Source: Jonesia quinghaiensis DSM 15701 (GTDB lineage Bacteria > Actinomycetota > Actinomycetes > Actinomycetales > Cellulomonadaceae). Taken from it: 64,000 nt of DNA. The position numbers and the translations under genes were made by a program. The notes under the pieces were generated by a model, which saw nothing but the letters and a program-made list of their open reading frames with translations, had not been told where the DNA came from and did not search any database. Below are positions 1-64,000 of this stretch, one piece after another. Location: NCBI RefSeq assembly GCF_000423205.1, contig NZ_AUHN01000004.1, positions 310,001 to 374,000 of the forward strand. The letters run 5' to 3'. Position 1 is the stretch's first letter. The number at the start of each line of letters is the position of its first letter.

Positions 1-192
1 GACGACATCCCCCTTTCGCCCTACCTATGGCCACCGCTGACCACCGTGCGGCAAGACTTCAGCGCAGTTGGCACCGCGCTCATGGATGTCCTGTTCCGCC
101 AAATTCGTAGCGGCCAACCACTCACCGACCACCGCACCACCATCCCCACTGAACTGATAGTGCGGGGCTCCACCGCCGCTCCACGGACATAA
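1..192 (+). CDS. LacI-family transcriptional regulator, C-terminal fragment (5' end outside window)
   Basis: The frame is open from base 1 to a TAA at 190-192 and gives 63 residues. The segment PLTTVRQDFSAVGTALMDVL followed by a basic-acidic stretch and IPTELIVRGST matches the end of the periplasmic-binding-protein-like effector domain of LacI/GalR regulators (the 'P-x-LTTV-xQ' and 'P-x-LVVRxST' blocks). The DNA-binding domain lies upstream of the window, so ligand and targets cannot be inferred. No regulated gene follows immediately on the same strand. Confidence 0.8.
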   Translation, partial: DDIPLSPYLWPPLTTVRQDFSAVGTALMDVLFRQIRSGQPLTDHRTTIPTELIVRGSTAAPRT

Positions 193-315
193 CGGCCACC
201 TCACCGCCGATGGGATGACGCGCGCCGGTCCGGGAAAATAGTGGCACGACGCCTCGGGCATTTAACCTCGGGCATTGACGATGCCGAGAATTGTTGATGT
301 ATCTAAGATGTCCTT

Positions 316-810
316 ATGGGGAGATTGAATAACATCGTCGGATGTTGGCCTATTGAACACCGGGCCCACCCGATGCGTATAGCCACAGCGATCCTCGGGA
401 TGCAAACGTTTCTGGTGCTCATCGCCGTGTTCGTTGTGCCTATCGCCACTCACGACACAACAGCAGGGTCTGCACTTATCCAACTCATCAGCCCAACAAA
501 TCTTCTAGGCATCTGCTTAACCACTGCCGTGTTGTGCTACCTCAGCACTCATGGGGCACAGTGGGGTTTTCTTCGAAAAACCTCCACATCTGTTGCGGCA
601 TGTATTGCCTGGCTTTTCCCCACCGCCATACTTGGAGTCATCATCGCTGGGTTCAGCCGTGAAACCCTCACCCTCTCAGGGTCCTTGAGTGCACAGGTGT
701 CGACTTCACTAAACGCCGGTGGAATCCTCATCATGTGCGCGTGCATTACCTACCTTGTCATGCGCGCAGGCCAATCACAGGCGACCCGCATGACGATGCC
801 CGGCGGGTAA
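316..810 (+). CDS. Small integral membrane protein, unknown function
   Basis: This is a 164-residue protein with four hydrophobic segments at about residues 20-45, 60-80, 90-112 and 130-150. I do not recognise the family. The start is uncertain: the ATG at 316 has no clear ribosome binding site, and the ATG at 373 (protein beginning MRIATAILGM) would put the first membrane helix directly at the N-terminus, which looks more natural. The flanking LacI tail and the downstream small gene give no functional hint. The open frame is free of competing long frames, and the hydrophobic periodicity supports a real gene. Confidence 0.55.
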   Translation: MGRLNNIVGCWPIEHRAHPMRIATAILGMQTFLVLIAVFVVPIATHDTTAGSALIQLISPTNLLGICLTTAVLCYLSTHGAQWGFLRKTSTSVAACIAWLFPTAILGVIIAGFSRETLTLSGSLSAQVSTSLNAGGILIMCACITYLVMRAGQSQATRMTMPGG

Positions 811-884
811 TAAAAAGCTGCTCACACAATCGCCGTGACCGATAGACTCAGCACAAGGAATCGACCACACCAGGAGCAGTAGTT

Positions 885-1139
885 ATGGCCCGCCAAGACC
901 GCACCACAGAACCTCAACGGCCAAGAAAATCTCGCGGACTGCGATTCACTGAAGGTTTGCTTCCCGTCTTTGGCCCAGCTCAGGTCAGTGACCCCACCAA
1001 ACCTAGCCGCCCTGACACAGATGCTGAACGCCAACGCGAAGCTGACCTGCGCACCCAACTTGTCCGAGTCACCGCACCTGACGGGTCAACATACGTTGTT
1101 GAACGCCCCATCAACGACACCCCAGAACAGTCAGTATGA
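885..1139 (+). CDS. Small basic protein of unknown function
   Basis: 84 residues, Arg/Pro/Thr-rich and without a membrane segment. It starts with ATG after a good AGGAG about 8 nt upstream. Its TGA overlaps the ATG of the ASCH-domain gene (ATGA at 1136-1139), so the two are probably translationally coupled. The C-terminal part (VRVTAPDGSTYVVERPI) looks like a short folded strand segment, while the N-terminal half looks disordered. I do not recognise a family. Confidence 0.6.
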   Translation: MARQDRTTEPQRPRKSRGLRFTEGLLPVFGPAQVSDPTKPSRPDTDAERQREADLRTQLVRVTAPDGSTYVVERPINDTPEQSV

Positions 1140-1630
1140 GCGGCACAACACCAGCGGCACCGATGGATATTGCGGCCGCTGAAGCATTCTGGGAACGCTA
1201 CGCTCAAGCGCACCCGGACCGTATGGCGGCATGCGACAGTTACATCATTGACCGGTTTGGGGACTCCCTCGAACTCAATAACCAGCTCATGGCCCTGGTG
1301 TTAGCTGGCGACAAAACAGCAACCGCAGCACTCGTCGCCGAATTCACCTGGGCGGGTGAGCAACTCCCCGTGATCGGTTCGCACTGGGTGGCCTGCGACG
1401 GGCACGGTGCGCCACGTGCGATTCTGCGATCCACGGAATTGCGCATCGGCCCCTTTCACTCATGCACTGAAGCGTTCGCCGCCGATGAAGGCGAAGATGA
1501 CCGCACCCTAGAATCCTGGCGCCGGGAACATCAGCGTTACTGGACGCGCGTTCTGGCTCGACACAACCTCGCCTTCCACGACGACATTGACGTGGTTTTT
1601 GAGCGTTTTGAGGTTGTTGCCACCGCGTGA
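1136..1630 (+). CDS. ASCH-domain protein
   Basis: 164 residues. The central segment with GDKTATAALVAEF, then a GSHWVACDGHGAPRAILRST-type beta segment and a C-terminal W-x3-H-x2-Y stretch, is characteristic of ASCH domains. These are a PUA-like beta-barrel fold proposed to bind RNA, and some members are pyrimidine or acylcytidine hydrolases. The Lys and Thr of the GxKTAT loop, which form the conserved cleft, are present. The gene is coupled by an ATGA overlap to the small protein upstream. Substrate is unknown; the family call rests on motifs only. Confidence 0.8.
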   Translation: MSGTTPAAPMDIAAAEAFWERYAQAHPDRMAACDSYIIDRFGDSLELNNQLMALVLAGDKTATAALVAEFTWAGEQLPVIGSHWVACDGHGAPRAILRSTELRIGPFHSCTEAFAADEGEDDRTLESWRREHQRYWTRVLARHNLAFHDDIDVVFERFEVVATA

Positions 1631-1751
1631 CCTGAAGATCTCCACGGCTTGTCCCCACTGTGTCGCGGTTCTGCGGTTCGCCGGTTACTACTGTGGACCT
1701 CATGCCTAACCTGGCACTCACGCCTGCGCTCCACGATGCGAAAGCCCACCC

Positions 1752-2447
1752 ATGACATCACACCTCACCGCCCTAGCGACCCTCGCTACGACTGCGGCAA
1801 GCGGCGATGAGCCGCAGTACGACGGTTTCATTGGGTGGGTGTTGCACCTCATGGACACGTTCGGGGAAGTGGGTGTGGGGTTAGCTGTTTTCATTGAAAC
1901 GTTTGTTCCACCGATCCCCTCCGAGGCGGTGTTGCCCGGCGCGGGGTTCCTCGCTTATGACGGGCAAATGAATGCGTGGCTTGCCTGGTTGGCGGCCACT
2001 ATTGGCGCGGTCATCGGCGCATGGTTGTGGTATTGGATTGGTGCGGCCCTTGGTGCGCGGCGCACCAGGGCGCTGGTGGGGCGGATCCCGCTGATGGAGT
2101 ACGACGACTTTGACCGCGCTGAAGCGTTCTTCGCCCGGTGGGGTGGGGTTGCTGTTTTTGTTGGCCGATGCGTGCCACTCGTTCGGTCTTTTGTGTCCAT
2201 TCCAGCGGGTATTGAGCGCATGAACTTCGCCAAGTTCACGGCCTACACTCTCGCTGGTTCTGGCCTGTGGAATGGTTTGTGGATCGGGTTGGGTTACGCG
2301 TTTGGGCCTGCGATCCGGCCGGTTCTTGAACAATGGAGCGGTGTGCTCTCCAACGCTGTGCTCGTCGTCATTGCGGTGTTGGTGGCGTGGTTTGTTGTGG
2401 TGCGGGTGCGCAGGTTGTTGCGGGTTCGCCGCGCTGATATGCCCTGA
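1752..2447 (+). CDS. DedA-family membrane protein
   Basis: 231 residues with several membrane helices. It shows the DedA/VTT signature: FIETFVPPIPSEAVLPGAG near residue 48, then a Phe-Phe-x-Arg-Trp-Gly segment, the Gly-Arg-x-Val-Pro-x-Val-Arg motif and a Pro-Ala-Gly turn (residues about 125-160). DedA proteins are proton-motive-force-dependent membrane proteins linked to lipid (undecaprenyl-phosphate or phospholipid) translocation and envelope homeostasis. The C-terminus is Arg-rich and probably cytoplasmic. It is monocistronic and followed by a strong hairpin. Confidence 0.9.
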   Translation: MTSHLTALATLATTAASGDEPQYDGFIGWVLHLMDTFGEVGVGLAVFIETFVPPIPSEAVLPGAGFLAYDGQMNAWLAWLAATIGAVIGAWLWYWIGAALGARRTRALVGRIPLMEYDDFDRAEAFFARWGGVAVFVGRCVPLVRSFVSIPAGIERMNFAKFTAYTLAGSGLWNGLWIGLGYAFGPAIRPVLEQWSGVLSNAVLVVIAVLVAWFVVVRVRRLLRVRRADMP

Positions 2448-2492
2448 CACTCAAAGCACCACCCACCTATGGACCAAGCCTTGTGGATAACT

Positions 2493-2523
2493 CGGCCGCT
2501 GTGGGTGTTCTCCACAGCGGCCG
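2493..2523. terminator. Perfect 12-bp hairpin, probable bidirectional terminator
   Basis: Arms at 2493-2504 and 2512-2523 (cggccgctgtgg and its complement) enclose a 7-nt loop. It lies between the convergent DedA gene and the NmrA-type gene. There is no U-tract, as is common for actinobacterial terminators. Confidence 0.6.
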
Positions 2524-2600
2524 GTCCACATGTTCACCTGCGTTGGGTGCCAGTTCACCAGGTGACGCGGGCTAGCCACGCACCCGGTCGTTACGGCAGA

Positions 2601-3437
2601 TCAGGCAGTTAACCCCTGCTTCAGCGACTGGGTGGGGCGACCAATGAGGTCACTCAAGTCAGAAGTAACCTCAGCCATCAAACCGTCACGAATGTTCTGG
2701 TCTGCAGCAGCGAGGAACCCAGCAGTACCCTCGTCAAGACCAGCACCAATAAGCGCTTCGGTGTACCGTTCCACGGACATGTCCGTGTAGGTCACTTCAC
2801 GGCCCACAATGCCACCCAAAGCGGCAGCCAAGTCAGTGTAGGTGAAGGCTGTGTCACCGGTTAGGCCATACGTTTTACCCTCGTGGCCCGCGCTTGTCAG
2901 CACAACTGCCGCAGCATCGGCAAGGTCAGCGCGGGTTGCACCAGCAACTTTCCCTTCACCAGCGGCACCAATGATTCCGCCTGTTGCGCGCGCTTGGTCC
3001 ACAAGCCCTTGGTAGTTCTCGATGTACCAGCCGTTACGCAGGATCGTGAAGGGAACACCGGAGTCCTTGATGGCAGCTTCTGTTACTTCGTGTTCTGGGG
3101 AAACAACCAGTCCGGGGAAGGCACTGGTGTAGACGATGCGCCCAGCGCCCGATGCTTTCACAGCGTCCAACACTGCGGAGTGTTGGGCAACGCGCTGGCC
3201 AATAGCGGAACTTGAGATGAGCAGGACAGCATCTGCACCGGTGAAAGCGCCTTCAAGGGTGGCAGGGTCGTTGTAGTCCACGGCAACAACGTTGATGCCC
3301 TTCGCGGCGTAGTCGCTGAGGGTTTCGGTGCGACGGCCGGCGGCGGTGATGTCGGTGGGGGCCACGCCGCGTGCGAGGAGGGAATCGAGAACGAGACGGC
3401 CCAGGTGTCCGGTGGCTCCGGTAACGACTACTGACAT
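2601..3437 (-). CDS. NmrA/SDR-type NAD(P)-binding reductase
   Basis: 278 residues starting MSVVVTGATGHLGRLVLDSL. The Thr-Gly-Ala-Thr-Gly-x-Leu-Gly motif is the Rossmann dinucleotide-binding loop of atypical short-chain dehydrogenases in the NmrA/QOR2 group. ILRNGWYIENY near residue 140 is typical of the NmrA-like quinone-reductase subgroup (QorB/YtfG). The start is fixed by AAAGGACC a few bases upstream; a longer reading to 3548 lacks family similarity in its first 37 residues. The gene is monocistronic. Likely role: NAD(P)H-dependent quinone or small-molecule reductase, or a redox sensor; the substrate cannot be read. Confidence 0.85.
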   Translation of the reverse strand: MSVVVTGATGHLGRLVLDSLLARGVAPTDITAAGRRTETLSDYAAKGINVVAVDYNDPATLEGAFTGADAVLLISSSAIGQRVAQHSAVLDAVKASGAGRIVYTSAFPGLVVSPEHEVTEAAIKDSGVPFTILRNGWYIENYQGLVDQARATGGIIGAAGEGKVAGATRADLADAAAVVLTSAGHEGKTYGLTGDTAFTYTDLAAALGGIVGREVTYTDMSVERYTEALIGAGLDEGTAGFLAAADQNIRDGLMAEVTSDLSDLIGRPTQSLKQGLTA

Positions 3438-3617
3438 GGTGGGTCCTTTCAAGGAAACATTGCGGTCATCTGCATCAACGGGCTGGTGTGGCAAGCAATT
3501 CCAGGTTTTCCACAGGCACTTTGAAGTGCCTATCTCACCGCCCGGCAACCATGCTGGTCACGTTGTTGAACGGTCATGGGCGGGCACTCATACCGGCGAC
3601 CTCAAGCACCGACGGAG

Positions 3618-5987
3618 TTAGGCTGTCACGTATTCGGCGAGGTGTTGGCCGGTCAGTGTCGAGCGGTCAGCCACAAGGGCGGTAGGTGTTCCTTCAAAGA
3701 CGATGTTCCCCCCGTCATGCCCTGCACCTGGCCCCAGGTCAATGATCCAGTCCGCATGAGCCATCACTGCCTGATGGTGCTCAATGACAATGACGGATTT
3801 GCCGCTATCCACAAGCCGGTCTAACAGGGCCAAGAGGTGTTGCACATCGGCCAAGTGAAGCCCTGTTGTTGGTTCATCAAGGATGTATATGTCACCTTTA
3901 CCACCCATGTGGGTGGCTAGTTTGAGGCGTTGGCGTTCACCGCCAGACAGCGTTGTTAACGGTTGCCCCAACGTGATGTACCCCAACCCGACGTCAACCA
4001 ACCGTTGCAAAATAGTCGCAGCAGCGGGAGTGCGGGCATCCCCGTGGGAGAAAAACTCATGCGCCTGCTCAGCAGGCAACGCCAACACCTCGCTGATGTC
4101 TTTACCCCCGAACGTATGCTCCAACACCTCAGCGCTGAAGCGTTTACCCTCGCACTCCAGGCAGGTACTTGCCACCGATGCCATCATCCCCAGGTCAGTG
4201 AAAGTGACCCCAACACCGTTACATGCCGGGCACGCGCCCGCCGAGTTCGCTGAGAACAATGCAGGTTTCACACCGTTAGCTTTCGCGAACGCTTTACGGA
4301 TTGGCTCCAACAACCCGGTGTACGTTGCCGGGTTGGACCTGCGTGAGCCACGAATCGGTGTTTGGTCAATAGCGATCACACCATCACGCGGCGCCACGGA
4401 CCCGTGGATGAGTGAGGATTTCCCCGAACCCGCCACCCCTGTCACCGCAACCAACACACCGAGCGGGATGTCTACATCGACCGCGTTGAGGTTGTTGTCC
4501 GATGCCCCCCGAACTTCCAGCCCCCCTTGCGCAGGGCGGGTGGTTTCCTTCAGGTGAGCCCGGTCATCAAGGTGGTGCCCGGTGAGCGTGTCACTAGCCC
4601 GCAGCCCTGAAACGTCGCCTTCAAAGGTGATGGTTCCGCCGCGGGTGCCAGCGGCGGGACCAAGGTCAATAACGTGGTCGGCTATTGCGATCATTTCTGG
4701 TTTGTGTTCCACCACCAGCACCGTGTTGCCCTTGTCTCGTAGCTGAAGGAGCAGGTCATTCATGCGCTGAATGTCGTGCGGGTGTAGCCCGGCGCTCGGC
4801 TCATCAAAAATGTAGGTGACATCGGTGAGAGCTGACCCCAAATGCCGCACCATTTTGGTTCGTTGGGCCTCCCCGCCCGACAGTGAACCTGATGGGCGAT
4901 CCAACGACAAGTACCCCAACCCGATGCTCACAAATGAGTCAAGCGTGCGGGACAGTGTCTCAACTAGCGGGGCAACAGAAGGTTCTTTGATCTGCGCCAC
5001 CCACTGGGCAAGGTCAGAGATCTGTAACGCACACACCTCTGCGATGTTCTTGCCATCAATACGCGAGTTACGGGCTCCTTCAGACAAGCGCGTTCCCTCA
5101 CAATCAGGGCACACCATGAACGTCACGGCCCGTTCAACAAACGCACGAATATGCGGTTGCATGGCATCGGGATCTTTAGACAGCATCGACTTTTGTATTT
5201 TCGGAACTAAGCCCTCATACGTCATGTTTGCGCCCGCGACCGGTACCTTCGTTGGTTCACGGTACAAAAAGTCGTGGAGTTCGCGCTTGGTGTACTTCTC
5301 AATGGGCTTGTCAGGGTCAAGGAACCCGGACTCGCTAAAAAGCCGAACGTACCAACCATCCGCGGTGTACCCCGGAATAGTTATTGCCCCTTGAGCCAGA
5401 GATTTCGTGGCGTCAAACAGTTGGGTGAGGTCAATATCATTCACCTTACCGATGCCTTCACAGCGCGGGCACATGCCACCCACCAGCGAATACGTCTGTT
5501 TCTCTGTGGTTTTGTTCCCCCGTTGCACAGTAATAGCACCTGACGCTTGCACGGAGGGGACGTTGAAGGAGTACGCCTGGGATGACCCAATATGCGGCTG
5601 TGCGATACGTGAAAACAGTGTGCGCAATAGTGCGTTTGCATCGGTGACTGTGCCCACTGTGGAACGCGAATTTGCGGTCATTCGCTCCTGATCGACAATG
5701 ATCGCGGTGGTCAGTCCATCTAACTGGTCCACTTCAGGGCGAGCCAACGTTGGCATAAAACCCTGCACAAACGTGGAATACGTTTCATTGATGAGTCGCT
5801 GAGATTCTGCGGCGATGGTTGCAAACACCAACGATGACTTACCCGACCCCGACACCCCCGTGAACACAGTGAGCCTGCGTTTAGGGATGTCAACGCTGAT
5901 GTTCCGAAGGTTGTTCTCCCGGGCGCCACGCACCCGAATAATGTCGTGGGAATCAGCTGGGTGGCTGGGCGCTGGGGAGGCAGTCAT
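3618..5987 (-). CDS. Short UvrA paralog (excinuclease ABC subunit A-like, class lacking the UvrB-binding insert)
   Basis: 789 residues against about 950 for canonical UvrA. Two ABC ATPase halves are seen: Walker A GVSGSGKSS near residue 40 and GVAGSGKSS in the second half, with signatures LSGGEAQR and LSGGERQR. Cys-x2-Cys pairs occur (CPRCEGIG, CPDCEGTR, CPACNGVG, CLECEGKR), as expected for UvrA zinc modules. The shortened N-terminal half fits the UvrA2/DrrC-like paralogs tied to DNA damage or drug tolerance rather than the housekeeping repair protein. The start at 5987 (MTASPAPSH) is chosen because the 36 preceding residues are Cys-rich noise. Monocistronic. Confidence 0.88.
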   Translation of the reverse strand: MTASPAPSHPADSHDIIRVRGARENNLRNISVDIPKRRLTVFTGVSGSGKSSLVFATIAAESQRLINETYSTFVQGFMPTLARPEVDQLDGLTTAIIVDQERMTANSRSTVGTVTDANALLRTLFSRIAQPHIGSSQAYSFNVPSVQASGAITVQRGNKTTEKQTYSLVGGMCPRCEGIGKVNDIDLTQLFDATKSLAQGAITIPGYTADGWYVRLFSESGFLDPDKPIEKYTKRELHDFLYREPTKVPVAGANMTYEGLVPKIQKSMLSKDPDAMQPHIRAFVERAVTFMVCPDCEGTRLSEGARNSRIDGKNIAEVCALQISDLAQWVAQIKEPSVAPLVETLSRTLDSFVSIGLGYLSLDRPSGSLSGGEAQRTKMVRHLGSALTDVTYIFDEPSAGLHPHDIQRMNDLLLQLRDKGNTVLVVEHKPEMIAIADHVIDLGPAAGTRGGTITFEGDVSGLRASDTLTGHHLDDRAHLKETTRPAQGGLEVRGASDNNLNAVDVDIPLGVLVAVTGVAGSGKSSLIHGSVAPRDGVIAIDQTPIRGSRRSNPATYTGLLEPIRKAFAKANGVKPALFSANSAGACPACNGVGVTFTDLGMMASVASTCLECEGKRFSAEVLEHTFGGKDISEVLALPAEQAHEFFSHGDARTPAAATILQRLVDVGLGYITLGQPLTTLSGGERQRLKLATHMGGKGDIYILDEPTTGLHLADVQHLLALLDRLVDSGKSVIVIEHHQAVMAHADWIIDLGPGAGHDGGNIVFEGTPTALVADRSTLTGQHLAEYVTA

Positions 5988-6075
5988 AACCCCATTGTTG
6001 CTGCACCCTGTGACACAGGCAACACACACATCGGCTGGTGGTTGCGCATGGCAACGGAAGGCGCGGGGCACAGCA

Positions 6076-6110
6076 ACGGGCGGGCAGGTTACCAAGACCT
6101 GCCCGCCCGT
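6076..6110. terminator. Perfect 14-bp GC-rich hairpin
   Basis: Arms at 6076-6089 and 6097-6110 with a 7-nt loop, in the gap between two minus-strand genes. It probably ends the DUF4914 transcript or insulates the UvrA-like gene. No U-run follows. Confidence 0.55.
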
Positions 6111-6155
6111 TTGTCCAGGCTGCGTTACGTCATGCGCGCTATAAGTTCAGCGCTG

Positions 6156-6179
6156 CGGAACAGGGCTCCCCCTGTTCCG
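6156..6179. terminator. 10-bp hairpin just past the DUF4914 stop
   Basis: Arms cggaacaggg (6156-6165) and its complement (6170-6179) with a 4-nt loop, 12 nt beyond the stop codon of the minus-strand gene. Together with the hairpin at 6076-6110 it forms a tandem terminator-like region. Confidence 0.5.
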
Positions 6180-6191
6180 TGACGCGAATCG

Positions 6192-8093
6192 CTAGATGTA
6201 TGTCGGGGTGAGCGCCTCGTAGTCGGCAACAGACCCGTCCTTCATGCACACCTCAATGATGGCGCGGCCCAGTGGGTCGAGGTCATCGGTGAGGAATTGT
6301 TCCAGTTCAGCTTTGAAGAAGTCAGACAGGATCTTCGCACCCGTGTCATACGCTTCGACACCAACTTGTGACTGGTTCTCCGGTTGCAGGAAGGTGGGGC
6401 GCACCTGTTGACCGTCGATTTTCACCTCTTTGAGGGCGTACCCGAACAGTGCGCAGCGAGCTGGGGTGAGTTGTTCTTCACGGATCTTGCCACCCCCACG
6501 GCGTGCAAGGTATTCGCGGGTTAACCATTCGGCGGTGAACCCAACTTTGTACGCGCCGATGTGCTGGTTGGGTGTGAGCACGTAGCGGGTACGGTCTGCG
6601 TCCATGAGTTGTTTGAGGAGCAGGTTCGCGGCGGCTACTTTGGTGCCGGTGGAGAATGGCCAGTACGAGCCGACACCTTCGGAAACCAACCCGCCGTGTG
6701 CGAGTTTGTCGGTTTGTTCAGCGGATTCACCAATGGAGGGGTTTTTGTCTCCACGTGGCGCGATGAGGCGCCACAGCCAGGCGAGGGCTGGTGGCACGAT
6801 GTGCATCATGCCCATAATCCCGTAAGTGGGGTTGTCCCGGGTGCAGGCAGGCATGCGTGCACCGAAGGTGCGGACGTCGATTTCGGTGGGTTCGGAGATG
6901 ACGTCTTTGATCATGCGGCGCGGGATGACGACGCGCGGGTTGGGGCATGGTTTGCCGTTTGAGTCTGGTTCGTGTTCCCAGGGTAGGCAGGTGGCGCCTG
7001 GCATGCCGGAGATGTTGAAGAAGACCAGTGGTGTTTCTGGGTGGATCACTGCGCGTTCGAAGCTTGGGTCTTCGCCGTAGGTTTTCATGTTGTCGACGCG
7101 CACGAACCAGCCGTCTTCTGCGTCGGCGACGGTGAGTTTACCGTTACCTTTTTGCAGGTCGATGTGGCACAGCGTCATGTCATCAGTGACGGGGGCGAGT
7201 TGTGAGGACTCGGCGAGGTTGATGTAGTACGGCTCGTTGCTGACAACGTTGGTTCCAAGCAGGATACGACCGTCTGATTGGCGGCGAATGTCTTGGCACA
7301 TTTCGGATTTACCACCACCGGAGGCACCTTCGTGCATGATGACGGTTTCGTTGTCGTACGGGGTGGTGACGCGCACTGATGATGCGTGTGCGGTGAGCCA
7401 GCCTTCTTGTTCACCAATGTCTAGCAGTGCCGAGAACACACCTTTTTTGGCTGATGGGCCGGGGTACAGGTTGTACGCAAAGATCTCGTGGAGGGTGTCG
7501 GAGCGGTCGTGGACTACTACTTGTTTGCCCTCGAAGTGGGTGTGGCGGAAGGGTGGGGCTGCGTACATGATGCTGCGCGGGGTGAAGGGTTCAATCTCGT
7601 CGATCCCTACCCAACCTTGGAGGTCAACGAGGGCGGTGGCGAAGAAACCTGTGTTTGCGGGGATGATTGCCAATGATGGTGACCCGTAGGTGAGTCCACC
7701 GGCTTTGAAGGGCACCACAATGAGGTCTTGGGTGGCCAACCAGTCGAGGGTTTCTTGTTTGAGTGATGCGAAGTCGTACCCGTAGACGTCTTTGAATCGG
7801 GGTTTGTCGGTGGGGCGGTCGTCCGCGATGCGCATGCAATTGGGGTCGCGGCGGCGAATGTAGTCTTCGGGGTAGTTCACGGCGATGCCGTTTTTGCAGC
7901 GAACAACTGTTGCCTCGGTGACCACGCCGTTTCCGGGGACCTGGTATTTCACCTCGAACGTGTCCGCGCCGTCTGGCCCAAGTGAGAGTTCGTAGAGTTC
8001 AGCTCGAGTTCGAGGGACGATGATACTTGGGGCCGCCTTGAGCGCATCAGCAACGGCGGGTGGCAGGTCGACCTTGGACAGCAATAGTTCCAC
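6192..8093 (-). CDS. DUF4914-family P-loop protein (PEP-carboxykinase-like fold)
   Basis: 633 residues from the GTG at 8093. I prefer this start because GAGGAGGAT sits 5 nt upstream; a GTG at 8117 would add eight Glu-rich residues made from that same Shine-Dalgarno sequence. A P-loop HEGASGGGKSEM lies near residue 255-265, resembling the nucleotide loop of PEP carboxykinase and HPr-kinase-like enzymes. C-terminal blocks such as TRYVLTPNQHIGAYKVGF are typical of DUF4914. Family function is unestablished; the fold suggests an ATP- or GTP-dependent kinase or carboxykinase. It stands alone, with hairpins downstream. Confidence 0.75.
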   Translation of the reverse strand: MELLLSKVDLPPAVADALKAAPSIIVPRTRAELYELSLGPDGADTFEVKYQVPGNGVVTEATVVRCKNGIAVNYPEDYIRRRDPNCMRIADDRPTDKPRFKDVYGYDFASLKQETLDWLATQDLIVVPFKAGGLTYGSPSLAIIPANTGFFATALVDLQGWVGIDEIEPFTPRSIMYAAPPFRHTHFEGKQVVVHDRSDTLHEIFAYNLYPGPSAKKGVFSALLDIGEQEGWLTAHASSVRVTTPYDNETVIMHEGASGGGKSEMCQDIRRQSDGRILLGTNVVSNEPYYINLAESSQLAPVTDDMTLCHIDLQKGNGKLTVADAEDGWFVRVDNMKTYGEDPSFERAVIHPETPLVFFNISGMPGATCLPWEHEPDSNGKPCPNPRVVIPRRMIKDVISEPTEIDVRTFGARMPACTRDNPTYGIMGMMHIVPPALAWLWRLIAPRGDKNPSIGESAEQTDKLAHGGLVSEGVGSYWPFSTGTKVAAANLLLKQLMDADRTRYVLTPNQHIGAYKVGFTAEWLTREYLARRGGGKIREEQLTPARCALFGYALKEVKIDGQQVRPTFLQPENQSQVGVEAYDTGAKILSDFFKAELEQFLTDDLDPLGRAIIEVCMKDGSVADYEALTPTYI

Positions 8094-8366
8094 GAGATCC
8101 TCCTCAGGCTCAGGCACACGGGTTTTTTACTTCACTGTGTTGACCCGTGCTGCGGTGCACGTTGCCCGCCCCCTGCACCAACATCGGTACATGTGCAGAC
8201 GTGTGCCATTAACTTGAGGCTAGTGTTGAATACCCCTTTACCGGATGGGACCTTTGTACCGACTTTTCCGGCGGTAACTGTCTGGGCAACGGCGCACTAA
8301 GTTCTCATCGAGGTAAAACTTCAGCAAAGAGAAGGGTTTTCAGTGCCAAGAACGAGGCAATGGCAC

Positions 8367-8657
8367 CTATTCAGTGACCGGGAGACCTCGACGACGTTGC
8401 CGAGTATCTTCACCAGCCCACCACACCACCAGCAACGCGAGGAGGGTGAGGCCCGTCCCGATCATTTCCCCAGCCCTGGGGCGGTCAATAACCACGAACA
8501 CAATATTCGCGATCACGTAGATGGCGGGCACTATCCCACCGAGCCACACAGGGTTACGGCGACTCAACCAGACGTGGCCGAACACTAAACCCAGCCCAAG
8601 GGCTCCGCCTATAGCGAGCACGAAGGTCGGGACATCAGCAATCGAATCGTATTCCAT
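8367..8657 (-). CDS. Small three-helix membrane protein, unknown
   Basis: 96 residues starting MEYDSIADVPTFVLAIGGAL. Hydrophobic segments at about 10-30, 38-57 and 65-82 are followed by a charged tail (EDTRQRRRG). No recognised family. It lies 63 nt downstream of the MFS gene on the same strand and could be the last gene of that operon. Confidence 0.6.
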   Translation of the reverse strand: MEYDSIADVPTFVLAIGGALGLGLVFGHVWLSRRNPVWLGGIVPAIYVIANIVFVVIDRPRAGEMIGTGLTLLALLVVWWAGEDTRQRRRGLPVTE

Positions 8658-8720
8658 AATGTCCGGACTGCTCCTTGCGCCGCAATATCAATATTCTCGC
8701 GTTTACCTTACCAATACCCC

Positions 8721-10004
8721 TCAACGAGTAGCGCGCAACACCACGAACCCGCGTTGCACAGCAATCAACGATCCGGCACACAACACTGCGACCCCCACCA
8801 GTGAGGTCGCGTAGCTCGACACGGGCAGTAGTGCCGCGAGGATGCTGGGCAACAGGAAACCGGCATAGGTGATCGAGTAATACACCCCGGTTAACCCGGC
8901 AAGGTCTTGCGGGGTGGCGATGCTCTGCACGATGAGGAGAGCCGCAACCACACAAATCCCGTACGCGGCGCCAAGTACCACCCCAACGAGTAGCACAAAA
9001 ATGGGGTCCTTGAGGATCGCCGCGATAACCGCTAGCACCATTCCCGCGGTCATCGCGACCAGCCCAACGGTGAGCGCTCGGCCACCGGTTTTCCGGTTGA
9101 TGGCGGGCACAGCATTTTGGATGAGCGCACCGGTTCCTAGCGTCAAAATCGTCAACGCCGATGCGTAAATGGTGGTGCTATCCCCCAGTTGGTCTTGCAC
9201 AACGGCAGGCATAATCGCATACGCGACACCGGCCGCCCCAAACACCCACGGCGCTGCGGGGAGCACCAGGCGCATAAATGTGCGGTGCCCTGCCGCTGGA
9301 ACAGCGAGGTCTTTCCACCACGGTTGGGTGGTGCGCTGCCCGGCGGGCAGCGACTCTGGCACCCACGCAAGGAGCACTAACGCAACTACACTCAGCAGGG
9401 CGTGGACTGCGTACGGCAGGATGGCGGGCATCGGCCCCCATTGCACGAGCGCCCCTGTTACTGCAGCGCCGATGCCAAACCCGAGTGTCATGGTCAGTGC
9501 GGGGCGGCGAGCCCCGGCGCTCACACCGGCACGCGGGTCGAAGGGCGGGGAGGACAGTTCTTTCATCCAGCTGGTACCAACGGACATGGCAACCCCCACT
9601 GATGCGCCTGCGAGCGCGCGCCCAAGGCAGAGCAGCCAGAAGGTGTGGAGCCCGGCTGCGACGAGGGCACTGGCGATGAGTGCCAGGATCATCGCGCCGA
9701 TGAGGAGGGGTTTGCGGCCGTGTTGGTCGGAGATCGCGGAGGCGATGAGGAGGCCGGGGACGAGCCCGAGGACGTACGTGCCGAGGAGGAGGTTGGCTTG
9801 CCAGGGGTGGTAGTGGCCGACTTGTTCGTAGAAGTGCAGGAGGGGTGTGAAGTGGTTGCCACCCCAGGCGAGGAGGAACACGGTGGGGGCGAGGAATAGC
9901 CAGTAGGGGCGTTGGTGCATACCGGCTGGTTGCGTCGCTGGTTGTGTCGCCGTTGTGGGTGTCGAGTTGGACGCGAGGGTGGGGGTGGCGTCGGTGGTGG
10001 TCAT
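8721..10004 (-). CDS. MFS transporter
   Basis: 427 residues with about 12 hydrophobic segments. The loop between helices 2 and 3 carries the MFS motif A core Asp-Gln-His-Gly-Arg-Lys-Pro, and the GTSWMKEL region lies near helix 5. The N-terminus is a 30-residue Thr/Pro-rich tail. Its ATG overlaps the stop codon of the upstream GntR gene (10001-10004), so regulator and transporter form one operon. It is probably an exporter of a small compound sensed by that regulator. A second small membrane gene follows. Confidence 0.88.
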   Translation of the reverse strand: MTTTDATPTLASNSTPTTATQPATQPAGMHQRPYWLFLAPTVFLLAWGGNHFTPLLHFYEQVGHYHPWQANLLLGTYVLGLVPGLLIASAISDQHGRKPLLIGAMILALIASALVAAGLHTFWLLCLGRALAGASVGVAMSVGTSWMKELSSPPFDPRAGVSAGARRPALTMTLGFGIGAAVTGALVQWGPMPAILPYAVHALLSVVALVLLAWVPESLPAGQRTTQPWWKDLAVPAAGHRTFMRLVLPAAPWVFGAAGVAYAIMPAVVQDQLGDSTTIYASALTILTLGTGALIQNAVPAINRKTGGRALTVGLVAMTAGMVLAVIAAILKDPIFVLLVGVVLGAAYGICVVAALLIVQSIATPQDLAGLTGVYYSITYAGFLLPSILAALLPVSSYATSLVGVAVLCAGSLIAVQRGFVVLRATR

Positions 10005-10726
10005 GGTGCGTCCGTTGGCTGTGGCGGGGTGGTGGGGAAGTGTGCGTTGTGGAGGTGGCGGGTGGCAAGTTCACCGAAGGCTGTTGCGTTGCCTTGTTGG
10101 GCGAGTTGCGCGAGGGTGTGGTGTTCGGTGAGGAACGTGGTGATGAGGTGTGGGTTTGCGAGGACCGCTTGGTAGGTGAGGCGGGCGAGGCGGGGGGCGA
10201 GGTTGTCGAGCATGCCGGTGATGACGGTGTTTCCGGAGGAGCGGATGATGCGGGCGTGGAATCGGTAGTCGTCGGCGGCGAAGGCGAGGGCGTCGGTGGT
10301 GTTGGTGGATGCTTCTTGGCGGTCAAGGAGGATGGTGAGGTCGTGGCCGAGAGTTTCGAGTTCGTGGGGTTGGTCGGTGAGGCGGGTGACTGCTTGGGTT
10401 TCGAACATGACGCGCACGGCGATGAGGTCGAGAACGTCGTTGGGGGTGAGTGCGGTGACGGTTGCGCCTTTTTTGGGGGCGATTCGCACGAGGCCCCAGC
10501 GTTGGAGTTGCAGCATTGCTTCGCGGGCTGGGGTGCGGCTTGCGCCGTGTTGGGCGGCGAGTTCCACTTCGGTGAGGAGGTCGCCTTCGCGGTAGTGGCG
10601 TTCGACGATGCGTTGGGCGGTGTGTGCTGCGATGTGTTGTGCGATGGGTTGCGACTTCCCACCGGGGGTGTCGAGTGTTTCCCAGGGCAGGGTGGTGTGG
10701 TCGCGTGGCGGCACCGACTGGTTCAT
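10001..10726 (-). CDS. GntR-family regulator with FCD-type ligand domain
   Basis: 241 residues from the ATG at 10726. The N-terminal winged helix is seen as IVERHYREGDLLTEVELAAQ followed by SRTPAREAMLQLQRWGLV, the classic GntR recognition region. The C-terminal all-helical FCD domain has R-x3-E-x-QA and a later HH pair in HHTLAQLAQQ-type context. A further ATG at 10750 lies inside a perfect palindrome that is probably the operator, so I reject that start. The last codons overlap the MFS start (ATGA). Probably represses its own operon and is released by the transporter substrate. Confidence 0.88.
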   Translation of the reverse strand: MNQSVPPRDHTTLPWETLDTPGGKSQPIAQHIAAHTAQRIVERHYREGDLLTEVELAAQHGASRTPAREAMLQLQRWGLVRIAPKKGATVTALTPNDVLDLIAVRVMFETQAVTRLTDQPHELETLGHDLTILLDRQEASTNTTDALAFAADDYRFHARIIRSSGNTVITGMLDNLAPRLARLTYQAVLANPHLITTFLTEHHTLAQLAQQGNATAFGELATRHLHNAHFPTTPPQPTDAP

Positions 10727-10742
10727 TACTTCATCGTACTCC

Positions 10743-10768
10743 TGATGCATGCATTAATGCATGCATCA
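10743..10768. promoter_or_regulatory. Perfect 26-bp palindrome, likely GntR operator
   Basis: The sequence TGATGCATGCAT is followed by TA and then its exact complement. It lies 17 bp upstream of the preferred start of the GntR gene and 46 bp before the divergent TusA-like gene. Position and symmetry fit an autoregulatory operator. Confidence 0.65.
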
Positions 10769-10814
10769 CTGAGGTGTGGGTTTGTGATGTGCACCGCGCC
10801 TTTAAGATGGCAGC

Positions 10815-11099
10815 ATGATCGCCCCCGCACCTGACGTTTTTGACACCACCGGCGCTAAGTGCGTCACGATGCTCCTGAAAATCCGAGCTCGTCTCGCTGA
10901 GCTACCCGTTGGCGGTCAACTCGTCGTGGTTTCTGATGACCCAACATCGGTGTATGACCTGCCCGCCTGGTGCCACATGACCCACCACACCTACGTAGGC
11001 GTGGAACACGACGGTGAGGTTTTGCGGCACACCCTTGAGGTCACCGACAAGTCTGTCCGCTCCACCGCTGGGCGCGCCTGGGCGTCCCCTACCCCCTGA
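10815..11099 (+). CDS. TusA/SirA-like sulfur-carrier domain protein
   Basis: 94 residues. The pattern GAKCVTMLLKIRARLAELP, a VVVSDDP strand, a DLPAWC segment and a final beta strand follows the TusA two-layer fold. The invariant Cys (residue 16) is present, but the following Cys-Pro-x-Pro motif is degraded (CVTM), so sulfur-relay activity is uncertain. Starts at ATG divergently from the GntR-MFS operon, with the palindromic operator between, so it may share regulation. Confidence 0.75.
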   Translation: MIAPAPDVFDTTGAKCVTMLLKIRARLAELPVGGQLVVVSDDPTSVYDLPAWCHMTHHTYVGVEHDGEVLRHTLEVTDKSVRSTAGRAWASPTP

Positions 11100-11166
11100 T
11101 GCGACACCTCTGACATCGAATACTGACGTAACGGAATATCATAGGAAAAGCGACGTCAGGACTATT

Positions 11167-11601
11167 GTGAAGAAATTGTGCATTGTATTGGCGTTTGGGC
11201 TCGTTGCTGGGACAGGCGGGTGCAGCACAGTTGGCCAAGCGTCGTGCCTTGACGGCACTGAAAGCCCCGAAGGCGCCCTTTCAGTGTTCGTCGATGCCGT
11301 GTCAGAAAACGACGCCGAGGAGGCGCAAAAGTACCTCCAAGTTGGTAATACCGTTGACGAGGCGGAATTTGACGCGTTGCGCAATTCGTTCGAAAACGCT
11401 GACGGCGGCAATCTCAACGTGACTGAAGTAGATCAAGCAGGAACCCAATACATCTTTCAGATCACCACCGGAGATGACGCGGAACTCCTCAAAGAAATCA
11501 ACGTCACCGCCAACGAGGACAATGGGTCGTGCTACTCCGTCGTGTGGGGCAACTTCCCCCAAACCCCTGACGATCCTGAGTCAAGCCCAGCAACCCCATA
11601 G
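11167..11601 (+). CDS. Putative lipoprotein (DUF4878-like)
   Basis: 144 residues from the GTG at 11167, preceded by CAGGA. The N-terminus is KKLCIVLAFGLVAGTGGC: a Lys pair, a hydrophobic core and a lipobox-like end, which would place it on the outer face of the membrane. The mature part has SPEGALSVFVDAVSENDAEE, a segment typical of small lipid-anchored DUF4878/NTF2-like proteins. An in-frame upstream ATG (11014) would add a non-signal-like stretch overlapping the TusA-like gene and is rejected. Role unknown. Confidence 0.65.
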   Translation: MKKLCIVLAFGLVAGTGGCSTVGQASCLDGTESPEGALSVFVDAVSENDAEEAQKYLQVGNTVDEAEFDALRNSFENADGGNLNVTEVDQAGTQYIFQITTGDDAELLKEINVTANEDNGSCYSVVWGNFPQTPDDPESSPATP

Positions 11602-11641
11602 CTCCGCTATCATCTCCCGTACCAGGCAACCGCTGACGGCA

Positions 11642-12418
11642 TCACACGGTACGCGAGATGAAAGCCCCCACCGCGACAAGCATCGTGAAACCGACGATGC
11701 CCGCCCCAGCGAACAGCGCATCGGCTCGCCCCAACGCAACGGGTTTCCACACGGTGCGTTCCCCGGTACGTAGCCCGCGTGTTTCCAACGCGAGCGCAAC
11801 CCGTTCCGATGATCGAATAGATGTCACCAGCAGCGCAAACGCGCACCGGCCAAAGTCTGCGACAGTGAACCGTGGCTCGCCGTGGCGGTTGCGTGGCGCC
11901 CGCACCGCGTGGGCGGCGCGGATCGTTGACCAGTGGTGAGGCATTGAATCGAGGAGCCGGTGCCCGGCCATCAACGCCGATGCGAACCGGGGTGACAACC
12001 GTGCGTGCTGCTGCAACGACACCATGAGGTCGCGGGGCGGGGTGGACGCCAGGAAAGCCACCGTTAACGCGCCAATGATCAGTGTACGTAGGGCTAGCGC
12101 AACACCCATCGCTGCGCCTTCGCGGGTGGCGACCAGTGGGCCAAAAGTGGCGATGACTTCGCCTGGGCGGGTGACAGCGTTCACCATGAACACCCCCACC
12201 CCGAAAAGCACAAACGGTGACATGACGAGCGTCAGCCGGGCGACTGGTACACCCGCGCCCACTGTCACGGCAAGGAGCACTGCCGCCAACACCACGGCCA
12301 CAGTGACCGGGTCGGTGAGGAACATAATGCCCAGCGACACCACGGTCAGTACTGCCACTTTGACTGTTGGGTTACGGCGGATCAACCACTGCGCTGATGC
12401 TGTACCAACCAGGTTCAT
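11642..12418 (-). CDS. ykoC: ECF transporter transmembrane T component (YkoC-like)
   Basis: 258 residues with about five helices. It contains Ala-x-x-x-Arg-Ala-Pro-Arg near the C-terminal third (AAHAVRAPRNR) and a later ALETRGL, the two Ala-Arg-Gly-type coupling motifs of CbiQ/EcfT proteins that seat on the ATPases. The start at 12418 overlaps the stop of the double ATPase (ATGA). It is last in the riboswitch-led operon, so the substrate is probably thiamine or its HMP precursor. Confidence 0.88.
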   Translation of the reverse strand: MNLVGTASAQWLIRRNPTVKVAVLTVVSLGIMFLTDPVTVAVVLAAVLLAVTVGAGVPVARLTLVMSPFVLFGVGVFMVNAVTRPGEVIATFGPLVATREGAAMGVALALRTLIIGALTVAFLASTPPRDLMVSLQQHARLSPRFASALMAGHRLLDSMPHHWSTIRAAHAVRAPRNRHGEPRFTVADFGRCAFALLVTSIRSSERVALALETRGLRTGERTVWKPVALGRADALFAGAGIVGFTMLVAVGAFISRTV

Positions 12419-14523
12419 CGCGTTACCTGCGCAACTCGGATAGGGGCCAACGCATCTGTCCCGCCGTGCGTAACAGTGGCATCTGGCAGTTTTGAGTTGA
12501 GTGCGCGGGCGTCCAGTGCGCGGAGCACCTGCTGGCAGGCGGTGTTGTTGGGAGTGCGCGCCGCGACCCACGCGATCAGTGGTGGCACCGCTAGTCCCGC
12601 CTTGTCCACCAAAGCAGGGTCACGGAACAGTTCCCACGGGGTGCAATCAGCAAGTAACCGCCCTTGGTGGAGTACCACCACGCGGTCTGCGTAAGTCGCA
12701 ACCGCCCGCATGTCATGGCAGGAAAACACCACGCCATGTCCGGCACGGCTATGCTCACGCAACGCCGTCAATACCGCCGATGCACCATGCCGGTCCAACC
12801 CAAAAGTTGGTTCGTCCGCACACAAAAAGGCATGATCGTGGGCGAGCATCGACGCCAACGACAAACGCCGTTTTTGGCCACCCGATAACGAAAACGGTGA
12901 CTGCTCAGCGTGCCCGTCAAGCCCAAACCTCACCAGCAACTCATCAACACGGTGGTGGTGTTCTGCCGCGACGTTGTGGCTGACCTCGCCGCGCACCGTG
13001 TTGCCCATGAACTGGTGCTCCGGGTTTTGGAATACCATGCCCCCGCGTGGCCCTGTGAGGGTCCCCGCAACTGGCGCATCGAGCCCGGCAAGTGCTCGCA
13101 GTAGCGTTGTTTTCCCAGTACCGTTCGCCCCAATGAGGGCGACCAGTTCACCTGTGTGAATGGCAAGGTCCAGCCCAGCAACCACAGGGGTTTGCTGGTT
13201 GGTGCGTGATTGTTCGCGGCGTGAATCGTGAGGTTTTCTGGGGCGCTTTCGCTGTGCTTTTCTGCCCAGGCCAGACCTCGGTGCGACCGCCAACTGCTCT
13301 GCGAGAAGAGTTTGTCTTCTCTCCCCCAGCCCCTTCCCCGTCTCCCCCCGTGCGGATGCCACCCCACCTAACGCCACCTCTCCTAACGCCACCTCTCCTA
13401 ACGAAAGTGGGATTGCGCCCACTTTCCCTTTCGAAAGTGGGCGCAATCCCACTTTCGATTGGGGGTTTACGGGGGTGGGGGGCACAGGGGTGGAGTTTAC
13501 GGGGGTGGGGACAAGTAACGCCTCCTGGATGGCAGGGTTCGCCAAGCCGCCCAACTCACCGAAAACACCCAACAGTTCCACATCCAACGGCAACCAACAG
13601 CCCCGCCGCACCAGCATCCGCGCAGTCTCCGCATCAATACTGTCAGCAGGACCATCCCACACCACAGCGCCACGGGCATCGAGCAACACCCACCGGGGCG
13701 GAAGCTCCGCGACCCCACCATGGGCAGCAATTTCATCGAGACGATGCTCAATAAGAACCTGCGCGGCACCCGTCTGTTCCCGCACACTCGCCAACGCGGC
13801 CGTGACATCACGAATGCCCTGGTGGTCCAGCATTGACGTGGGTTCATCGAGCAGCAGCAGCTTAGGGTTGCCCACAATCGCGGCCGCGAGCGCAACCCGC
13901 TGCAACTCTCCACCGGAGAGTTGCGTGGTGTGGCGACCGGTTAGGTGACCCACCCCCGCAAGATCGGCAGCGGCGCGCACCCGCTCACCAATCTGCGAAG
14001 GTGGGACGGCTGCGTTCTCGAGAGGGAAAGCAATGTCGTCCTCCACGAGCGTGAAACACACCCCAGACCACGGGTCTTGCGAAACAACACCGGTGACATC
14101 AGCGTTGTCTGCCGGGTCGTGGTTAGCCATGTCCCGGCCAAAAACATGCACGGTGCCGTGCGCTTCGGCGTGGATGGCGTGCGGGATCGCACCAATGATG
14201 CGCTGCAGCACGGTGGATTTTCCCGACCCTGACGGCCCCATAATGAGCACCGACTCCCCCGGTTTGATGCTCAACGTGACCGGCCCGGTGTGCTGCCCGC
14301 TAGGGAACTGCACCGTGACATCCGTGCACCTGACCGCTGGTAGGTTTTCGGTCTCCTGAGGCGCGGTGTGCGCGGGTGGGGCTGGTTGAGGCGCGGGTGG
14401 GGCTGGTTGAGGCGCGGTGTGCGCGGGTGGGGCTGGTTGAGGCGCGACGCGTGGGGTTACGGCCTGCGTGGTCACACCTTGCGGCGTCACACTTTCCGTG
14501 GTCACGGTGTGCGCGGTGGTCAC
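12415..14523 (-). CDS. ykoD: Fused double ATPase of an ECF transporter (YkoD-like)
   Basis: 702 residues starting with GTG that overlaps the YkoE stop. Two ABC domains are seen: Walker A GPSGSGKST, signature LSGGELQR and Walker B LLLLDEPTS in the first half, then GANGTGKTT, LSGGQKRR and FLCADEPTF in the second. The first ~60 residues are a Pro/Ala/His-rich repeat (APPAHTAPQ units). The inter-domain linker of roughly 90 residues contains a repeated LGEVALGEVALGG and a stretch encoded by a perfect 25-bp DNA inverted repeat. Drives uptake with YkoC and YkoE. Confidence 0.9.
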   Translation of the reverse strand: MTTAHTVTTESVTPQGVTTQAVTPRVAPQPAPPAHTAPQPAPPAPQPAPPAHTAPQETENLPAVRCTDVTVQFPSGQHTGPVTLSIKPGESVLIMGPSGSGKSTVLQRIIGAIPHAIHAEAHGTVHVFGRDMANHDPADNADVTGVVSQDPWSGVCFTLVEDDIAFPLENAAVPPSQIGERVRAAADLAGVGHLTGRHTTQLSGGELQRVALAAAIVGNPKLLLLDEPTSMLDHQGIRDVTAALASVREQTGAAQVLIEHRLDEIAAHGGVAELPPRWVLLDARGAVVWDGPADSIDAETARMLVRRGCWLPLDVELLGVFGELGGLANPAIQEALLVPTPVNSTPVPPTPVNPQSKVGLRPLSKGKVGAIPLSLGEVALGEVALGGVASARGETGKGLGERRQTLLAEQLAVAPRSGLGRKAQRKRPRKPHDSRREQSRTNQQTPVVAGLDLAIHTGELVALIGANGTGKTTLLRALAGLDAPVAGTLTGPRGGMVFQNPEHQFMGNTVRGEVSHNVAAEHHHRVDELLVRFGLDGHAEQSPFSLSGGQKRRLSLASMLAHDHAFLCADEPTFGLDRHGASAVLTALREHSRAGHGVVFSCHDMRAVATYADRVVVLHQGRLLADCTPWELFRDPALVDKAGLAVPPLIAWVAARTPNNTACQQVLRALDARALNSKLPDATVTHGGTDALAPIRVAQVTR
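13402..13457. repeat. Perfect 25-bp inverted repeat inside the ykoD coding sequence
   Basis: Arms 13402-13426 and 13433-13457 around a 6-nt loop. Beside it is a tandem 15-nt unit (acgccacctctccta, near 13375-13405), and G-rich repeats (tttacgggggtgggg) occur near 13465-13510. The whole array falls in the linker between the two ATPase domains and keeps the reading frame. Confidence 0.85.
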
Positions 14524-15278
14524 GGTTTGGCCTCGCGCACAATGGCGAAGTTGTTTAACGCACCCGTGCGTACCAGCGCGTCAACAATGACCTTCGCAAG
14601 GAGCCCACCAAGAATCACCCCAGAACCGCATTGAATGGCGAAACGCAACCAGAAAATGTCCTGCCCAAACCAGCCCATACGGAACGCCGAGTAGAAGAAC
14701 ACAATCCCCGCACCTAACAACCCGGATAGCGCATAGACACCCCATGTGAAACGGCGGTACCGGGTGAGTGCGAAGGCAAGTTCGCTACCAAAACCTTGCA
14801 GGAACGCGGCGATGAGTAACACGGGGCCCATTGGTGAACCGAGGAAGAAAATCTCCACCGCGGCGGCAACAAGTTCCGCAATGATTCCCACACCGGGGCG
14901 GCGAATAATCGCCAACGCAATGGGCGCCACAAGAAGCCACCCACCAAAGAGGATGTGCTGCGACAGGTCACCGGCTGGGCCCATCGCAACGGTCAGCACG
15001 TTCCATGCCTGGACAAGCACCCAGTACAGGAAACCAAACACAACGGATAGCGTGACCATCAGGACGATGTCACGCATCTGGAGCATTGGGCGTTTCCGTT
15101 GCTGCGGGGTTGCGGGGGCAGGGGGTGTTACTGGGGTCGAGCTTGTCGATGCGGGACCGGGTTGAGGAGTGCTCTGCGGTGCACTGGTGGTGCCGCTGGT
15201 TGGTTGAGGGGTGTCGCCTGCGGGTTGGGTGGTGTCGTTGGCTGGTTGTGGAGTGTCACCCGTGGTGTTCGTGGTCAT
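14520..15278 (-). CDS. ykoE: ECF transporter substrate-binding S component (YkoE-like)
   Basis: 252 residues. Residues 1-60 are Thr/Pro/Gln-rich and probably disordered. The remainder has about five to six helices: RDIVLMVTLSVVFGFLYWVLVQAWN begins the membrane part, followed by GPVLLIAAFLQGFGSELAFAL, resembling YkoE S components. YkoE is the membrane-embedded capture subunit for thiamine or hydroxymethylpyrimidine. It overlaps the neighbouring genes on both sides within the operon (TGATG with ykoF, GTGA with ykoD). The disordered N-tail is an addition relative to Bacillus YkoE. Confidence 0.88.
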   Translation of the reverse strand: MTTNTTGDTPQPANDTTQPAGDTPQPTSGTTSAPQSTPQPGPASTSSTPVTPPAPATPQQRKRPMLQMRDIVLMVTLSVVFGFLYWVLVQAWNVLTVAMGPAGDLSQHILFGGWLLVAPIALAIIRRPGVGIIAELVAAAVEIFFLGSPMGPVLLIAAFLQGFGSELAFALTRYRRFTWGVYALSGLLGAGIVFFYSAFRMGWFGQDIFWLRFAIQCGSGVILGGLLAKVIVDALVRTGALNNFAIVREAKP

Positions 15279-15982
15279 CAGTGCGCTCCTTCAGGTGCGG
15301 CGTTACCGGTAGCGTTGTTGGCGGTGTGGCTGGGGCTGTTGATGGACAGTGTGAGGTGGCTGGTGACGTGTTGGACGCTGCGCCCCACAGCCGTCCACGC
15401 GGCGACGACCTGCTCTAGGACGACACCTAGGTCACCTTCCAAACGGGTGACATAGTGTTCCGAACCCCGGTTAATACCGGTTTCTTGCGTCGCTGCGATG
15501 GCCGCATAGATGGCACTCATGTGGGCGGGTTCCACCGGGTTTCCGGCTTCATCGAGTGCGGCTGGTGTGCCAGTTCCTAGCGGGTAGAGCGCCCATTCGG
15601 CAGCCACCCAATTACCCGTTTCCCGGCCCTTGGGTGCGTTGATAGCCCGCGGTCCAGCGCCGCCTGGTAGCGCGCACGCAACCTCACCAGGGCACCCGCG
15701 TGACAGATGAACACTGACTGATGCGTGATGCCCGCTGGCGGCAACAGCGCTGGTCACGTCGGTGAGGTAACGCAACACGTCCTGCTCGTGGCCACCCACC
15801 CAGGTCGACACGTCACCTGTGGTGAGCGACAGGCCGTGCGGGCTCGCGGTATTCAGGGCACCAAGAATGACATCCACATAGGAGTCAGACATGACAGAAA
15901 TGGTGATGCGAGCGCCCACACCAAACATCAGTGGGTCGGTGGTGAACGCCTCAGCTGGGGCGGGGGTTTGCGTCGTTGTCAT
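15278..15982 (-). CDS. ykoF: YkoF-like thiamine/HMP-binding protein
   Basis: 234 residues from the ATG at 15982, preceded by AAAGGA. Two repeated ferredoxin-like halves are visible: GARITISVMSDSYVDVILGAL and a later MSAIYAAIAATQETG-type half, as in YkoF, which binds thiamine. It is the first gene after the TPP riboswitch. A longer start at 16006 adds eight residues encoded by the leader and is disfavoured. Soluble, with a predicted cytoplasmic location. Confidence 0.85.
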   Translation of the reverse strand: MTTTQTPAPAEAFTTDPLMFGVGARITISVMSDSYVDVILGALNTASPHGLSLTTGDVSTWVGGHEQDVLRYLTDVTSAVAASGHHASVSVHLSRGCPGEVACALPGGAGPRAINAPKGRETGNWVAAEWALYPLGTGTPAALDEAGNPVEPAHMSAIYAAIAATQETGINRGSEHYVTRLEGDLGVVLEQVVAAWTAVGRSVQHVTSHLTLSINSPSHTANNATGNAAPEGAH

Positions 15983-16104
15983 GGGGTCCTTTCCGTGTCG
16001 TAGCACGGAAAGGAGACCACCCAGTCACCAGGGCGCGCCTCTTCACGGATGTGAATGGGCGAGGTGACATGGCGTTGCGTGCCGTTGCGGCACACAGTAG
16101 TCAA

Positions 16105-16203
16105 TTCGCTTCCTTCGCTGGAATGACCCAGATCAGGTTCTACGGTCGAAGTTTGATTACTCCCTCTCAGTCCAGCTCACTGGACTCCCGTGCTGGTCAC
16201 GAC
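16105..16203 (-). ncRNA. TPP riboswitch (THI element)
   Basis: On the minus strand the leader of ykoF contains CTGAGAGGGAG, then ACCTGATCTGG followed by GTCATTCCAGCGAAGG, the conserved core segments of the thiamine pyrophosphate aptamer, with a P1-P2 stem around GGAGTCCAGTG. It lies about 120 nt before the ykoF start, leaving room for a start-site sequestering or terminator stem. It should switch the four-gene ECF operon off when TPP is high. Confidence 0.93.
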
Positions 16204-16382
16204 ATTAGCCGCCGATGCCTGCCCATGGCAAGACGAACCACTCACCAGATTGTTTGGGCGATTTGCTACAGTTCCGACCTGAACTCTTCGATGAGTAAAG
16301 GTGGTGCACACCAACGTCGTTCAGGCACTGGTGAACTGCACCGACACATTAATTCCAAGGGAACTAGAGGACGCGCCTAACC

Positions 16383-17033
16383 GTGAGCAACTCCCAAGGG
16401 GATGCCGGAGCATCCGCACGCCGTGAATACGAACGCCGCAAAGCACGTGACGAAGAAAAGCTTCGAGCCCAGTGGGGGCGTCTAGGTGGGCTTGCGGTTG
16501 CCCTATCAAGTGAGCGTCGCAGCACCCAGGTGTGGGAAAAGGGCGCTGTAGGCGAAGAGAAACTTGGAGCACGCCTCGATAGCGTGGCTTCACCCACGCT
16601 GAAAGTTCTTCATGATCGGCGCATCCGCCGCACAAAAGCAAACGTTGATCACCTCGTCATCACCGACAGTGGCGTTTGGGTGATCGATGCCAAACGCTAC
16701 ACCGGGCGCCCAACGTTACGCGTTGAAGGTGGGTTGTTGCGGCCGCGCACCGAAACCCTGCTCGTTGGCAGGCGACAATGTAACAAAATCGTTGACGGTG
16801 TGATCCGTCAAGTTGATCTTGTTCGGGCGGTGGTGGGTGACGTCCCAGTTCACGGGGTGCTGTGCTTTATTGACGCTGATTGGCCGCTGTTCGGAGGGAG
16901 TTTCTCGACCCGCGACGTCCACGTTGTGTGGCCTAAACGGCTCGTGAAACTCCTGACGACCACATCCCCGCATCAAGGGATGAACGTTACTGACACCCAT
17001 GCCGCGATCGCCAACGCTTTCCCACCCGCGTAG
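16383..17033 (+). CDS. NERD-domain protein (nuclease-related)
   Basis: 216 residues starting with GTG. The N-terminal 30 residues are strongly charged and likely helical. The core GAVGEEKLGARLD, then NVDHLVITDSGVWVIDAKRYTGR, matches the NERD domain: Glu, the Asp in VDHLVI, and the Asp-Ala-Lys residues line the restriction-endonuclease-like site. The expected biochemical class is a DNA- or RNA-cleaving nuclease, but no helicase or phosphatase partner is adjacent. Its stop abuts the stop of ung (17033/17034). Confidence 0.85.
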   Translation: MSNSQGDAGASARREYERRKARDEEKLRAQWGRLGGLAVALSSERRSTQVWEKGAVGEEKLGARLDSVASPTLKVLHDRRIRRTKANVDHLVITDSGVWVIDAKRYTGRPTLRVEGGLLRPRTETLLVGRRQCNKIVDGVIRQVDLVRAVVGDVPVHGVLCFIDADWPLFGGSFSTRDVHVVWPKRLVKLLTTTSPHQGMNVTDTHAAIANAFPPA

Positions 17034-17723
17034 TTAGTTGACCTGCCAGTTCACCGGGGTAGCACCCATGCTTTCGAGCATGGTGTTGACCTGTGAGAAC
17101 GGGCGGGACCCAAAGAACCCACGGTGTGCAGACAACGGTGACGGGTGAGGTGACACAACAACGGGGGTGTCACCCAGCATCGGCTGCAAGTTTGCGGCAT
17201 CCTTGCCCCACAAGATACCCACCAGTGGAGCGTCACGCGCCACAAGCGCACGGATGGCGAGCTCGGTGACAGACTCCCAACCCCACCCACGGTGTGATGC
17301 GGGCTTGCCCGGTTGCACCGTGAGGACCCTGTTTAAGAGCATGACCCCTTGGTCACTCCACGCCGAGAGGTCACCGTGTTCCGCGGCAGGGATGCCAAGG
17401 TCGTTGGTGAGTTCGCGGTAAATGTTGTTCAGGCTCCGCGGTAGGGGACGCACATCACGGTCCACTGCAAACGACAACCCGATCGGGTGGCCCGGGGTGG
17501 GATACGGGTCTTGCCCAACGATCAGCACTTTCACGTCAGCCAGCGGGCGAGAAAAAGCGCGCAGCACGTTCTCACCTGCAGGAAGATAACCTCGCCCCTG
17601 TGCCACCTCAGCGCGCAGCCGGTCGCCCAACTCCGCGATGGTGGGGGCAACAGGTTCAAGAACCTCTGCCCAGTCAGCGGCGATCAGTCCTTCAGCGGCA
17701 AGTTCAGCGAGGCTCTTCGACAT
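17034..17723 (-). CDS. ung: Uracil-DNA glycosylase, family 1
   Basis: 229 residues. The water-activating motif VGQDPYP (Asp72) and the DNA-intercalating loop [18 protein letters not shown] near residue 190 are both intact, as is the uracil-specificity segment [16 protein letters not shown]. Removes uracil from DNA at the start of base excision repair. Length and motifs are standard. Convergent with the NERD gene with no intergenic space. Confidence 0.97.
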
Positions 17724-17783
17724 GGATTCACCCTAACTGACGCATCGGCTGTTTCCACAGGTCACCTGATGTGGAGCACTCCA

Positions 17784-17999
17784 CTAGCGGTAGCTGAAGC
17801 CCGCTTCACCCTCACTCGGGAGTCGGGAACGCCACGCGACGTAACCGCGCACGGCAAGAATCACTCCCCCAACGACAACCCCACACGACGCACCAGGCAG
17901 CCAGCGGCCCCACAACCAAGCGGAAAGCGCCGCGCCCATCAGCGGACACACCACCATGATCATGCTGTTCACCACCAGTGGGGCTTTTGCGAAGGCCAT
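17784..17999 (-). CDS. Small two-helix membrane protein, unknown
   Basis: 71 residues starting MAFAKAPLVVNSMIMVVCPL. Two hydrophobic segments (about 8-30 and 33-52) precede a charged tail. It lies 60 nt upstream of ung on the same strand. No family recognised; plausible because the frame is clean and the composition membrane-like, but it could be spurious. Confidence 0.45.
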   Translation of the reverse strand: MAFAKAPLVVNSMIMVVCPLMGAALSAWLWGRWLPGASCGVVVGGVILAVRGYVAWRSRLPSEGEAGFSYR

Positions 18000-18113
18000 A
18001 TCAGCACACTACCGCGGCCACTCCACAAACCACTTCCCGGTTTCCCACTCGTGTGTGGATCGTTTTTCGAGTGAGTGCGTGGCTCCTCCTGATCCACAGG
18101 CCAGCAGAGGAAG

Positions 18114-18977
18114 GTGACACACTCCCTCAACCACCACGTGGGCAGTGGCATCCGGGGACTCAAACCCACCCCGCGCATCGGCTTAAATGCGCAGGTCAGC
18201 GCGACGTTAAGCGTGAGTAGTGTCATAGGGCAATTGGGCCCGTTGACGGTTATCGCCGCACGCCCGGAAACTGTTCACGTGCACATCCGCCCCCACGCCT
18301 GGCCGCAGTCCCCGGTTGACGCTGCGGTCACCTCCTCGCAACGCTTGCTGGCCGCGCTTATCGCCGGCGAGACGGTGGCGCCTGCCACCACGGACACGCC
18401 ATTGCGTGGGTTTCCGCTACATACGGGCGAACAAGTTTTATGGCACGGGCAGATGCTTGTGGCACGGTACCGGGGGCGGGACGCGTTCACCTCGCAGTCT
18501 GGCGGGATGGCGGTTGGTCGCCCCGCATATGTGGCGACGGCTGGCTTGTTGAGTTCTGTGGTGATGTCGTCGCAGCGTGGGCAGGTGGCTGCCGCTCGGG
18601 CTCGTGGGGTTCGCGGTTGGCGGGATCGGGAGCGAGCTGTTGTGGTGGTGACATCGCAGCGCATCGCGGTGATCGCGGTGGAGAAGGTGCGCTGGTTGGC
18701 CACAGTGGCCGGAGATGACTTTGGGCCATTGGATGACGTTCCGGCTGGGGAGTGGCGTTCTTTCCCGTGGGCTTCCATGTGGGATGTCACGGCTGATGTG
18801 GAGCGGTTGACGGTGGTGTGTGACATTGATGGTGATGCACCGTTAATGTGCGCGGGGCCGGGAGCAGTGATACTTGCAGTACACGGGGTTCATGCGACGA
18901 AGGGCCGTGCCGCATTGGCCACCTCGCTGGATCTTGCACCATTGATGCAGACTTTTTCAGCTTTTTCAAGACCTTAA
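18114..18977 (+). CDS. Hypothetical protein, possible PH-like domain
   Basis: 287 residues. The N-terminal ~35 residues look non-conserved, so a downstream start such as the GTG within the LSVSSVIGQ region is possible. The core includes TGEQVLWHGQMLVARYRGRDA and RERAVVVVTSQRIAVIAVEKV. The latter resembles the 'lT-x-xR-x-x-v' strand of bacterial PH-like domains, but I cannot assign a family with confidence. No signal peptide. Monocistronic; followed by a 200-nt AT-richer stretch leading to the subtilase. Confidence 0.6.
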   Translation: MTHSLNHHVGSGIRGLKPTPRIGLNAQVSATLSVSSVIGQLGPLTVIAARPETVHVHIRPHAWPQSPVDAAVTSSQRLLAALIAGETVAPATTDTPLRGFPLHTGEQVLWHGQMLVARYRGRDAFTSQSGGMAVGRPAYVATAGLLSSVVMSSQRGQVAAARARGVRGWRDRERAVVVVTSQRIAVIAVEKVRWLATVAGDDFGPLDDVPAGEWRSFPWASMWDVTADVERLTVVCDIDGDAPLMCAGPGAVILAVHGVHATKGRAALATSLDLAPLMQTFSAFSRP

Positions 18978-19183
18978 AATAATACCCGGGTGAATTATCG
19001 CTACCTGCGCGCATTTTTCATAACACAACATTGCACTTTCTGCCGGTGGTTGATAATTCAATAGCTTCTGACCTGCGATGTCACTGTTTTTGTTGCCCAG
19101 ATATTTCCGGCAGGTAACTTACTGTCTGCCAAGTATCTAGTCAATAAACTAATCGTTTAAGGAGGTACATCAACCACCACTTG
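18978..19183 (+). promoter_or_regulatory. AT-rich leader of the subtilase gene with distant Shine-Dalgarno
   Basis: This ~200-bp leader is more AT-rich than its surroundings. AAGGAGGT at 19159-19166 is the strongest ribosome binding site in the area, but the nearest ATG (19184) is 17 nt downstream and a TTG (19181) is 14 nt downstream, beyond the usual 5-10. No closer start codon exists in frame. Confidence 0.5.
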
Positions 19184-22100
19184 ATGCTAATTTCTGGTGG
19201 CATGACACATAACACCAGAGTTCCTACGAGAGCGATTGCCGTTCTGGCAAGTACAGCTCTCCTTGCCGGTTCAACGAGCATCGGCATCACGTCCAGCGCA
19301 CTAGCTTCCCCATCCGCTGCTGACGCATCGGAAGACACCGCCAGGCTCCTCCTGTCAGCTGATGAACTAGCAGCGCAAGGCTCAGACCCCATCGATCTCA
19401 GCACGTTAGGCACCGCAGACTCCGACCAGGATGACCAAGAACTTCTTGTCGCTGATCCAGAAGAAACCGTTGTCACAATCATCGAGCTTGCCCCAGCCCA
19501 AGCAAACAACCCTGAGCAAGTCGCCGAGGCTTTGGAAGAAACACTTGGCCAGCAAGCCGCAGCCGAAGGTTTTGACGCCCCGGACGTGGAAATCGTCCAA
19601 GAGTACGACACCGCATTTACCGGTATTGCCGTAGAAATCCCGCGGTGGGGGCAACCCGCCGTATCCGATGCGCCAGGTGTGCGGACCACGTTCATTGAAC
19701 GCCGCTACGAAATCCCAGAGAACATGCCCGTCGACCCGCTCAGCACAAGCACTTACGACTGGGCCAATGGTTCTTCCCTCGCTATGACAGGCGCCGATCA
19801 AGCATTAGAGCTTGGTGATGGCATGCTCATCAGCATCATTGACACCGGTTTAGAGACCACTCACGAGGCGTTCGTGGACAACCTCGATACCTCAAAAGTC
19901 CGGTACACCAAAAAGCAGATCGACAAACTTCGAAAGTCCCTCGGACAAGGGAAAACAGCCACCTACGTCAACAATAAAGTGCCTTTCGCGTACGACTACG
20001 CAGACAGTGACAACATTGTGGATCCCACTGGGGATACTGACATGTCCCACGGCACGCACGTAGCTGGCATCTCGGCAGCGAACGGTGGCGAAGCAATCCG
20101 CGGCACCGCACCCAACGCGCAGGTCATGGTGCAAAAGGTATTCAGTGACACCGAAGAGTTCGCCTCAGACTCGTGGATTCTCGCTGCTCTTGATGACGCC
20201 GTGAAAATCAAGCCTGACGTCATTAACATGTCCCTTGGTTCCTCCAACGGATACAGCCGTGAACGCGACAGCCTGTACGGAAACATTTACGAGAAGCTGC
20301 GCAAAAACGGTGTCATCATTAACGCCTCAGCTGGTAACTCCCAGCACGCCGCAGTACGCAACACTTCCGGCCAGGACCTGCCCTACGTCACCGACCCTGA
20401 CTACGGGGTGTTGTCCTCTCCTTCCAGTTATGAACCAAACCTCTCCATTGCGAGCATCAACAACGCTCTGGCTCGCTCTTATCTGCTAAGCGGCGACGGA
20501 CTGAAGGTGTACTACCAAAGTGCTGCGGCATCGGGCACAGGCGCTGTCACCCCGTTCTCAGAACTAGCCGAAGGGACATACAAATACGTCGATGCGGGCA
20601 TCGGCACCCCCGAGGACACTGCGGCGGCAGCAGCAACACTAGAACCTGGTGAAGCTGAGAACACGATCTTCCTGATCCGCCGTGGCTCGATCACGTTCCA
20701 AGCGAAGGTTGAGGCGGCAGCGACCTACAACCCTGCGGCAGTCCTCATCATGGATAACGTGGAGTCTGCTGACCTTCTCACCCCCTCACTTGACGCAAGC
20801 GACATTCCCACCGCGATGATTTCCAAGTCCCACGGTGACGAACTACTTGCCAGCACCACAAAAACGCTCACGGTGGATTCTGACCAACTAGAGGCACCAA
20901 GCGAAGAGTTCCGGGCATCGGCATTCTCCTCCATGGGTGTGACCCCTGACCTGCAACTTAAGCCCGATGTTGCCGCACCAGGTGGCAACATCTACTCAGC
21001 CGTACCTGGGAACGACTACGGCTGGAAATCTGGAACATCAATGGCTGCACCGCAAACAGCGGGCATCCTGGCGATCCTCAAACAGCACATTCTGAACAAC
21101 CCAGCCACCTACGGGAAGAAAAACTCCGTACAAGCCGGTGAACTGGCCATGCAAATCATGATGAACACCGCACGGCCGCTCATCAACCCTGATTCCAGCG
21201 AAAAAACTCTCTACACCCCACGCAAGCAGGGCGCCGGAATCGCGAACGTACCAGCCGCACAACGCACCCCGGTGTACCTGACCGTGAAGGGTGCAACAGA
21301 CAAAGCACGCCCCTCCGCATCGATGGGGGAAAGCGACAAAGGTAACTTCTCCTTCAGTTTCACCGCACACAACCTGACCCGCGAGCGCCAGCAGTACACC
21401 TTGGATGCCACTGCGCTGTCCGATGCGATCAGTGGTGGGTTCTTCCAGGATGAGTCAGTGGATTGGACTGGTCAGGGCATTGATGTGTCCTTCAAAGGGT
21501 CGCGGGTTTCTGGCGACAAGCTCACTGTTCCGGCCCGTGGTTCTGCAACAGTGAAGGTGACTGTTTCCGCGAAGAAGGCGTTTAAGGATGCTGTGAAACC
21601 GGCGGTCAACGGCACGTACGTTGAGGGCTTTGTGCAGTTGGCATCGGACACGGCACCCACGTTGTCGTTGCCATACTTGGGTTTCTACGGGGACTGGAGT
21701 GACGCACCTGTTTTTGATGCTGACCTCGTCACGGAGGACTTCCACATTGCGGGAACAATGTTGTACAACACGTCACTGAGCACCGTGTTGGGTGTGAACC
21801 CTCTTGACCCGAACGGAACGAGTGCGGCGTTAAGTGAACCTGCCGCGACGATCAAACCTGAACGGTATGTGTTCTCGCCGCTATTGGTGGAGGGCAAGCC
21901 AAACGAGTTCCAAACGTACACCGGGTTACTGCGTAACACTGACAAGTTGGAGTATTCGTTGGTGCAGCGATCTACGGGTAAGTCTGTGGCTAAGTACAAG
22001 TTTGATCAGGTCGCGAAGTCGTTCTACTTCGCGAACTTGGGGTACATCTTGTACGCCGAGGATTACTTGGATAACCAGCCCCTGTTTAACGGGTATGACT

Positions 22101-22576
22101 CACGTGGGCGCGAGTTGAAGCCTGGTGCGTACACGTTGACGCAGATTGCGCGGACCTCAAAGCCCACTAGCGCCATTCAACGTAAGGAAACACCGCTGAC
22201 GTTTGACGCGGTAGGCCCCAAGGTTGAGGGTGTTGAGTCGACCGGTGAGGGTGCGGATGCTGCGCTGTCGGTAACGGTCAGCGACGACACATATTTGTCG
22301 GCGGTGTCTTTCCACGAGTCTGAAACGACCGGGTATTTCCAGCGGGTGCTGACCACAGACACCCCGTTCACCACGGTGAAGAAGCGTCACGTGTATGAGG
22401 TGACGGTTCCACTCAGTGATATCGAGTCTTCTTGGGACACGATGGAACAGCGTTTGGGTACGGACCGCGCGCTTCCTGATTCGGTGACACTGTACGCCTG
22501 GGATTACGGGTTGAACCGTACTGCGGGGCTCAGTGTTGACCTCACTGGTGTTGAGGTGACTCGACCAGCTGACTAA
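19184..22576 (+). CDS. Secreted subtilisin-family (S8) serine protease with PA insert
   Basis: 1130 residues. A signal peptide of about 35 residues (TRAIAVLASTALLAGST core, Ala-x-Ala end) and a propeptide (~40-180) precede the catalytic domain. Catalytic Asp220 sits in IIDTGLE, His292 in HGTHVAG and Ser619 in GTSMAAP, with the oxyanion Asn in NASAGN. About 150 residues between Asn and Ser form a PA (protease-associated) domain with the typical LIRRGSITFQAKV. The ~450 C-terminal residues look like Fn3-type beta domains as in lactocepin/C5a-peptidase relatives. No LPxTG anchor is seen, so it is probably released. The start is uncertain (19184 or 19202). Confidence 0.92.
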   Translation: MLISGGMTHNTRVPTRAIAVLASTALLAGSTSIGITSSALASPSAADASEDTARLLLSADELAAQGSDPIDLSTLGTADSDQDDQELLVADPEETVVTIIELAPAQANNPEQVAEALEETLGQQAAAEGFDAPDVEIVQEYDTAFTGIAVEIPRWGQPAVSDAPGVRTTFIERRYEIPENMPVDPLSTSTYDWANGSSLAMTGADQALELGDGMLISIIDTGLETTHEAFVDNLDTSKVRYTKKQIDKLRKSLGQGKTATYVNNKVPFAYDYADSDNIVDPTGDTDMSHGTHVAGISAANGGEAIRGTAPNAQVMVQKVFSDTEEFASDSWILAALDDAVKIKPDVINMSLGSSNGYSRERDSLYGNIYEKLRKNGVIINASAGNSQHAAVRNTSGQDLPYVTDPDYGVLSSPSSYEPNLSIASINNALARSYLLSGDGLKVYYQSAAASGTGAVTPFSELAEGTYKYVDAGIGTPEDTAAAAATLEPGEAENTIFLIRRGSITFQAKVEAAATYNPAAVLIMDNVESADLLTPSLDASDIPTAMISKSHGDELLASTTKTLTVDSDQLEAPSEEFRASAFSSMGVTPDLQLKPDVAAPGGNIYSAVPGNDYGWKSGTSMAAPQTAGILAILKQHILNNPATYGKKNSVQAGELAMQIMMNTARPLINPDSSEKTLYTPRKQGAGIANVPAAQRTPVYLTVKGATDKARPSASMGESDKGNFSFSFTAHNLTRERQQYTLDATALSDAISGGFFQDESVDWTGQGIDVSFKGSRVSGDKLTVPARGSATVKVTVSAKKAFKDAVKPAVNGTYVEGFVQLASDTAPTLSLPYLGFYGDWSDAPVFDADLVTEDFHIAGTMLYNTSLSTVLGVNPLDPNGTSAALSEPAATIKPERYVFSPLLVEGKPNEFQTYTGLLRNTDKLEYSLVQRSTGKSVAKYKFDQVAKSFYFANLGYILYAEDYLDNQPLFNGYDSRGRELKPGAYTLTQIARTSKPTSAIQRKETPLTFDAVGPKVEGVESTGEGADAALSVTVSDDTYLSAVSFHESETTGYFQRVLTTDTPFTTVKKRHVYEVTVPLSDIESSWDTMEQRLGTDRALPDSVTLYAWDYGLNRTAGLSVDLTGVEVTRPAD

Positions 22577-22603
22577 TCACGGGCATCGGGCCGATGCGCG
22601 TTT

Positions 22604-22638
22604 GTGGGGGACCATGCCGTTGCGGCGTGGTCCCCCAC
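22604..22638 (+). terminator. Perfect GC-rich hairpin after the subtilase
   Basis: Arms of about 15 bp (gtgggggaccatgcc and its near-exact complement) around a 5-nt loop, 28 nt past the stop codon. A short T-rich stretch follows. The rest of the 328-bp gap to the MATE gene shows nothing else I can support. Confidence 0.7.
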
Positions 22639-22904
22639 TGCGTTTCACTGAGGTCGCGGGCAATTACGGGTTGTTGCGTCACTCCCGGGTGGGGGTCACG
22701 TAAGTGTTGGTTAAGGTCAAGTGCACGCCGTGGGGAGGTAATTTTTTGTTGTTGAGGCGCAGTTCACGGGGATAAAGCCTAGACGCACCGGAGGGGGCCA
22801 GGCGTAGCATCGAATCGATACGAGTTTTGTGGGCGAAGGTGGCGATGGGTGCCACACTGCCGCCACGATTCCACCCCCCTGTTGTGATCTCGGAGCACCC
22901 TGTC

Positions 22905-24506
22905 ATGTCTCAAAGGACCCTCACCGTCGGCAGCCCCTGGCGCGTGATCCTCCTCTTCACCGTTCCCCTATTGATCGGTAACCTCGTCCAGCAGATGTAC
23001 CACGTCATCGACGCGATGGTAGTGGGCAATGTGCTGGGTGTGACGTCCCTCGCTGCCGTTGGCGCAACAGGGTCGTTGCTGTTTTTGCTGCTCGGTTTCG
23101 CGTGGGGCATGACCTCTGGGTTTGCTATCCCCACCGCACAGGCTTTTGGTGCCGGTGATTTGCGTGGCGTGCGCCGGTCGGTGGCTGCAGGCGCGTTGCT
23201 GTCTGCTGGGGTGAGCATCTTCCTCACCATTGTGGCCCCATTGATTGCCCGGCCCGTGCTGGTGTTGCTACGCACCCCACCCGAGCTCCTCGATCAGGCG
23301 ACAACGTTCGCGGTGATCAGCTTTTTGGGCGCTGGGGCAACCATGTTTTTCAACTTCCTGTCAGCGATTATTCGTGCGATCGGTGACTCTAGGACGCCGC
23401 TCATTTTCTTGGTGATTGCCTGCCTGATGAACGTGGTTCTTGTTGTGGCGTTCGTGGCGTGGCTTGGGTACGGCGTCGGCGGTGCAGCGTTGGCAACAGT
23501 GTTGTCACAGTTGTTGTCCGTGGTGTTGTGTTTGCTGTTTGTGCGCCGCCGGTTACCTGTGCTGCACGTACAGCGTGAGGATTGGCGGGTCACTCGCGCC
23601 GAGCTAGGCCACCACTTACACCTTGGTTTACCGATGGGTTTCCAAGCATCAATCATCGCGATTGGCACGCTGGCAGTGCAGGTTGCGTTGAACACCCTTG
23701 GCGCCGATGCCGTGGCCGCGTACACCACAGCCACCCGCGTTGACGGCCTCGCCATTGCGTTCCTGGCATCGTTGGGGTTGGCGGTTTCGACGTTCTCCGC
23801 ACAGAACTATGGTGCTGGGTTGATGGACCGCATCCGTGTTGGTGTGCGACAAAGTTTGTGGATGTCCGTGGCTGGTGGGCTTGCCCTAGCTGCGGTACTC
23901 ATTACCGCTGGTGGCCCCATTGTGCGGTCGTTTGTTGGGAACGACGCTGAAGGCGTTGTGGACATGGCGCACTGGTTCCTGGTCACAAACGGTTCGTTGT
24001 ATGTGGTGTTGGGTGTGCTGTTTGTGCTGCGCGGCGCTCTGCAAGGCTTGGGTTACACGCTGGTTCCCACGTTGACTGGTGTTATCGAACTGGTGATGCG
24101 TGTTGGTGCGGCCATTATTTTGGGTGCCTTGTTTGGGTTCACTGGCATTGTGTGGGGTAACCCGTTGGCATGGGTTGGCGCTGTGGTGTTGTTGGTGCCG
24201 GCATGGCGCGCTGCCCGGCTGAAACTCGCTACGACCGCGACACCTTCTGGGGCATCGGCGGCCTTTAGCGGGCCGAACGCTTTCGGTGGGTCTGACACAG
24301 TGAAGGATACAACCGGTGTGGGCGACAACGATGTTCACGCTGATGCTGCTCCCATGCCCCTTGGGGTATCCGAGGCTGACCGGGATATGGCGGTGTCACT
24401 GCTCGCTAACAGCGTCCCGGACGAGTATGAACCCCACGACGACGCCCACGGCCTGCGCCACTCTACCCAGGCCTCTCCCCAGCCCTCTCCCCAGCCGAGA
24501 TCCTAG
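22905..24506 (+). CDS. MATE-family efflux transporter
   Basis: 533 residues from the ATG at 22905. Twelve hydrophobic segments are arranged as two similar halves. The N-terminal segment SPWRVILLFTVPLLIGNLVQQMYHVIDAMVVGNVLG and the matching GLPMGFQASIIAIGTLAVQ in the second half are MATE hallmarks. Exchanges cytotoxic cations or metabolites for Na+ or H+. It carries a ~90-residue acidic cytoplasmic tail, whose last residues (QPSPQPRS) and stop codon are encoded inside the 73-bp compound palindrome. Upstream in-frame starts back to 22827 are not membrane-like and are rejected. Confidence 0.9.
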   Translation: MSQRTLTVGSPWRVILLFTVPLLIGNLVQQMYHVIDAMVVGNVLGVTSLAAVGATGSLLFLLLGFAWGMTSGFAIPTAQAFGAGDLRGVRRSVAAGALLSAGVSIFLTIVAPLIARPVLVLLRTPPELLDQATTFAVISFLGAGATMFFNFLSAIIRAIGDSRTPLIFLVIACLMNVVLVVAFVAWLGYGVGGAALATVLSQLLSVVLCLLFVRRRLPVLHVQREDWRVTRAELGHHLHLGLPMGFQASIIAIGTLAVQVALNTLGADAVAAYTTATRVDGLAIAFLASLGLAVSTFSAQNYGAGLMDRIRVGVRQSLWMSVAGGLALAAVLITAGGPIVRSFVGNDAEGVVDMAHWFLVTNGSLYVVLGVLFVLRGALQGLGYTLVPTLTGVIELVMRVGAAIILGALFGFTGIVWGNPLAWVGAVVLLVPAWRAARLKLATTATPSGASAAFSGPNAFGGSDTVKDTTGVGDNDVHADAAPMPLGVSEADRDMAVSLLANSVPDEYEPHDDAHGLRHSTQASPQPSPQPRS

Positions 24507-24566
24507 ATCTCGCACTGAGATCCTTGTCCACGGCGAGGATCTCACGCCGACATCTAGGATCTCGGC
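24494..24566. repeat. Compound palindromic repeat, copy A (73 bp)
   Basis: Outer arms of 15 bp (24494-24508 and 24552-24566) enclose inner arms of 9 bp (24516-24524 and 24536-24544) with an 11-nt loop. All four arms share the 8-mer GAGATCCT or its complement AGGATCTC. It differs from copy B (31403-31475) at three of 73 positions. It holds the stop codon of the MATE gene and the last codons of the opposing NAD-kinase-like gene. Confidence 0.9.
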
Positions 24567-25519
24567 GTGGAGGAGGTAGCAGGCGTGGGGGAGGTAGCAG
24601 AAGTGGGCGACGCGGGCGACGCAAGGAGGAGTCGTTGCTCGGCAACCCCGATGCGCAGCGTTTGCCCCCAGGTGAGGGTGAGCCGGTCAGTTTCAATGCC
24701 GTCACCAAAGGTGACAAGTTGGTCTGATTCCACGGTGATGTCCAGGTGCACACCGCGAGAAATAACCCCTTCAGTGAGGGTCGCTTGGGTGGCGGGTGAT
24801 GGCCACGCTTCACGCACAAACCAGGCGAGAGCCGCATCGGACTGTGCTGGCAAACGCCGCCCACCGCGATCACGGCTGATTGATGCCAACCAACCGGTTG
24901 CCCCTGTTCCTGTCCCGACAATGATCCCGGACGATGCTTGCCGTTCGCTGGCCTCCGCGGTTCGCACACTGTAACGGGCGGATTGGTGACGTTCGTGCCC
25001 AACATACAGTTCGTTGAGTGCCCGCAAGGTTTGCCCGTCATCAAGCGCACCTTCCACCATGGTGAGTTGATTGTGGGTGATGAGTTTGGTTGCGTGCGTT
25101 CCGTGCTGGTCCTCAGCTATGCGTCCGATGCTCGCTGTGGCATCGGCGGTACTGTGGCGCACCAGCACCCCGGCATTTACCCCTGGGGCGGCGTCCACTC
25201 CGATCACAAGTTGGTTGGTGATGTATTTCGCGGTGTTTGCAACGAGCCCGTCTTGCCCAATGACAAGCACGACATCCTCGGGGGCGAACAAAAACCGGGA
25301 CAAGTCAGCGCGTTCAACGTGAGCCACGGCCCAGTCGGTGGGTATGGCACTGAGGATTGTGGCTATCGCTTCTGTGGTGGTGTCGTGACGTTGTTGCACG
25401 TCATCGAGGGTGCGGCCGCGTGTGCGGAGGAAGAACTCTGCTTGCCCACGGGTGGCGTGGCGGTTGAGGAGTTCGTCAAGTTCGGTGCGGCGGTGGACGA
25501 TGACTGCGCGGCGTCTCAT
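24554..25519 (-). CDS. NAD-kinase-like protein
   Basis: 321 residues. The frame shows an NAD/diacylglycerol-kinase-type core: a GQDG-x-x-x-NTAKY segment near residue 90 in place of the usual GGDG, and GTGTGATGW near 200 corresponding to the G-T-G-S/T-T-A-Y loop of NAD kinases. A C-terminal all-beta segment ends DGIETDRLTLTWGQTLRI. The changed Gly-Gly-Asp-Gly motif leaves activity open. The final ~20 residues (Ser/Thr/Pro repeats) are encoded partly by the compound palindrome and lie outside the fold. It overlaps the SPFH gene by ATGA, so the two are co-expressed. Not the housekeeping NAD kinase by length and motif. Confidence 0.75.
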   Translation of the reverse strand: MRRRAVIVHRRTELDELLNRHATRGQAEFFLRTRGRTLDDVQQRHDTTTEAIATILSAIPTDWAVAHVERADLSRFLFAPEDVVLVIGQDGLVANTAKYITNQLVIGVDAAPGVNAGVLVRHSTADATASIGRIAEDQHGTHATKLITHNQLTMVEGALDDGQTLRALNELYVGHERHQSARYSVRTAEASERQASSGIIVGTGTGATGWLASISRDRGGRRLPAQSDAALAWFVREAWPSPATQATLTEGVISRGVHLDITVESDQLVTFGDGIETDRLTLTWGQTLRIGVAEQRLLLASPASPTSATSPTPATSSTPRS

Positions 25520-26616
25520 GCTGCGTCCCGTTGGTTTGCCGCTGGCATGTCAGTTCCGTTTGGCCCTCCGGTTGGCTGTGTACCGCCACCGAGTAGGTTG
25601 CCCAGCAGGCCAGTGAGGACATCTGGGGTGACGGTGAGATTCCCGATGTTGGGAAGAGCTGCGGCTGCGTCTCGCAGTGCCAGCGCGGTGAGTACGTCGC
25701 GCCCAACGGTTGCGTAGGCCTGCATGAGGGCGTTTTCTTTGTTGGCTTCTGCTTGGCCGATCACGGTGATTTCGGCGGCGCGGGCCTCGGCGAGGAGTGT
25801 TTTTCGTTCTGCGCTGGAGGCCGCTTCGAGGCGGCTGCGTTCGATGGTTGATTTGGTGGTGATCAACGCCGATGCTGCGGTTTCGCGGGCTTCTCGTTGG
25901 GCGTTGGCACCTTCTTGGGTGAGGAGGTCTTCGCGGCGGCGGGCTAGCTCGATTTTTGAGGCGAGTTCTGTTTCGGAGATGGTGCGTTCGCGTTCGACTG
26001 CTTGGGCTCGCCGTTCGTAGGTGGCCCGGTCGGCTTCGGATTGGAGGCGTTCGCGGACGGGTGTTTGGAGTGCTTTTTCGATGGCGGTTTCGGGGCGGAC
26101 GGATAGCACGCGCACGCCGAGGATTTCGATGCCGGTTGAGGTGAGGCGTGGGTCTGCTGTGAGGCCATCGATCAGCGCTTCGTGCAGGCGAATGATGCCG
26201 TGTTCGAGGGTGGCATTGAGGTTGAGGGTGGCGAAGAGGGTGACGCCGATTGATTGTGCTGATTGACCGATGATCACGCCAACTCGTTGACGCCCGTCGG
26301 CTTGTTGTTCGTGTTTGCGGCGTGCAGGGAACACACCGAAGTCGAGGCGTTGGGAGGCGAGGTGCGCATCGGTGAAGCGGTAGGTGACGTTGACTTGCAC
26401 GGTGACGTCTTGTTGGTCGCGGGTGATGACGTGGAAAACGACGGGTTGTTCTTGGTCGGTGGCGGGCACTTCGCTGATGACGGAGGTTTGGGGGCGGAAC
26501 CAGAAGGATTGCCCGATGCCGCGGTGTTTGAGTGCTCCCCTGTTGAGGTGGATGACGTCCGCGTTTGCGCTGCCGAGGTAGTGGGAGAAGGCGGGGAATG
26601 TGCGGATGACGCTCAT
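25516..26616 (-). CDS. SPFH/band-7 domain protein
   Basis: 366 residues from the ATG at 26616, preceded by AAGGAG. The N-terminal half is a stomatin-like SPFH domain: HVITRDQQDVTVQVNVTYRFTD and FGVRVLSV-type strands, ending in the ALQTPVRERLQSEADRATYERR helix. Residues ~195-310 form a long charged coiled coil (Glu/Arg/Ala-rich), and the last ~40 are Gly/Thr/Pro-rich. There is no N-terminal membrane anchor, unlike many flotillins. It may scaffold the overlapping NAD-kinase-like protein. A longer start at 26670 precedes the Shine-Dalgarno and is rejected. Confidence 0.85.
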   Translation of the reverse strand: MSVIRTFPAFSHYLGSANADVIHLNRGALKHRGIGQSFWFRPQTSVISEVPATDQEQPVVFHVITRDQQDVTVQVNVTYRFTDAHLASQRLDFGVFPARRKHEQQADGRQRVGVIIGQSAQSIGVTLFATLNLNATLEHGIIRLHEALIDGLTADPRLTSTGIEILGVRVLSVRPETAIEKALQTPVRERLQSEADRATYERRAQAVERERTISETELASKIELARRREDLLTQEGANAQREARETAASALITTKSTIERSRLEAASSAERKTLLAEARAAEITVIGQAEANKENALMQAYATVGRDVLTALALRDAAAALPNIGNLTVTPDVLTGLLGNLLGGGTQPTGGPNGTDMPAANQRDAA

Positions 26617-26678
26617 GGGGTGCTCCTTAGGTGATGGTGGGGTGTGGTTGTGGGGGTGACCACACCCCACCCGTTTTC

Positions 26679-26732
26679 GTCAGTTCGACGATAACCCATG
26701 TCGAGAGTTATCGTCAAGTTGACCCTAAGGGT
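26679..26732. promoter_or_regulatory. Inverted repeat plus 13-mer shared with the NUDIX leader
   Basis: A 9-bp perfect inverted repeat (gacgataac, 26687-26695 and 26707-26715), extended imperfectly to 17 bp, is followed by TGACCCTAAGGGT at 26720-26732. The 13-mer TGACGCTAAGGGT occurs at 27419-27431, just before the NUDIX regulator gene. The site lies upstream of the SPFH operon and just past the lipoprotein stop, so it could be an operator or part of a terminator. Confidence 0.4.
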
Positions 26733-26738
26733 GTTTTG

Positions 26739-27239
26739 CTACTCCTCGGAGCGCGGCTCCCCAACCACCCACAACGTGTAATGACCCTGCGTGTCAGGCA
26801 AGTCCCACATCGTCCCTACTTGTTCCGAAGCCCACCCACCAGGGAAAAAGTACGACTGACCGACCGTCGCAACCTCGCGGCCCTCATTCAACAAAGTCCA
26901 CCCGTCATCACTAGCGGTAAACCCCTGCGGCACGATGAGACCATGCTTCACCCCAGTGTCATCCAGGACGTAAAAGTAGGCCTTGTCGCCCTCCTGATAA
27001 GAAGCCAACACCCCCTCCACACCAGAATCTGACATGCCCGTAATAGGTTCCGTGTGGGTCACAGTTTTCATTTCATCTGGCCCAACACCTCCCCCAGCTT
27101 CCGCAGACTGAGCCGATGCCGTACACCCGCTGAGAAATAAACTCCCCGCTAGCAGCACGGCGGCAGCAACCTGGCGGGACCGGGCAGCAACGGTTGCGGC
27201 ACCCACCTTGCGGTGCGCACAATAATGATGATTCGTCAC
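26739..27239 (-). CDS. Putative lipoprotein, unknown function
   Basis: 166 residues from the GTG at 27239, preceded by GAAGGGAG. The signal peptide ends in a clear lipobox LFLSGC, with a hydrophobic run AAAVLLAGSLFLSGC. The mature protein has a compact beta-rich look (SYQEGDKAYFYVLDDTGVKHGLIV) and no family I recognise. An upstream in-frame extension to 27329 lacks signal-peptide character. Divergent from the NUDIX regulator gene. Confidence 0.7.
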   Translation of the reverse strand: MTNHHYCAHRKVGAATVAARSRQVAAAVLLAGSLFLSGCTASAQSAEAGGGVGPDEMKTVTHTEPITGMSDSGVEGVLASYQEGDKAYFYVLDDTGVKHGLIVPQGFTASDDGWTLLNEGREVATVGQSYFFPGGWASEQVGTMWDLPDTQGHYTLWVVGEPRSEE

Positions 27240-27443
27240 GTAAGTTCTCCCTTCGGCCGCGCCGTTCGCGACCAGCGTTGACAGTGACGACTCATCGATA
27301 ACAGGGGGCGCTGGCTCCAACCCGGACACAGGGTGACCGTCGGATTACCGCACGATGAACACCACCCGCACCGGCGCTGCCACGGCCCTTCGCTTCGTCA
27401 ATCTTGTTTTCGTCATTGTGACGCTAAGGGTAGGGTGGTGGCC

Positions 27444-28145
27444 ATGACTGTTCCCCCCACCGCCGGGCTCGTGCCCGTCACCGTGGACATCGTTGCCCTC
27501 ACTGTCCTCAACGGTGAACTCAATGTTCTCCTCGTGCGGCGGCTCCTCGAACCCTTCGCCGGTGACCTCGCCCTCCCGGGCGGTTTTGTCCTGCCTAACG
27601 AAACCCTGCCTGCCGCCGCCCTGCGCGAACTCGACGAGGAAACAGGTATCGTCCCACCAGGACATTTAGAGCAACTCCGCACCTACGGCCCCCTCGACCG
27701 CGACCCGCGAGGCCCCATTTTGTCCGTGGCCCACCTGCTACTCGCCCCAGCCGACCGCATCCCCCAAGCAGGCGGAGACGCCACCGAAGCCGGGTGGCAT
27801 CCCGTTTCCACACTCGGCGCCCTGGCATTCGATCACGCAACAATCCTCAACGACGCCATTGAACGGGCCCGCAACAAAATTGAATACTCCCCCTTAGCCG
27901 CAACAATGTGCCCAGCAGAGTTCACCATCGCGGAACTACGGGCAGTCTACGAAGCGGTGTGGGGGCAAAACGTTGACCCCCGCAACTTCCACCGCAAGAT
28001 CACCGGAACACCCGGTTTTGTCACCTCTACAGGTAAACGTGGAGGCGGCGGCACTGGCCGCCCAGCCGAACTTTTCCGGGTCGCTGACGGCATTTCCCCA
28101 CACGACGCCGTGCTCTACCCGCCACTGCTACGCCGCAGCATGTAA
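27444..28145 (+). CDS. NUDIX-domain regulator/hydrolase (NrtR-like)
   Basis: 233 residues from the ATG at 27444. Residues ~45-70 hold a complete Nudix box (GGFVLPNETLPAAALRELDE then ETGI), so ADP-ribose-type hydrolysis is possible. The C-terminal ~80 residues (TIAELRAVYEAVWG, DPRNFHRKI) match the winged-helix DNA-binding region of NrtR repressors, which sense ADP-ribose or NAD-cycle metabolites. The gene's 3' end is duplicated 3.2 kb downstream (see direct repeat). Its leader holds TGACGCTAAGGGT, also seen before the SPFH operon. Confidence 0.83.
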   Translation: MTVPPTAGLVPVTVDIVALTVLNGELNVLLVRRLLEPFAGDLALPGGFVLPNETLPAAALRELDEETGIVPPGHLEQLRTYGPLDRDPRGPILSVAHLLLAPADRIPQAGGDATEAGWHPVSTLGALAFDHATILNDAIERARNKIEYSPLAATMCPAEFTIAELRAVYEAVWGQNVDPRNFHRKITGTPGFVTSTGKRGGGGTGRPAELFRVADGISPHDAVLYPPLLRRSM

Positions 28146-28148
28146 CCC
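28125..28148. repeat. Direct repeat L at the 3' end of the NUDIX gene
   Basis: 24 bp (ctgctacgccgcagcatg, one variable base, aaccc) that recurs at 31327-31350 with one mismatch. This copy is the last codons plus stop of the NUDIX gene. The pair flanks the AT-richer ABC exporter module in the manner of an attachment-site duplication. Confidence 0.75.
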
Positions 28149-28404
28149 TGATGCAGCACAAAAGGGCTTCGTAGGGCTTCCGTCATATCATTAATAGTTT
28201 CGCATTCAATGACATATACGATTTGTCTTGATGCTTGTTACTATACTTCTCGTGCTGTTATGCCCCTCACAAGTACAGGACGCTCAACGGGCTCTTTTCA
28301 CGAATCCATAACAGCCGCACTGAACATCGCTCACTTATATTGACTTCCTCAAAACGCACCACACTGCATTTTCCTCATTTTCCGCTGTTAGGGTTGCTCG
28401 CCAC
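28149..28404. other. AT-rich intergenic stretch ahead of the ABC module
   Basis: About 256 bp, visibly poorer in GC than the neighbouring genes, with TATACT at 28242-28247 as a possible -10. No gene, clear -35 or good ribosome binding site was found before the ABC ATPase start. Confidence 0.4.
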
Positions 28405-29082
28405 ATGGCAAACATACTGTCGCTTGACTCAGTCTCGTTCAAGTACAAAAATCGGGTCATTCTTGAGGGGGTGTCCTTGAGCGTTGAGGCGGGGACCTCT
28501 GTTGCCATCATGGGGCAATCTGGCAGCGGGAAAAGCACTCTCTTGTCCTTGGTGGCAGGACTACTGAGGCCCACTCGAGGGAGAGTTCTCATACAGGATC
28601 GCGACATTGCCAAAATAACGGCTTCTGAGAAAGCCCGAATGCGTCGAGAATCATTAGGCTTCGTCTATCAATTTGGGGAATTGCTACCAGCGCTCAACGC
28701 CATTGAGAATGTTGCGATTCCAGCACTTTTTAACAATGAATCGTGGGACAGTGCGGCATCACGCGCTTCCGAACTTCTCCATCGGTTCGGCGTGGATAAC
28801 GTGTCAGTTCCTGCGCACGTCCTGTCGGGTGGAGAACGGCAACGTGTCGCTTTGGCTCGCGCACTCATTAATGATGCCCCGCTCATCATCGCGGACGAAC
28901 CTACAGGCGCTCTAGACACCACACTGAGAGACGGCGTCGCAGACGAACTGTTCAACAACTCGCGTAAAGAGGGGCGTGGTCTCCTCCTGGTCACACACGA
29001 CCCCCAACTTGCAGCACGGGCCGATAGAAGCTTCATTCTTGAAAATGGTCAACTGTGGTCACATGATGAGGTGCCCCAGTGA
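28405..29082 (+). CDS. ABC transporter ATP-binding protein (FtsX-permease class)
   Basis: 225 residues with all ATPase motifs: Walker A GQSGSGKST near residue 38, Q-loop YQFGELLPAL, signature LSGGERQR and Walker B PLIIADEPTGAL, with the H-loop THD. It belongs to the LolD/MacB/SalX-like class that drives FtsX-type permeases. Codons and AT content differ from the flanking genes, suggesting transfer. Overlaps the permease gene by GTGA. Start at ATG 28405 without an obvious Shine-Dalgarno. Confidence 0.93.
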   Translation: MANILSLDSVSFKYKNRVILEGVSLSVEAGTSVAIMGQSGSGKSTLLSLVAGLLRPTRGRVLIQDRDIAKITASEKARMRRESLGFVYQFGELLPALNAIENVAIPALFNNESWDSAASRASELLHRFGVDNVSVPAHVLSGGERQRVALARALINDAPLIIADEPTGALDTTLRDGVADELFNNSRKEGRGLLLVTHDPQLAARADRSFILENGQLWSHDEVPQ

Positions 29083-31295
29083 CGACGACACAAGCGCTTT
29101 CCCAAAAGAACCTTCTTGCGGACTCTTCAGCACACCGTCGTTGGTGGCGTGTGCTCGTTGCAATCGCAGCCTGCCTGCTAACTCTTGCAACAACTTTTGT
29201 TCTGTTTATTCACCCAACCTATGAAGGGCGTCTTTTACGGGACAACGCGCGTGATCTTCTTGCCCCCGCTGACGGTCGCGCCCCGGTTGGATTGGCTGGC
29301 TTTCTCCGCGTCGACATTGATACGACAGCCGTCTACGGGTCGTTCCTTGCCGTTGAAAACCCAACTTCTCACCCTCCACTTGGACTAACCCAGTGGCCCG
29401 CCCCCGGAGAAGTGTTCGTAAGCCCTGCGGTCCTAGAAATGCCGGGAGTAACCGATGCGGTGGGTAGGTACGGAAAGATCGCAGGGACAATCAAAGAGTC
29501 AGGGCTTGTGGCGGATAATGAGCGCCTTATCTACGCGGGCGTGGATCTCTCAACAGCCAAGTCAACCGACTGGTTCCAACCACTCTACGAGCCACGCATA
29601 GCACACTGTGCCAGTATCTACGAATGTGGGAGGCAGAGAAATGGACCCCTATGGTTCAGCGGGAACACAGGCGATACCACTAACTTTCTTGACCCGAATC
29701 ACTTCTATTTCACTGCGGCCACCTATCTCATCACTCCCGCCCTTATCGCTTTAGCAGTCATCATTAGTCTTGATAGTGAGAGGAAGCGACACAAGCTTCT
29801 CACCATGACACTCCTTGGTGCCTCACCGCGCATCGTCCGACGTGCGGTTTTGCGTGAAGTTCTTCCACCTGCATCTTTTGGTGCTTTTTCTGGCTTTCTG
29901 ATCGCTAGTGTCGCCGCAAGCAAGACATGGATGTTGCCCAAGATAGGCTTTCAAGTCATTGGTGCGGATCTTCGCCATGCCCTTCCTTGGGTTGCGCTCT
30001 CAGCTGTAGCCATCACATTCCTTGCTTGTGTCTTTGGGCTGCTTGTGTACGCCCGCACCCCACGAGGAATGACTGGCACACGACCAACATTGCCGCCGTC
30101 AAAGCCTCACAGCATTGTCATTTTCGGTGTGTTAGCTCTGCTCATTGCAACAAACCTCATTGTTAGCAAAGTAATGGATCCTTTTGGCGACACACAGTTT
30201 CCACTGTACGCCTTTGCCGCCATTATCGTTTTACTCCTGTCAGGGAGTATTCTCACCACAGTTTTTGCTGTAATCGCTAAGTTTGGAACAGCGATCAGTA
30301 AGAAGCGAAATGATGCCATTAGTCTTGTCGCATATAAAAATCTCGCAGCGCTTCCGAAACCGACGGTTCGCACTGCGATTGGTATCACCATCATCGCTTT
30401 TTTGACTGTCAACACGGTCGCACTATGGGGCCGCCAAGATCTGTTTCTTTCAGATGCCCAGCAGACACAATCGCAAAACTTAGGTAGAGTCGCAATAATT
30501 CATGAGCAGTTTGATTCAAAAGCTATAGCAGAAATCAAAAACAATCTCCCTGAAGAATCGGTACTTATAGGAGGGAACGCCGTTGATTTTTCAACGATGA
30601 CCTACACTTCTGTCGTTGGAGACAAGGAGTCATTAGAGCTGATATTTGGAGCCTCATCCGGTTCAACAACTTCCGCCATGACGGATTATCAAAAACTCGC
30701 CTTCTCGGAAGAAGCGCCCATTGCTGTTGTTGAAGATAATTTGTTGGCTGAATCCGACGCATTCTTTGTTATCACATCAAATAACGAACCTCTCGACACA
30801 GAGAAAATTCAGTCAGCCGTCACCACTGCTTTAGGAACAGCAAATGCGCAAGTCGCACTTCTAGGCCATATGGACATGGTTACTGCTACATTCAACCAAG
30901 CAGCAGGCGGTTACTACACAACCATCGGAACCATGGGAATTTGGATAGCTTTCTTTGTTGCCTTCTCTGCTCTTGTTTTCGAGGTGTTGCGCACAGGCCG
31001 GGCCTTCGCGGCAGTGTCAATGTTGTCCCATTCGCGGATAACACACATCCGGCTGGCGGGAGGGATTCTGGGAATCCCACTGTTGTCCGGAGCAATCATC
31101 GGCATTTGCCTCGCTTTGTCGCTGTACATCAGTGAGTTTCGCGCCGGGACCCTCCCCGTCCCCTACGCGCTTGTTGTAAGTACCTTGGGAGCTCTCCTGT
31201 TTTCCCTCACGGTGATAACCCTTGCCACAGCGAAAACAATCGCCCGTTACGGCACCGAGTGGCAAAGCGGTAGACCGGACGCGTTCACTCAGTAA
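29079..31295 (+). CDS. FtsX-like ABC transporter permease, two-unit
   Basis: 738 residues beginning with GTG overlapping the ATPase stop. An N-terminal membrane helix is followed by an extracellular domain (~residues 50-205), then helices at about 210, 270, 310, 355, 385 and 440 and a second extracellular part, ending with three helices after residue ~620. This is the layout of Gram-positive FtsX/MacB-like permeases of antimicrobial-peptide exporters. Neighbouring genes do not encode a two-component system or peptide precursor, so the substrate is unknown. AT-rich like its partner. Confidence 0.87.
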   Translation: MTTTQALSQKNLLADSSAHRRWWRVLVAIAACLLTLATTFVLFIHPTYEGRLLRDNARDLLAPADGRAPVGLAGFLRVDIDTTAVYGSFLAVENPTSHPPLGLTQWPAPGEVFVSPAVLEMPGVTDAVGRYGKIAGTIKESGLVADNERLIYAGVDLSTAKSTDWFQPLYEPRIAHCASIYECGRQRNGPLWFSGNTGDTTNFLDPNHFYFTAATYLITPALIALAVIISLDSERKRHKLLTMTLLGASPRIVRRAVLREVLPPASFGAFSGFLIASVAASKTWMLPKIGFQVIGADLRHALPWVALSAVAITFLACVFGLLVYARTPRGMTGTRPTLPPSKPHSIVIFGVLALLIATNLIVSKVMDPFGDTQFPLYAFAAIIVLLLSGSILTTVFAVIAKFGTAISKKRNDAISLVAYKNLAALPKPTVRTAIGITIIAFLTVNTVALWGRQDLFLSDAQQTQSQNLGRVAIIHEQFDSKAIAEIKNNLPEESVLIGGNAVDFSTMTYTSVVGDKESLELIFGASSGSTTSAMTDYQKLAFSEEAPIAVVEDNLLAESDAFFVITSNNEPLDTEKIQSAVTTALGTANAQVALLGHMDMVTATFNQAAGGYYTTIGTMGIWIAFFVAFSALVFEVLRTGRAFAAVSMLSHSRITHIRLAGGILGIPLLSGAIIGICLALSLYISEFRAGTLPVPYALVVSTLGALLFSLTVITLATAKTIARYGTEWQSGRPDAFTQ

Positions 31296-31326
31296 AAACC
31301 AAACTGCTTCTCACGTGGGTCAAGCG

Positions 31327-31350
31327 CTGCTACGCCGCAGCATGCAACCC
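31327..31350. repeat. Direct repeat R, copy of the NUDIX 3' end
   Basis: Matches 28125-28148 at 23 of 24 positions. It is the distal border of the AT-richer ABC module. Beyond it the sequence is GC-rich and carries the palindromic element. Confidence 0.75.
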
Positions 31351-31402
31351 GCCTACGCCCGCTGCGACCGTCCTCTCCCTTCATCTCGCCCACCTCTCTA
31401 CT

Positions 31403-31475
31403 GCCGAGATCCTAGATGTCGCACTGAGATCCTTGTCCACGGGGAGGATCTCACGCCGATATCTAGGATCTCGGC
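31403..31475. repeat. Compound palindromic repeat, copy B (73 bp)
   Basis: Same structure as copy A at 24494-24566: 15-bp outer arms (31403-31417, 31461-31475) around 9-bp inner arms, all built on GAGATCCT/AGGATCTC. Only three base differences from copy A. Both copies face downstream into G-rich short repeats. Confidence 0.9.
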
Positions 31476-31477
31476 GT

Positions 31478-31567
31478 GAAGGGCGGTGGGGTGGAGGGCG
31501 GTGGGGTGGAGGGCGGTGGGGTGAAGGGCGGTGGGGTGAAGGGCGGTGGGGTGGAGGCAGTGGGGGG
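31478..31567. repeat. Tandem 15-nt G-rich repeat array
   Basis: Five units of g(g/a)agggcggtggggt in a row (31478-31552) plus a degenerate sixth. The runs of G give quadruplex potential on the plus strand. It lies directly downstream of palindrome copy B. Confidence 0.85.
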
Positions 31568-31600
31568 CTGAACGGGGCGCACACACCAACCGCCGCAGAG

Positions 31601-32704
31601 TTACGGGACGCGCAGCTCGGCGACGGGGTCTCGGCGGGCCGCGTATGTCGCTGGTACGGCCGCGAACACGGCTGCAGCAGCGAGCAACAACACGAGGACG
31701 GCGATCACAAAACTGGGGGCGGGCATCGGCGCGTTCTCTACAGCGAGGACAACGAGCCCGGCGGTTGTGCCGATCACCGCGCCTGCTGCCACGAGTGCAA
31801 CAACTTGGGTGATGACGTACCGGATGAGCCAGGTGCGGGTGGCACCGAGGGAGCGCCTGCGACCAAATTCGCGGCGGCGGAGCAACACCACCCCCAGCAC
31901 GATTGCACCGATCACTGCCCCTGTTCCAAGGATGAGCATCACGAGGAGCCCGTGCCCGTAGGTGCCCACTTGCCCGGAGATTCCGGCGCGTAGTTCAGCG
32001 TAGGAGGCGCCGGTGTCGAGGCTAATTTTTGAAGGGTCAGGTACGTCGATGAGAGTGGTCAGTGTTGCGGTGACGGCGGCTAGTTCGTGGCTGTTTTTCA
32101 CGAGCACGATGATCATCGCGGCGGGTTGCGTGGCAAGGTCGTCGGTGTGGATGGGCGTTAACGCGAGCGGTTCGAGGGTGGCAAGGTGCGCGGGCAGTGT
32201 GATCGTTTCACCAACCCCGTACGTCAAGCCGTCAGTACCAACCAGAGTGCCGGTACCGGGGCTCACTCCGAGGGTGCGTTGCGCTGCGGTGGTAGCAAGT
32301 AGTGTGCCACTGATTGTGGAGTTTTCGCAGGTCACATGGGTTTCGCAGAGTTGCGCGGGGATGGTGCGGTTGGCGATCACTGGTGATGTGGGGCCGCGGT
32401 CTGTGTTGTGGATGTCTGTGGCGGGGCCGAGCACCATCATGTTGTCGATTTCGTGGATTGCTTGGAGGGCTGGGAGCACGCCCATGGTGAGTCCGGCGTC
32501 TGGTTGGGCACGCACCACGATCATGCGGAATGTTGCCTCGTCGATCTGGTTGAGGAGGTCCGCTTCGACTCCGGCGGTGCGGCCAGTGGTGAGTTGGATG
32601 AGTGCGCAGGAAATTGCCGCGATGAGGATCAGGAGCGCTGAGGTCACTGGTTGGGCGCGTACACCGGCGAGCGCTTCTCGTGTGTGGCGTTGGGTGGCGG
32701 TCAT
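31601..32704 (-). CDS. FtsX-like ABC permease, single unit
   Basis: 367 residues with one N-terminal helix (~25-45), an extracellular domain of ~190 residues including a Cys pair (LCETHVTCENS), and three C-terminal helices ending AVPATYAARRDPVAELRVP, a typical MacB/FtsX C-terminus. The start at 32704 overlaps the ATPase stop (ATGA). Last gene of a four-gene efflux operon. Confidence 0.88.
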   Translation of the reverse strand: MTATQRHTREALAGVRAQPVTSALLILIAAISCALIQLTTGRTAGVEADLLNQIDEATFRMIVVRAQPDAGLTMGVLPALQAIHEIDNMMVLGPATDIHNTDRGPTSPVIANRTIPAQLCETHVTCENSTISGTLLATTAAQRTLGVSPGTGTLVGTDGLTYGVGETITLPAHLATLEPLALTPIHTDDLATQPAAMIIVLVKNSHELAAVTATLTTLIDVPDPSKISLDTGASYAELRAGISGQVGTYGHGLLVMLILGTGAVIGAIVLGVVLLRRREFGRRRSLGATRTWLIRYVITQVVALVAAGAVIGTTAGLVVLAVENAPMPAPSFVIAVLVLLLAAAAVFAAVPATYAARRDPVAELRVP

Positions 32705-33339
32705 AGGTCGATGTGGGTGTCGCATCGGGCGACGACGTCTGGTGAGTGGGTGGAGATGATGACGATGCGCCCGGTGGCGGCGTGTTCTTTGAGTCCGTTG
32801 ATGACGGCGGTTGTGGATTGGGCGTCGAGGTTGCCGGTGGGTTCGTCAGCGAGGACGACAAGTGGGTCGCCGATGAGCGCGCGGCATAGTGCGACGCGTT
32901 GGGCTTGGCCGCCGGAGATTTGGCCGGGGCGGCGGTGTGGAGGGAGGGCTACGCCGTAGCGTTCCATGAGGTGGAGTGCGTGGTTGTGGCGGGTGGCGGG
33001 GTTTTCGTTGCGGTAGTGGCAGGATTCGAGGATGTTGTCTGCGAGGGTGCGGGTGGGGTCGAGTTCGGCGTTTTGGAAGACGAATCCGAAGTGGTGTGCG
33101 CGGTGCCAGGATCGGGTGTGGTCTGGCTGGTTGGAGAGGGTTTCGCCGTTGAGGGTGACGTGCCCGGTGGTGGGGGTGAGGAGTAGCCCGAGGATGTAGA
33201 GGGCGGTGGATTTTCCGCGTCCTGATGGTCCGGTGATGGCGGTGGTTTGGCCTGCGGTGAAGGTGTGGCTCCAGGTGGTGAGAATGGGGCTGCCACCGGG
33301 GTAGGCGAAGGTGATGTTGTGGGCTTCAAGTGTGGTCAT
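32701..33339 (-). CDS. ABC transporter ATP-binding protein of the efflux operon
   Basis: 212 residues. Walker A GPSGRGKST near residue 38, signature ISGGQAQR, Walker B PLVVLADEPTGNLD and H-loop STHS are complete, and the protein fits the MacB/LolD class. Overlaps the adaptor gene upstream and the permease gene downstream by ATGA, giving tight stoichiometric coupling. Confidence 0.93.
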   Translation of the reverse strand: MTTLEAHNITFAYPGGSPILTTWSHTFTAGQTTAITGPSGRGKSTALYILGLLLTPTTGHVTLNGETLSNQPDHTRSWHRAHHFGFVFQNAELDPTRTLADNILESCHYRNENPATRHNHALHLMERYGVALPPHRRPGQISGGQAQRVALCRALIGDPLVVLADEPTGNLDAQSTTAVINGLKEHAATGRIVIISTHSPDVVARCDTHIDL

Positions 33340-34511
33340 GGGGCGTCGTCGCTAGTGCCGTCGTCAGCGGGGGTATCGTCACCTGTTGGCGTTGCGTTTG
33401 TGCTGGTGGTTGCGCCAACCACGTCGGTGTCGCTCTCAGCCGGTACGAGGATGTTTACCCCTGGTTCGAGGCCGTCGACGATTGCTTCTCCGCGTACTGC
33501 GGCGAGGAGTTCCACGGTGATGGTGTCATGGGCAGTGGTGGTGATGTGCAGGGTGTTGTTTGGGCCGGAGGTCAGCGCCGCGAGGGGGACGATGGTTCCG
33601 CTGACTGGCGGGGTAATGATCATGTCGGTGGGCAGGTAGGTGGGTGTGTCAACGGCAAGGTCGTTGCAGTTTTTCCCGCAAATAGTGTCGCCGTTTTGCG
33701 GCCCGAGGGTTGCGGTGTGCCCACCGTCGTTGTTGGGTTCGATTGTGGTGATTTCTGCTGTCCAGGGGTCACCGGTGGGTGGGGTGATGGTGACGGTGTT
33801 CCCGGTTGTGATGCGTTGCGCTTGGGCTGTGGTGAGGTCGATGTGGAATGTGGGTTCTGCTGCCACGGTCAGGATCAGTGGGTCTTGCCCGGTAAGGACA
33901 GCGCCGATGCTTGGGGCGTCGGGGGCGTAGGCAACCCGGGTGGGCAGGGTGGGGACGTAGAGGACGTCACCTGCGGTGACGGTTTCTGAGCGTGGGACGC
34001 CAAGGTCTTTGTGCCATTGGTGGATGGCGGCAGTGAACTGGGAGTCAATGGTTTGTTGTGTGGGTTCGACGGTGTAGCCGAGGGTGTTGAGCAGAGCGGC
34101 GAGCTGTTTGACGTCTGGGCCGCTGTCACCGGGGCGTAAGTCTCGGTAGGCGGGTGTTTTACCGGCTGCTATGACGACGGGCCGGTTGTCGACGCGGTAG
34201 AGCACATCGCCAGCTTTCACTTTGTCACCGTTGGCGACTGTCAGGGCTGTGAGTGTTCCAGCCGCCCTGTTGAGGGCACCTTGGGTGGGGGTCCATTGTG
34301 CGGTGGTGTTCAGGGTGAGGCTTTCGCCGCGTTCCCCTGCTTGCGCGGTGACGGTGACGTGGGTGGCGTCGGTCAGGGTGTCTTCTGGGGAGGTGAAGGC
34401 GTGGTTGAGTGCCCATCCGAGCGCCACACCTGCCAGAAGAATCGCACCAGCGAGGGTTGCTGTGCGTCGGGTGATCCACGTGGTGCGCCCCGTGGCGGTG
34501 TGGCGGCTCAT
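33336..34511 (-). CDS. Membrane-fusion-type adaptor with peptidoglycan-binding domain
   Basis: 391 residues from the ATG at 34511. N-terminal membrane anchor (ATLAGAILLAGVALGWAL). Residues ~85-125 form a lipoyl/beta-barrel part (GTLTALTVANGDKVKAGDVLYRVD). A PG_binding_1 domain follows (LRPGDSGPDVKQLAALLNTL then QFTAAIHQWHKDLG), as in actinobacterial MacA-like adaptors, and links the exporter to the cell wall. A long extracellular beta domain and a disordered acidic tail end the protein. Longer in-frame starts are rejected because they overlap the preceding lipoprotein's stop. Confidence 0.87.
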   Translation of the reverse strand: MSRHTATGRTTWITRRTATLAGAILLAGVALGWALNHAFTSPEDTLTDATHVTVTAQAGERGESLTLNTTAQWTPTQGALNRAAGTLTALTVANGDKVKAGDVLYRVDNRPVVIAAGKTPAYRDLRPGDSGPDVKQLAALLNTLGYTVEPTQQTIDSQFTAAIHQWHKDLGVPRSETVTAGDVLYVPTLPTRVAYAPDAPSIGAVLTGQDPLILTVAAEPTFHIDLTTAQAQRITTGNTVTITPPTGDPWTAEITTIEPNNDGGHTATLGPQNGDTICGKNCNDLAVDTPTYLPTDMIITPPVSGTIVPLAALTSGPNNTLHITTTAHDTITVELLAAVRGEAIVDGLEPGVNILVPAESDTDVVGATTSTNATPTGDDTPADDGTSDDAP

Positions 34512-34534
34512 GGGTGTTGGGTCGTTTCTGGTTG

Positions 34535-35077
34535 TTAGTTCTGTGACGTGAATGCGCCAGGATCTGGGCACTCCGCGAGGAGTGTTGTCATTTCTTCGCT
34601 GGACAGTTGGTAATTGCCCATGTGACCCCAGGGTGCCCAGTATTCTGGTGTGCCGTACGTGTCGAGGTAGACCGCTTCTGAGGGTGGTTCGGGGGTGTCG
34701 TAGCCTTGTTCAGCTAAGCAGTTGCGGGCTTCGATTTGTAGGGCGTACATGCGGGTTTTTTGTTCGTCTGACATGACACCGTCGGTGATGAATCCGAGTT
34801 CTTCAAAGCATTCGGGGATCGCAGCGTCAACGATCTCGTATTGGCTTTCCGGTACGTCTTCGTTGGTGTAGCCAACGCTCCCATCAGGGTCAGCTGTGAC
34901 CTCGAAGCCTGTTCGCTCTTTGACGCATTCCACGACCTCGTTGGCGTTGTCTTCTAACAGCGTGACATTTAACGATGCGTATTCTTGCGCTGCTGGGCTG
35001 GCTTCTTCACCAGCGCAACCAGCAAACAGCACCACACTAACGAGGCAATAATGAACAGACTTCGAAATATTTGCCAT
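34535..35077 (-). CDS. Lipoprotein, first gene of the efflux operon
   Basis: 180 residues with a signal peptide ending LFAGC (Cys21). The mature part is acidic and has four Cys residues (VECVKERTGF, IPECFEEL, RNCLAEQ, AECPDP), perhaps two disulfides, in a helical arrangement. Function unknown. GAGGGGG precedes the ATG. Twenty-three nt separate it from the adaptor gene. Similar lipoproteins accompany YknXYZ-type exporters in actinomycetes, but that link is from memory of gene neighbourhoods. Confidence 0.7.
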   Translation of the reverse strand: MANISKSVHYCLVSVVLFAGCAGEEASPAAQEYASLNVTLLEDNANEVVECVKERTGFEVTADPDGSVGYTNEDVPESQYEIVDAAIPECFEELGFITDGVMSDEQKTRMYALQIEARNCLAEQGYDTPEPPSEAVYLDTYGTPEYWAPWGHMGNYQLSSEEMTTLLAECPDPGAFTSQN

Positions 35078-35275
35078 TTAGCGCATCCCCCTCAGGTGCG
35101 GCGTCTTCCTTGACATGCACAAACTACCAATCGGGGGGTGTGAAAGTCCACCTACCCTGGACGCATCGGCGCCCACAACCTGTCTATGTCTGGATGGCCA
35201 AGAACGTTACCGCTGTCACGCCCCAGGATTCTCACGTAACGGTAGACTTGTGGGCTGGAGCGAGGAGAACCCCAC

Positions 35276-35689
35276 ATGGCACACAACCACCGGCAGATCG
35301 GCGAGGTCGCGGAACGTACTGGACTGTCCCTGCGGACAATCCGCTACTACGAAGAAGTGGGCCTCATTACCCCCTCTGCCCGCTCCCAGGGCGGTTTCCG
35401 TCTCTACACAGAGGAAGACATCGCCCGGCTTGACGTGGTGAAAGCCATGAAACCGCTGGATTTCTCCCTCGACGAGATGCGCGGCCTCCTTGAGTCACTC
35501 GACACTCTCGATGACCCCGCCGCCACAGCCAAAGACCACGCAGATGCACTCGAGCGGCTTGACATGTTCCATGCCGCCACCGACGAGCGCTGCCAAGCTC
35601 TACGACGCCAACTCAGCATCGCTGAAGGTTTCGCCGAGCAACTCCGCACCCACACCATCCGACACCAGGCAGTGAGTCCCCGCACGTGA
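35276..35689 (+). CDS. MerR-family transcriptional regulator
   Basis: 137 residues. The N-terminal MerR winged helix is textbook (IGEVAERTGLSLRTIRYYEE, then GLITPSARSQGGFRLYTEED), followed by a dimerisation helix and a short C-terminal domain without the metal-binding Cys pattern of MerR/ZntR, so it is a small-ligand or redox type. RBS AGGAG 8 nt before the ATG. The stop overlaps the GTG of prfC. Divergent from the efflux operon, with 198 bp between. Confidence 0.9.
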   Translation: MAHNHRQIGEVAERTGLSLRTIRYYEEVGLITPSARSQGGFRLYTEEDIARLDVVKAMKPLDFSLDEMRGLLESLDTLDDPAATAKDHADALERLDMFHAATDERCQALRRQLSIAEGFAEQLRTHTIRHQAVSPRT

Positions 35690-37269
35690 CATCAGTAACT
35701 TTGTCAAACCAAACCATCATCGATGAAGCGTCCCGGCGGCGTTCCATCGCCGTCATTTCACACCCGGACGCCGGTAAATCCACCCTCACCGAAGCACTGG
35801 CTTTGCACGCCAAAGTCATCTCGGAGGCTGGCGCCGTCCACGGGCGCGGTAACCGCGCCGGTGTGGTGTCAGACTGGTTGGACATCGAAAAGAAACGCGG
35901 AATTTCTATTACCTCCGCAGCTCTCCAGTTCGAATACCGCGGTCTCGTCATCAACCTTCTGGACACCCCCGGTCACGCTGACTTCTCTGAAGACACCTAC
36001 CGTGTGCTAACCGCCGTCGACGCCGCGGTCATGCTCATTGACTCCTCCAAAGGGTTGGAACCACAAACTCTCAAACTGTTTGAGGTGTGCCGCCAACGCG
36101 GAGTGCCCGTTATTACGTTCATCAATAAGTGGGACCGCCTCGGTAAAGAAGCACTTGAACTGTGCGACGAACTCACCGAACGCATCAACCTGACCCCCAC
36201 CCCCATCACCTGGCCCATTGGCCGCGCTGGGGAGATGAAAGGGATCATTGACCTGCGTGACCGCAGTGTCACGTTCTATGAGCGTGCACCTGGTGGAGCA
36301 ACACTGGCCCTGTCAGAAACCGTCACCCTCGACGAGGCGTTGACCCGCCACCCAGAAGACGTCACCGAAGCCATTGAAGCGTCCGGTTTGCTCGGTGAAT
36401 ACGACCCCGTCACATTCCACGAAGGCACCACCTCCCCGCTACTGTTCGGGGCCGCTTTAACGAACATCGGCGTCAGTGAACTGCTGTCCGTGGTGGAAAC
36501 TGTGGCACCATCACCTGGGCCGCGTGCGCTAGCAAACGGAACCCCACGCCCTATCGATGCACCCTTCAGCGGGTTTGTCTTCAAAATGCAGGCCGGAATG
36601 GACCGGGCACACCGTGACCACCTGGCGTTTGTGCGGGTGTGCTCCGGGCAGTTCACTCGTGGGATGACTGTGGTTCAGGAACGCACTGGGCGTTCCTTCG
36701 CCACCAAGTACGCACTGTCAGTCTTTGGGCGCGATCGTTCCACCATCGAAACCGCGTACCCCGGCGATGTTGTTGGTTTAGTGAACGCATCATCCCTCCA
36801 CGTGGGTGACACCATCCACTCAACTGATTCACCAGGCGGCTCATACCCACCCATGCCGCACTTCGAAACAGAACACTTCTCCACGGTGCGCGTGAAAGAC
36901 CCAAGCCAGTCCAAACAATTCCGAAAAGGAATTGCCCAACTGGAACAAGAAGGTGTCATCCAAATTCTCATCTCTGAGAACCGCGGTGACGCTTCACCAA
37001 TCCTCGCCGCCGTGGGACCACTGCAATTCGAGGTTGCAGCGTTCCGCATGGAACAAGAATTCCACGCGCCCATCATCACAGACCACTTGGAGTACTCGGT
37101 GGCCCGCAACGCCAGCGCAGCGGATGTCGCAGCGATCAGCGGGACGCTCGGTGTGGAAATTGCTCGCCGTAGCAACGGCACAGCCGTGGCATTAATTCGC
37201 GACAAGTGGCGACTCAAAACACTCATGACCAACCACCCCACCCTGTTCGCTGAGGCACAGCCCCAGTGA
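35686..37269 (+). CDS. prfC: Peptide chain release factor 3
   Basis: 527 residues starting with GTG that overlaps the MerR stop (GTGA). GTPase motifs: G1 SHPDAGKST, G2/T region GISITSAALQF, G3 DTPGHADF and G4 NKWD, then the RF3-specific domains with GEMKGIIDLRD and the C-terminal ISENRGDASPILAAVGPLQFE. Recycles RF1/RF2 after termination. Its location between a MerR regulator and a transporter is unusual but the sequence is canonical. Confidence 0.96.
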   Translation: MTSVTLSNQTIIDEASRRRSIAVISHPDAGKSTLTEALALHAKVISEAGAVHGRGNRAGVVSDWLDIEKKRGISITSAALQFEYRGLVINLLDTPGHADFSEDTYRVLTAVDAAVMLIDSSKGLEPQTLKLFEVCRQRGVPVITFINKWDRLGKEALELCDELTERINLTPTPITWPIGRAGEMKGIIDLRDRSVTFYERAPGGATLALSETVTLDEALTRHPEDVTEAIEASGLLGEYDPVTFHEGTTSPLLFGAALTNIGVSELLSVVETVAPSPGPRALANGTPRPIDAPFSGFVFKMQAGMDRAHRDHLAFVRVCSGQFTRGMTVVQERTGRSFATKYALSVFGRDRSTIETAYPGDVVGLVNASSLHVGDTIHSTDSPGGSYPPMPHFETEHFSTVRVKDPSQSKQFRKGIAQLEQEGVIQILISENRGDASPILAAVGPLQFEVAAFRMEQEFHAPIITDHLEYSVARNASAADVAAISGTLGVEIARRSNGTAVALIRDKWRLKTLMTNHPTLFAEAQPQ

Positions 37270-38594
37270 AATCACCACTAGCAATACACCGTGAATCCCT
37301 TGAACCGGGTGGTTTTTACGGATGGCACATGGTGGTTTATGCCTCCATTGCCCTCGCCGCAACGGGGCCAGGGCAGACCGTTGGTGTTTCACTGTTCATT
37401 GACCCGCTCATCGCTGACCTAGGGGTGAGCCGGTCATCGATCTCTACCGCCTACATGCTTGGTACTTTGGCAGGAGCATTTGCTTTGCCTTGGATTGGGC
37501 GGGGCATTGACCGGTTTGGTATTCGCCGCTCGATGCTAGTCATTGGTTTCGCATTTGGTGGCATCCTCATGGCGATGTCTTTGATCAATGACATCGTTGG
37601 TTTGACCGCTGGCTTTGTTGGCATTCGCATGGCAGGGCAAGGGGCGCTTGGACTTGTTGCCACAACATCGGTTGCGATGTGGTTCTCCCGCCGTCGCGGT
37701 CTCGCAACGGGGATTGTGTCAGCTATCGGGGCGATTGGAATCTCATCGACCCCACTGATTTTGGAGGGGTACCTTCTTCAACATGGGTGGCGTACCGCGT
37801 GGGTGGTTGAGGGCCTTGCCATTTGGGTGATTGTTCTCCCCCTAGCGTTTTTCGGTATCCGCAACAAACCATCTGATCTGAAACAGCGACCTGATGGGCC
37901 AACACCAAAGCAACACCGTGACACACACGGTGCACCTACCGCGCAATTTTTGCATGAGCCTCATGTCTCCTACACGCGCGCTCAAACATTACGTGAACCG
38001 TACTTTTGGCTTATCGCATCGGCGGTCGCCCTTTCTGGGCTTCTGACAACAGCTGTGTCATTCCACCAAATTTCGTTACTCACCTCACGAGGCCTCACCG
38101 CCGCGCAAGCAGCAGCAAACTTCATTCCGCAAACGGTCGCTGGTCTCGCAGCAACATTGATAACCGGGTACCTGATGGACCGTTTCGCTGGGCGATGGAT
38201 GATTGTTGGGTCGATGCTCACCCTCGCAGGCGCTTTGTGGTGGGGAACACATGTGAGCCCGGGCATATCGGCAATTGCTTTTGGGGCCATGCTGGGATCA
38301 GCGGGAAGCATGATTAGAGCTGTTGAAGCCGCAGCCCTCCCCCGCTACTTCGGACTGCAATATATCGGGTCGATTCGTGGTCTTGTTGCGGCAATCAGTG
38401 TGGGCGGAACCGCTTGTGGACCGCTACTTTTCGCGACTGTCTTTGAATCAACTGGCACCTACAACCCGGCGCTTTACATCTCTATGTTTGCGCCTCTCGC
38501 TCTATGCGGATGGGCGGTTTTTGCGCGCGAACCCGGATCGCGCCCTAAACAACACGAAGGCACAAGTACCAAAGATGGCGCGTCCAGGCCCTGA
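37266..38594 (+). CDS. MFS transporter (monocarboxylate-type)
   Basis: 442 residues beginning GTG in a GTGA overlap with prfC. The N-terminal FYGWHMVVYASIALAATGPG and motif-A-like GRGIDRFGIRRS are typical of the oxalate/formate-antiporter or MCT branch of the major facilitator superfamily. Twelve helices with a central His/Thr-rich cytoplasmic loop (~residues 205-235). Substrate unknown. The 175 bp after its stop hold no recognised feature. Confidence 0.88.
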   Translation: MKSPLAIHRESLEPGGFYGWHMVVYASIALAATGPGQTVGVSLFIDPLIADLGVSRSSISTAYMLGTLAGAFALPWIGRGIDRFGIRRSMLVIGFAFGGILMAMSLINDIVGLTAGFVGIRMAGQGALGLVATTSVAMWFSRRRGLATGIVSAIGAIGISSTPLILEGYLLQHGWRTAWVVEGLAIWVIVLPLAFFGIRNKPSDLKQRPDGPTPKQHRDTHGAPTAQFLHEPHVSYTRAQTLREPYFWLIASAVALSGLLTTAVSFHQISLLTSRGLTAAQAAANFIPQTVAGLAATLITGYLMDRFAGRWMIVGSMLTLAGALWWGTHVSPGISAIAFGAMLGSAGSMIRAVEAAALPRYFGLQYIGSIRGLVAAISVGGTACGPLLFATVFESTGTYNPALYISMFAPLALCGWAVFAREPGSRPKQHEGTSTKDGASRP

Positions 38595-38769
38595 GATTGC
38601 CACTACACCCTTCCGTAACGTTAGGGTAGAGTTTCATCCGGCGCTGTGAGTCCACCCGACGGGGCTGGCGTCACCTCCACCACCTGATTTTTGCGCGGCG
38701 TAGCGTGCTGAGGCCCTGCCGCGCCATATTCCTGCGGGCCACGGCTCAACATGTGAACGGAACTTGTGA

Positions 38770-40290
38770 ATGACTGTTGAAAAACCCCTGCCCTCTGCAC
38801 CCCCTGAGGCAGATGAACAGCACTCAGTGCTTGCAGCACTGAAGTCCCCTAAACGGCTGAAAACTGAGGTACTCGCTGGGCTTGTTGTTGCACTCGCCCT
38901 GATCCCTGAAGCTATTTCCTTCTCAATCATCGCGGGCGTTGACCCCCGGATCGGTCTCTTTGCCTCATTCACGATGGCCGTATCTATCGCGTTCCTCGGT
39001 GGACGCCCAGCGATGATTTCCGCCGCAACTGGCGCAATCGCACTGGTTATCGCCCCTGTTGCGCGAGAATACGGCCTCGACTACTTCATTGCCACGGTGA
39101 TTCTTGCCGGTATTTTCCAGGTGGTTCTTGGGGTCATCGGTGTTGCGAAGCTGATGCGCTTCATCCCGCGCTCCGTGATGGTCGGGTTTGTGAACTCACT
39201 GGCTATCCTTATTTTCCTCGCCCAGGTGCCTCACATGCGTGATGTTCCTGTGGTGGTTTACGGACTCATCGCGCTGGGCCTCGTGATCATCTTTGTACTG
39301 CCGCGGTTCACCACGATTGTTCCAGCGCCATTGGTTGCCATCGTTATTCTCACGGTCATCACCGTGACCTTCGCAATGAACGTCCCCACCGTCGGTGACG
39401 AAGGTGAACTACCCCGTTCATTGCCTTCCTTGTTCTTCCCGAACGTCCCCCTGACATGGGAAACATTCCAGATCATCGCGCCATTCGCACTGTCGATGGC
39501 TCTTGTTGGTCTGCTGGAATCCCTCATGACCGCAAAGCTTGTGGATGACGTCACTGACACCCACTCGAATAAAACCCGTGAAGCATGGGGCCAAGGTGCC
39601 GCAAACATCATCACCGGTTTCTTCGGTGGTATGGGTGGTTGCGCGATGATCGGTCAAACCATGATCAACGTAAAAGTTTCTGGTGCTCGCACCCGGATCT
39701 CAACGTTCCTCGCCGGAATGTTCCTGCTCGCTCTCATCGTTGGCTTGGGCGACGTCGTCGCGATCATCCCAATGGCTGCACTCGTTGCCGTGATGATTGT
39801 TGTATCCGTGGCCACCTTCGACTGGCACTCCATCCAGATCGCAACACTGCGCCGCATGCCAAAGTCCGAAACCATCGTCATGCTCACAACGGTTGTCGTT
39901 GTTGTTGCCACACACAACCTGGCCATTGGTGTTCTCGTCGGCGTGATTGTCGCGGCGCTGTTGTTCTTGCGTCGCGTTGCGCACTTCACCGAGGTTGTTC
40001 GCCTCGACAAAACCGATGACGACAACGAGCGCGTGTACGCCGTGAAGGGCGAGTTGTTCTTCGCGTCCTCCAACGACTTGGTGTACCAATTCGACTACAC
40101 CGGTGACCCCAAGAACATTGTGATCGACATGTCTGGTGCCCACATTTGGGATGCCTCAACTGTTGCCACCCTCGACGCCATCACCACAAAATACCGGCGT
40201 AAAGGCAAAAACGTCACCATCATTGGTTTGAACGAAGATTCCGCTGAGCGTCACGGGCGCCTTGCCGGGAACATGGGCGAAGGCCACTAA
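38770..40290 (+). CDS. SulP-family anion transporter with STAS domain
   Basis: 506 residues. Membrane domain from ~residue 30 with GLVVALALIPEAISFSIIAG and PRIGLFASF, the SLC26/SulP signature, followed by ~12-14 helices. A C-terminal STAS domain (~residues 420-500: KNIVIDMSGAHIWDASTVAT) completes the family architecture. Carries sulfate, bicarbonate or another anion; no cognate carbonic anhydrase or assimilation genes are nearby. Monocistronic with ATG after GGAAC. Confidence 0.93.
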   Translation: MTVEKPLPSAPPEADEQHSVLAALKSPKRLKTEVLAGLVVALALIPEAISFSIIAGVDPRIGLFASFTMAVSIAFLGGRPAMISAATGAIALVIAPVAREYGLDYFIATVILAGIFQVVLGVIGVAKLMRFIPRSVMVGFVNSLAILIFLAQVPHMRDVPVVVYGLIALGLVIIFVLPRFTTIVPAPLVAIVILTVITVTFAMNVPTVGDEGELPRSLPSLFFPNVPLTWETFQIIAPFALSMALVGLLESLMTAKLVDDVTDTHSNKTREAWGQGAANIITGFFGGMGGCAMIGQTMINVKVSGARTRISTFLAGMFLLALIVGLGDVVAIIPMAALVAVMIVVSVATFDWHSIQIATLRRMPKSETIVMLTTVVVVVATHNLAIGVLVGVIVAALLFLRRVAHFTEVVRLDKTDDDNERVYAVKGELFFASSNDLVYQFDYTGDPKNIVIDMSGAHIWDASTVATLDAITTKYRRKGKNVTIIGLNEDSAERHGRLAGNMGEGH

Positions 40291-40353
40291 CCGAGCACGT
40301 CGCGCGCATCGAGCACGATAGTTCAATCACCTCACTGTGCAGGGAGGCAGCGT

Positions 40354-40779
40354 TCAGCTGTCTCCCTGTAACGTTTCACGCCACGTTTTCTCTTTCTCGA
40401 GGTATTCGTTTCCCTCAAACTCAGCGAAGTCAGACTCGTCAGTAATACGACGCACTTCAAGCGAGGACCCAGGCACCATGGGGCACCGCGCCGCCCACAT
40501 CGTTGCTTCATCCAACGACGCGACGTTGAGCACCCAGTACCCGCTGAACCGTTCACTGACACCGCCGTACGCGCCGAGGCGAATTGTTGGGGCATCGCCC
40601 GTGAACTCAACAACCGCCCCCTCATTGGGGTCTGCGAGACCGTCACCGCCTGCTAGAACACCAGCGTCCATGAGCGCTTCGTTGTAAATCCCCATGGCGT
40701 TGATGACATCTTCATACGACTTGCCTTTAGCTGCTGCCTGGGATTCCTCTGTGGCCCGCATGATGAGCATGTATGCCAT
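40354..40779 (-). CDS. YCII/DGPF-domain protein
   Basis: 141 residues from the ATG at 40779 (preceded by AGGGG). MAYMLIMRATEESQAAA, then GVLAGGDGLADPNEGAVVEF and FSGYWVLNVASLDEATMWAARCP, are characteristic of the DGPF/YCII ferredoxin-like family. Many of these proteins sit next to ECF sigma factors, but none is present here. Catalytic role unproven. The earlier in-frame start at 40827 lacks the typical N-terminus. Confidence 0.85.
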   Translation of the reverse strand: MAYMLIMRATEESQAAAKGKSYEDVINAMGIYNEALMDAGVLAGGDGLADPNEGAVVEFTGDAPTIRLGAYGGVSERFSGYWVLNVASLDEATMWAARCPMVPGSSLEVRRITDESDFAEFEGNEYLEKEKTWRETLQGDS

Positions 40780-40931
40780 TGCGGTCCCCTCTCTGCTTTT
40801 TCTGACACCTCTGACAGTTCCGAGCATGGCACGGCAGTGCAGGTACCGCTCCTTGAACCCGATTCGGTGTCGAGTTCTTCAACCACCTCGTTCGCCGAGA
40901 GCACTTCGCTGGGGTCACGTAGGCTGGAGTG

Positions 40932-41966
40932 ATGGTTGAACGTGAAATTAACAAGACTCATTCCACCCCCGGTAAGTACGTTGAACCCGGCCAGGACTAC
41001 GACCGCGACACTCAATACATTGAGGACCGTATTACCGCCGATGCACGTGATGGTTGGCCTGTTGAGGCTGGCCGGTACCGTCTTGTTGCGGCGCGGGCCT
41101 GCCCGTGGGCTAACCGCGCGATCATTGTGCGGCGGCTCCTTGGCCTCGAAGATGCCATCTCCTTGGGCACACCCGGCCCGGTACACGACGAACGCAGCTG
41201 GACGTTTGATCTCGACCCTGACGGTGTTGACCCTGTTCTGGGTATTGAACGCCTCCAAGATGCTTACTTCGCCCGGTTCCGCGACTACCCGCGCGGCATT
41301 ACCGTGCCTGCGATGGTAGACATTCCCACAGGTGCGGTTGTCACCAATAACTTCCCGCAAATCACTCTCGACTTTTCAACACAGTGGACACAGTTCCACC
41401 GCAACGGGGCGCCAGACCTGTACCCGGAGGCTTTGCGCAGCGAAATCGATGAGGTCGCTGAACTCGTCTACCAAGACGTCAACAATGGCGTGTACCGGGC
41501 GGGGTTCGCCGGGTCGCAAAAGTCTTATGAACGCGCCTACAACACCCTGTTCAACCGCCTCGACTGGTTGAGTGAACGGCTTTCCACACAGCGTTACCTC
41601 GTTGGCGACACCATCACAGAAGCTGACGTGCGACTCTTCACAACGCTCGCGCGTTTTGATGCGGTCTACCACGGCCACTTCAAATGCAACCGCAACAAAC
41701 TCATCGAGATGCCCGTGCTGTGGGCTTACGCCCGCGACCTGTTCCAAACCCCCGGGTTTGGTGACACCATCGACTTCCAACAAATCAAAGACCACTACTA
41801 CCAGGTGCACCGCGACATCAACCCTTCCGGGATTGTGCCGCTCGGACCCGATGCGTCTGCTTGGTTGAGTGAGCATGGGCGTGAAGAACTTGGTGGGCGC
41901 CCCTTCGGTGATGGCACCCCACCGCCGCCACCACACGACGGTGAAAAAGTCCCCGACATCGGGTAG
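40932..41966 (+). CDS. Glutathionyl-hydroquinone reductase-like protein (Xi-class GST fold)
   Basis: 344 residues. The redox Cys57 lies in ARACPWANR, the family signature; the C-terminal helical domain contains FAGSQKSYERAYNTLFNRLDWL and the DTITEADVRLFTTLARFD segment. Reduces S-conjugated hydroquinones in other bacteria; since actinomycetes usually use mycothiol, the co-substrate here is probably mycothiol. A GTG at 40929 gives an alternative start one codon upstream. Followed by a 21-bp hairpin. Confidence 0.92.
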   Translation: MVEREINKTHSTPGKYVEPGQDYDRDTQYIEDRITADARDGWPVEAGRYRLVAARACPWANRAIIVRRLLGLEDAISLGTPGPVHDERSWTFDLDPDGVDPVLGIERLQDAYFARFRDYPRGITVPAMVDIPTGAVVTNNFPQITLDFSTQWTQFHRNGAPDLYPEALRSEIDEVAELVYQDVNNGVYRAGFAGSQKSYERAYNTLFNRLDWLSERLSTQRYLVGDTITEADVRLFTTLARFDAVYHGHFKCNRNKLIEMPVLWAYARDLFQTPGFGDTIDFQQIKDHYYQVHRDINPSGIVPLGPDASAWLSEHGREELGGRPFGDGTPPPPPHDGEKVPDIG

Positions 41967-41975
41967 CTCAAGGCT

Positions 41976-42025
41976 GTTCAGTTTTTCTGGTGTTCATTTC
42001 TGATTGAACACGAGAAAAATTGAAC
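41976..42025. terminator. 21-bp hairpin with A/T runs, bidirectional
   Basis: Arms 41976-41996 and 42005-42025 match at 19 of 21 positions, with an 8-nt loop and T5/A5 tracts within the stem. It separates the GST-like gene from the convergent gene at 42050. Confidence 0.75.
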
Positions 42026-42049
42026 GCTGTCGTTTGGCGGCATGGCTGG

Positions 42050-42976
42050 TTAGTTGTGGTCGGTGTCGGCCCAGCTGGTGTACGGGGTGGGGTCGACGTT
42101 GAAGTGCATTGTTGCCCCGGGGTTCCAGCCGATAATGGCGGTTGTTTCGCCGTCAACAGTGATGGGCCGGTAGGCGGTGGTCAGGAAACCAGCGAGCGTG
42201 AGCTCCACCCATGACACGTGTTCAACGATGTTCTCCCAAGCGGGAGTAACCCACCGTGGGTGGCGCCCGAGGAAAGCATCCCAGTCTTTGCGTGTTTGGG
42301 TGCTTGTTATGCGCGCGGACCCCAGCGACAGCAGGTGTTTCCAATCATCGACTCCGCGAATGCGTACTCCGTTGTCGCTCATGGGGCCTTGAAACTGCAT
42401 GACCCGGTGATCGCCTTGGGGCATCGTGTCATTGTCAACGCACACGGCAAGGGTACTGGCCGCAGACCCGATTGGGCCTGGTGTTGTTTGAATGGAGTGG
42501 GCGTAGCGGGGCTGGTTTGACCAGTGTTGCCGGTCGTTCAACTTCGACCAGTCTGAACTACCGGTATCTTTTGCGGTCACCCATTGCCCGCCGCCGCCCT
42601 CCCACCACCAGTCATACGCGGGGTCAGTTGCTATGTGCCGGGCGAGTGGGCGGAAAACTTCGCGGTACTGGAACAGTGTGTACTCAGGCCTGTTTAAGGG
42701 CGCTAACCAGCCCCAACTCAGGTCACTTGCCACACTGCCAACATGGGCGATGACGTGTTCCATAGAACCGCGCAGCGCAGCAAGCCCTGTTTCGTGGACT
42801 GCTTGTTCGAGGCGGAACAGGATCTCTTTGTCATTGCCTTGCAGAATGCTCTCAGGCTGCACCGCAGAACCGTCTAAGTGTTCCCGGGGCATAAAAGACA
42901 ACGACAAAAAGAAGAACAACGCCGGGAGGGAACCGAGCAGTTCCTCTTCACGCCGCGGAACGTCCTCATGAGTCAT
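42050..42976 (-). CDS. Hypothetical protein, Trp-rich
   Basis: 308 residues, without signal peptide or helix of membrane length except a short FFFLSLSFM run near residue 22. The sequence is unusually Trp-rich (DWWWEGGGGQWV, HWSNQP) and ends in a beta-rich part (WVELTLAGFLTTAYRPITVDGET). I do not recognise a family. Starts ATG with AGG upstream. Lies 69 nt downstream of the flavin reductase gene's neighbour on the same strand; not obviously in operon. Confidence 0.65.
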   Translation of the reverse strand: MTHEDVPRREEELLGSLPALFFFLSLSFMPREHLDGSAVQPESILQGNDKEILFRLEQAVHETGLAALRGSMEHVIAHVGSVASDLSWGWLAPLNRPEYTLFQYREVFRPLARHIATDPAYDWWWEGGGGQWVTAKDTGSSDWSKLNDRQHWSNQPRYAHSIQTTPGPIGSAASTLAVCVDNDTMPQGDHRVMQFQGPMSDNGVRIRGVDDWKHLLSLGSARITSTQTRKDWDAFLGRHPRWVTPAWENIVEHVSWVELTLAGFLTTAYRPITVDGETTAIIGWNPGATMHFNVDPTPYTSWADTDHN

Positions 42977-43045
42977 GAACCAAACCTACGGTGTGGTGTA
43001 TCCGTTATCTCTGAGACTTCCTGCCCAGGCCCACGCCCCCCACAA

Positions 43046-44404
43046 TCAGTCGAGATCCAACCCGCCAATCGCGGAGAGGTACGCCTCGTGGTAGGTCGGG
43101 AACTGTGGGATTTGGTCAAGGAGCACATCAATGGGGGTGTGGGTGCGAATCGCGAACGCAGCCCAGTGGATCCATTCGCTGGCCAGTGGCCCAACCGCCC
43201 ACGCCCCCACAAGGACGCGCCGGTCCGCATCAGCAATAACACCCAGTGTGCCGTGTGGTTCTTGTTCGTAAAGCCACGGTTTTGCTAACGCTGCGGTGAG
43301 GTCCAGTTCATTCTCAACCACGCGAATACCCTGTTCACGGGCCGCTTGTGCGGTCACCCCAACGGCGGCGATCTCCGGGTCGGCGAACACAACCCGCGGC
43401 ACACCGTCATAGGTTGCGGTGCGCTGCCCGCCGAGTATCGCATCGGCGACTATTCGTCCCTGATATTTAGCGACGTGCGTGTACGGCATAATCCCGGTGA
43501 CATCACCCACCGCCCACACGCCAGGCGCTGCCTGACAACGCTCATCCACAATAATTTCGCCGTGTTCCCCCAGGTGAACACCAGCATTTTCGACACCTAG
43601 TTCGCTAGTTCGTGGGGTACGGCCCGTCGCAAAAATAACAACATCAGCGGACTCTGTGGACCCGTCATTCAGGTGCAGAACACTCGCACCCGTCGCCTCG
43701 TCGCGTTCCGCTGACACAGGTTCCGCACCCAGACGCACTGTGACACCAGCATCGGCAATGTGTTGTTGCGCCAGGTCACCCACGCACGGGTCCTCACGGC
43801 TCAGCAGGTGCGGCCCCCTGTTGAGAACGGTCACCTGCACCCCAAACCGGGCCAGGAATGTCGCCGACTCAAGCGCAACCGCGCTGCCGCCCACAATAAT
43901 TGCCGAACCAGGCAGGTCCTTCACCGTGTACAGCTCGCGGTTTGTCCACGCGGTGATGGTGTCCACCCCATCAATGGGCGGCACAAAAGCCTGGGTGCCC
44001 GTGGCAATAATGATGGTGTCCGCGTGTAGTTGGGTGTCGCCCACGGCGACCACCCCCGCCCGCACGATGCGCGCCTCACCTTTGTACACCAGCACACCCT
44101 GGTCCTGGTAGGAGGACACCTGTTTGGCGTCGTCAAGGTGGCGGATCATCTCATCACGGTAGGTGCGGGTGTTTTCCCAGTTGAGGTGGGCATCTGACAC
44201 CCCAGCGGTGTTGCGCACCTCCTGCGCAACCTCTGGGGAGCGAAGCACCACTTTCGAGGGGATACACGCATAGTAGGCGCACTCCCCACCGATGAGTTCC
44301 CGTTCCACAACGGCAACCCGTTTGCCAGCTTTAGCGAGCTCGGAGGAGGCAACTTCCCCGCCTGGCCCCATACCGATCACTACGGCATCAACGTGCTCAT
44401 TCAT
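43046..44404 (-). CDS. FAD-dependent pyridine nucleotide-disulfide oxidoreductase
   Basis: 452 residues from the ATG at 44404 (GAGGAAGG upstream). FAD-binding VVIGMGPGGEVAS at the N-terminus, the redox-active CAYYAC loop followed by IPSK near residue 40, the NAD(P) Rossmann motif IIVGGSAVALESATFLARFG near 165, and FATGRTPRT then VWAVGDVTG before the dimerisation domain. The C-terminal FPTYHEAYLSAI carries the active-site His-Glu pair. Class relatives include mercuric, mycothione and lipoamide reductases; specificity is not readable. Longer starts to 44611 are rejected. Confidence 0.9.
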   Translation of the reverse strand: MNEHVDAVVIGMGPGGEVASSELAKAGKRVAVVERELIGGECAYYACIPSKVVLRSPEVAQEVRNTAGVSDAHLNWENTRTYRDEMIRHLDDAKQVSSYQDQGVLVYKGEARIVRAGVVAVGDTQLHADTIIIATGTQAFVPPIDGVDTITAWTNRELYTVKDLPGSAIIVGGSAVALESATFLARFGVQVTVLNRGPHLLSREDPCVGDLAQQHIADAGVTVRLGAEPVSAERDEATGASVLHLNDGSTESADVVIFATGRTPRTSELGVENAGVHLGEHGEIIVDERCQAAPGVWAVGDVTGIMPYTHVAKYQGRIVADAILGGQRTATYDGVPRVVFADPEIAAVGVTAQAAREQGIRVVENELDLTAALAKPWLYEQEPHGTLGVIADADRRVLVGAWAVGPLASEWIHWAAFAIRTHTPIDVLLDQIPQFPTYHEAYLSAIGGLDLD

Positions 44405-44526
44405 ATGCTGGCCTTCCTCACCGACGTGCTGGGGATGATTGCTCATCCCACTGTCACCCGCAGTCGAGCGCGCCGCAATCGGTGAGGAGCAAGAACACAG
44501 ACAACGCAAGGGGGAAACCGCGCGCT

Positions 44527-45156
44527 TTAGGCGGATGTCGCGCCGAGCATCGCGGAACTCACCAAGTTGTCCTTGGCGAGGCTTTCGCTCTGAAGAACAG
44601 CGACCTTCCACTCATCGGTGAGAGCAACAGCTGCAAAGTTTGAGTTAAACAACGCCATCAGCGTGGTGTGCACAGTTTTTGCACTGACAACACCAGCCGC
44701 GTTAGCGATATTGATCGCACCAGTTGCGTCGGAAAGCACCTCAGCAGCAAGCCCGTGGGTTTCGCTTTCAGCCAGAGAAGCAAGAATGCAATTGTTTGTC
44801 ATGTACCCCACAAAAGTCACCGTGTCGACGTTGTGGTCGCGCAACCATTCCAACAGGTCAGTACCTGCAAACACCGTTCCGTACTGTTTGGTGATCGTCT
44901 TCCACTCAGGTGTTTGTCGCTGGACGATGTCCGGGTGGACGTCAAAGCCAGGAGTGGTCGGGTCAAAAACTGGCGCACCTTCGCCACTTGTGTGTTGGAA
45001 CATGACAATCGGAATACCAGCGGCTGTGGCTGCATCAATTGCTTCGCCGATGCGCGGCAACGACTCTGCATGAGGCGGGTACTGGATTTCCAGCGGCCCA
45101 TCGACGTACTCGTTTTGAACATCAACAATGATCAGTGCGCGGCGCGGAATGGCCAT
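44527..45156 (-). CDS. Isochorismatase-like cysteine hydrolase
   Basis: 209 residues from the ATG at 45156 with AAGGAGCG upstream. The catalytic triad is visible: Asp12 in IVDVQNEY, Lys in TITKQYGTVFAGTDL, and Cys in VGYMTNNCILAS, with the cis-peptide Thr-Asn before it. The family includes nicotinamidases and N-carbamoyl amidohydrolases; this version has no metal-site His trio typical of PncA that I can see. Divergent from the GlxA regulator, which likely controls it. Confidence 0.92.
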   Translation of the reverse strand: MAIPRRALIIVDVQNEYVDGPLEIQYPPHAESLPRIGEAIDAATAAGIPIVMFQHTSGEGAPVFDPTTPGFDVHPDIVQRQTPEWKTITKQYGTVFAGTDLLEWLRDHNVDTVTFVGYMTNNCILASLAESETHGLAAEVLSDATGAINIANAAGVVSAKTVHTTLMALFNSNFAAVALTDEWKVAVLQSESLAKDNLVSSAMLGATSA

Positions 45157-45338
45157 GATTATTCGCTCCTTGTGGGGGACAAGGGCAGTGATTTCTGCCC
45201 TACGTTGATCTTTCCCCGCCACCACCTCACATACCATTGGCACAAGTGCATGGTTATGATGAGTTTGCGCCAAAGACGATGACCGCTATGTCCCACCAAG
45301 CGCACCACCCGTGCTGGTTAGAAACCACTGGAGAACTG

Positions 45339-46289
45339 ATGATGAAAATCGCCGTATACGCCTTTGACGACATCACCATGTTCCACCTGTCCGTACCGCA
45401 CATGGTGTTTGACGAGGTCACGCGTCAAAATCTTGCCACCTGGACGACGGTGTTGTTCTCCGAAACCCCTGGGAACATTCGCACATCCGAGGGGTACCCC
45501 GTCGCAAACATCAGCGGTATTGACGCTGCCCTAGACGCCGACATTGTGGTGGTTCCATCCTGGTTGCCACACGGCAAAGAACTCAGCGACGCCCTACGCC
45601 ACACCCTGCACACCGCGCACCAACGCGGGGCGAGCATCGTCGGTTTATGCCTTGGCGCAATAGCAATCGCTGACGCAGGTCTCCTTGCAGGGCGCACAGC
45701 CGTCACCCACTGGCACGCTGTCGACGAACTCGCCACACGCCACCCAAACATCACCGTCGATGCGTCAGTACTCTATGTGGACCACGGCGACGTCCTGACC
45801 TCCGCAGGAACAGCATCGGGAATCGACGCCTGCCTGCACGTTATCCGCACCCGCCTAGGCGCCGACGCAGCGAACAAAGTAGCGCGCAGCCTCGTTGTCG
45901 CCCCACACCGAGAAGGCGGACAAGCCCAATACATTGAACGCCCCATTGCCGCCCGCGCCGATGACGACCCCATCGCCGTAGCCACCCAATGGGCACTTGA
46001 ACACCTCGACGGCGACCTCAATGTTGACCAACTCGCCGTGGTTGCGCACATGAGTAGGCGCTCATTTATCCGCGCGTTTCGAGACTCCACAGGAGCCACC
46101 CCGGCAGCTTGGGTACGGTCGCGGCGCCTTGACGAGGCGCGCCGACTCTTGGAAACAACCGACATGCCCATTGACCGAGTAGCCGCAGAATGCGGGTTCG
46201 GCAGTGGCGTAACATTCCGGCAGAACTTCGCCTCCGCGTTTGGCAGCACCCCGTCAAGTTACCGACGCAGGTTCGACGCCCGGGCCTGA
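45339..46289 (+). CDS. GlxA-type AraC-family regulator with DJ-1/PfpI domain
   Basis: 316 residues from the ATG at 45339 (GGAG 7 nt upstream). Residues 1-185 form a DJ-1/PfpI-like domain (IVGLCLGAIAIADAGLLAGR includes the nucleophile-elbow Cys). The C-terminal ~100 residues are a two-helix-turn-helix AraC domain (NVDQLAVVAHMSRRSFIRAF and AAECGFGSGVTFRQNF). Divergent from the isochorismatase gene, the probable target. Confidence 0.92.
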   Translation: MMKIAVYAFDDITMFHLSVPHMVFDEVTRQNLATWTTVLFSETPGNIRTSEGYPVANISGIDAALDADIVVVPSWLPHGKELSDALRHTLHTAHQRGASIVGLCLGAIAIADAGLLAGRTAVTHWHAVDELATRHPNITVDASVLYVDHGDVLTSAGTASGIDACLHVIRTRLGADAANKVARSLVVAPHREGGQAQYIERPIAARADDDPIAVATQWALEHLDGDLNVDQLAVVAHMSRRSFIRAFRDSTGATPAAWVRSRRLDEARRLLETTDMPIDRVAAECGFGSGVTFRQNFASAFGSTPSSYRRRFDARA

Positions 46290-46314
46290 GCGCCGTGACC
46301 TGGGATGTACAGGT

Positions 46315-46437
46315 TTAGCCTTGGCGTGCTTTGAGGCGCGGGTTTTTCTTGTTGATGACAAACACCCGCCCACGGCGGCGCACTACTTGCGAACCGGGTT
46401 GGTTTTTCAATGATTTCAACGAGTTACGGACCTTCAT
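46315..46437 (-). CDS. rpmJ: Ribosomal protein L36, zinc-free (type B) form
   Basis: 40 residues: [20 protein letters not shown] then a basic [16 protein letters not shown]. None of the zinc Cys/His ligands of the C-plus L36 is present, marking it as the paralog made under zinc limitation. GAAGGAGAC precedes the ATG. It lies 130 nt downstream of the CobW-like gene on the same strand and probably belongs to the same zinc-sparing response. Confidence 0.93.
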
Positions 46438-46543
46438 GATGTCTCCTTCATGGGGTTGTGCTGGGTAGGTTGTGCGGCTGAGAAGTGCCGTGTGAGCGCG
46501 TGCACGTAGCGGTTAAGCGCAGGTTAGAAGCAGCGGTTGGGCA

Positions 46544-46567
46544 GCAGTTAAGCCCCGGCTTAACTGC
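46544..46567 (-). terminator. 10-bp hairpin just after the CobW-like gene
   Basis: Arms gcagttaagc (46544-46553) and its complement (46558-46567) with a 4-nt loop, three bases beyond the CobW-like stop. Likely attenuates the rpmE2-CobW transcript before rpmJ. Confidence 0.55.
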
Positions 46568-46569
46568 GT

Positions 46570-47646
46570 TTAGGCCACGGCGATATCTCCGAGCCACGGT
46601 TCAAGCCCGTCTTCGTGGGTGTCCCAGGCCAGCCCGTAGGACACTGCTTCAACATCGGTGACCAGGCTTTCCCGGAATGCGCGCTCTAACTCGTCGCGCC
46701 CTTCGCCCGTCCCGGTGACGACGATGCGTGACAGTGGTGTGGCGTGTTCCCAGTGTGACCATGTTCCGATGGACAGTTGGCCGCCTGCTCCGTCCCACGC
46801 GCACACGTATTCGGGGCGGGTGGGCAGCCAGAAGCATCCGCGGGCCCGGAAGTTATGCCCACCGAGCCGTTCGATGTGTTCCAGGAGGCGTTCTGGGTGG
46901 AATGGCATGGTGGAGTTCAGGTCAAGGGTCCACACGTCGTCGCTGGTGGGGGTGGGCACGTGGCCACGCCGTACTTGTGCAATCCATTGTTCGGAGGCTT
47001 TGTGGTCGTGAACACCTTTCATCAACAGTGAGGTGTCGACTCTTTCGATGCCACGCACCAGGGGCACCCCGGGGCGGGCAAGTGCTCGCAGGAGCTCTTC
47101 GCCGGTGCGCCCTGCACGGCCCACGGTGATGACCATGTCGGCGTGTTCAACCATGGCGCATTGGGTTTCGGCGACCCCGCGTGAGTCGTCTTCGGCGCTG
47201 TGTACTCCGCGTTCAACGAGTAGGTCGTTACCCATGAGGTCGTCTAGGGTTTGCGGCCCGTTGATTGTGGTGACAACGGCGCTGATGTGCAGGTGGCGGG
47301 AGGTTTCGTCGTCCCATGCGGCGACCCGGCACACCTGTAGTGCCTCGGCACCGACGGGCAGGTGGGCGATGATCGCTCCCCAGCGGCGCGCATCGGACAG
47401 TCGGCGAAGGGTGGGCACGATGTCTTCGCGGATGGCGCAGCTCACGCAGGCGTGCTCAAGGTCAAGGATGACGTGTTCAATCACTCCCGATGCGTCGCTG
47501 ACTATGCGGTACAGGCGCCCTTTGACCACGTCGATGTCGTGGCGAACCACGACCGCCCCGGGCAGGTCCCATTGCATGGTCATGGTTGCTGCGGCCATGG
47601 ATTCGGTGCAGGTCCCGGTGACGAGGATGACTGGTGGCGGGGTCAT
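46570..47646 (-). CDS. CobW/COG0523-like protein with degenerate P-loop
   Basis: 358 residues. The overall plan follows CobW: an N-terminal nucleotide domain with [20 protein letters not shown] as counterpart of the CxCC metal motif, and a C-terminal beta domain beginning [16 protein letters not shown]. But the Walker A position reads [12 protein letters not shown] with no Lys of GxxGxGKT, so classical GTP hydrolysis is doubtful. It overlaps the L31 type B gene (ATGA) and shares the Zur-palindrome promoter region, so a role in zinc allocation under starvation is likely. Confidence 0.83.
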
Positions 47647-47945
47647 GCGGTTGCTCCTGTTCCGTCCTGTGGTGCGGCTCCTTCCGGTGCTGAGGTGGCA
47701 TCGGAGGATTGGCCGTAGCGGCGGCGGAAGCGTTCAACGCGCCCTTCCGCGTCGAGGACGCGGGCGTTTCCGGTCCAGAAGGGGTGGCTTGCGGATGAAA
47801 TGTCGATGTCAACGAGTGGGTAGGTTTGGCCGTTGTATTCGATGGTTTCGTTGCTGGTGATGGTGGAGCGGGTGAGGAAGGTGAGTCCGCCTGCTTTGTC
47901 TCGGAAGACGACGGGGTGGTAATCGGGGTGGATGTTCTTCTTCAT
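47643..47945 (-). CDS. rpmE2: Ribosomal protein L31 type B (zinc-free)
   Basis: 100 residues: [20 protein letters not shown], then [28 protein letters not shown]. The Cys ligands of zinc-binding L31 are missing and the type B insertion is present. The C-terminal ~25 residues are a low-complexity Ala/Gly/Thr extension. First gene of the leftward zinc-starvation operon with the CobW-like gene. Confidence 0.96.
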
Positions 47946-47966
47946 GGTTCCTCTGCTAGCATCTGG

Positions 47967-47987
47967 TAACGATAATGATTATCAGTA
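47967..47987. promoter_or_regulatory. Zur-type operator
   Basis: GATAATGATTATC (47971-47983) is a perfect palindrome around a central G and matches the core of the known actinobacterial Zur box (TGAAAATGATTTTCA). It lies between the divergent rpmE2-CobW and rpmB-rpmG-rpsN operons, so one Zur dimer pair could control both. Confidence 0.83.
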
Positions 47988-48005
47988 GCATACACGGAGG
48001 AACAC

Positions 48006-48242
48006 ATGGCCCGCATCTGCCAGGTCACGGGAGCTGAACCTGGATTCGGACACCGAATCTCCCACTCCCACCGCCGCACCAAACGGCGCTTCAACATCAA
48101 CATCCAAAAGAAGCGTTACTGGGTGCCCAGCCTTGGGCGCCACGTCACGCTACGAGTCAGCGCACGCGGCATCAAAACCATCGACGCCAAAGGCATTGAG
48201 GTTGTTGTTGCACAAATCATCGCGCGAGACGGGAAAATCTGA
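48006..48242 (+). CDS. rpmB: Ribosomal protein L28 (C-minus form)
   Basis: 78 residues starting [20 protein letters not shown]. Only one Cys of the zinc-binding pairs is left, as in zinc-free paralogs. GGAGG about 6 nt before the ATG. First gene of the rightward three-gene zinc-sparing operon; its TGA overlaps the ATG of rpmG by one base (TGATG). Confidence 0.96.
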
Positions 48243-48412
48243 TGGCCAAAAAATCCACCGACCTGCGGCCCATCATCAAACTACGATCAACCGCCGGCAC
48301 CGGGTACACCTACATCACCCGCAAAAACCGGCGCAACAACCCCGACCGCATGGTGATCCGCAAATACGACCCCAAAATCCGCAAGCACGTTGACTTCCGA
48401 GAGGAACGGTAA
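48242..48412 (+). CDS. rpmG: Ribosomal protein L33 (C-minus form)
   Basis: 56 residues: [20 protein letters not shown] then [17 protein letters not shown] and a basic end. The Cys pairs of the zinc form are absent. Starts and ends with one-base overlaps (TGATG and TAATG) with rpmB and rpsN. It is too short for the usual length filters, but the order rpmB-rpmG-rpsN is the expected one. Confidence 0.96.
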
Positions 48413-48714
48413 TGGCCAAGAAATCCAAGATCGCCGCGCAGCGCCGCCGCGAAGAAACCGTCGCACGCTACGCAGAGCAACGCGCCGCCCTCAAAGAACA
48501 AGCCCGAACCGGCGCAACCCTCGCCGAGCGGCAAACAGCGCTCCGTGAACTCAACGACCTACCGCGCGACGCCAGCCCCACCCGGCTACGCAACCGCGAC
48601 GTGTCCGATGGCCGCCCACGCGGATACATCCGCAAAGCGGGAATTTCCCGCGTCAAGTTCCGCCAGCTCGCGCTTCGTGGTGAACTCCCAGGCATCACGA
48701 AAAGCAGCTGGTAG
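48412..48714 (+). CDS. rpsN: Ribosomal protein S14 (zinc-free, ~100-residue form)
   Basis: 100 residues: [20 protein letters not shown], and [20 protein letters not shown] then [17 protein letters not shown] at the end. The long form without the C-x2-C...C-x2-C zinc site is the Zur-regulated paralog (or type-A S14). Last gene of the operon, followed by a hairpin. Confidence 0.96.
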
Positions 48715-48728
48715 GGAGGGGAAAAGGG

Positions 48729-48755
48729 GGGGCCGCAGTGGTTGACTGCGGCCCC
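48729..48755 (+). terminator. 11-bp GC-rich hairpin after rpsN
   Basis: Arms ggggccgcagt (48729-48739) and its complement (48745-48755), 5-nt loop, 15 nt past the stop. Confidence 0.75.
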
Positions 48756-48858
48756 ACCCTTGATGCACTTTTTAAACACTATGTGCATAAAATGAGTTCA
48801 CCGGCGCTTGCCCCTGTGCACGGTACAGCCTTCAGTGTTCAAGGAGTTCACAACGCCG

Positions 48859-49395
48859 ATGATTGATCTGCTGGCATTTTTTATTCTCATGGTGATCACC
48901 GCAGTTTTGGCCCACGTGGCGGTGCCAACAGTTTTCGTTTTCTCGGGTTTCCGGCAAAAACTGATCACCCTTGGGGCCGCTTTAGGGTGTCTCTATCTGC
49001 TGCACCTGATGACAATTGCGGCGGCTGGCCGCTGGGTCGTTGAAGGTTATGCATTCATGGGCCCACTGTTCTTCTCAGCAGGCGTGATCACCGGCGTGGC
49101 GTTGGGCGCACAGCGCGCTATGTTCACTCCGCCACCGTTACACGTTTACGATGCACCACTCGCCACAGAACAGTGGGACGTCTACTATCAGGTTCCACTT
49201 GCCAAGGCCAAAACCCTCGTCTTGGTGGCGCTTATCGCGTCTTTCATAACATCTGGGATCGATTACTGGATAGGTCCCTTTACTCTTAGTACGTTCATCC
49301 TTTTCGCCGGGCAAATAGGCGGAGTTGCGTTTCTGGGATACAAAAACCGGCTCCCTATACCCCTGACTGTTCGAGAGATGAGCTCTAGGAGATAG
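48859..49395 (+). CDS. Integral membrane protein, unknown
   Basis: 178 residues from the ATG at 48859 (AAGGAG 12 nt upstream, a slightly long spacing). About five hydrophobic segments (residues ~3-25, 33-52, 65-85, 120-140, 145-165). No family recognised. It precedes another small membrane protein by 50 nt, and the pair may be co-transcribed ahead of the HipBA region. Confidence 0.6.
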   Translation: MIDLLAFFILMVITAVLAHVAVPTVFVFSGFRQKLITLGAALGCLYLLHLMTIAAAGRWVVEGYAFMGPLFFSAGVITGVALGAQRAMFTPPPLHVYDAPLATEQWDVYYQVPLAKAKTLVLVALIASFITSGIDYWIGPFTLSTFILFAGQIGGVAFLGYKNRLPIPLTVREMSSRR

Positions 49396-49445
49396 TTCGA
49401 TGCTGACTGCTGGACATTCATCGTTCAGCCAAAGGGTGGCGCATT

Positions 49446-49883
49446 GTGAATGACGACGAAAAAGCAACCACTTGGCTTGGAGGGTTGGCTACACTAGGTC
49501 TCGTGCTTTTTGCCATCGTTGGGGTTGGCATACCGTTAGCGCTAAGTGTCTTTGCCATGTCATTGATTCCTGAAATAGGAACGTTGAGAGACGGGATCAC
49601 CGGTTGGAGCCTGCTCCACGTCCTGTGGATGATTCCCGTTGTTTACCTTATTTCCACAATCACCGAGGCTTTTACAAAAGTGCTTGCCCCGCTTTTTTCG
49701 CTGAACCCGTTCACACACCAAGCGGTACAGGCTGCTGCGGAGTGGGGCCTCACTACACCCCTGCTTCTTATTTACTTTGATAACTTTCTCGGCGCTGCTC
49801 TCTCTGCTTTGCTTGCCGTACTCCTTTGGCTTGTTCTTACACCATGGATTGAACGCGAAACTGGCAAGCTAGAAGAGTCGTAG
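49446..49883 (+). CDS. Small integral membrane protein, unknown
   Basis: 145 residues starting GTG (MNDDEKATTWLGGLA). Four hydrophobic segments (about 10-40, 55-80, 95-125 including DNFLGAALSALLAVLLWLVL) and a charged C-terminus. No family recognised. A 17-bp hairpin follows within 20 nt. Confidence 0.6.
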   Translation: MNDDEKATTWLGGLATLGLVLFAIVGVGIPLALSVFAMSLIPEIGTLRDGITGWSLLHVLWMIPVVYLISTITEAFTKVLAPLFSLNPFTHQAVQAAAEWGLTTPLLLIYFDNFLGAALSALLAVLLWLVLTPWIERETGKLEES

Positions 49884-49901
49884 GACAAGAGCAGTCAGAC
49901 A

Positions 49902-49946
49902 TGTTCGTTTTTTATAACATGACTAACAGGTTATAAAAAACGAACA
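49902..49946. repeat. Perfect 17-bp AT-rich inverted repeat
   Basis: Arms tgttcgttttttataac (49902-49918) and its exact complement (49930-49946) around an 11-nt loop. The T-run in the left arm and A-run in the right allow termination in either direction. It separates the membrane genes from the HipBA module. Confidence 0.8.
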
Positions 49947-50018
49947 CACACCCAGGGTGAAGAGCGATGTGCAACACTGTGCAACGGGTCATGTTCTATA
50001 TCATTAACACAGCGTAGT

Positions 50019-50066
50019 GTGTTACATTTTTGATACACCCGAGGCGGTGTTACATGTTTCGAACAC
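50019..50066 (+). promoter_or_regulatory. Paired operator-like repeats upstream of hipB
   Basis: Two 20-bp sites (GTGTTACATtTTTgatACAC at 50019-50038 and GTGTTACATgTTTcgaACAC at 50047-50066) begin 28 bp apart; each has GTGT/ACAC dyad ends. The second ends just before the GGAGGG Shine-Dalgarno (50070-50075). Consistent with HipB autorepression. Confidence 0.65.
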
Positions 50067-50078
50067 GTTGGAGGGCTC

Positions 50079-50594
50079 ATGAAGATCACTAGCGCCCACG
50101 AAGCAGCGCGATTGATCCACACCAGCCGTGTTCTCGCTGAGATCACTCAGCAACAACTCGCTGAACGCGTTGGTGTCACACGGCAAACCATCGCACGCAT
50201 CGAACAAGGCAAAGGTGGGGCATCGTTCGACACCTACCTCGCAGTGTTTAAGGAACTCGACATCACGTTGACTGGTCAACCGGAAAGCCACACCGACGAC
50301 ACATCAAGCTGGGGTCAAGCTGAGACACCCGAGAGGAACTGGGTAACAGGCCTTTCGCAGAAACTATCGCAGCATTCAACGTCGCAAACACCTTTGACAA
50401 CACGATCAGCAAAAGTTTTGAATAAACCATTTACAACGTTTCTGGAAGCAATTAAAGGCCCAAACGTCAACGAGACACTTGGATCTATGGTGGATCTCCA
50501 CCTTAGGGATGCCACAGAGGGGCTTCTTGCTGACCACAAAAAGGTAAATCGAGTCAGCAGTATTGAGACTAGTCGGGATGAATCTGGTGACTGA
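50079..50594 (+). CDS. hipB: HipB-like antitoxin, XRE helix-turn-helix with C-terminal extension
   Basis: 171 residues, about twice the usual HipB length. Residues ~10-65 form an XRE helix-turn-helix (LAEITQQQLAERVGVTRQTI then ARIEQGKGG). The last ~100 residues are Ser/Thr-rich and then helical (FTTFLEAIKGPNVNETLGS), with no recognised domain. Overlaps the HipA gene by about 17 nt. Paired operator-like repeats lie immediately upstream. Composition is AT-richer than the neighbouring operons. Confidence 0.8.
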   Translation: MKITSAHEAARLIHTSRVLAEITQQQLAERVGVTRQTIARIEQGKGGASFDTYLAVFKELDITLTGQPESHTDDTSSWGQAETPERNWVTGLSQKLSQHSTSQTPLTTRSAKVLNKPFTTFLEAIKGPNVNETLGSMVDLHLRDATEGLLADHKKVNRVSSIETSRDESGD

Positions 50595-51897
50595 GACACT
50601 CTTCATTTACTTGTATGACGCTCTAGCCGCACGCATCGTGCGGGATGATCGCATCATTTCGCTGCAATACGACGCTCAATATGTACTCGACGATCAAAGT
50701 GCCCCGATCTCACTCCAGTTTCCACTGACAACAACACCTTACTCGGGGAAAACTGTGGAGTTCTTTTTGGAGAACCTGCTTCCTGATAGACCAGAAGTGA
50801 GAACACAGTGGGCTCGGGACGCGGGTCTCGACAGCATTGACGCCTTTGACCTCCTTGCAATCTACGGGGAGGATGTAGCTGGCGGACTTGAAATCTACCC
50901 TTACGAGAAATCTCAACAGAGAAAGACTGCATTAACACCTATTACTGATGCATCCATCGCCGCTCGCATACGGCAGATCCGGAATGACTCTACCCAGTGG
51001 AACATGAAAGACACTGCTGGCGGACAGTTTTCCCTAGGCGGCGCTCAGGGGAAGTTCGCTCTAGCGTTGGTTGATAACCAGTGGTTTGAACCGTCAGGCG
51101 CACACCCATCAACGCACATCTTCAAACCTGGCGTCAACAACTTCGACGGATCAGACATCACCGAGCACGTCATGATGCGTGTTGCGGAACAACTAGGTCT
51201 AGAGACGGCACAAACCTCGATCAGGCAGTTCGATGGCGAACATGTTCTCGTAGTCGAACGATTCGACAGAGAGTATTACGGCGGTAGTCTGCGCAGGATC
51301 CATCAAGAGGACTTCGCCCAAGCAACAGGAACCCCTGTCCTCAGAAAGTACGAGAGCGATGGGGGCCCAGGCTACAAAGACATGCTCAGCGTCATCACTA
51401 AGCACGTGAATCCTGAATTCATTCAGAGCGCCAGAAGAGCTCTGGCACACAGTCTGGTTTTCTTTTGGATCATGGGTCATGCAGATGCCCATTCAAAAAA
51501 CTTTTCTGTGAGGATCCTTCCCAACAATGTATCTTTGACACCTCTCTACGACCTTAACTGCAGTCTGGCTTTCGAGCTGGAAAGTACCTGTAAAGCTTTA
51601 GATTACACAGCATTCGACAATGTCGCACTTGCCATGTCCGTCAACAAGAAGTTCAAAATTGGTGATTTCACTCTTGATTCGTTAAATGAGATCAATAGAG
51701 AATGCGAACTAGAACCCAATTATTCAGCAGTTTTTGCCGCATATGTCGCAGCAAACATACAGGCAATTCTGATCGACGTAATCGAGGAACTGCCAATCGA
51801 ATATCAACAACTACAGGCAGTAAAAAATTTGCCTTATGTGATTTTCTCTCAGACTAAACGTGTCAAGCATCTGCTGTCACCAGAGTCCCAGGAGTAA
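50578..51897 (+). CDS. hipA: HipA-family Ser/Thr kinase toxin
   Basis: 439 residues from the ATG at 50578 (a GTG at 50587 is an alternative). N-terminal subdomain YLYDALAARIV; glycine-rich catalytic region SLGGAQGKFALAL with THIFKPG; the kinase loop GHADAHSKNFS, in which the Asp and Asn are intact; and YDLNCS for the second Asp/Asn. All expected residues for phosphorylation activity (GltX-type target in E. coli) are present, so it is probably functional. Followed by a 14-bp bidirectional hairpin. Confidence 0.9.
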   Translation: MNLVTETLFIYLYDALAARIVRDDRIISLQYDAQYVLDDQSAPISLQFPLTTTPYSGKTVEFFLENLLPDRPEVRTQWARDAGLDSIDAFDLLAIYGEDVAGGLEIYPYEKSQQRKTALTPITDASIAARIRQIRNDSTQWNMKDTAGGQFSLGGAQGKFALALVDNQWFEPSGAHPSTHIFKPGVNNFDGSDITEHVMMRVAEQLGLETAQTSIRQFDGEHVLVVERFDREYYGGSLRRIHQEDFAQATGTPVLRKYESDGGPGYKDMLSVITKHVNPEFIQSARRALAHSLVFFWIMGHADAHSKNFSVRILPNNVSLTPLYDLNCSLAFELESTCKALDYTAFDNVALAMSVNKKFKIGDFTLDSLNEINRECELEPNYSAVFAAYVAANIQAILIDVIEELPIEYQQLQAVKNLPYVIFSQTKRVKHLLSPESQE

Positions 51898-51914
51898 AAA
51901 CGGGCCACAATACA

Positions 51915-51950
51915 GGGAAGCCCCGGCAACACACAATGCCGGGGCTTCCC
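51915..51950. terminator. Perfect 14-bp hairpin between hipA and ptsI
   Basis: Arms 51915-51928 (gggaagccccggca) and 51937-51950 with an 8-nt loop, followed by a T-rich stretch on the plus side. Serves both convergent genes. Confidence 0.85.
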
Positions 51951-51992
51951 TCTGTTGGTGCATCTCACTGTGGCGGTGAGTTGCTGTGGAGG

Positions 51993-53702
51993 TTAGACGA
52001 CGAGCGCCGCTTTCACCTCAGGTGCGAGGAGTTCAATGACGTTGGCACGGGATTCCTCTGGGGAGTTCCCAGCCAACGCTGCTTGGGCGATCGCTTCACA
52101 CTGCGCGAATGTGTGGCGGCGCAGTGAGAAACGAACCGCTGGGATTGAACCCAAGGACATCGACAAGCTGGTGATACCCAGCCCGGTGAGCACTAGGGCC
52201 ATGAGGGGGTCTGCCGCGGATTCGCCGCACACACCCACAGGTTTACCCAGTTCGCGGCCTGCCGCTGCGGTGGACGCGATCAGGTCGAGGATCGCTGGTT
52301 GCCACGAGTCGAGCAGGTCAGATAGTTCCCCACGCAACCGGTCGGTGGCCATCGTGTACTGGGCGAGGTCGTTGGACCCAATGGACACAAAGTCCACTTC
52401 AGCCAAGATCGCCCGGGCACGGAGCGCCGCTGACGGCACCTCCACCATGACCCCAACTTTCTCCAACCCGTGTTCGCGGGCTTGAGTAGCGAAGTCCCGT
52501 GCTTCTGCTGGTGTCGCCACCATTGGTGCCATCACCCACGGTTTTGTCCCCGTGTCATGGGACGCTTGGGCGAGGGCAGCCAACTGGTCGCTGAGAAGTT
52601 GCGGGTGTAGGCGTGCGCTGCGGAAACCGCGCACACCAAGCGCCGGGTTTTCTTCATCTGGCTGGGTAGCGAATGCGAGGGGTTTGTCAGCACCAGCGTC
52701 GAGGGTTCGCACAACAACTTTGCGCCCCTCAAAAGCGGACAGCACACCCGCGTATTCTTTGGTTTGCTGCTCCACTGAGGGAGCTTTCGGGGAGTCAAGG
52801 AACAGCACCTCGGTGCGGAACAACCCTGACCCTTCAACCACGTGGCCATCTGTGCGAGCTGAGGCGCGCACAGCGTCGGCTGCGGTCCCAATGTTTGCGA
52901 GCAGGGCGATGGTGTGCCCGTCAGCGGTGGCACCTGGTTCGGTGTCAGCGTCGAGTTGCTTCTCGAACTCAACTTTCGCTTGAATGTCAGCGGCAATGTC
53001 GTCACCAGGGTTGACGGTGACTTTCCCCGTTGAGGCGTCAGCCGCAACAACGGTGCCGTCTTCCAAGTTCGTGATGCCGCGTACCTGCACCAGGCAGGGG
53101 AGCCCTAGTTGGCCAGCAATAATTGCCGTGTGGCCGGTCGGGCCGCCAAGTTCGGTGACAATTGCCAGGACCTTGTCCAGGTCCAGTGCTGCTGTGTCAG
53201 CGGGGGCGAGGTCTTCCGCAACGATGATGCTGGGGACGTCCAGGCTTGGCACACCAGGTTGTGGTTGGTCGAGCAGTGCGGCGATGACACGGTCACGCAC
53301 AGACTTGAGGTCTGTGACGCGCTCAGCCATCATGCCGCCAAGTTTTTCAAAGAGGGCAACAAATTCGTTCACCGCGTCGTCGATGGCGGCGACTGCTGGT
53401 TTCCCGGCTTTGAGGTTCGCTTGTGACTTCGCGACAAGCGCTGGGTCTGCTGCGATTTGTGCGGCTGCGGTCAGGACAGCTGCCAAACTTCCTGATGCCC
53501 CTGCTGCCTGGTTTTTCAGGTTCTGCTCAACCTGTTTGAAGGATTGAGCAATGAGGTCTGGGAGTTGGTCTGCTGGTACTTCAGCCCCGTCACGGGTCAC
53601 CACCGCGTCAGGGGCGGCATCTACTGATGCTCGCACCTGCGCGATGGGACCGATGACAGCTTTACGGCCGACACCTGTTCCGCTGAGAACGGTGGTGGTC
53701 AT
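51993..53702 (-). CDS. ptsI: PTS enzyme I
   Basis: 569 residues. The phospho-accepting His191 lies in GGPTGHTAIIAG. The PEP-binding C-terminal domain has LFRTEVLFLD and VCGESAADPLMALVLTG with its catalytic Cys. Transfers phosphate from PEP to HPr. Last of the fructose operon, overlapping ptsH by four bases. Confidence 0.97.
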   Translation of the reverse strand: MTTTVLSGTGVGRKAVIGPIAQVRASVDAAPDAVVTRDGAEVPADQLPDLIAQSFKQVEQNLKNQAAGASGSLAAVLTAAAQIAADPALVAKSQANLKAGKPAVAAIDDAVNEFVALFEKLGGMMAERVTDLKSVRDRVIAALLDQPQPGVPSLDVPSIIVAEDLAPADTAALDLDKVLAIVTELGGPTGHTAIIAGQLGLPCLVQVRGITNLEDGTVVAADASTGKVTVNPGDDIAADIQAKVEFEKQLDADTEPGATADGHTIALLANIGTAADAVRASARTDGHVVEGSGLFRTEVLFLDSPKAPSVEQQTKEYAGVLSAFEGRKVVVRTLDAGADKPLAFATQPDEENPALGVRGFRSARLHPQLLSDQLAALAQASHDTGTKPWVMAPMVATPAEARDFATQAREHGLEKVGVMVEVPSAALRARAILAEVDFVSIGSNDLAQYTMATDRLRGELSDLLDSWQPAILDLIASTAAAGRELGKPVGVCGESAADPLMALVLTGLGITSLSMSLGSIPAVRFSLRRHTFAQCEAIAQAALAGNSPEESRANVIELLAPEVKAALVV

Positions 53703-53971
53703 GATGCGTCCTCGGCATCAAGGTCGGTCGTGATGAGTTCCACGATGGAATCGAGTACCGCATCGTCACCGTCAACGGTGACCTCGACGTCTTCGCCGTG
53801 CCCAACACCCAGTGTCATGAGGAGCAGGACGCTGGATGCGTCCACTGGCTCTTGGCCGGGGCGCCCGATGGTAACGGGCACTCCTGCGCTGGCTGCTGCT
53901 TGACTGATGAGGGTGGCTGGGCGGGCGTGAAGTCCAGCGGACGATGCGACGGTGACGATGCGGCTTGACAT
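53699..53971 (-). CDS. ptsH: PTS phosphocarrier HPr
   Basis: 90 residues. The phosphorylated His15 is in SAGLHARPAT, and the LLLMTLGVGHGEDV segment contains the regulatory Ser-46 region counterpart (SSVLLLMTLG). Small, acidic, standard length. A GAGAGGACC precedes the ATG. Confidence 0.96.
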   Translation of the reverse strand: MSSRIVTVASSAGLHARPATLISQAAASAGVPVTIGRPGQEPVDASSVLLLMTLGVGHGEDVEVTVDGDDAVLDSIVELITTDLDAEDAS

Positions 53972-54001
53972 GATTGGTCCTCTCGAAGCCTGTGGGTTTT
54001 G

Positions 54002-55519
54002 TTATGCGGTGGTAACCGCAGTGTGCTGCGGTGCCTGTTGTGCTGCGTTGATTTTGTTGTAGCGGATCTCCTTGAGGACAACCACGATCAGTGCGGCGAC
54101 CAGCACACCAGCGATGATGGAGATCAGGAACCCAATCGGGTTACCGATGAGTGGGAGCACCCACACACCACCGTGTGGGGCAACAAGGGTGACCCCGAAT
54201 GCCATGCTCAGTGCACCTGTCACTGATGAACCTACCAGCGACGCGAGGATGACGCGCAGCGGGTCAGCGGCAGCGAATGGGATGGCACCTTCGGAGATGA
54301 AGGAGGCACCGAGCAGCCACGCTGCTTTACCGTTTTCGCGTTCCGCTTCGGTGAAGAGACGCTTACGCACTGTGGTGGCGAGCGCCATTGCCAGTGGTGC
54401 GACCATACCGGAAGCCATCACAGCTGCCATGATCTTGTATTGGGCTGCGTCAGCGGTAAGACCTGTTGTTGCCAAACCGGTGACGGCGAAGGTGTAAGCC
54501 ACCTTGTTCACTGGGCCACCGAGGTCAAAGCCCATCATGGCTCCAAGGATAAGACCGAGGAGTACCAGTTGGTTTCCGCCCAGGCCGCCGAGCCAGCTTT
54601 CCAGCCCACGCATGAGCGCAGCGATGGGGGTACCAATAACTACGAGGGTCAAGAACCCAACGATCAGGGATGACAGTAGTGGGATAACGACCACTGGCAT
54701 GATCCCACGCACACCCTTGGCGACCTTCCAACGGCTGATCCACAGGGCAACGAAACCGGCAAGGAAGCCAGTGACCAAACCACCGAGGAACCCAGCGCCA
54801 ACAGCTACTGACGCTGCTCCACCAACGAAGCCTGGTACAAGACCGGGGCGGTCAGCAATTCCGTAGGCGATGAAACCGGAGAGCACTGGAACAAGGAACC
54901 CGAAGGCTAGGCCACCAACACCCAACAACGCCACGGCGTAGTGCTGAAGGTTACCCCAGTCGAAATCAGCCCATACAGCTGCTTGGTCAACAGCGGTAAC
55001 TTCAATGGCACCTTCAGCGCCGCCCCATGCCACGTTTGCGAGCATGAATGCGAGGGCGATGAGAATACCACCGGCTGCGACAAACGGAATCATGTAGGAG
55101 ACACCGGTCATCAGCCATTGGCGGATTTTGGTGCCAACACTGGCGTTTGCATCGACCTTGGTCGCGGGGCCACCTGCTGCGGGGGCCGCTGCTGCGGACC
55201 CTGCTGGAACTCCGCGTTCCACTGCTGCAACAGCTTCTTCAATGACTTTGGCTGCTTCGTGGACGCCGCGCTTCACACCAACGTCAACGAAAGGTTTGCC
55301 GGCGAAACGTTCACGGCCTTTGACCTCTAGGTCGGCTGCGTAGATGACACCGTCTGCTGCTGCAATAGCGGCGTCGTCAATGGCGTCGGTTCCTGCGGAA
55401 CCTTGTGTTTCTACGGTGACCTCGTGGCCAGCTGCTTTACCAGCTTGCTCGAGGGCCTCCGCCGCCATGTATGTGTGTGCAATGCCCGTTGGGCATGAGG
55501 TTACTGCTACGAATTTCAC
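54002..55519 (-). CDS. fruA: PTS fructose-specific enzyme IIBC
   Basis: 505 residues. The IIB domain begins MKFVAVTSCPTGIAHTYMAA with the phosphorylated Cys9. Past a ~20-residue Ala/Pro linker, the IIC membrane domain (residues ~135-490) contains SYMIPFVAAGGILIALAFM and the conserved ISEGAIPFAAADPLRVI loop. Imports fructose as fructose-1-phosphate. The frame overlaps the IIA gene by ATGA. Confidence 0.96.
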   Translation of the reverse strand: MKFVAVTSCPTGIAHTYMAAEALEQAGKAAGHEVTVETQGSAGTDAIDDAAIAAADGVIYAADLEVKGRERFAGKPFVDVGVKRGVHEAAKVIEEAVAAVERGVPAGSAAAAPAAGGPATKVDANASVGTKIRQWLMTGVSYMIPFVAAGGILIALAFMLANVAWGGAEGAIEVTAVDQAAVWADFDWGNLQHYAVALLGVGGLAFGFLVPVLSGFIAYGIADRPGLVPGFVGGAASVAVGAGFLGGLVTGFLAGFVALWISRWKVAKGVRGIMPVVVIPLLSSLIVGFLTLVVIGTPIAALMRGLESWLGGLGGNQLVLLGLILGAMMGFDLGGPVNKVAYTFAVTGLATTGLTADAAQYKIMAAVMASGMVAPLAMALATTVRKRLFTEAERENGKAAWLLGASFISEGAIPFAAADPLRVILASLVGSSVTGALSMAFGVTLVAPHGGVWVLPLIGNPIGFLISIIAGVLVAALIVVVLKEIRYNKINAAQQAPQHTAVTTA

Positions 55520-55968
55520 AATGACACCGCCTCATTCACGATGGCCGCTACTGCAGCGCCGTCTGGTGCCGCACGCAGTGAATCTTTGAAGTCTGCGTGG
55601 ACAAGTTTCCGGGCAAGTGCGGCAAGGATTTTTAAGTGGTCGCCTTCACCAGCAGCGGGCGCTGCGATGAGGAAGACGAGGGTTGCTGGTCCATCAGGTG
55701 CACCAAAATCAACACCTGCTGGCACCTTTGCGACAGCAAGTGACGGAGCCAAAACGGCTTCGGATTTGGCGTGTGGTAGGCCGATTCCACCTGGCATACC
55801 GGTTGATGTCTTTGCCTCACGGGCACGGACATCGGTAGCAAAAACAGCTGCGTCGGTGACGCGGCCTGCTTCTGCGAGACGCTGAGCGAGAATGTCGATT
55901 ACAGCGTTTGCGTCCGCCGCGTCAACGTCGACGGCGACGAGTTCGGGGAGGATGAGGGGGGTACTCAT
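55516..55968 (-). CDS. PTS fructose-specific enzyme IIA
   Basis: 150 residues from the ATG at 55968, preceded by AGGAGCTGTG. The phospho-His66 lies in GMPGGIGLPHAKSEAV. The following ASLAVAKVPAGVDFGAPDGP is typical of the fructose/mannitol IIA fold. Free-standing rather than fused to HPr. The stop of fruK is two bases upstream. The longer reading to 56034 lacks a matching N-terminus. Confidence 0.93.
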   Translation of the reverse strand: MSTPLILPELVAVDVDAADANAVIDILAQRLAEAGRVTDAAVFATDVRAREAKTSTGMPGGIGLPHAKSEAVLAPSLAVAKVPAGVDFGAPDGPATLVFLIAAPAAGEGDHLKILAALARKLVHADFKDSLRAAPDGAAVAAIVNEAVSL

Positions 55969-55969
55969 G

Positions 55970-56917
55970 TCACAGCTCCTTGAGGGGGGTCGAGGGGTCA
56001 GGTTCAGCAACAAGTCGCACGGATGCGACGTCAATAAGGTCGGGGGTGGGGACAGCTGTTCCGGGGAGGAGTACTGCCGCCCGCCCCCAGGCGACTGCTG
56101 TTTTCAGTCGGTCTGGGATGTCCGCGTTGGGTACGGACAGGTAACCGGCGAGGGTCATGTCTCCGGCCCCCACGGTCGATGCGGGAATCAGGGCGGGCCC
56201 GCCGGCCCACCAGGTGTTAGTGGCTGTGACGAGAAGTGCACCGTTGGCGCCGAGGCTGACAAGTACTGCCTCGGTTCCTTGGTTGATGACTTCGCGTGCA
56301 GCGGTGACGACTTCTCCTACGGTGTGCAGGGTGCGACCGACAAGTTCACCGAGTTCGTCCTCATTGGGTTTGATGAGGGCGAGCCCACCAGCTGCAACAG
56401 CTGTGGCGAGCGGTGTCCCTGAGGTGTCGAGGACAAGTTGTCCGCCTTTGGCTGCGGCTACCTGGGCGAGTTGCACGTAGAGGTCGTCTGGTGCACCTGC
56501 GGGCAGGCTCCCAGCCCCAACAACAATGTCACCTGCATGCAGGACATCGGCGACAGTTTTGAGGATCCCGTTGAGCGTAGTTTCGGTGAGGATGGGGCCT
56601 GGTGCGTTGATTTTGGTGGTGGAGCCGCTTTCTTCCACCAGGGTGATGTTGGAGCGGGTGTCCCCTTGCCCGCATACCGGAAGAACGGAGATGTCTGCTG
56701 CGCTGAGTAGTGACACCAACAGATCACCGTCAGGGCCGCTGTAGGGCATAACCGCCGTAGTTTCCACACCGTTGAGGTGCAGGCCACGGGAGACGTTAAT
56801 ACCTTTGCCACCTGCGTCAACGTGGGAGGCGTGGGATCGGTTCACCTCTCCTGGCACCAGTGTGGTGAGGTCATAAGCCCGGTCGATGCTCGGGTTTGGG
56901 GTCAGTGTAATGATCAT
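55970..56917 (-). CDS. fruK: 1-phosphofructokinase
   Basis: 315 residues, PfkB family. HVDAGGKGINVSRGLHLNG near residue 35 is the ribokinase-type substrate motif; the C-terminal TVGAGDMTLAGYLS holds the catalytic Asp in the anion hole GAGD. Converts fructose-1-phosphate to the 1,6-bisphosphate. Overlaps fruR by ATGA. Confidence 0.96.
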   Translation of the reverse strand: MIITLTPNPSIDRAYDLTTLVPGEVNRSHASHVDAGGKGINVSRGLHLNGVETTAVMPYSGPDGDLLVSLLSAADISVLPVCGQGDTRSNITLVEESGSTTKINAPGPILTETTLNGILKTVADVLHAGDIVVGAGSLPAGAPDDLYVQLAQVAAAKGGQLVLDTSGTPLATAVAAGGLALIKPNEDELGELVGRTLHTVGEVVTAAREVINQGTEAVLVSLGANGALLVTATNTWWAGGPALIPASTVGAGDMTLAGYLSVPNADIPDRLKTAVAWGRAAVLLPGTAVPTPDLIDVASVRLVAEPDPSTPLKEL

Positions 56918-57675
56918 GCTTGCACCACCGTCACGCCTTGAAGGTCGAGGTCTCTGAGGATTTCTGTTTCTGCTGTGGCATCGGTGATCAGCGTGTCGAT
57001 TGCTGTGACCGGTGCGAAGGACGCGAATTCGTCGCGTCCAAGTTTGCTGTGATCAGCCATGACGACGGTGCGCCGGGCTGCTCGGACGAGTGCGCGTTTC
57101 ACTTCGGCTTCGTCAATGTCTGGTGTGGTGAGTCCTCGTTCCACGCTGAGCCCGTTGGTTCCAACAAATGCCACATCGACGTGGATGTTTTGGAGGGCTG
57201 CGAGCGCCCAGGGTCCGACTGCTGCGAGGGTTCGTCCGCGGACTTGTCCGCCGACGAGGTGCAGGGTGATGCCGGGGTGGTTGGACAGTGCGTTGGCGAC
57301 GGCGATGGCGTGGGTGACGACGACAAGTTCTGCGTCGTGGGGGATGAGTGCGGCGAGGCGCACTGTGGTGGTGCCGGCGTCGAGGAGGATGGAGCCGTTT
57401 TCGGGGAGTTCGTTGAGTGCTGCCCGGGAGATGGCGTCTTTGGATTCGGGGTTGGTGTGTTCGCGTTCGCTGACGGCGGGTTCGAGGCCGAGGCGTTCGA
57501 CGGGGATTGCGCCGCCGTGTACGCGGCGTAGGAGGCCGCGGCGTTCGAGTGCGGTGAGGTCGCGGCGGATGGTTTCTTGGGTGACGTCGAGGTCGGTTGC
57601 TAGGGCGGTGACTTCGACGCGGCCGGCTGAGCGTGCGCGGGAGAGGATTTCGGTGTGTCGTTCTGGGGCGTACAC
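56914..57675 (-). CDS. fruR: DeoR-family regulator of the fructose operon
   Basis: 253 residues from the GTG at 57675, preceded by GAAGGGACAAGGAC. The winged helix VYAPERHTEILSRARSAGRV then VTQETIRRDLTALERRGLLR is the DeoR signature. The C-terminal sensor domain has SILLDAGTTTVRLAALIP and later VFVGTNGLSVERGLTTPD, which bind phosphosugars (typically fructose-1-phosphate). First gene of the operon and presumably autoregulated from the flanking ATGTCCG/CGGAC motifs. Confidence 0.93.
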   Translation of the reverse strand: MYAPERHTEILSRARSAGRVEVTALATDLDVTQETIRRDLTALERRGLLRRVHGGAIPVERLGLEPAVSEREHTNPESKDAISRAALNELPENGSILLDAGTTTVRLAALIPHDAELVVVTHAIAVANALSNHPGITLHLVGGQVRGRTLAAVGPWALAALQNIHVDVAFVGTNGLSVERGLTTPDIDEAEVKRALVRAARRTVVMADHSKLGRDEFASFAPVTAIDTLITDATAETEILRDLDLQGVTVVQA

Positions 57676-57733
57676 GTCCTTGTCCCTTCTGTCAGCGCCG
57701 CTTTGAGCTGGGTCGCACAGTCGTTGTTGCGAT

Positions 57734-57794
57734 AGTCCGATTATGCCCGAGTGTGAACACGCGGTCAACTAAAACAAACAGAGTCGGACATTAA
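57734..57794 (-). promoter_or_regulatory. fru operon promoter with FruR-like sites
   Basis: On the minus strand, TTGACC (57763-57768) and CATAAT (57740-57745) are 17 nt apart, a near-consensus sigma-70-type pair. CGGAC overlaps the -10 downstream side (57734-57741 region), and AATGTCCGAC lies upstream of the -35 (57783-57792). Position fits repression by FruR. Confidence 0.8.
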
Positions 57795-57946
57795 CCAAAA
57801 GATTCGGGGGTAAAGCACCGTTGTTACCTGCACGGATGTTCCAAGTTTCCACCCGGTATACCTGTATCCATTGGTGAATTGTGGGTGACGCGTGGACGTT
57901 AAATGACTACATGGTGAGCAGCACGGGGCTGTGTGCGCGCCGTGTT

Positions 57947-57981
57947 ATGTCCGATGCAATGTCCGTTACGATGTCCGAGTG
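57947..57981. repeat. Three 12-bp direct repeats of ATGTCCG
   Basis: ATGTCCG recurs at 57947, 57959 and 57971, exactly 12 bp apart. The repeats overlap the last codons and stop of hmuV and are within 200 bp of the fruR promoter sites with the same core. Possibly additional FruR half-sites or a coincidence of the coding end. Confidence 0.6.
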
Positions 57982-58826
57982 CGGCGGGGCATGACAATCG
58001 GGGCGCCAGTGTCGGAGTCGATCATGACCCGCACCGGGGTGTCGTAGACCCGTTCAACCAGTTCCTCAGTGAGGACCTCATGCGGTGTCCCGTGAGCAAC
58101 AATTTTCCCGCCCTGCATAACGGCAATGTCATCTGAGTAGGCTGCCGCCAAGGAAAGGTCGTGGAGTACCACCACCACTGCCCGCCCTTCGCGGGCGAGT
58201 TCGCGGGCGATAGTGAGCACGTCTTCTTGGTGGCGTAGGTCTAACGCTGCGGTGGGTTCATCCAGCAGCACGATGCGTGTCTCCTGCGCCAGCACACGAG
58301 CTAGTGACACGCGGGCCCGTTCACCACCCGACATCGTCGGGTAGGAACGTTCTTGCAGGTGAGCAACGTCCGTGCGGGTGATCGCGGCGGCGATCACCTC
58401 CTCGTCACGGTCCGATTGTGGGGTGCCAATCCACGGCGCCCTACCCATCTCGATGACTTGGCGGGCAGTGAACGAAAACGCCACAGCATTGGCTTGGAGG
58501 AGAACTGCACGGGTGCGGGCAAGGTCGCGCGGTTGCCAGTGCGACAGGGCTTGCCCGTCAAGAAACACCTGCCCTGCGCTGGGGGTGACATCACCGGTAA
58601 GGGCGCCAAGGAGCGTTGATTTTCCGGCGCCATTGGGGCCAACAAGCGCAAGCACCCGGCCGTAAGGGATATGCACGGTCACGTCACGCAAAATCTGCGT
58701 TGAACCGACTGCGTAGCTGACACCAACCGCTGAAAACGCAGATGAGCCAGCCTGGGGTGTAACCCTTTGGCTACGCGGCGCCCCGTGGCATGGACCAGGT
58801 TGGGCAGGCATCGGGCGGGTTGTCAT
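57966..58826 (-). CDS. hmuV: Heme ABC transporter ATP-binding protein
   Basis: 286 residues. Walker A GPNGAGKST, signature MSGGERAR, Walker B RIVLLDEPTAALD and the H-loop LHD are complete. Typical FecE/HmuV class. The first ~25 residues are Pro-rich and unlike the family; the start at 58826 overlaps the HmuU stop by ATGA. Last gene in the heme-uptake operon. Confidence 0.93.
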   Translation of the reverse strand: MTTRPMPAQPGPCHGAPRSQRVTPQAGSSAFSAVGVSYAVGSTQILRDVTVHIPYGRVLALVGPNGAGKSTLLGALTGDVTPSAGQVFLDGQALSHWQPRDLARTRAVLLQANAVAFSFTARQVIEMGRAPWIGTPQSDRDEEVIAAAITRTDVAHLQERSYPTMSGGERARVSLARVLAQETRIVLLDEPTAALDLRHQEDVLTIARELAREGRAVVVVLHDLSLAAAYSDDIAVMQGGKIVAHGTPHEVLTEELVERVYDTPVRVMIDSDTGAPIVMPRRTRTS

Positions 58827-59854
58827 ACCCACCCCCCAGCAAGCTTGCGGTTACGGCGGATCAGCCAGTAAAAGAACGGCCCACCCACCAGTGACGTCAA
58901 CAAACCAATGGGCAGGTCAGCGCTGATAATCAGCGTGCGAGCTAGGAGGTCCGCGTACACCATGAGGGTTGCCCCACCCAGCAGGGACATGAGAAGCAGC
59001 GTGTGGTGAGAAGGTCCAAGGAGCATGCGGATCAAGTGGGGAATCACCAACCCCACAAAAGCAATGATCCCAACAAATGCCACCGCAACACCAGTGAGGA
59101 GAGCAACAATCACCACAGACGCAATACGTAACCGTTCCACCCGCACACCCAAGTGGGAGGCTGTGCGGTCACCCAACGCCAGGAGGTCGTAACGGTGAGC
59201 AAGAGTTATCGCCACAATGGCCGCAGGAATTCCCACAACCGCCACGATAAGCACTTCATTCCAGCGTGACCCGTTCATTGTGCCAAGCTGCCAAAACACA
59301 ATCTGCTCGCGCGCTGCGGAACTTCCCGCAAACATAAACAACGCCAACCCCGCCCCAGCAAAAGCATTCACCGCGACACCAGTCAGCAAAAGCGTCACAA
59401 TTTCGGTGCGCCCCTGAGCACGAGCCGTCGCATACACCACCAAAGTTGCCGCTAAACCACCCAAAAACGCGGCTACCGCCGTGGTCCACGCCCCCAGAAA
59501 CGTCACACCGGTTGCAATAGTTGCGGCAGCACCTAACGCGGCACCAGAGGACACTCCCACCACACCAGGCTCAGCCAAAGGGTTGCCAAAAATTGCTTGC
59601 ATCACCGCGCCAGCAACCGCCAAAAGCGCCCCTACCAGCAATGACATCGCCACACGTGGGAAACGAATCTGCCACAACGTTTGCTCAATGAGCACTTGGT
59701 CAGGCGCCCACGAATTCGCAATCCCGATGCGTTGAGCCACCGACCCCAACACCTGGGCTGGACCAATGGGAAGTTGCCCCAAACCAGCTGACAACACAAC
59801 ACCCAGCAGGAGCAACAATGAGGTGACGGCGAGGGCAATGCCCCGCCGCGTCAC
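58823..59854 (-). CDS. hmuU: Heme ABC transporter permease (FecCD family)
   Basis: 343 residues starting GTG overlapping the HmuT stop (GTGA). About ten helices; conserved Arg-Phe-Pro-Arg-Val (IRFPRVAMSLLVGALLAVAG) and QAIFGNPLAEPGVVGVSSGAALG, the FecCD hallmark, plus FVGLVIPHLIRMLLGPSH near the C-terminus. Moves heme across the membrane. Confidence 0.95.
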   Translation of the reverse strand: MTRRGIALAVTSLLLLLGVVLSAGLGQLPIGPAQVLGSVAQRIGIANSWAPDQVLIEQTLWQIRFPRVAMSLLVGALLAVAGAVMQAIFGNPLAEPGVVGVSSGAALGAAATIATGVTFLGAWTTAVAAFLGGLAATLVVYATARAQGRTEIVTLLLTGVAVNAFAGAGLALFMFAGSSAAREQIVFWQLGTMNGSRWNEVLIVAVVGIPAAIVAITLAHRYDLLALGDRTASHLGVRVERLRIASVVIVALLTGVAVAFVGIIAFVGLVIPHLIRMLLGPSHHTLLLMSLLGGATLMVYADLLARTLIISADLPIGLLTSLVGGPFFYWLIRRNRKLAGGWV

Positions 59855-61035
59855 GAGGTACTACCCGAAGCTGCAGGTGCATACACGGCGCGGGCAAGAG
59901 CGTCGAGAAGGGCTGCGCTACGCGGACCAAAAGACAAAATTTGGCCGTCCTCCATGTCCACAAACCGCCTGTGCTCACCAGCAGAGGTCAACGCAATCGC
60001 CGGTTTATCCGCCAACAACCCGTCAACCCCGCCAACGGACTCTAGGCCCTTAGACATGACCAGAATCAGATCAGGATCAGCAGCAACCATCGCCTCATCG
60101 GTGAGAGGTTTCATGCCGTCCCAGCCCAACTCACCGGCAACATCCACGCCACCCAACGCGCCAATGAGGTCATCCGCACCCGACTCGTCACCAAACAGGT
60201 AATACACGCCAGCCGAACCACGCAAATACAAAAACACCATCCGCAACCGTTCGCCATCCTCAGTGGGGGCAATCGCAGCAATGTCATCAACAGTGCGTTG
60301 AACATCGGCGGAAATCTGCTGCGCCAAAGCATCCCCCGCCTCAGGCGCCCCAAAGACGTCCGCCACATCATGAGCGAGCTGTTCCGCACCGGCAAATGAC
60401 GGGTCATTCGCAACAAAAACCACAGTGATACCCACGTCACGCAGTTGCTCCACCACGTCACGCGGCCCCACCGAACCATCAGTAATCACTAACGTCGGGG
60501 CAAGACCAATCACCGACTCAGCGTTAATGGTGTGCCCACCAGAAGTCACCACCGGCAAATCCTGAACACCAGGGAACGACGTGGACTGGTCACGGCCCAC
60601 AAGAGTGTCACCAAAACCAAGACCCCACACCGTGGCGGCAATAGACCCCGACATATCAAGAGTCACCACCCGAGACGTGTCGCCCACTGTCACCTCACGC
60701 TCTCCGCCAAGATCGTTTGAGGTGACAGTGGAAGGCAAACGCTGTTCAGGTGACTCCTGAACTGGGGTAATAGCCGCGTTGGGGAGCACAGCAGTGGATT
60801 CGCCAACATAGTCACGTGGGCTCTCCACAACATCAAGGTCAGACAGTGCAACCTGAGAGATAGGTGCTGTGGCGGCATCATCACGTGGGGCGGTCGCAGA
60901 CGGGGCACTGCACCCGCCCGCCACCAACACCGCAAGAACAACAGGAGCAACGAACCGCGCCAACATCGAACGGCGGGGGCTGCGGCGGCGGCGGGGGTGC
61001 AGATGCGGGGTGGCACTGTCGAGAAGACCAGTCAT
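59851..61035 (-). CDS. hmuT: Heme-binding lipoprotein HmuT
   Basis: 394 residues. After a 20-residue Arg-rich start, the signal peptide ends LVAGGC (lipid-anchored Cys ~42). The binding-protein fold includes VTSGGHTINAESVIGLAPTL and SAGVYYLFGDESGADDLIGA; the His and Tyr in these positions match the axial heme ligands of corynebacterial HmuT. Shuttles heme from HtaA to HmuUV. Overlaps htaA by ATGA. Confidence 0.92.
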   Translation of the reverse strand: MTGLLDSATPHLHPRRRRSPRRSMLARFVAPVVLAVLVAGGCSAPSATAPRDDAATAPISQVALSDLDVVESPRDYVGESTAVLPNAAITPVQESPEQRLPSTVTSNDLGGEREVTVGDTSRVVTLDMSGSIAATVWGLGFGDTLVGRDQSTSFPGVQDLPVVTSGGHTINAESVIGLAPTLVITDGSVGPRDVVEQLRDVGITVVFVANDPSFAGAEQLAHDVADVFGAPEAGDALAQQISADVQRTVDDIAAIAPTEDGERLRMVFLYLRGSAGVYYLFGDESGADDLIGALGGVDVAGELGWDGMKPLTDEAMVAADPDLILVMSKGLESVGGVDGLLADKPAIALTSAGEHRRFVDMEDGQILSFGPRSAALLDALARAVYAPAASGSTS

Positions 61036-61931
61036 GAGCGAGCTCGCTTACGCATCAGAACAACGCCGACCACACCGATAAGTGCCACAGCACCTGCCCC
61101 GGCTGCGACCGCAGGCACCAGGTTGCGGCTTTGTGCGGATGCGTCCGATGCCTCATCGCTGCGTGCAGCATCAGCGGGCGTGCCTGTGTCCTGTGTTGCG
61201 GCGGCGCCTTCGGCAGTTGTGTCAGCATCTTGCGCGACTGCATCCGCACCATCAGACACAGGAAGGTCCACTACGACGGTGATGAGGTCAAGTTCTGAAC
61301 CAGCTTCATAGTTAGGGAAAGCAACTGCCCCTTCCTCAGTGATCACCGCAGGCATATCTTCGCCTGTGACTGTCACAGTGTCGCTGGTTGAGTCAATACG
61401 TAGGTCAGAGACGTTCACTGCAGCAAATGGGACGTCTTCAGTGACCTCAGGTTCGCTGTCTTCACCAGACATTGCGGCGTCCATGGTGACCCCAGCAACG
61501 TCAAGGTGCAAGATAGCGGTGTCACTACCATCAAGGCGCAACGTGGGATGAGAAATAGTGGTGTCAAGTAGCCCTTTATGCCCCGTGAAGTGGACATCTC
61601 CTACAAATTCGATGTCACCAACTAATGTTTGCACATCAAACGTCGCATTGTTTGTGGGCCATGAAAACTGAGGGGTTTCATATGAAGCACCGTTAAGGGT
61701 TTCCCACTCGCCCTTGGCGATAGTCCCTGAAATGTATGAGCGGAAAGATTCCTTAAACCCCCACGTCAAAGCACCTTCAGCAGCAGTGTTACTGGTTTCA
61801 TTTGCCATGTTCGTGACGACTGCACTGTGGGCTGGATACGCTGCAGCGCAGGTAAGCACAACAAGCGCAGCTGCACTTACAGCGGCAACCCGGCGGTTGC
61901 TGCGGGTTGGGGGAAGATGCAGGGCGGGCAT
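61032..61931 (-). CDS. htaA: HtaA-domain heme-binding surface protein
   Basis: 299 residues. Signal peptide to ~37, one HtaA (CR) domain ~50-225 with LTWGFKESFRSYISG and VHFTGHKGLLDTTISHPTL (the His and Tyr of the heme pocket), an Ala/Thr/Asp-rich linker, then a C-terminal helix (VPAVAAGAGAVALIGVVGVV) with a basic RKRARS tail. The build is like HtaB, membrane-tethered and exposed. First gene of the heme operon; two DtxR-like boxes lie upstream. Confidence 0.92.
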   Translation of the reverse strand: MPALHLPPTRSNRRVAAVSAAALVVLTCAAAYPAHSAVVTNMANETSNTAAEGALTWGFKESFRSYISGTIAKGEWETLNGASYETPQFSWPTNNATFDVQTLVGDIEFVGDVHFTGHKGLLDTTISHPTLRLDGSDTAILHLDVAGVTMDAAMSGEDSEPEVTEDVPFAAVNVSDLRIDSTSDTVTVTGEDMPAVITEEGAVAFPNYEAGSELDLITVVVDLPVSDGADAVAQDADTTAEGAAATQDTGTPADAARSDEASDASAQSRNLVPAVAAGAGAVALIGVVGVVLMRKRARS

Positions 61932-61961
61932 CGGCTCTCTCTATCGCTCAGCACGGATGAG

Positions 61962-61980
61962 TTAGGTGAGGTAATCCTTA
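61962..61980. promoter_or_regulatory. DtxR/IdeR-like iron box, proximal
   Basis: TTAGGTGAGGTAATCCTTA agrees with the 19-bp DtxR consensus (TTAGGTTAG then symmetric) at 14 positions by my alignment. It lies 31 bp upstream of the htaA start. Confidence 0.7.
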
Positions 61981-61994
61981 TCTAACGTCCTGAG

Positions 61995-62032
61995 ACTAGG
62001 CCTTCAGGCCTAGTTAGGTCAACCTAAGCCCA
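61995..62032. promoter_or_regulatory. DtxR-like iron box, distal, with adjoining palindrome
   Basis: TTAGGTCAACCTAA (62014-62027) is a perfect 14-bp palindrome with the half-site TTAGGT of DtxR boxes. Directly adjacent is a second 20-bp palindrome (actaggcct, tc, aggcctagt, 61995-62014). Upstream of htaA. Confidence 0.75.
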
Positions 62033-62056
62033 CAGGCTGGTTGTTGATGGAAAGAG

Positions 62057-62096
62057 GTGTGCCCGGTAGCCGTGACATCACGACTACCGGGCACAC
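62057..62096. terminator. 13-bp hairpin after the DUF6055/AbfB gene
   Basis: Arms gtgtgcccggtag (62057-62069) and its complement (62084-62096), with a 14-nt loop, 21 nt past the stop of the minus-strand gene. Confidence 0.8.
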
Positions 62097-62117
62097 GCAT
62101 CGTTATGTTGCGGGGCC

Positions 62118-64000
62118 CTACTTCACAACCCGCCAGGTTGCATCAGCCCGTGAAACGGCGGTGAGAACCGGGTCAACGTACAGCACGTATCCGTAGTGCC
62201 GTAGGTAGCGGTCAGGTGCGCTAACTGCCTCGAAAGACACCGCCGATGCGTCGGCAAGCCCTGGTATCTCGCGGAACGTTGCCGATTGGGCGAATGCAGC
62301 TGTGCCGTCGTTGCGTTCCACTTTCACTTCCCGGCCAACTTGGCGCAGGTAATAGCCGGGGAAGTTCGCTGATTCAAAAGACACCCTGGTGCCGTCACCG
62401 GTGCTGAGCCCAGCGACTCGCTTCCAGTTCCAGTCGTCAGTGTTCTGCAACGGGTCAATCCGGCCCACGTAGTGCTGGTGGCGAATGAAACGCTGTGGGA
62501 AGTTATACGACTGCACAGTCACCGGGGTTGCCGTGACCGGCGCCCCTGGGGTGGTGGGGTCTGTTGGGTTGGTTGGTTGTGGTGTTGGTGCCGGGTTAGT
62601 GGGTTCTGGTTCAGGCGTCGGCTCAGGCGCCGGTGTTGTTGGCTCGCCGCCCGACACTGGTGGTTTCGCCGTGTAGTCGGCTGCGGTGGGTTTGCGTGTC
62701 ACTTCACTGACCGGTGCAGTGAGGTTGCGCATCGGGTGGGTTTTTTTGGTGTCGTCATCAGCAAACCCGTACCACACCCCGGACTCAAAACTGGTGGGCC
62801 ACAGTTCATTGTCACCGTGGATTTGGGCGTTACCCGACACGGTGATGTTTGATTGGAATGCACCAACACCACGGAACGTCGTGTTGATGACCGCGTTTCC
62901 GCTGATCTTTGCGTTGCCGCGCACAAGGGACATCCCCCGAACAACTGCGTTGTCGGTGACGGTGCCGCTCATGATGGTGGCGTGGTCTTCGATCCGTGCG
63001 TTACCGGACACTGTCCCGCCCAGTACTCGGGCGCGGGGACCTACATACGCTGACTGTGCGACAGTGGCACCGTTTGCTACCCAACCGCCTCCGTTGCTGT
63101 GTGCGCGACCTGCCGGCTTTGGTAGTTCAGCGGGCTTTGCACCCGTGAGGTCAACAGTCCAGGGGTAACGGTAGATCGAGTAGTACGGCTGGTTGTGCTT
63201 GATGCTCTGGAGTTCAGTGGGAGCGCCAAGCACCGTGAGGTACACGCCTTTATCCCCAGATTTTAGGGGCACGTTAACCGTTCCGTTAGTGGTTTTGTTC
63301 AGTGCGGAGTAGCGCGGTTTACCGTCAGCGCCTTCCACAACAACACCCCAACGCCACCCGGACGCTGCCTTGCCGGGGTTGGATGGTTCATTCTCGAAGC
63401 CGGGAAGTTTCGCAGTAGCTGAGTCGCCTTGCACAATCCCGTTGAAACCCACGGTGATGCTTGATGCCCCAGCGTCTGGCATCAGGCGCACCACGTTGTA
63501 ACCCCAGCGTTGTGGGGCTGCCTCAAAGGGAACGGAGTAACGTCCAGCCACACCATCAACGGTGTTCAGTGGTGTGAGGCGCATGGTGCGGTCACCGGTG
63601 AGGTTGTCGAAACCGCCATAAGCTTTGCGGTACGTGTCTGTGCCGTAGTCCCAGGTGATGTTACGCATCGCCCAGTTCCCAAATTCGTCGTTAAGACGAT
63701 CGATGGACCAGCCTTGGTTTTTCATCAACACCGCGAAGGGGTCAGCGGTGTTGTAACCAGATGTTCCAGGTTTTGGCGCGTTTTTCCACAAGCCTTGTAC
63801 CGCGTCGATGCCGTGGTTGATCTTGACGTACTCCCAGAACTGCCAGTTGCAGTAGTTGTTGCGGGTGGAGCCGTAGTACAGGTTGGTGTTATTGACGAAC
63901 AGTTCGGAGCAGTGCACGTTACTGCGGAACTCGGGGAGTTGGTGGGTCATCCAGTTGGCGTGGGATTCCCAGATCCACCCCACATAGGGGGAGTCACGGA
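62118..64000 (-). CDS. Secreted DUF6055 protein with beta-helix and AbfB domain (N-terminus outside window)
   Basis: At least 627 residues; the frame runs open to the window edge. The N-terminal part (SHANWMTHQLPEF, NWQFWEYVKINHGIDAVQGL, DEFGNWAMRNITWDYG) is the DUF6055/Svx-type domain with metalloprotease-like layout. A central stretch (~residues 310-375 of the visible part) repeats G-N-A-x-I/V units (SGNARIEDHATIMSGTVTDN), a left-handed beta-helix. Then a Pro/Thr linker and a C-terminal AbfB domain (FPQRFIRHQHYVGRI and FPGYYLRQ) for arabinose-type sugar binding. Likely secreted and surface- or polysaccharide-active. Confidence 0.8.
   Translation of the reverse strand, partial: RDSPYVGWIWESHANWMTHQLPEFRSNVHCSELFVNNTNLYYGSTRNNYCNWQFWEYVKINHGIDAVQGLWKNAPKPGTSGYNTADPFAVLMKNQGWSIDRLNDEFGNWAMRNITWDYGTDTYRKAYGGFDNLTGDRTMRLTPLNTVDGVAGRYSVPFEAAPQRWGYNVVRLMPDAGASSITVGFNGIVQGDSATAKLPGFENEPSNPGKAASGWRWGVVVEGADGKPRYSALNKTTNGTVNVPLKSGDKGVYLTVLGAPTELQSIKHNQPYYSIYRYPWTVDLTGAKPAELPKPAGRAHSNGGGWVANGATVAQSAYVGPRARVLGGTVSGNARIEDHATIMSGTVTDNAVVRGMSLVRGNAKISGNAVINTTFRGVGAFQSNITVSGNAQIHGDNELWPTSFESGVWYGFADDDTKKTHPMRNLTAPVSEVTRKPTAADYTAKPPVSGGEPTTPAPEPTPEPEPTNPAPTPQPTNPTDPTTPGAPVTATPVTVQSYNFPQRFIRHQHYVGRIDPLQNTDDWNWKRVAGLSTGDGTRVSFESANFPGYYLRQVGREVKVERNDGTAAFAQSATFREIPGLADASAVSFEAVSAPDRYLRHYGYVLYVDPVLTAVSRADATWRVVK

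Follow-up and report, generated by a model that had tools for sequence, protein, structure and literature searches.

A tailed, apparently mobile palindromic element in the interdomain linker of YkoD of Jonesia quinghaiensis, with parallel families in a sister species and a second genus

A palindrome inside ykoD and the systems closest to it

Several described systems of short palindromic repeats bear on the element reported here. Rickettsia palindromic elements (RPEs) are described as short palindromic repeats of about 150 bp that lie in-frame inside protein-coding genes, very often within open reading frames (ORFs), and MITEs as short, non-autonomous, inverted-repeat elements (both PMC10969869). 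REPINs, in which two palindromic units in inverted orientation together make one longer hairpin, are dispersed, similar within a genome, mostly extragenic and linked to RAYT genes (PMC3116915). The CGTC REPs are reported to have no known transposase, and REPs can lie within genes; some REP dimers sit inside larger palindromes, and one type in T. roseum is C-rich on its left and G-rich on its right (PMC3733652). REP-like palindromes have also been tabulated in three Actinomycetota genomes, in a paper that presents a tool (PMC12306157). The titles and opening abstracts covered by our literature search, which left most subscription papers outside it, held no description of outward G-rich tails or of such elements in this group. 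To our knowledge, there is no agreed mode of movement for palindromic repeats that come without a dedicated transposase, the CGTC REPs being an example.

In this study, we have analysed a window of 64,000 nucleotides from J. quinghaiensis, in which ykoD (12415..14523, minus strand) encodes a fused ECF-type ATPase of 702 amino acids with two ABC_tran domains. A preliminary description of this DNA had noticed a perfect 25-bp inverted repeat, a 15-nt tandem and a G-rich repeat within the reading frame between the two ATPase domains. These observations hold: palindrome and tandems lie inside the ykoD ORF, between both ABC_tran matches, and the inverted repeat (13402..13457) has perfect 25-bp arms around a loop of 6 nt. 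Its sequence, which is the core of family 1, reads AAAGTGGG-N6-CCCACTTT-N8-AAAGTGGG-N6-CCCACTTT with flanking CG. To its left is a C-rich tail (13358..13401), G-rich when read outward, with three 15-nt tandem copies (3.1 copies of GCCACCTCTCCTAAC at 13358-13403); to its right is a G-rich tail (13458..13510) with three imperfect 15-nt copies (a tandem of 2.9 copies at 13465-13508). As single-strand DNA, the palindrome folds at -32 kcal/mol (z = -12), a fold matched by 0 of 200 shuffles, and the proposed check of mRNA structure gave z = -6.3 for the ykoD mRNA around it. The chance expectation of the 22-bp family-1 half-site in the window is 0.00. None of the six frames of the core has a stop codon, which is true of 3.4% of random 56-mers of the contig. 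The repeats of APPAHTAPQ type that had been reported at the N-terminus of YkoD are real (14357-14446); these and the TPQP-type N-terminus of YkoE (15186-15275) consist of G-rich tandem repeats and have no palindrome core, and the N-terminal extension of YkoD is mostly missing from the sister species.

Dispersed families and sites in the sister species

A search of the host genome (3.04 Mb in 12 contigs) for the arms, also suggested in the preliminary description, recovered the family-1 core at 16 loci: 13 on contig 1 (C1; 667 kb, carrying oriC), one on C2 and two on C5. In 14 of these copies the N6 spacers mirror one another, variant spacers included (the ykoD copy and C1:484532), the exceptions being C1:180788 and C5:244885. 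Solitary half-sites are absent from the host as exact matches; one exists at two mismatches and ten at three, the latter not above the 19 found for a control pattern. Among 58 other genomes, 57 are without the core, and the same-genus sister G001 has one copy, at the orthologous site of C1:180788 (flanks 86-89% identical). When the whole double hairpin was searched for, with its fixed bases required to match exactly, neither genome_contigs nor viral_contigs yielded a hit, although records very close to the host may be missing from these collections. An 18-base half-site resembling family 1 occurs in 47 public stretches from other phyla, one site each, several of them Clostridia, Chloroflexi and Neomarinimicrobiota MAGs; we tentatively read these as unrelated hairpins.

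Scanning for switches from a C-rich to a G-rich strand revealed two more palindromes in the window, which share the layout of the ykoD element and differ from it in core. One (24494..24566) separates a MatE ORF from a convergent ORF of 321 aa; both ORFs terminate within this palindrome, which is flanked by a C-rich left tail with a 12-nt tandem (24461..24493) and a G-rich right tail with 18-nt and 9-nt tandems (24567..24622). Across 24461-24622, the C-terminal residues of MatE are encoded by the left tail and core end, and those of the 321-aa ORF by the right tail and core end. The other (31403..31475) also lies between convergent ORFs and has a G-rich right tail of six 15-nt repeats (31476..31565). 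Both belong to family 2, which has 26 copies in the host and none in G001. Comparison of C1 with itself returned three dispersed short families of at least three copies. Family 3 has 14 copies in the host and none in G001, whereas family 4 is G001's own, with at least 12 copies at E<=0.01, additional degenerate ones in the stretches examined, and none in the host. Family 5 belongs to another genus (genome G009) and occupies at least 25 loci, 26 counting one partial copy, with none in the congener G033; these figures are limits, 40 of 74 and 40 of 77 candidates having been scored.

Each core, 56-73 bp long, consists of a short unit repeated in inverted pairs. Inspection by eye gives the order unit-spacer-unit-loop-unit'-spacer-unit' for families 2, 3 and 5, the order unit-unit'-unit-unit' for family 1, and for family 4 an outline like that of family 3 with a degenerate inner part. 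Near position 110420 of its C1, G009 has a second candidate tailed palindrome whose core differs. On C2 of the host, five family-2 copies fall within 5.4 kb (315350-320693), and in two of these the sequence is nearly the same, into part of the right flank, a pattern that suggests local duplication. In genome G005, the first 200 kb of the contig held no repeat family of at least three copies and no outstanding tailed palindrome, a weak negative since the G009 family is also single-copy in such a stretch and dnaA was unrecognised in G005.

The comparison with G001 speaks to insertion. At C1:179280 the G001 site is empty, with flanks 91% and 90% identical and a net gain of 109 bp in the host; at C1:183222 it is empty as well (flanks 86% and 70% identical, net gain 93 bp). 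The comparison was limited to C1, with 21 copies on other contigs left out, and covers the 13 of the 35 copies of families 1-3 there for which the available G001 stretches offered an anchor on each side (anchors 65-91% identical), the other 22 being without two-sided anchors. The host shows a net gain at 11 of these 13 sites, of 69-395 bp; at the remaining two, G001 is longer because of other DNA at that place. At 10 of the 11 gaining sites the host has gained more than the length of the core, so that tail DNA is new too, although weakly anchored sites may include other change. In the intergenic region at C1:489537, the host has a family-3 element, and G001 has an element resembling its own family 4 at the orthologous place.

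The same comparison supports the earlier proposal that the ykoD linker was lengthened by repeat DNA with the frame preserved. The sister ykoD is without the palindrome and 201 nt (67 codons) shorter at this place, the gap between alignable blocks being 534 nt in the host versus 333 nt in the sister. Orthologue linker length, proposed as a check, agrees: from Walker A to Walker A, host YkoD spans 369 aa, against 243-328 aa in 17 other fused-ATPase ORFs with both motifs (from 29 loci, and some maybe not true YkoD orthologues). Under the alternative of an old, conserved linker, orthologues would share the linker codons; the single close orthologue that was aligned does not show this. The proposal was incomplete in that the event is not private to ykoD: the palindrome belongs to a dispersed, apparently mobile family. 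Gene context was surveyed for the 35 C1 copies with a simple ORF call in which genes occupy 90% of the contig. Most elements lie between genes, but three of these copies are enclosed in ORFs that have Pfam domains to either side of the copy: the one in YkoD, one in HrpA (residues 719-738 of 1554 aa, between HA2_C and OB_NTP_bind) and one in a CydD-like ABC exporter (residues 404-428 of 654 aa, between membrane and ATPase domains). Relative to G001, the net gains are +201 nt in YkoD, +150 in HrpA and +69 in the exporter, all multiples of three, and in the protein alignments of HrpA (71% identical to G001) and the exporter (65%) the insertions fall at the linker. The two family-1 in-frame copies are read in different frames. 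Furthermore, two ORFs, an ABC protein of 606 aa and one of 194 aa, terminate in, or just past, a copy. Pfam was run on the enclosing ORFs at 110381, 195066, 31885 and 524306 and on ykoD; those at 191736, 472399, 557374, 587755 and 490852 (100-216 aa), outside the Pfam run, were taken as spurious by length. In the wider picture, the repeat survives in-frame where a linker is struck, and a selfish-looking repeat can extend interdomain linkers while the reading frame is kept open.

Outward G-rich tails, location and mobiliser

On average, the flanks of the elements read G-rich outward over 60-100 nt per side. Mean outward GC skew over the first 20 nt is 0.37-0.63 across the five families and comes near 0 by 80-140 nt (profiles from 16/16, 11/26, 11/14, 11/12 and 16/26 copies of families 1 to 5, those of families 2 and 3 being the C1 copies). 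The strongest C-to-G switches on C1 coincide with the elements, which make up all of the top 12 and 14 of the top 15, with the ykoD copy ranking first. A switch score of at least 10 is reached by 21 of the 35 C1 copies versus 1.2% of random sites. The other 14 are without strong paired tails, several scoring near 0 or negative (family 1: -1, 5; family 2: 7, 8, 9, 9; family 3: 6, 8, 1, 5, 0, 9, 2, -1), and family 3 has the weakest tails, with 3 of 11 copies at 10 or above. Neither control set has such tails: skew is 0.12 falling to 0 at 48 other perfect hairpins on C1, and -0.15 to -0.03 at 26 E. coli K-12 REP/BIME clusters in 300 kb, located by motif. G-quadruplex motifs are present on the outward strand of 15 of 70 C1 tails, on the other strand of 0 of 70 and in 0.27% of random 80-mers; exact tandem self-overlap of at least 10 nt is present in 23 of 70 tails versus 1.2% of random 80-mers. 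Similarity between the left and the right tail of a copy does not significantly exceed that between tails of different copies (permutation p 0.12, 0.66 and 0.92), which leaves unsupported the idea that they are copied from one another by fold-back synthesis. Ku-dependent end joining was rejected as the maker of the tails on the grounds that host and sister have no Ku, for which the control was positive in 1 of 14 genomes.

As for a mobiliser, Y1_Tnp (PF01797), the domain of RAYT genes and the sole transposase class searched, is present in 0 of 2 genomes, host and sister (control positive in 5 of 14, E. coli included), and a RAYT/IS200 transposase was rejected on this ground. No target-site duplication was found at the cleanest empty site, the other sites being too diverged. 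Covariation in families 2 and 3 shows no excess over column shuffles, so that we rejected an RNA structure under selection for these two families; family 3 often has a broken inner stem, and no Rfam family reaches gathering score in the window. What is conserved is the repeated unit rather than pairing, and therefore DNA recognition by a protein is favoured over a selected RNA structure.

Based on these results, the palindrome in ykoD probably represents a short palindromic element, non-autonomous and apparently mobile, that resembles REPINs and RPEs and entered the gene with its tails. The observed support consists of dispersed near-identical copies, empty sites in the sister, net gains that exceed core length at 10 of 11 sites, in-frame copies and parallel families. 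In such a scenario, a C-rich tail, the 56-bp core and a G-rich tail would have been inserted into ykoD for a net gain of 201 nt, a multiple of three, and the insert would now encode additional residues of the interdomain linker. A protein would read the repeated short unit and move the element, perhaps in hairpin or single-stranded form, and the tails would be made or acquired at insertion rather than grown later. Movement is here deduced from comparing sequences, a comparison in which tail DNA is not distinguishable from later repeat expansion. Genic insertions would persist only when the frame is kept and a linker is hit, and the ykoD copy would therefore be tolerated rather than useful. It is also possible, and we propose this more tentatively, that the elements are bacterial mobile palindromes spread by an undescribed mechanism, with a hairpin core and a G-rich, partly repetitive tail tending to lie on each 3' end; tails would be made or captured at integration with a telomere-like polarity, the unit would be replaced from species to species, and copies would be enriched near the replication origin.

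Other explanations have to be weighed against these data. With a C-rich upstream stretch and a hairpin on both strands, the elements could be functional bidirectional terminators or insulators, in which C-rich, G-poor RNA and a hairpin form a Rho-loading site selected at gene ends. Among the 25 C1 copies outside called ORFs, tail skew is indeed higher facing gene 3' ends (0.47, n=30) than facing 5' ends (0.27, n=20; p=0.037), and neighbours are convergent at 10 of 25 copies versus 84 of 358 background gaps (p=0.05). These p-values are marginal, however, the ORF calls are crude, and the skew is also present on the sides that face 5' ends. Moreover, the strongest tail pair of the contig sits within translated ykoD, the HrpA copy also scores high (14), and copies in one genome have nearly the same core and another species has different ones in their place, neither of which selection for termination needs; we regard this explanation as unlikely. 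Another account of the ykoD copy does without a mobile element and has the linker lengthened locally, through slippage and fold-back synthesis. It would fit the 15-nt tandem units to the left and right of the palindrome, and also the many tails that have slippage-like repeats (23/70 vs 1.2%). For the core it is contradicted by the same 52-bp sequence at 15 other host loci; left and right tails that are not measurably copies of each other also speak against it, and it appears highly improbable.

The location of the elements raises the question of whether they serve the chromosome. In the host, dnaA lies at C1:449 kb, and C1, 22% of the genome, carries 13/16, 11/26 and 11/14 copies of families 1-3. 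This amounts to 35 of 56 copies (binomial 8e-11, treating copies as independent though clusters violate independence); for family 2 alone (11/26), p = 0.016. All 12 of 12 family-4 copies of G001 are within 127 kb of dnaA, and 12 of 26 family-5 loci in G009 are within 350 kb of the contig start (p = 0.002), a region that has an ORF with a DnaA-like motif. Such placement, and repeated inverted units that resemble sites for a protein, could mean that the elements are chromosome-organising binding sites, parS-like in role, read by a fast-evolving protein and kept near oriC by selection. Nevertheless, canonical parS sites are already near oriC in both genomes, and none of the 16-mers resembling TGTTTCACGTGAAACA with up to two mismatches coincides with an element in host or sister. 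Furthermore, the sister is without families 1-3 except for one copy, the unit sequences are wholly different between families, and in-frame genic copies would be unexpected, all of which makes an organising role improbable. Two canonical parS sites of G001 (C1:3320-3363 and 2746197-2746234) lie inside longer perfect palindromes, with 22-bp and 19-bp arms respectively.

Comparison with described palindromic repeats

Set beside the described systems, an apparently mobile palindrome of this kind shares features with each of them. With RPEs, compared here by their description rather than by sequence, it shares in-frame insertion in genes, as in YkoD, HrpA and the CydD-like exporter; it differs in that 3 of 35 C1 copies lie in Pfam-supported ORFs and in its cores of 56-73 bp. 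It resembles MITEs as a short, non-autonomous inverted-repeat element; no target-site duplication was seen at the cleanest empty site, and in family 1, the family searched, no exact solitary half-site that might point to a parent transposon turned up in the host. Short, mobile-looking hairpins are also known as mitochondrial double-hairpin elements and GC clusters, which are organellar (PMC2800124, PMC4478555). The likeness to REPINs lies in inverted units with a short spacer that form one long hairpin, and in the mirrored halves of 14 of 16 family-1 copies. However, Y1_Tnp is absent from host and sister, no GTAG occurs in any family's core tested (one core sequence per family, two for family 1; cores only), and outward G-rich tails are missing from the 26 E. 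coli REP clusters.

As in the CGTC REPs, palindromic dimers occur here without a dedicated transposase and are sometimes genic. In the same cores, families 1-4 have neither CGTC nor GACG, and family 5 has CGTC inside the core rather than at its end. The accessible text of PMC3733652 makes no mention of long, non-homologous G-rich tails, and the REP dimers within larger palindromes that it describes are the nearest precedent for structured flanks. Importantly, two congeners and a second genus have parallel families with a common, unusual anatomy of inverted units and tails that are, on average, G-rich outward, and this anatomy offers a handle on the mechanism, namely on how the tails are made and by what the unit is recognised. 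In conclusion, the kind of element, a REPIN- or RPE-like palindrome, is already known; here it comes without a RAYT gene in host or sister, without a GTAG or CGTC tag at the ends of the cores tested, and with flanks that are on average outward G-rich tails.
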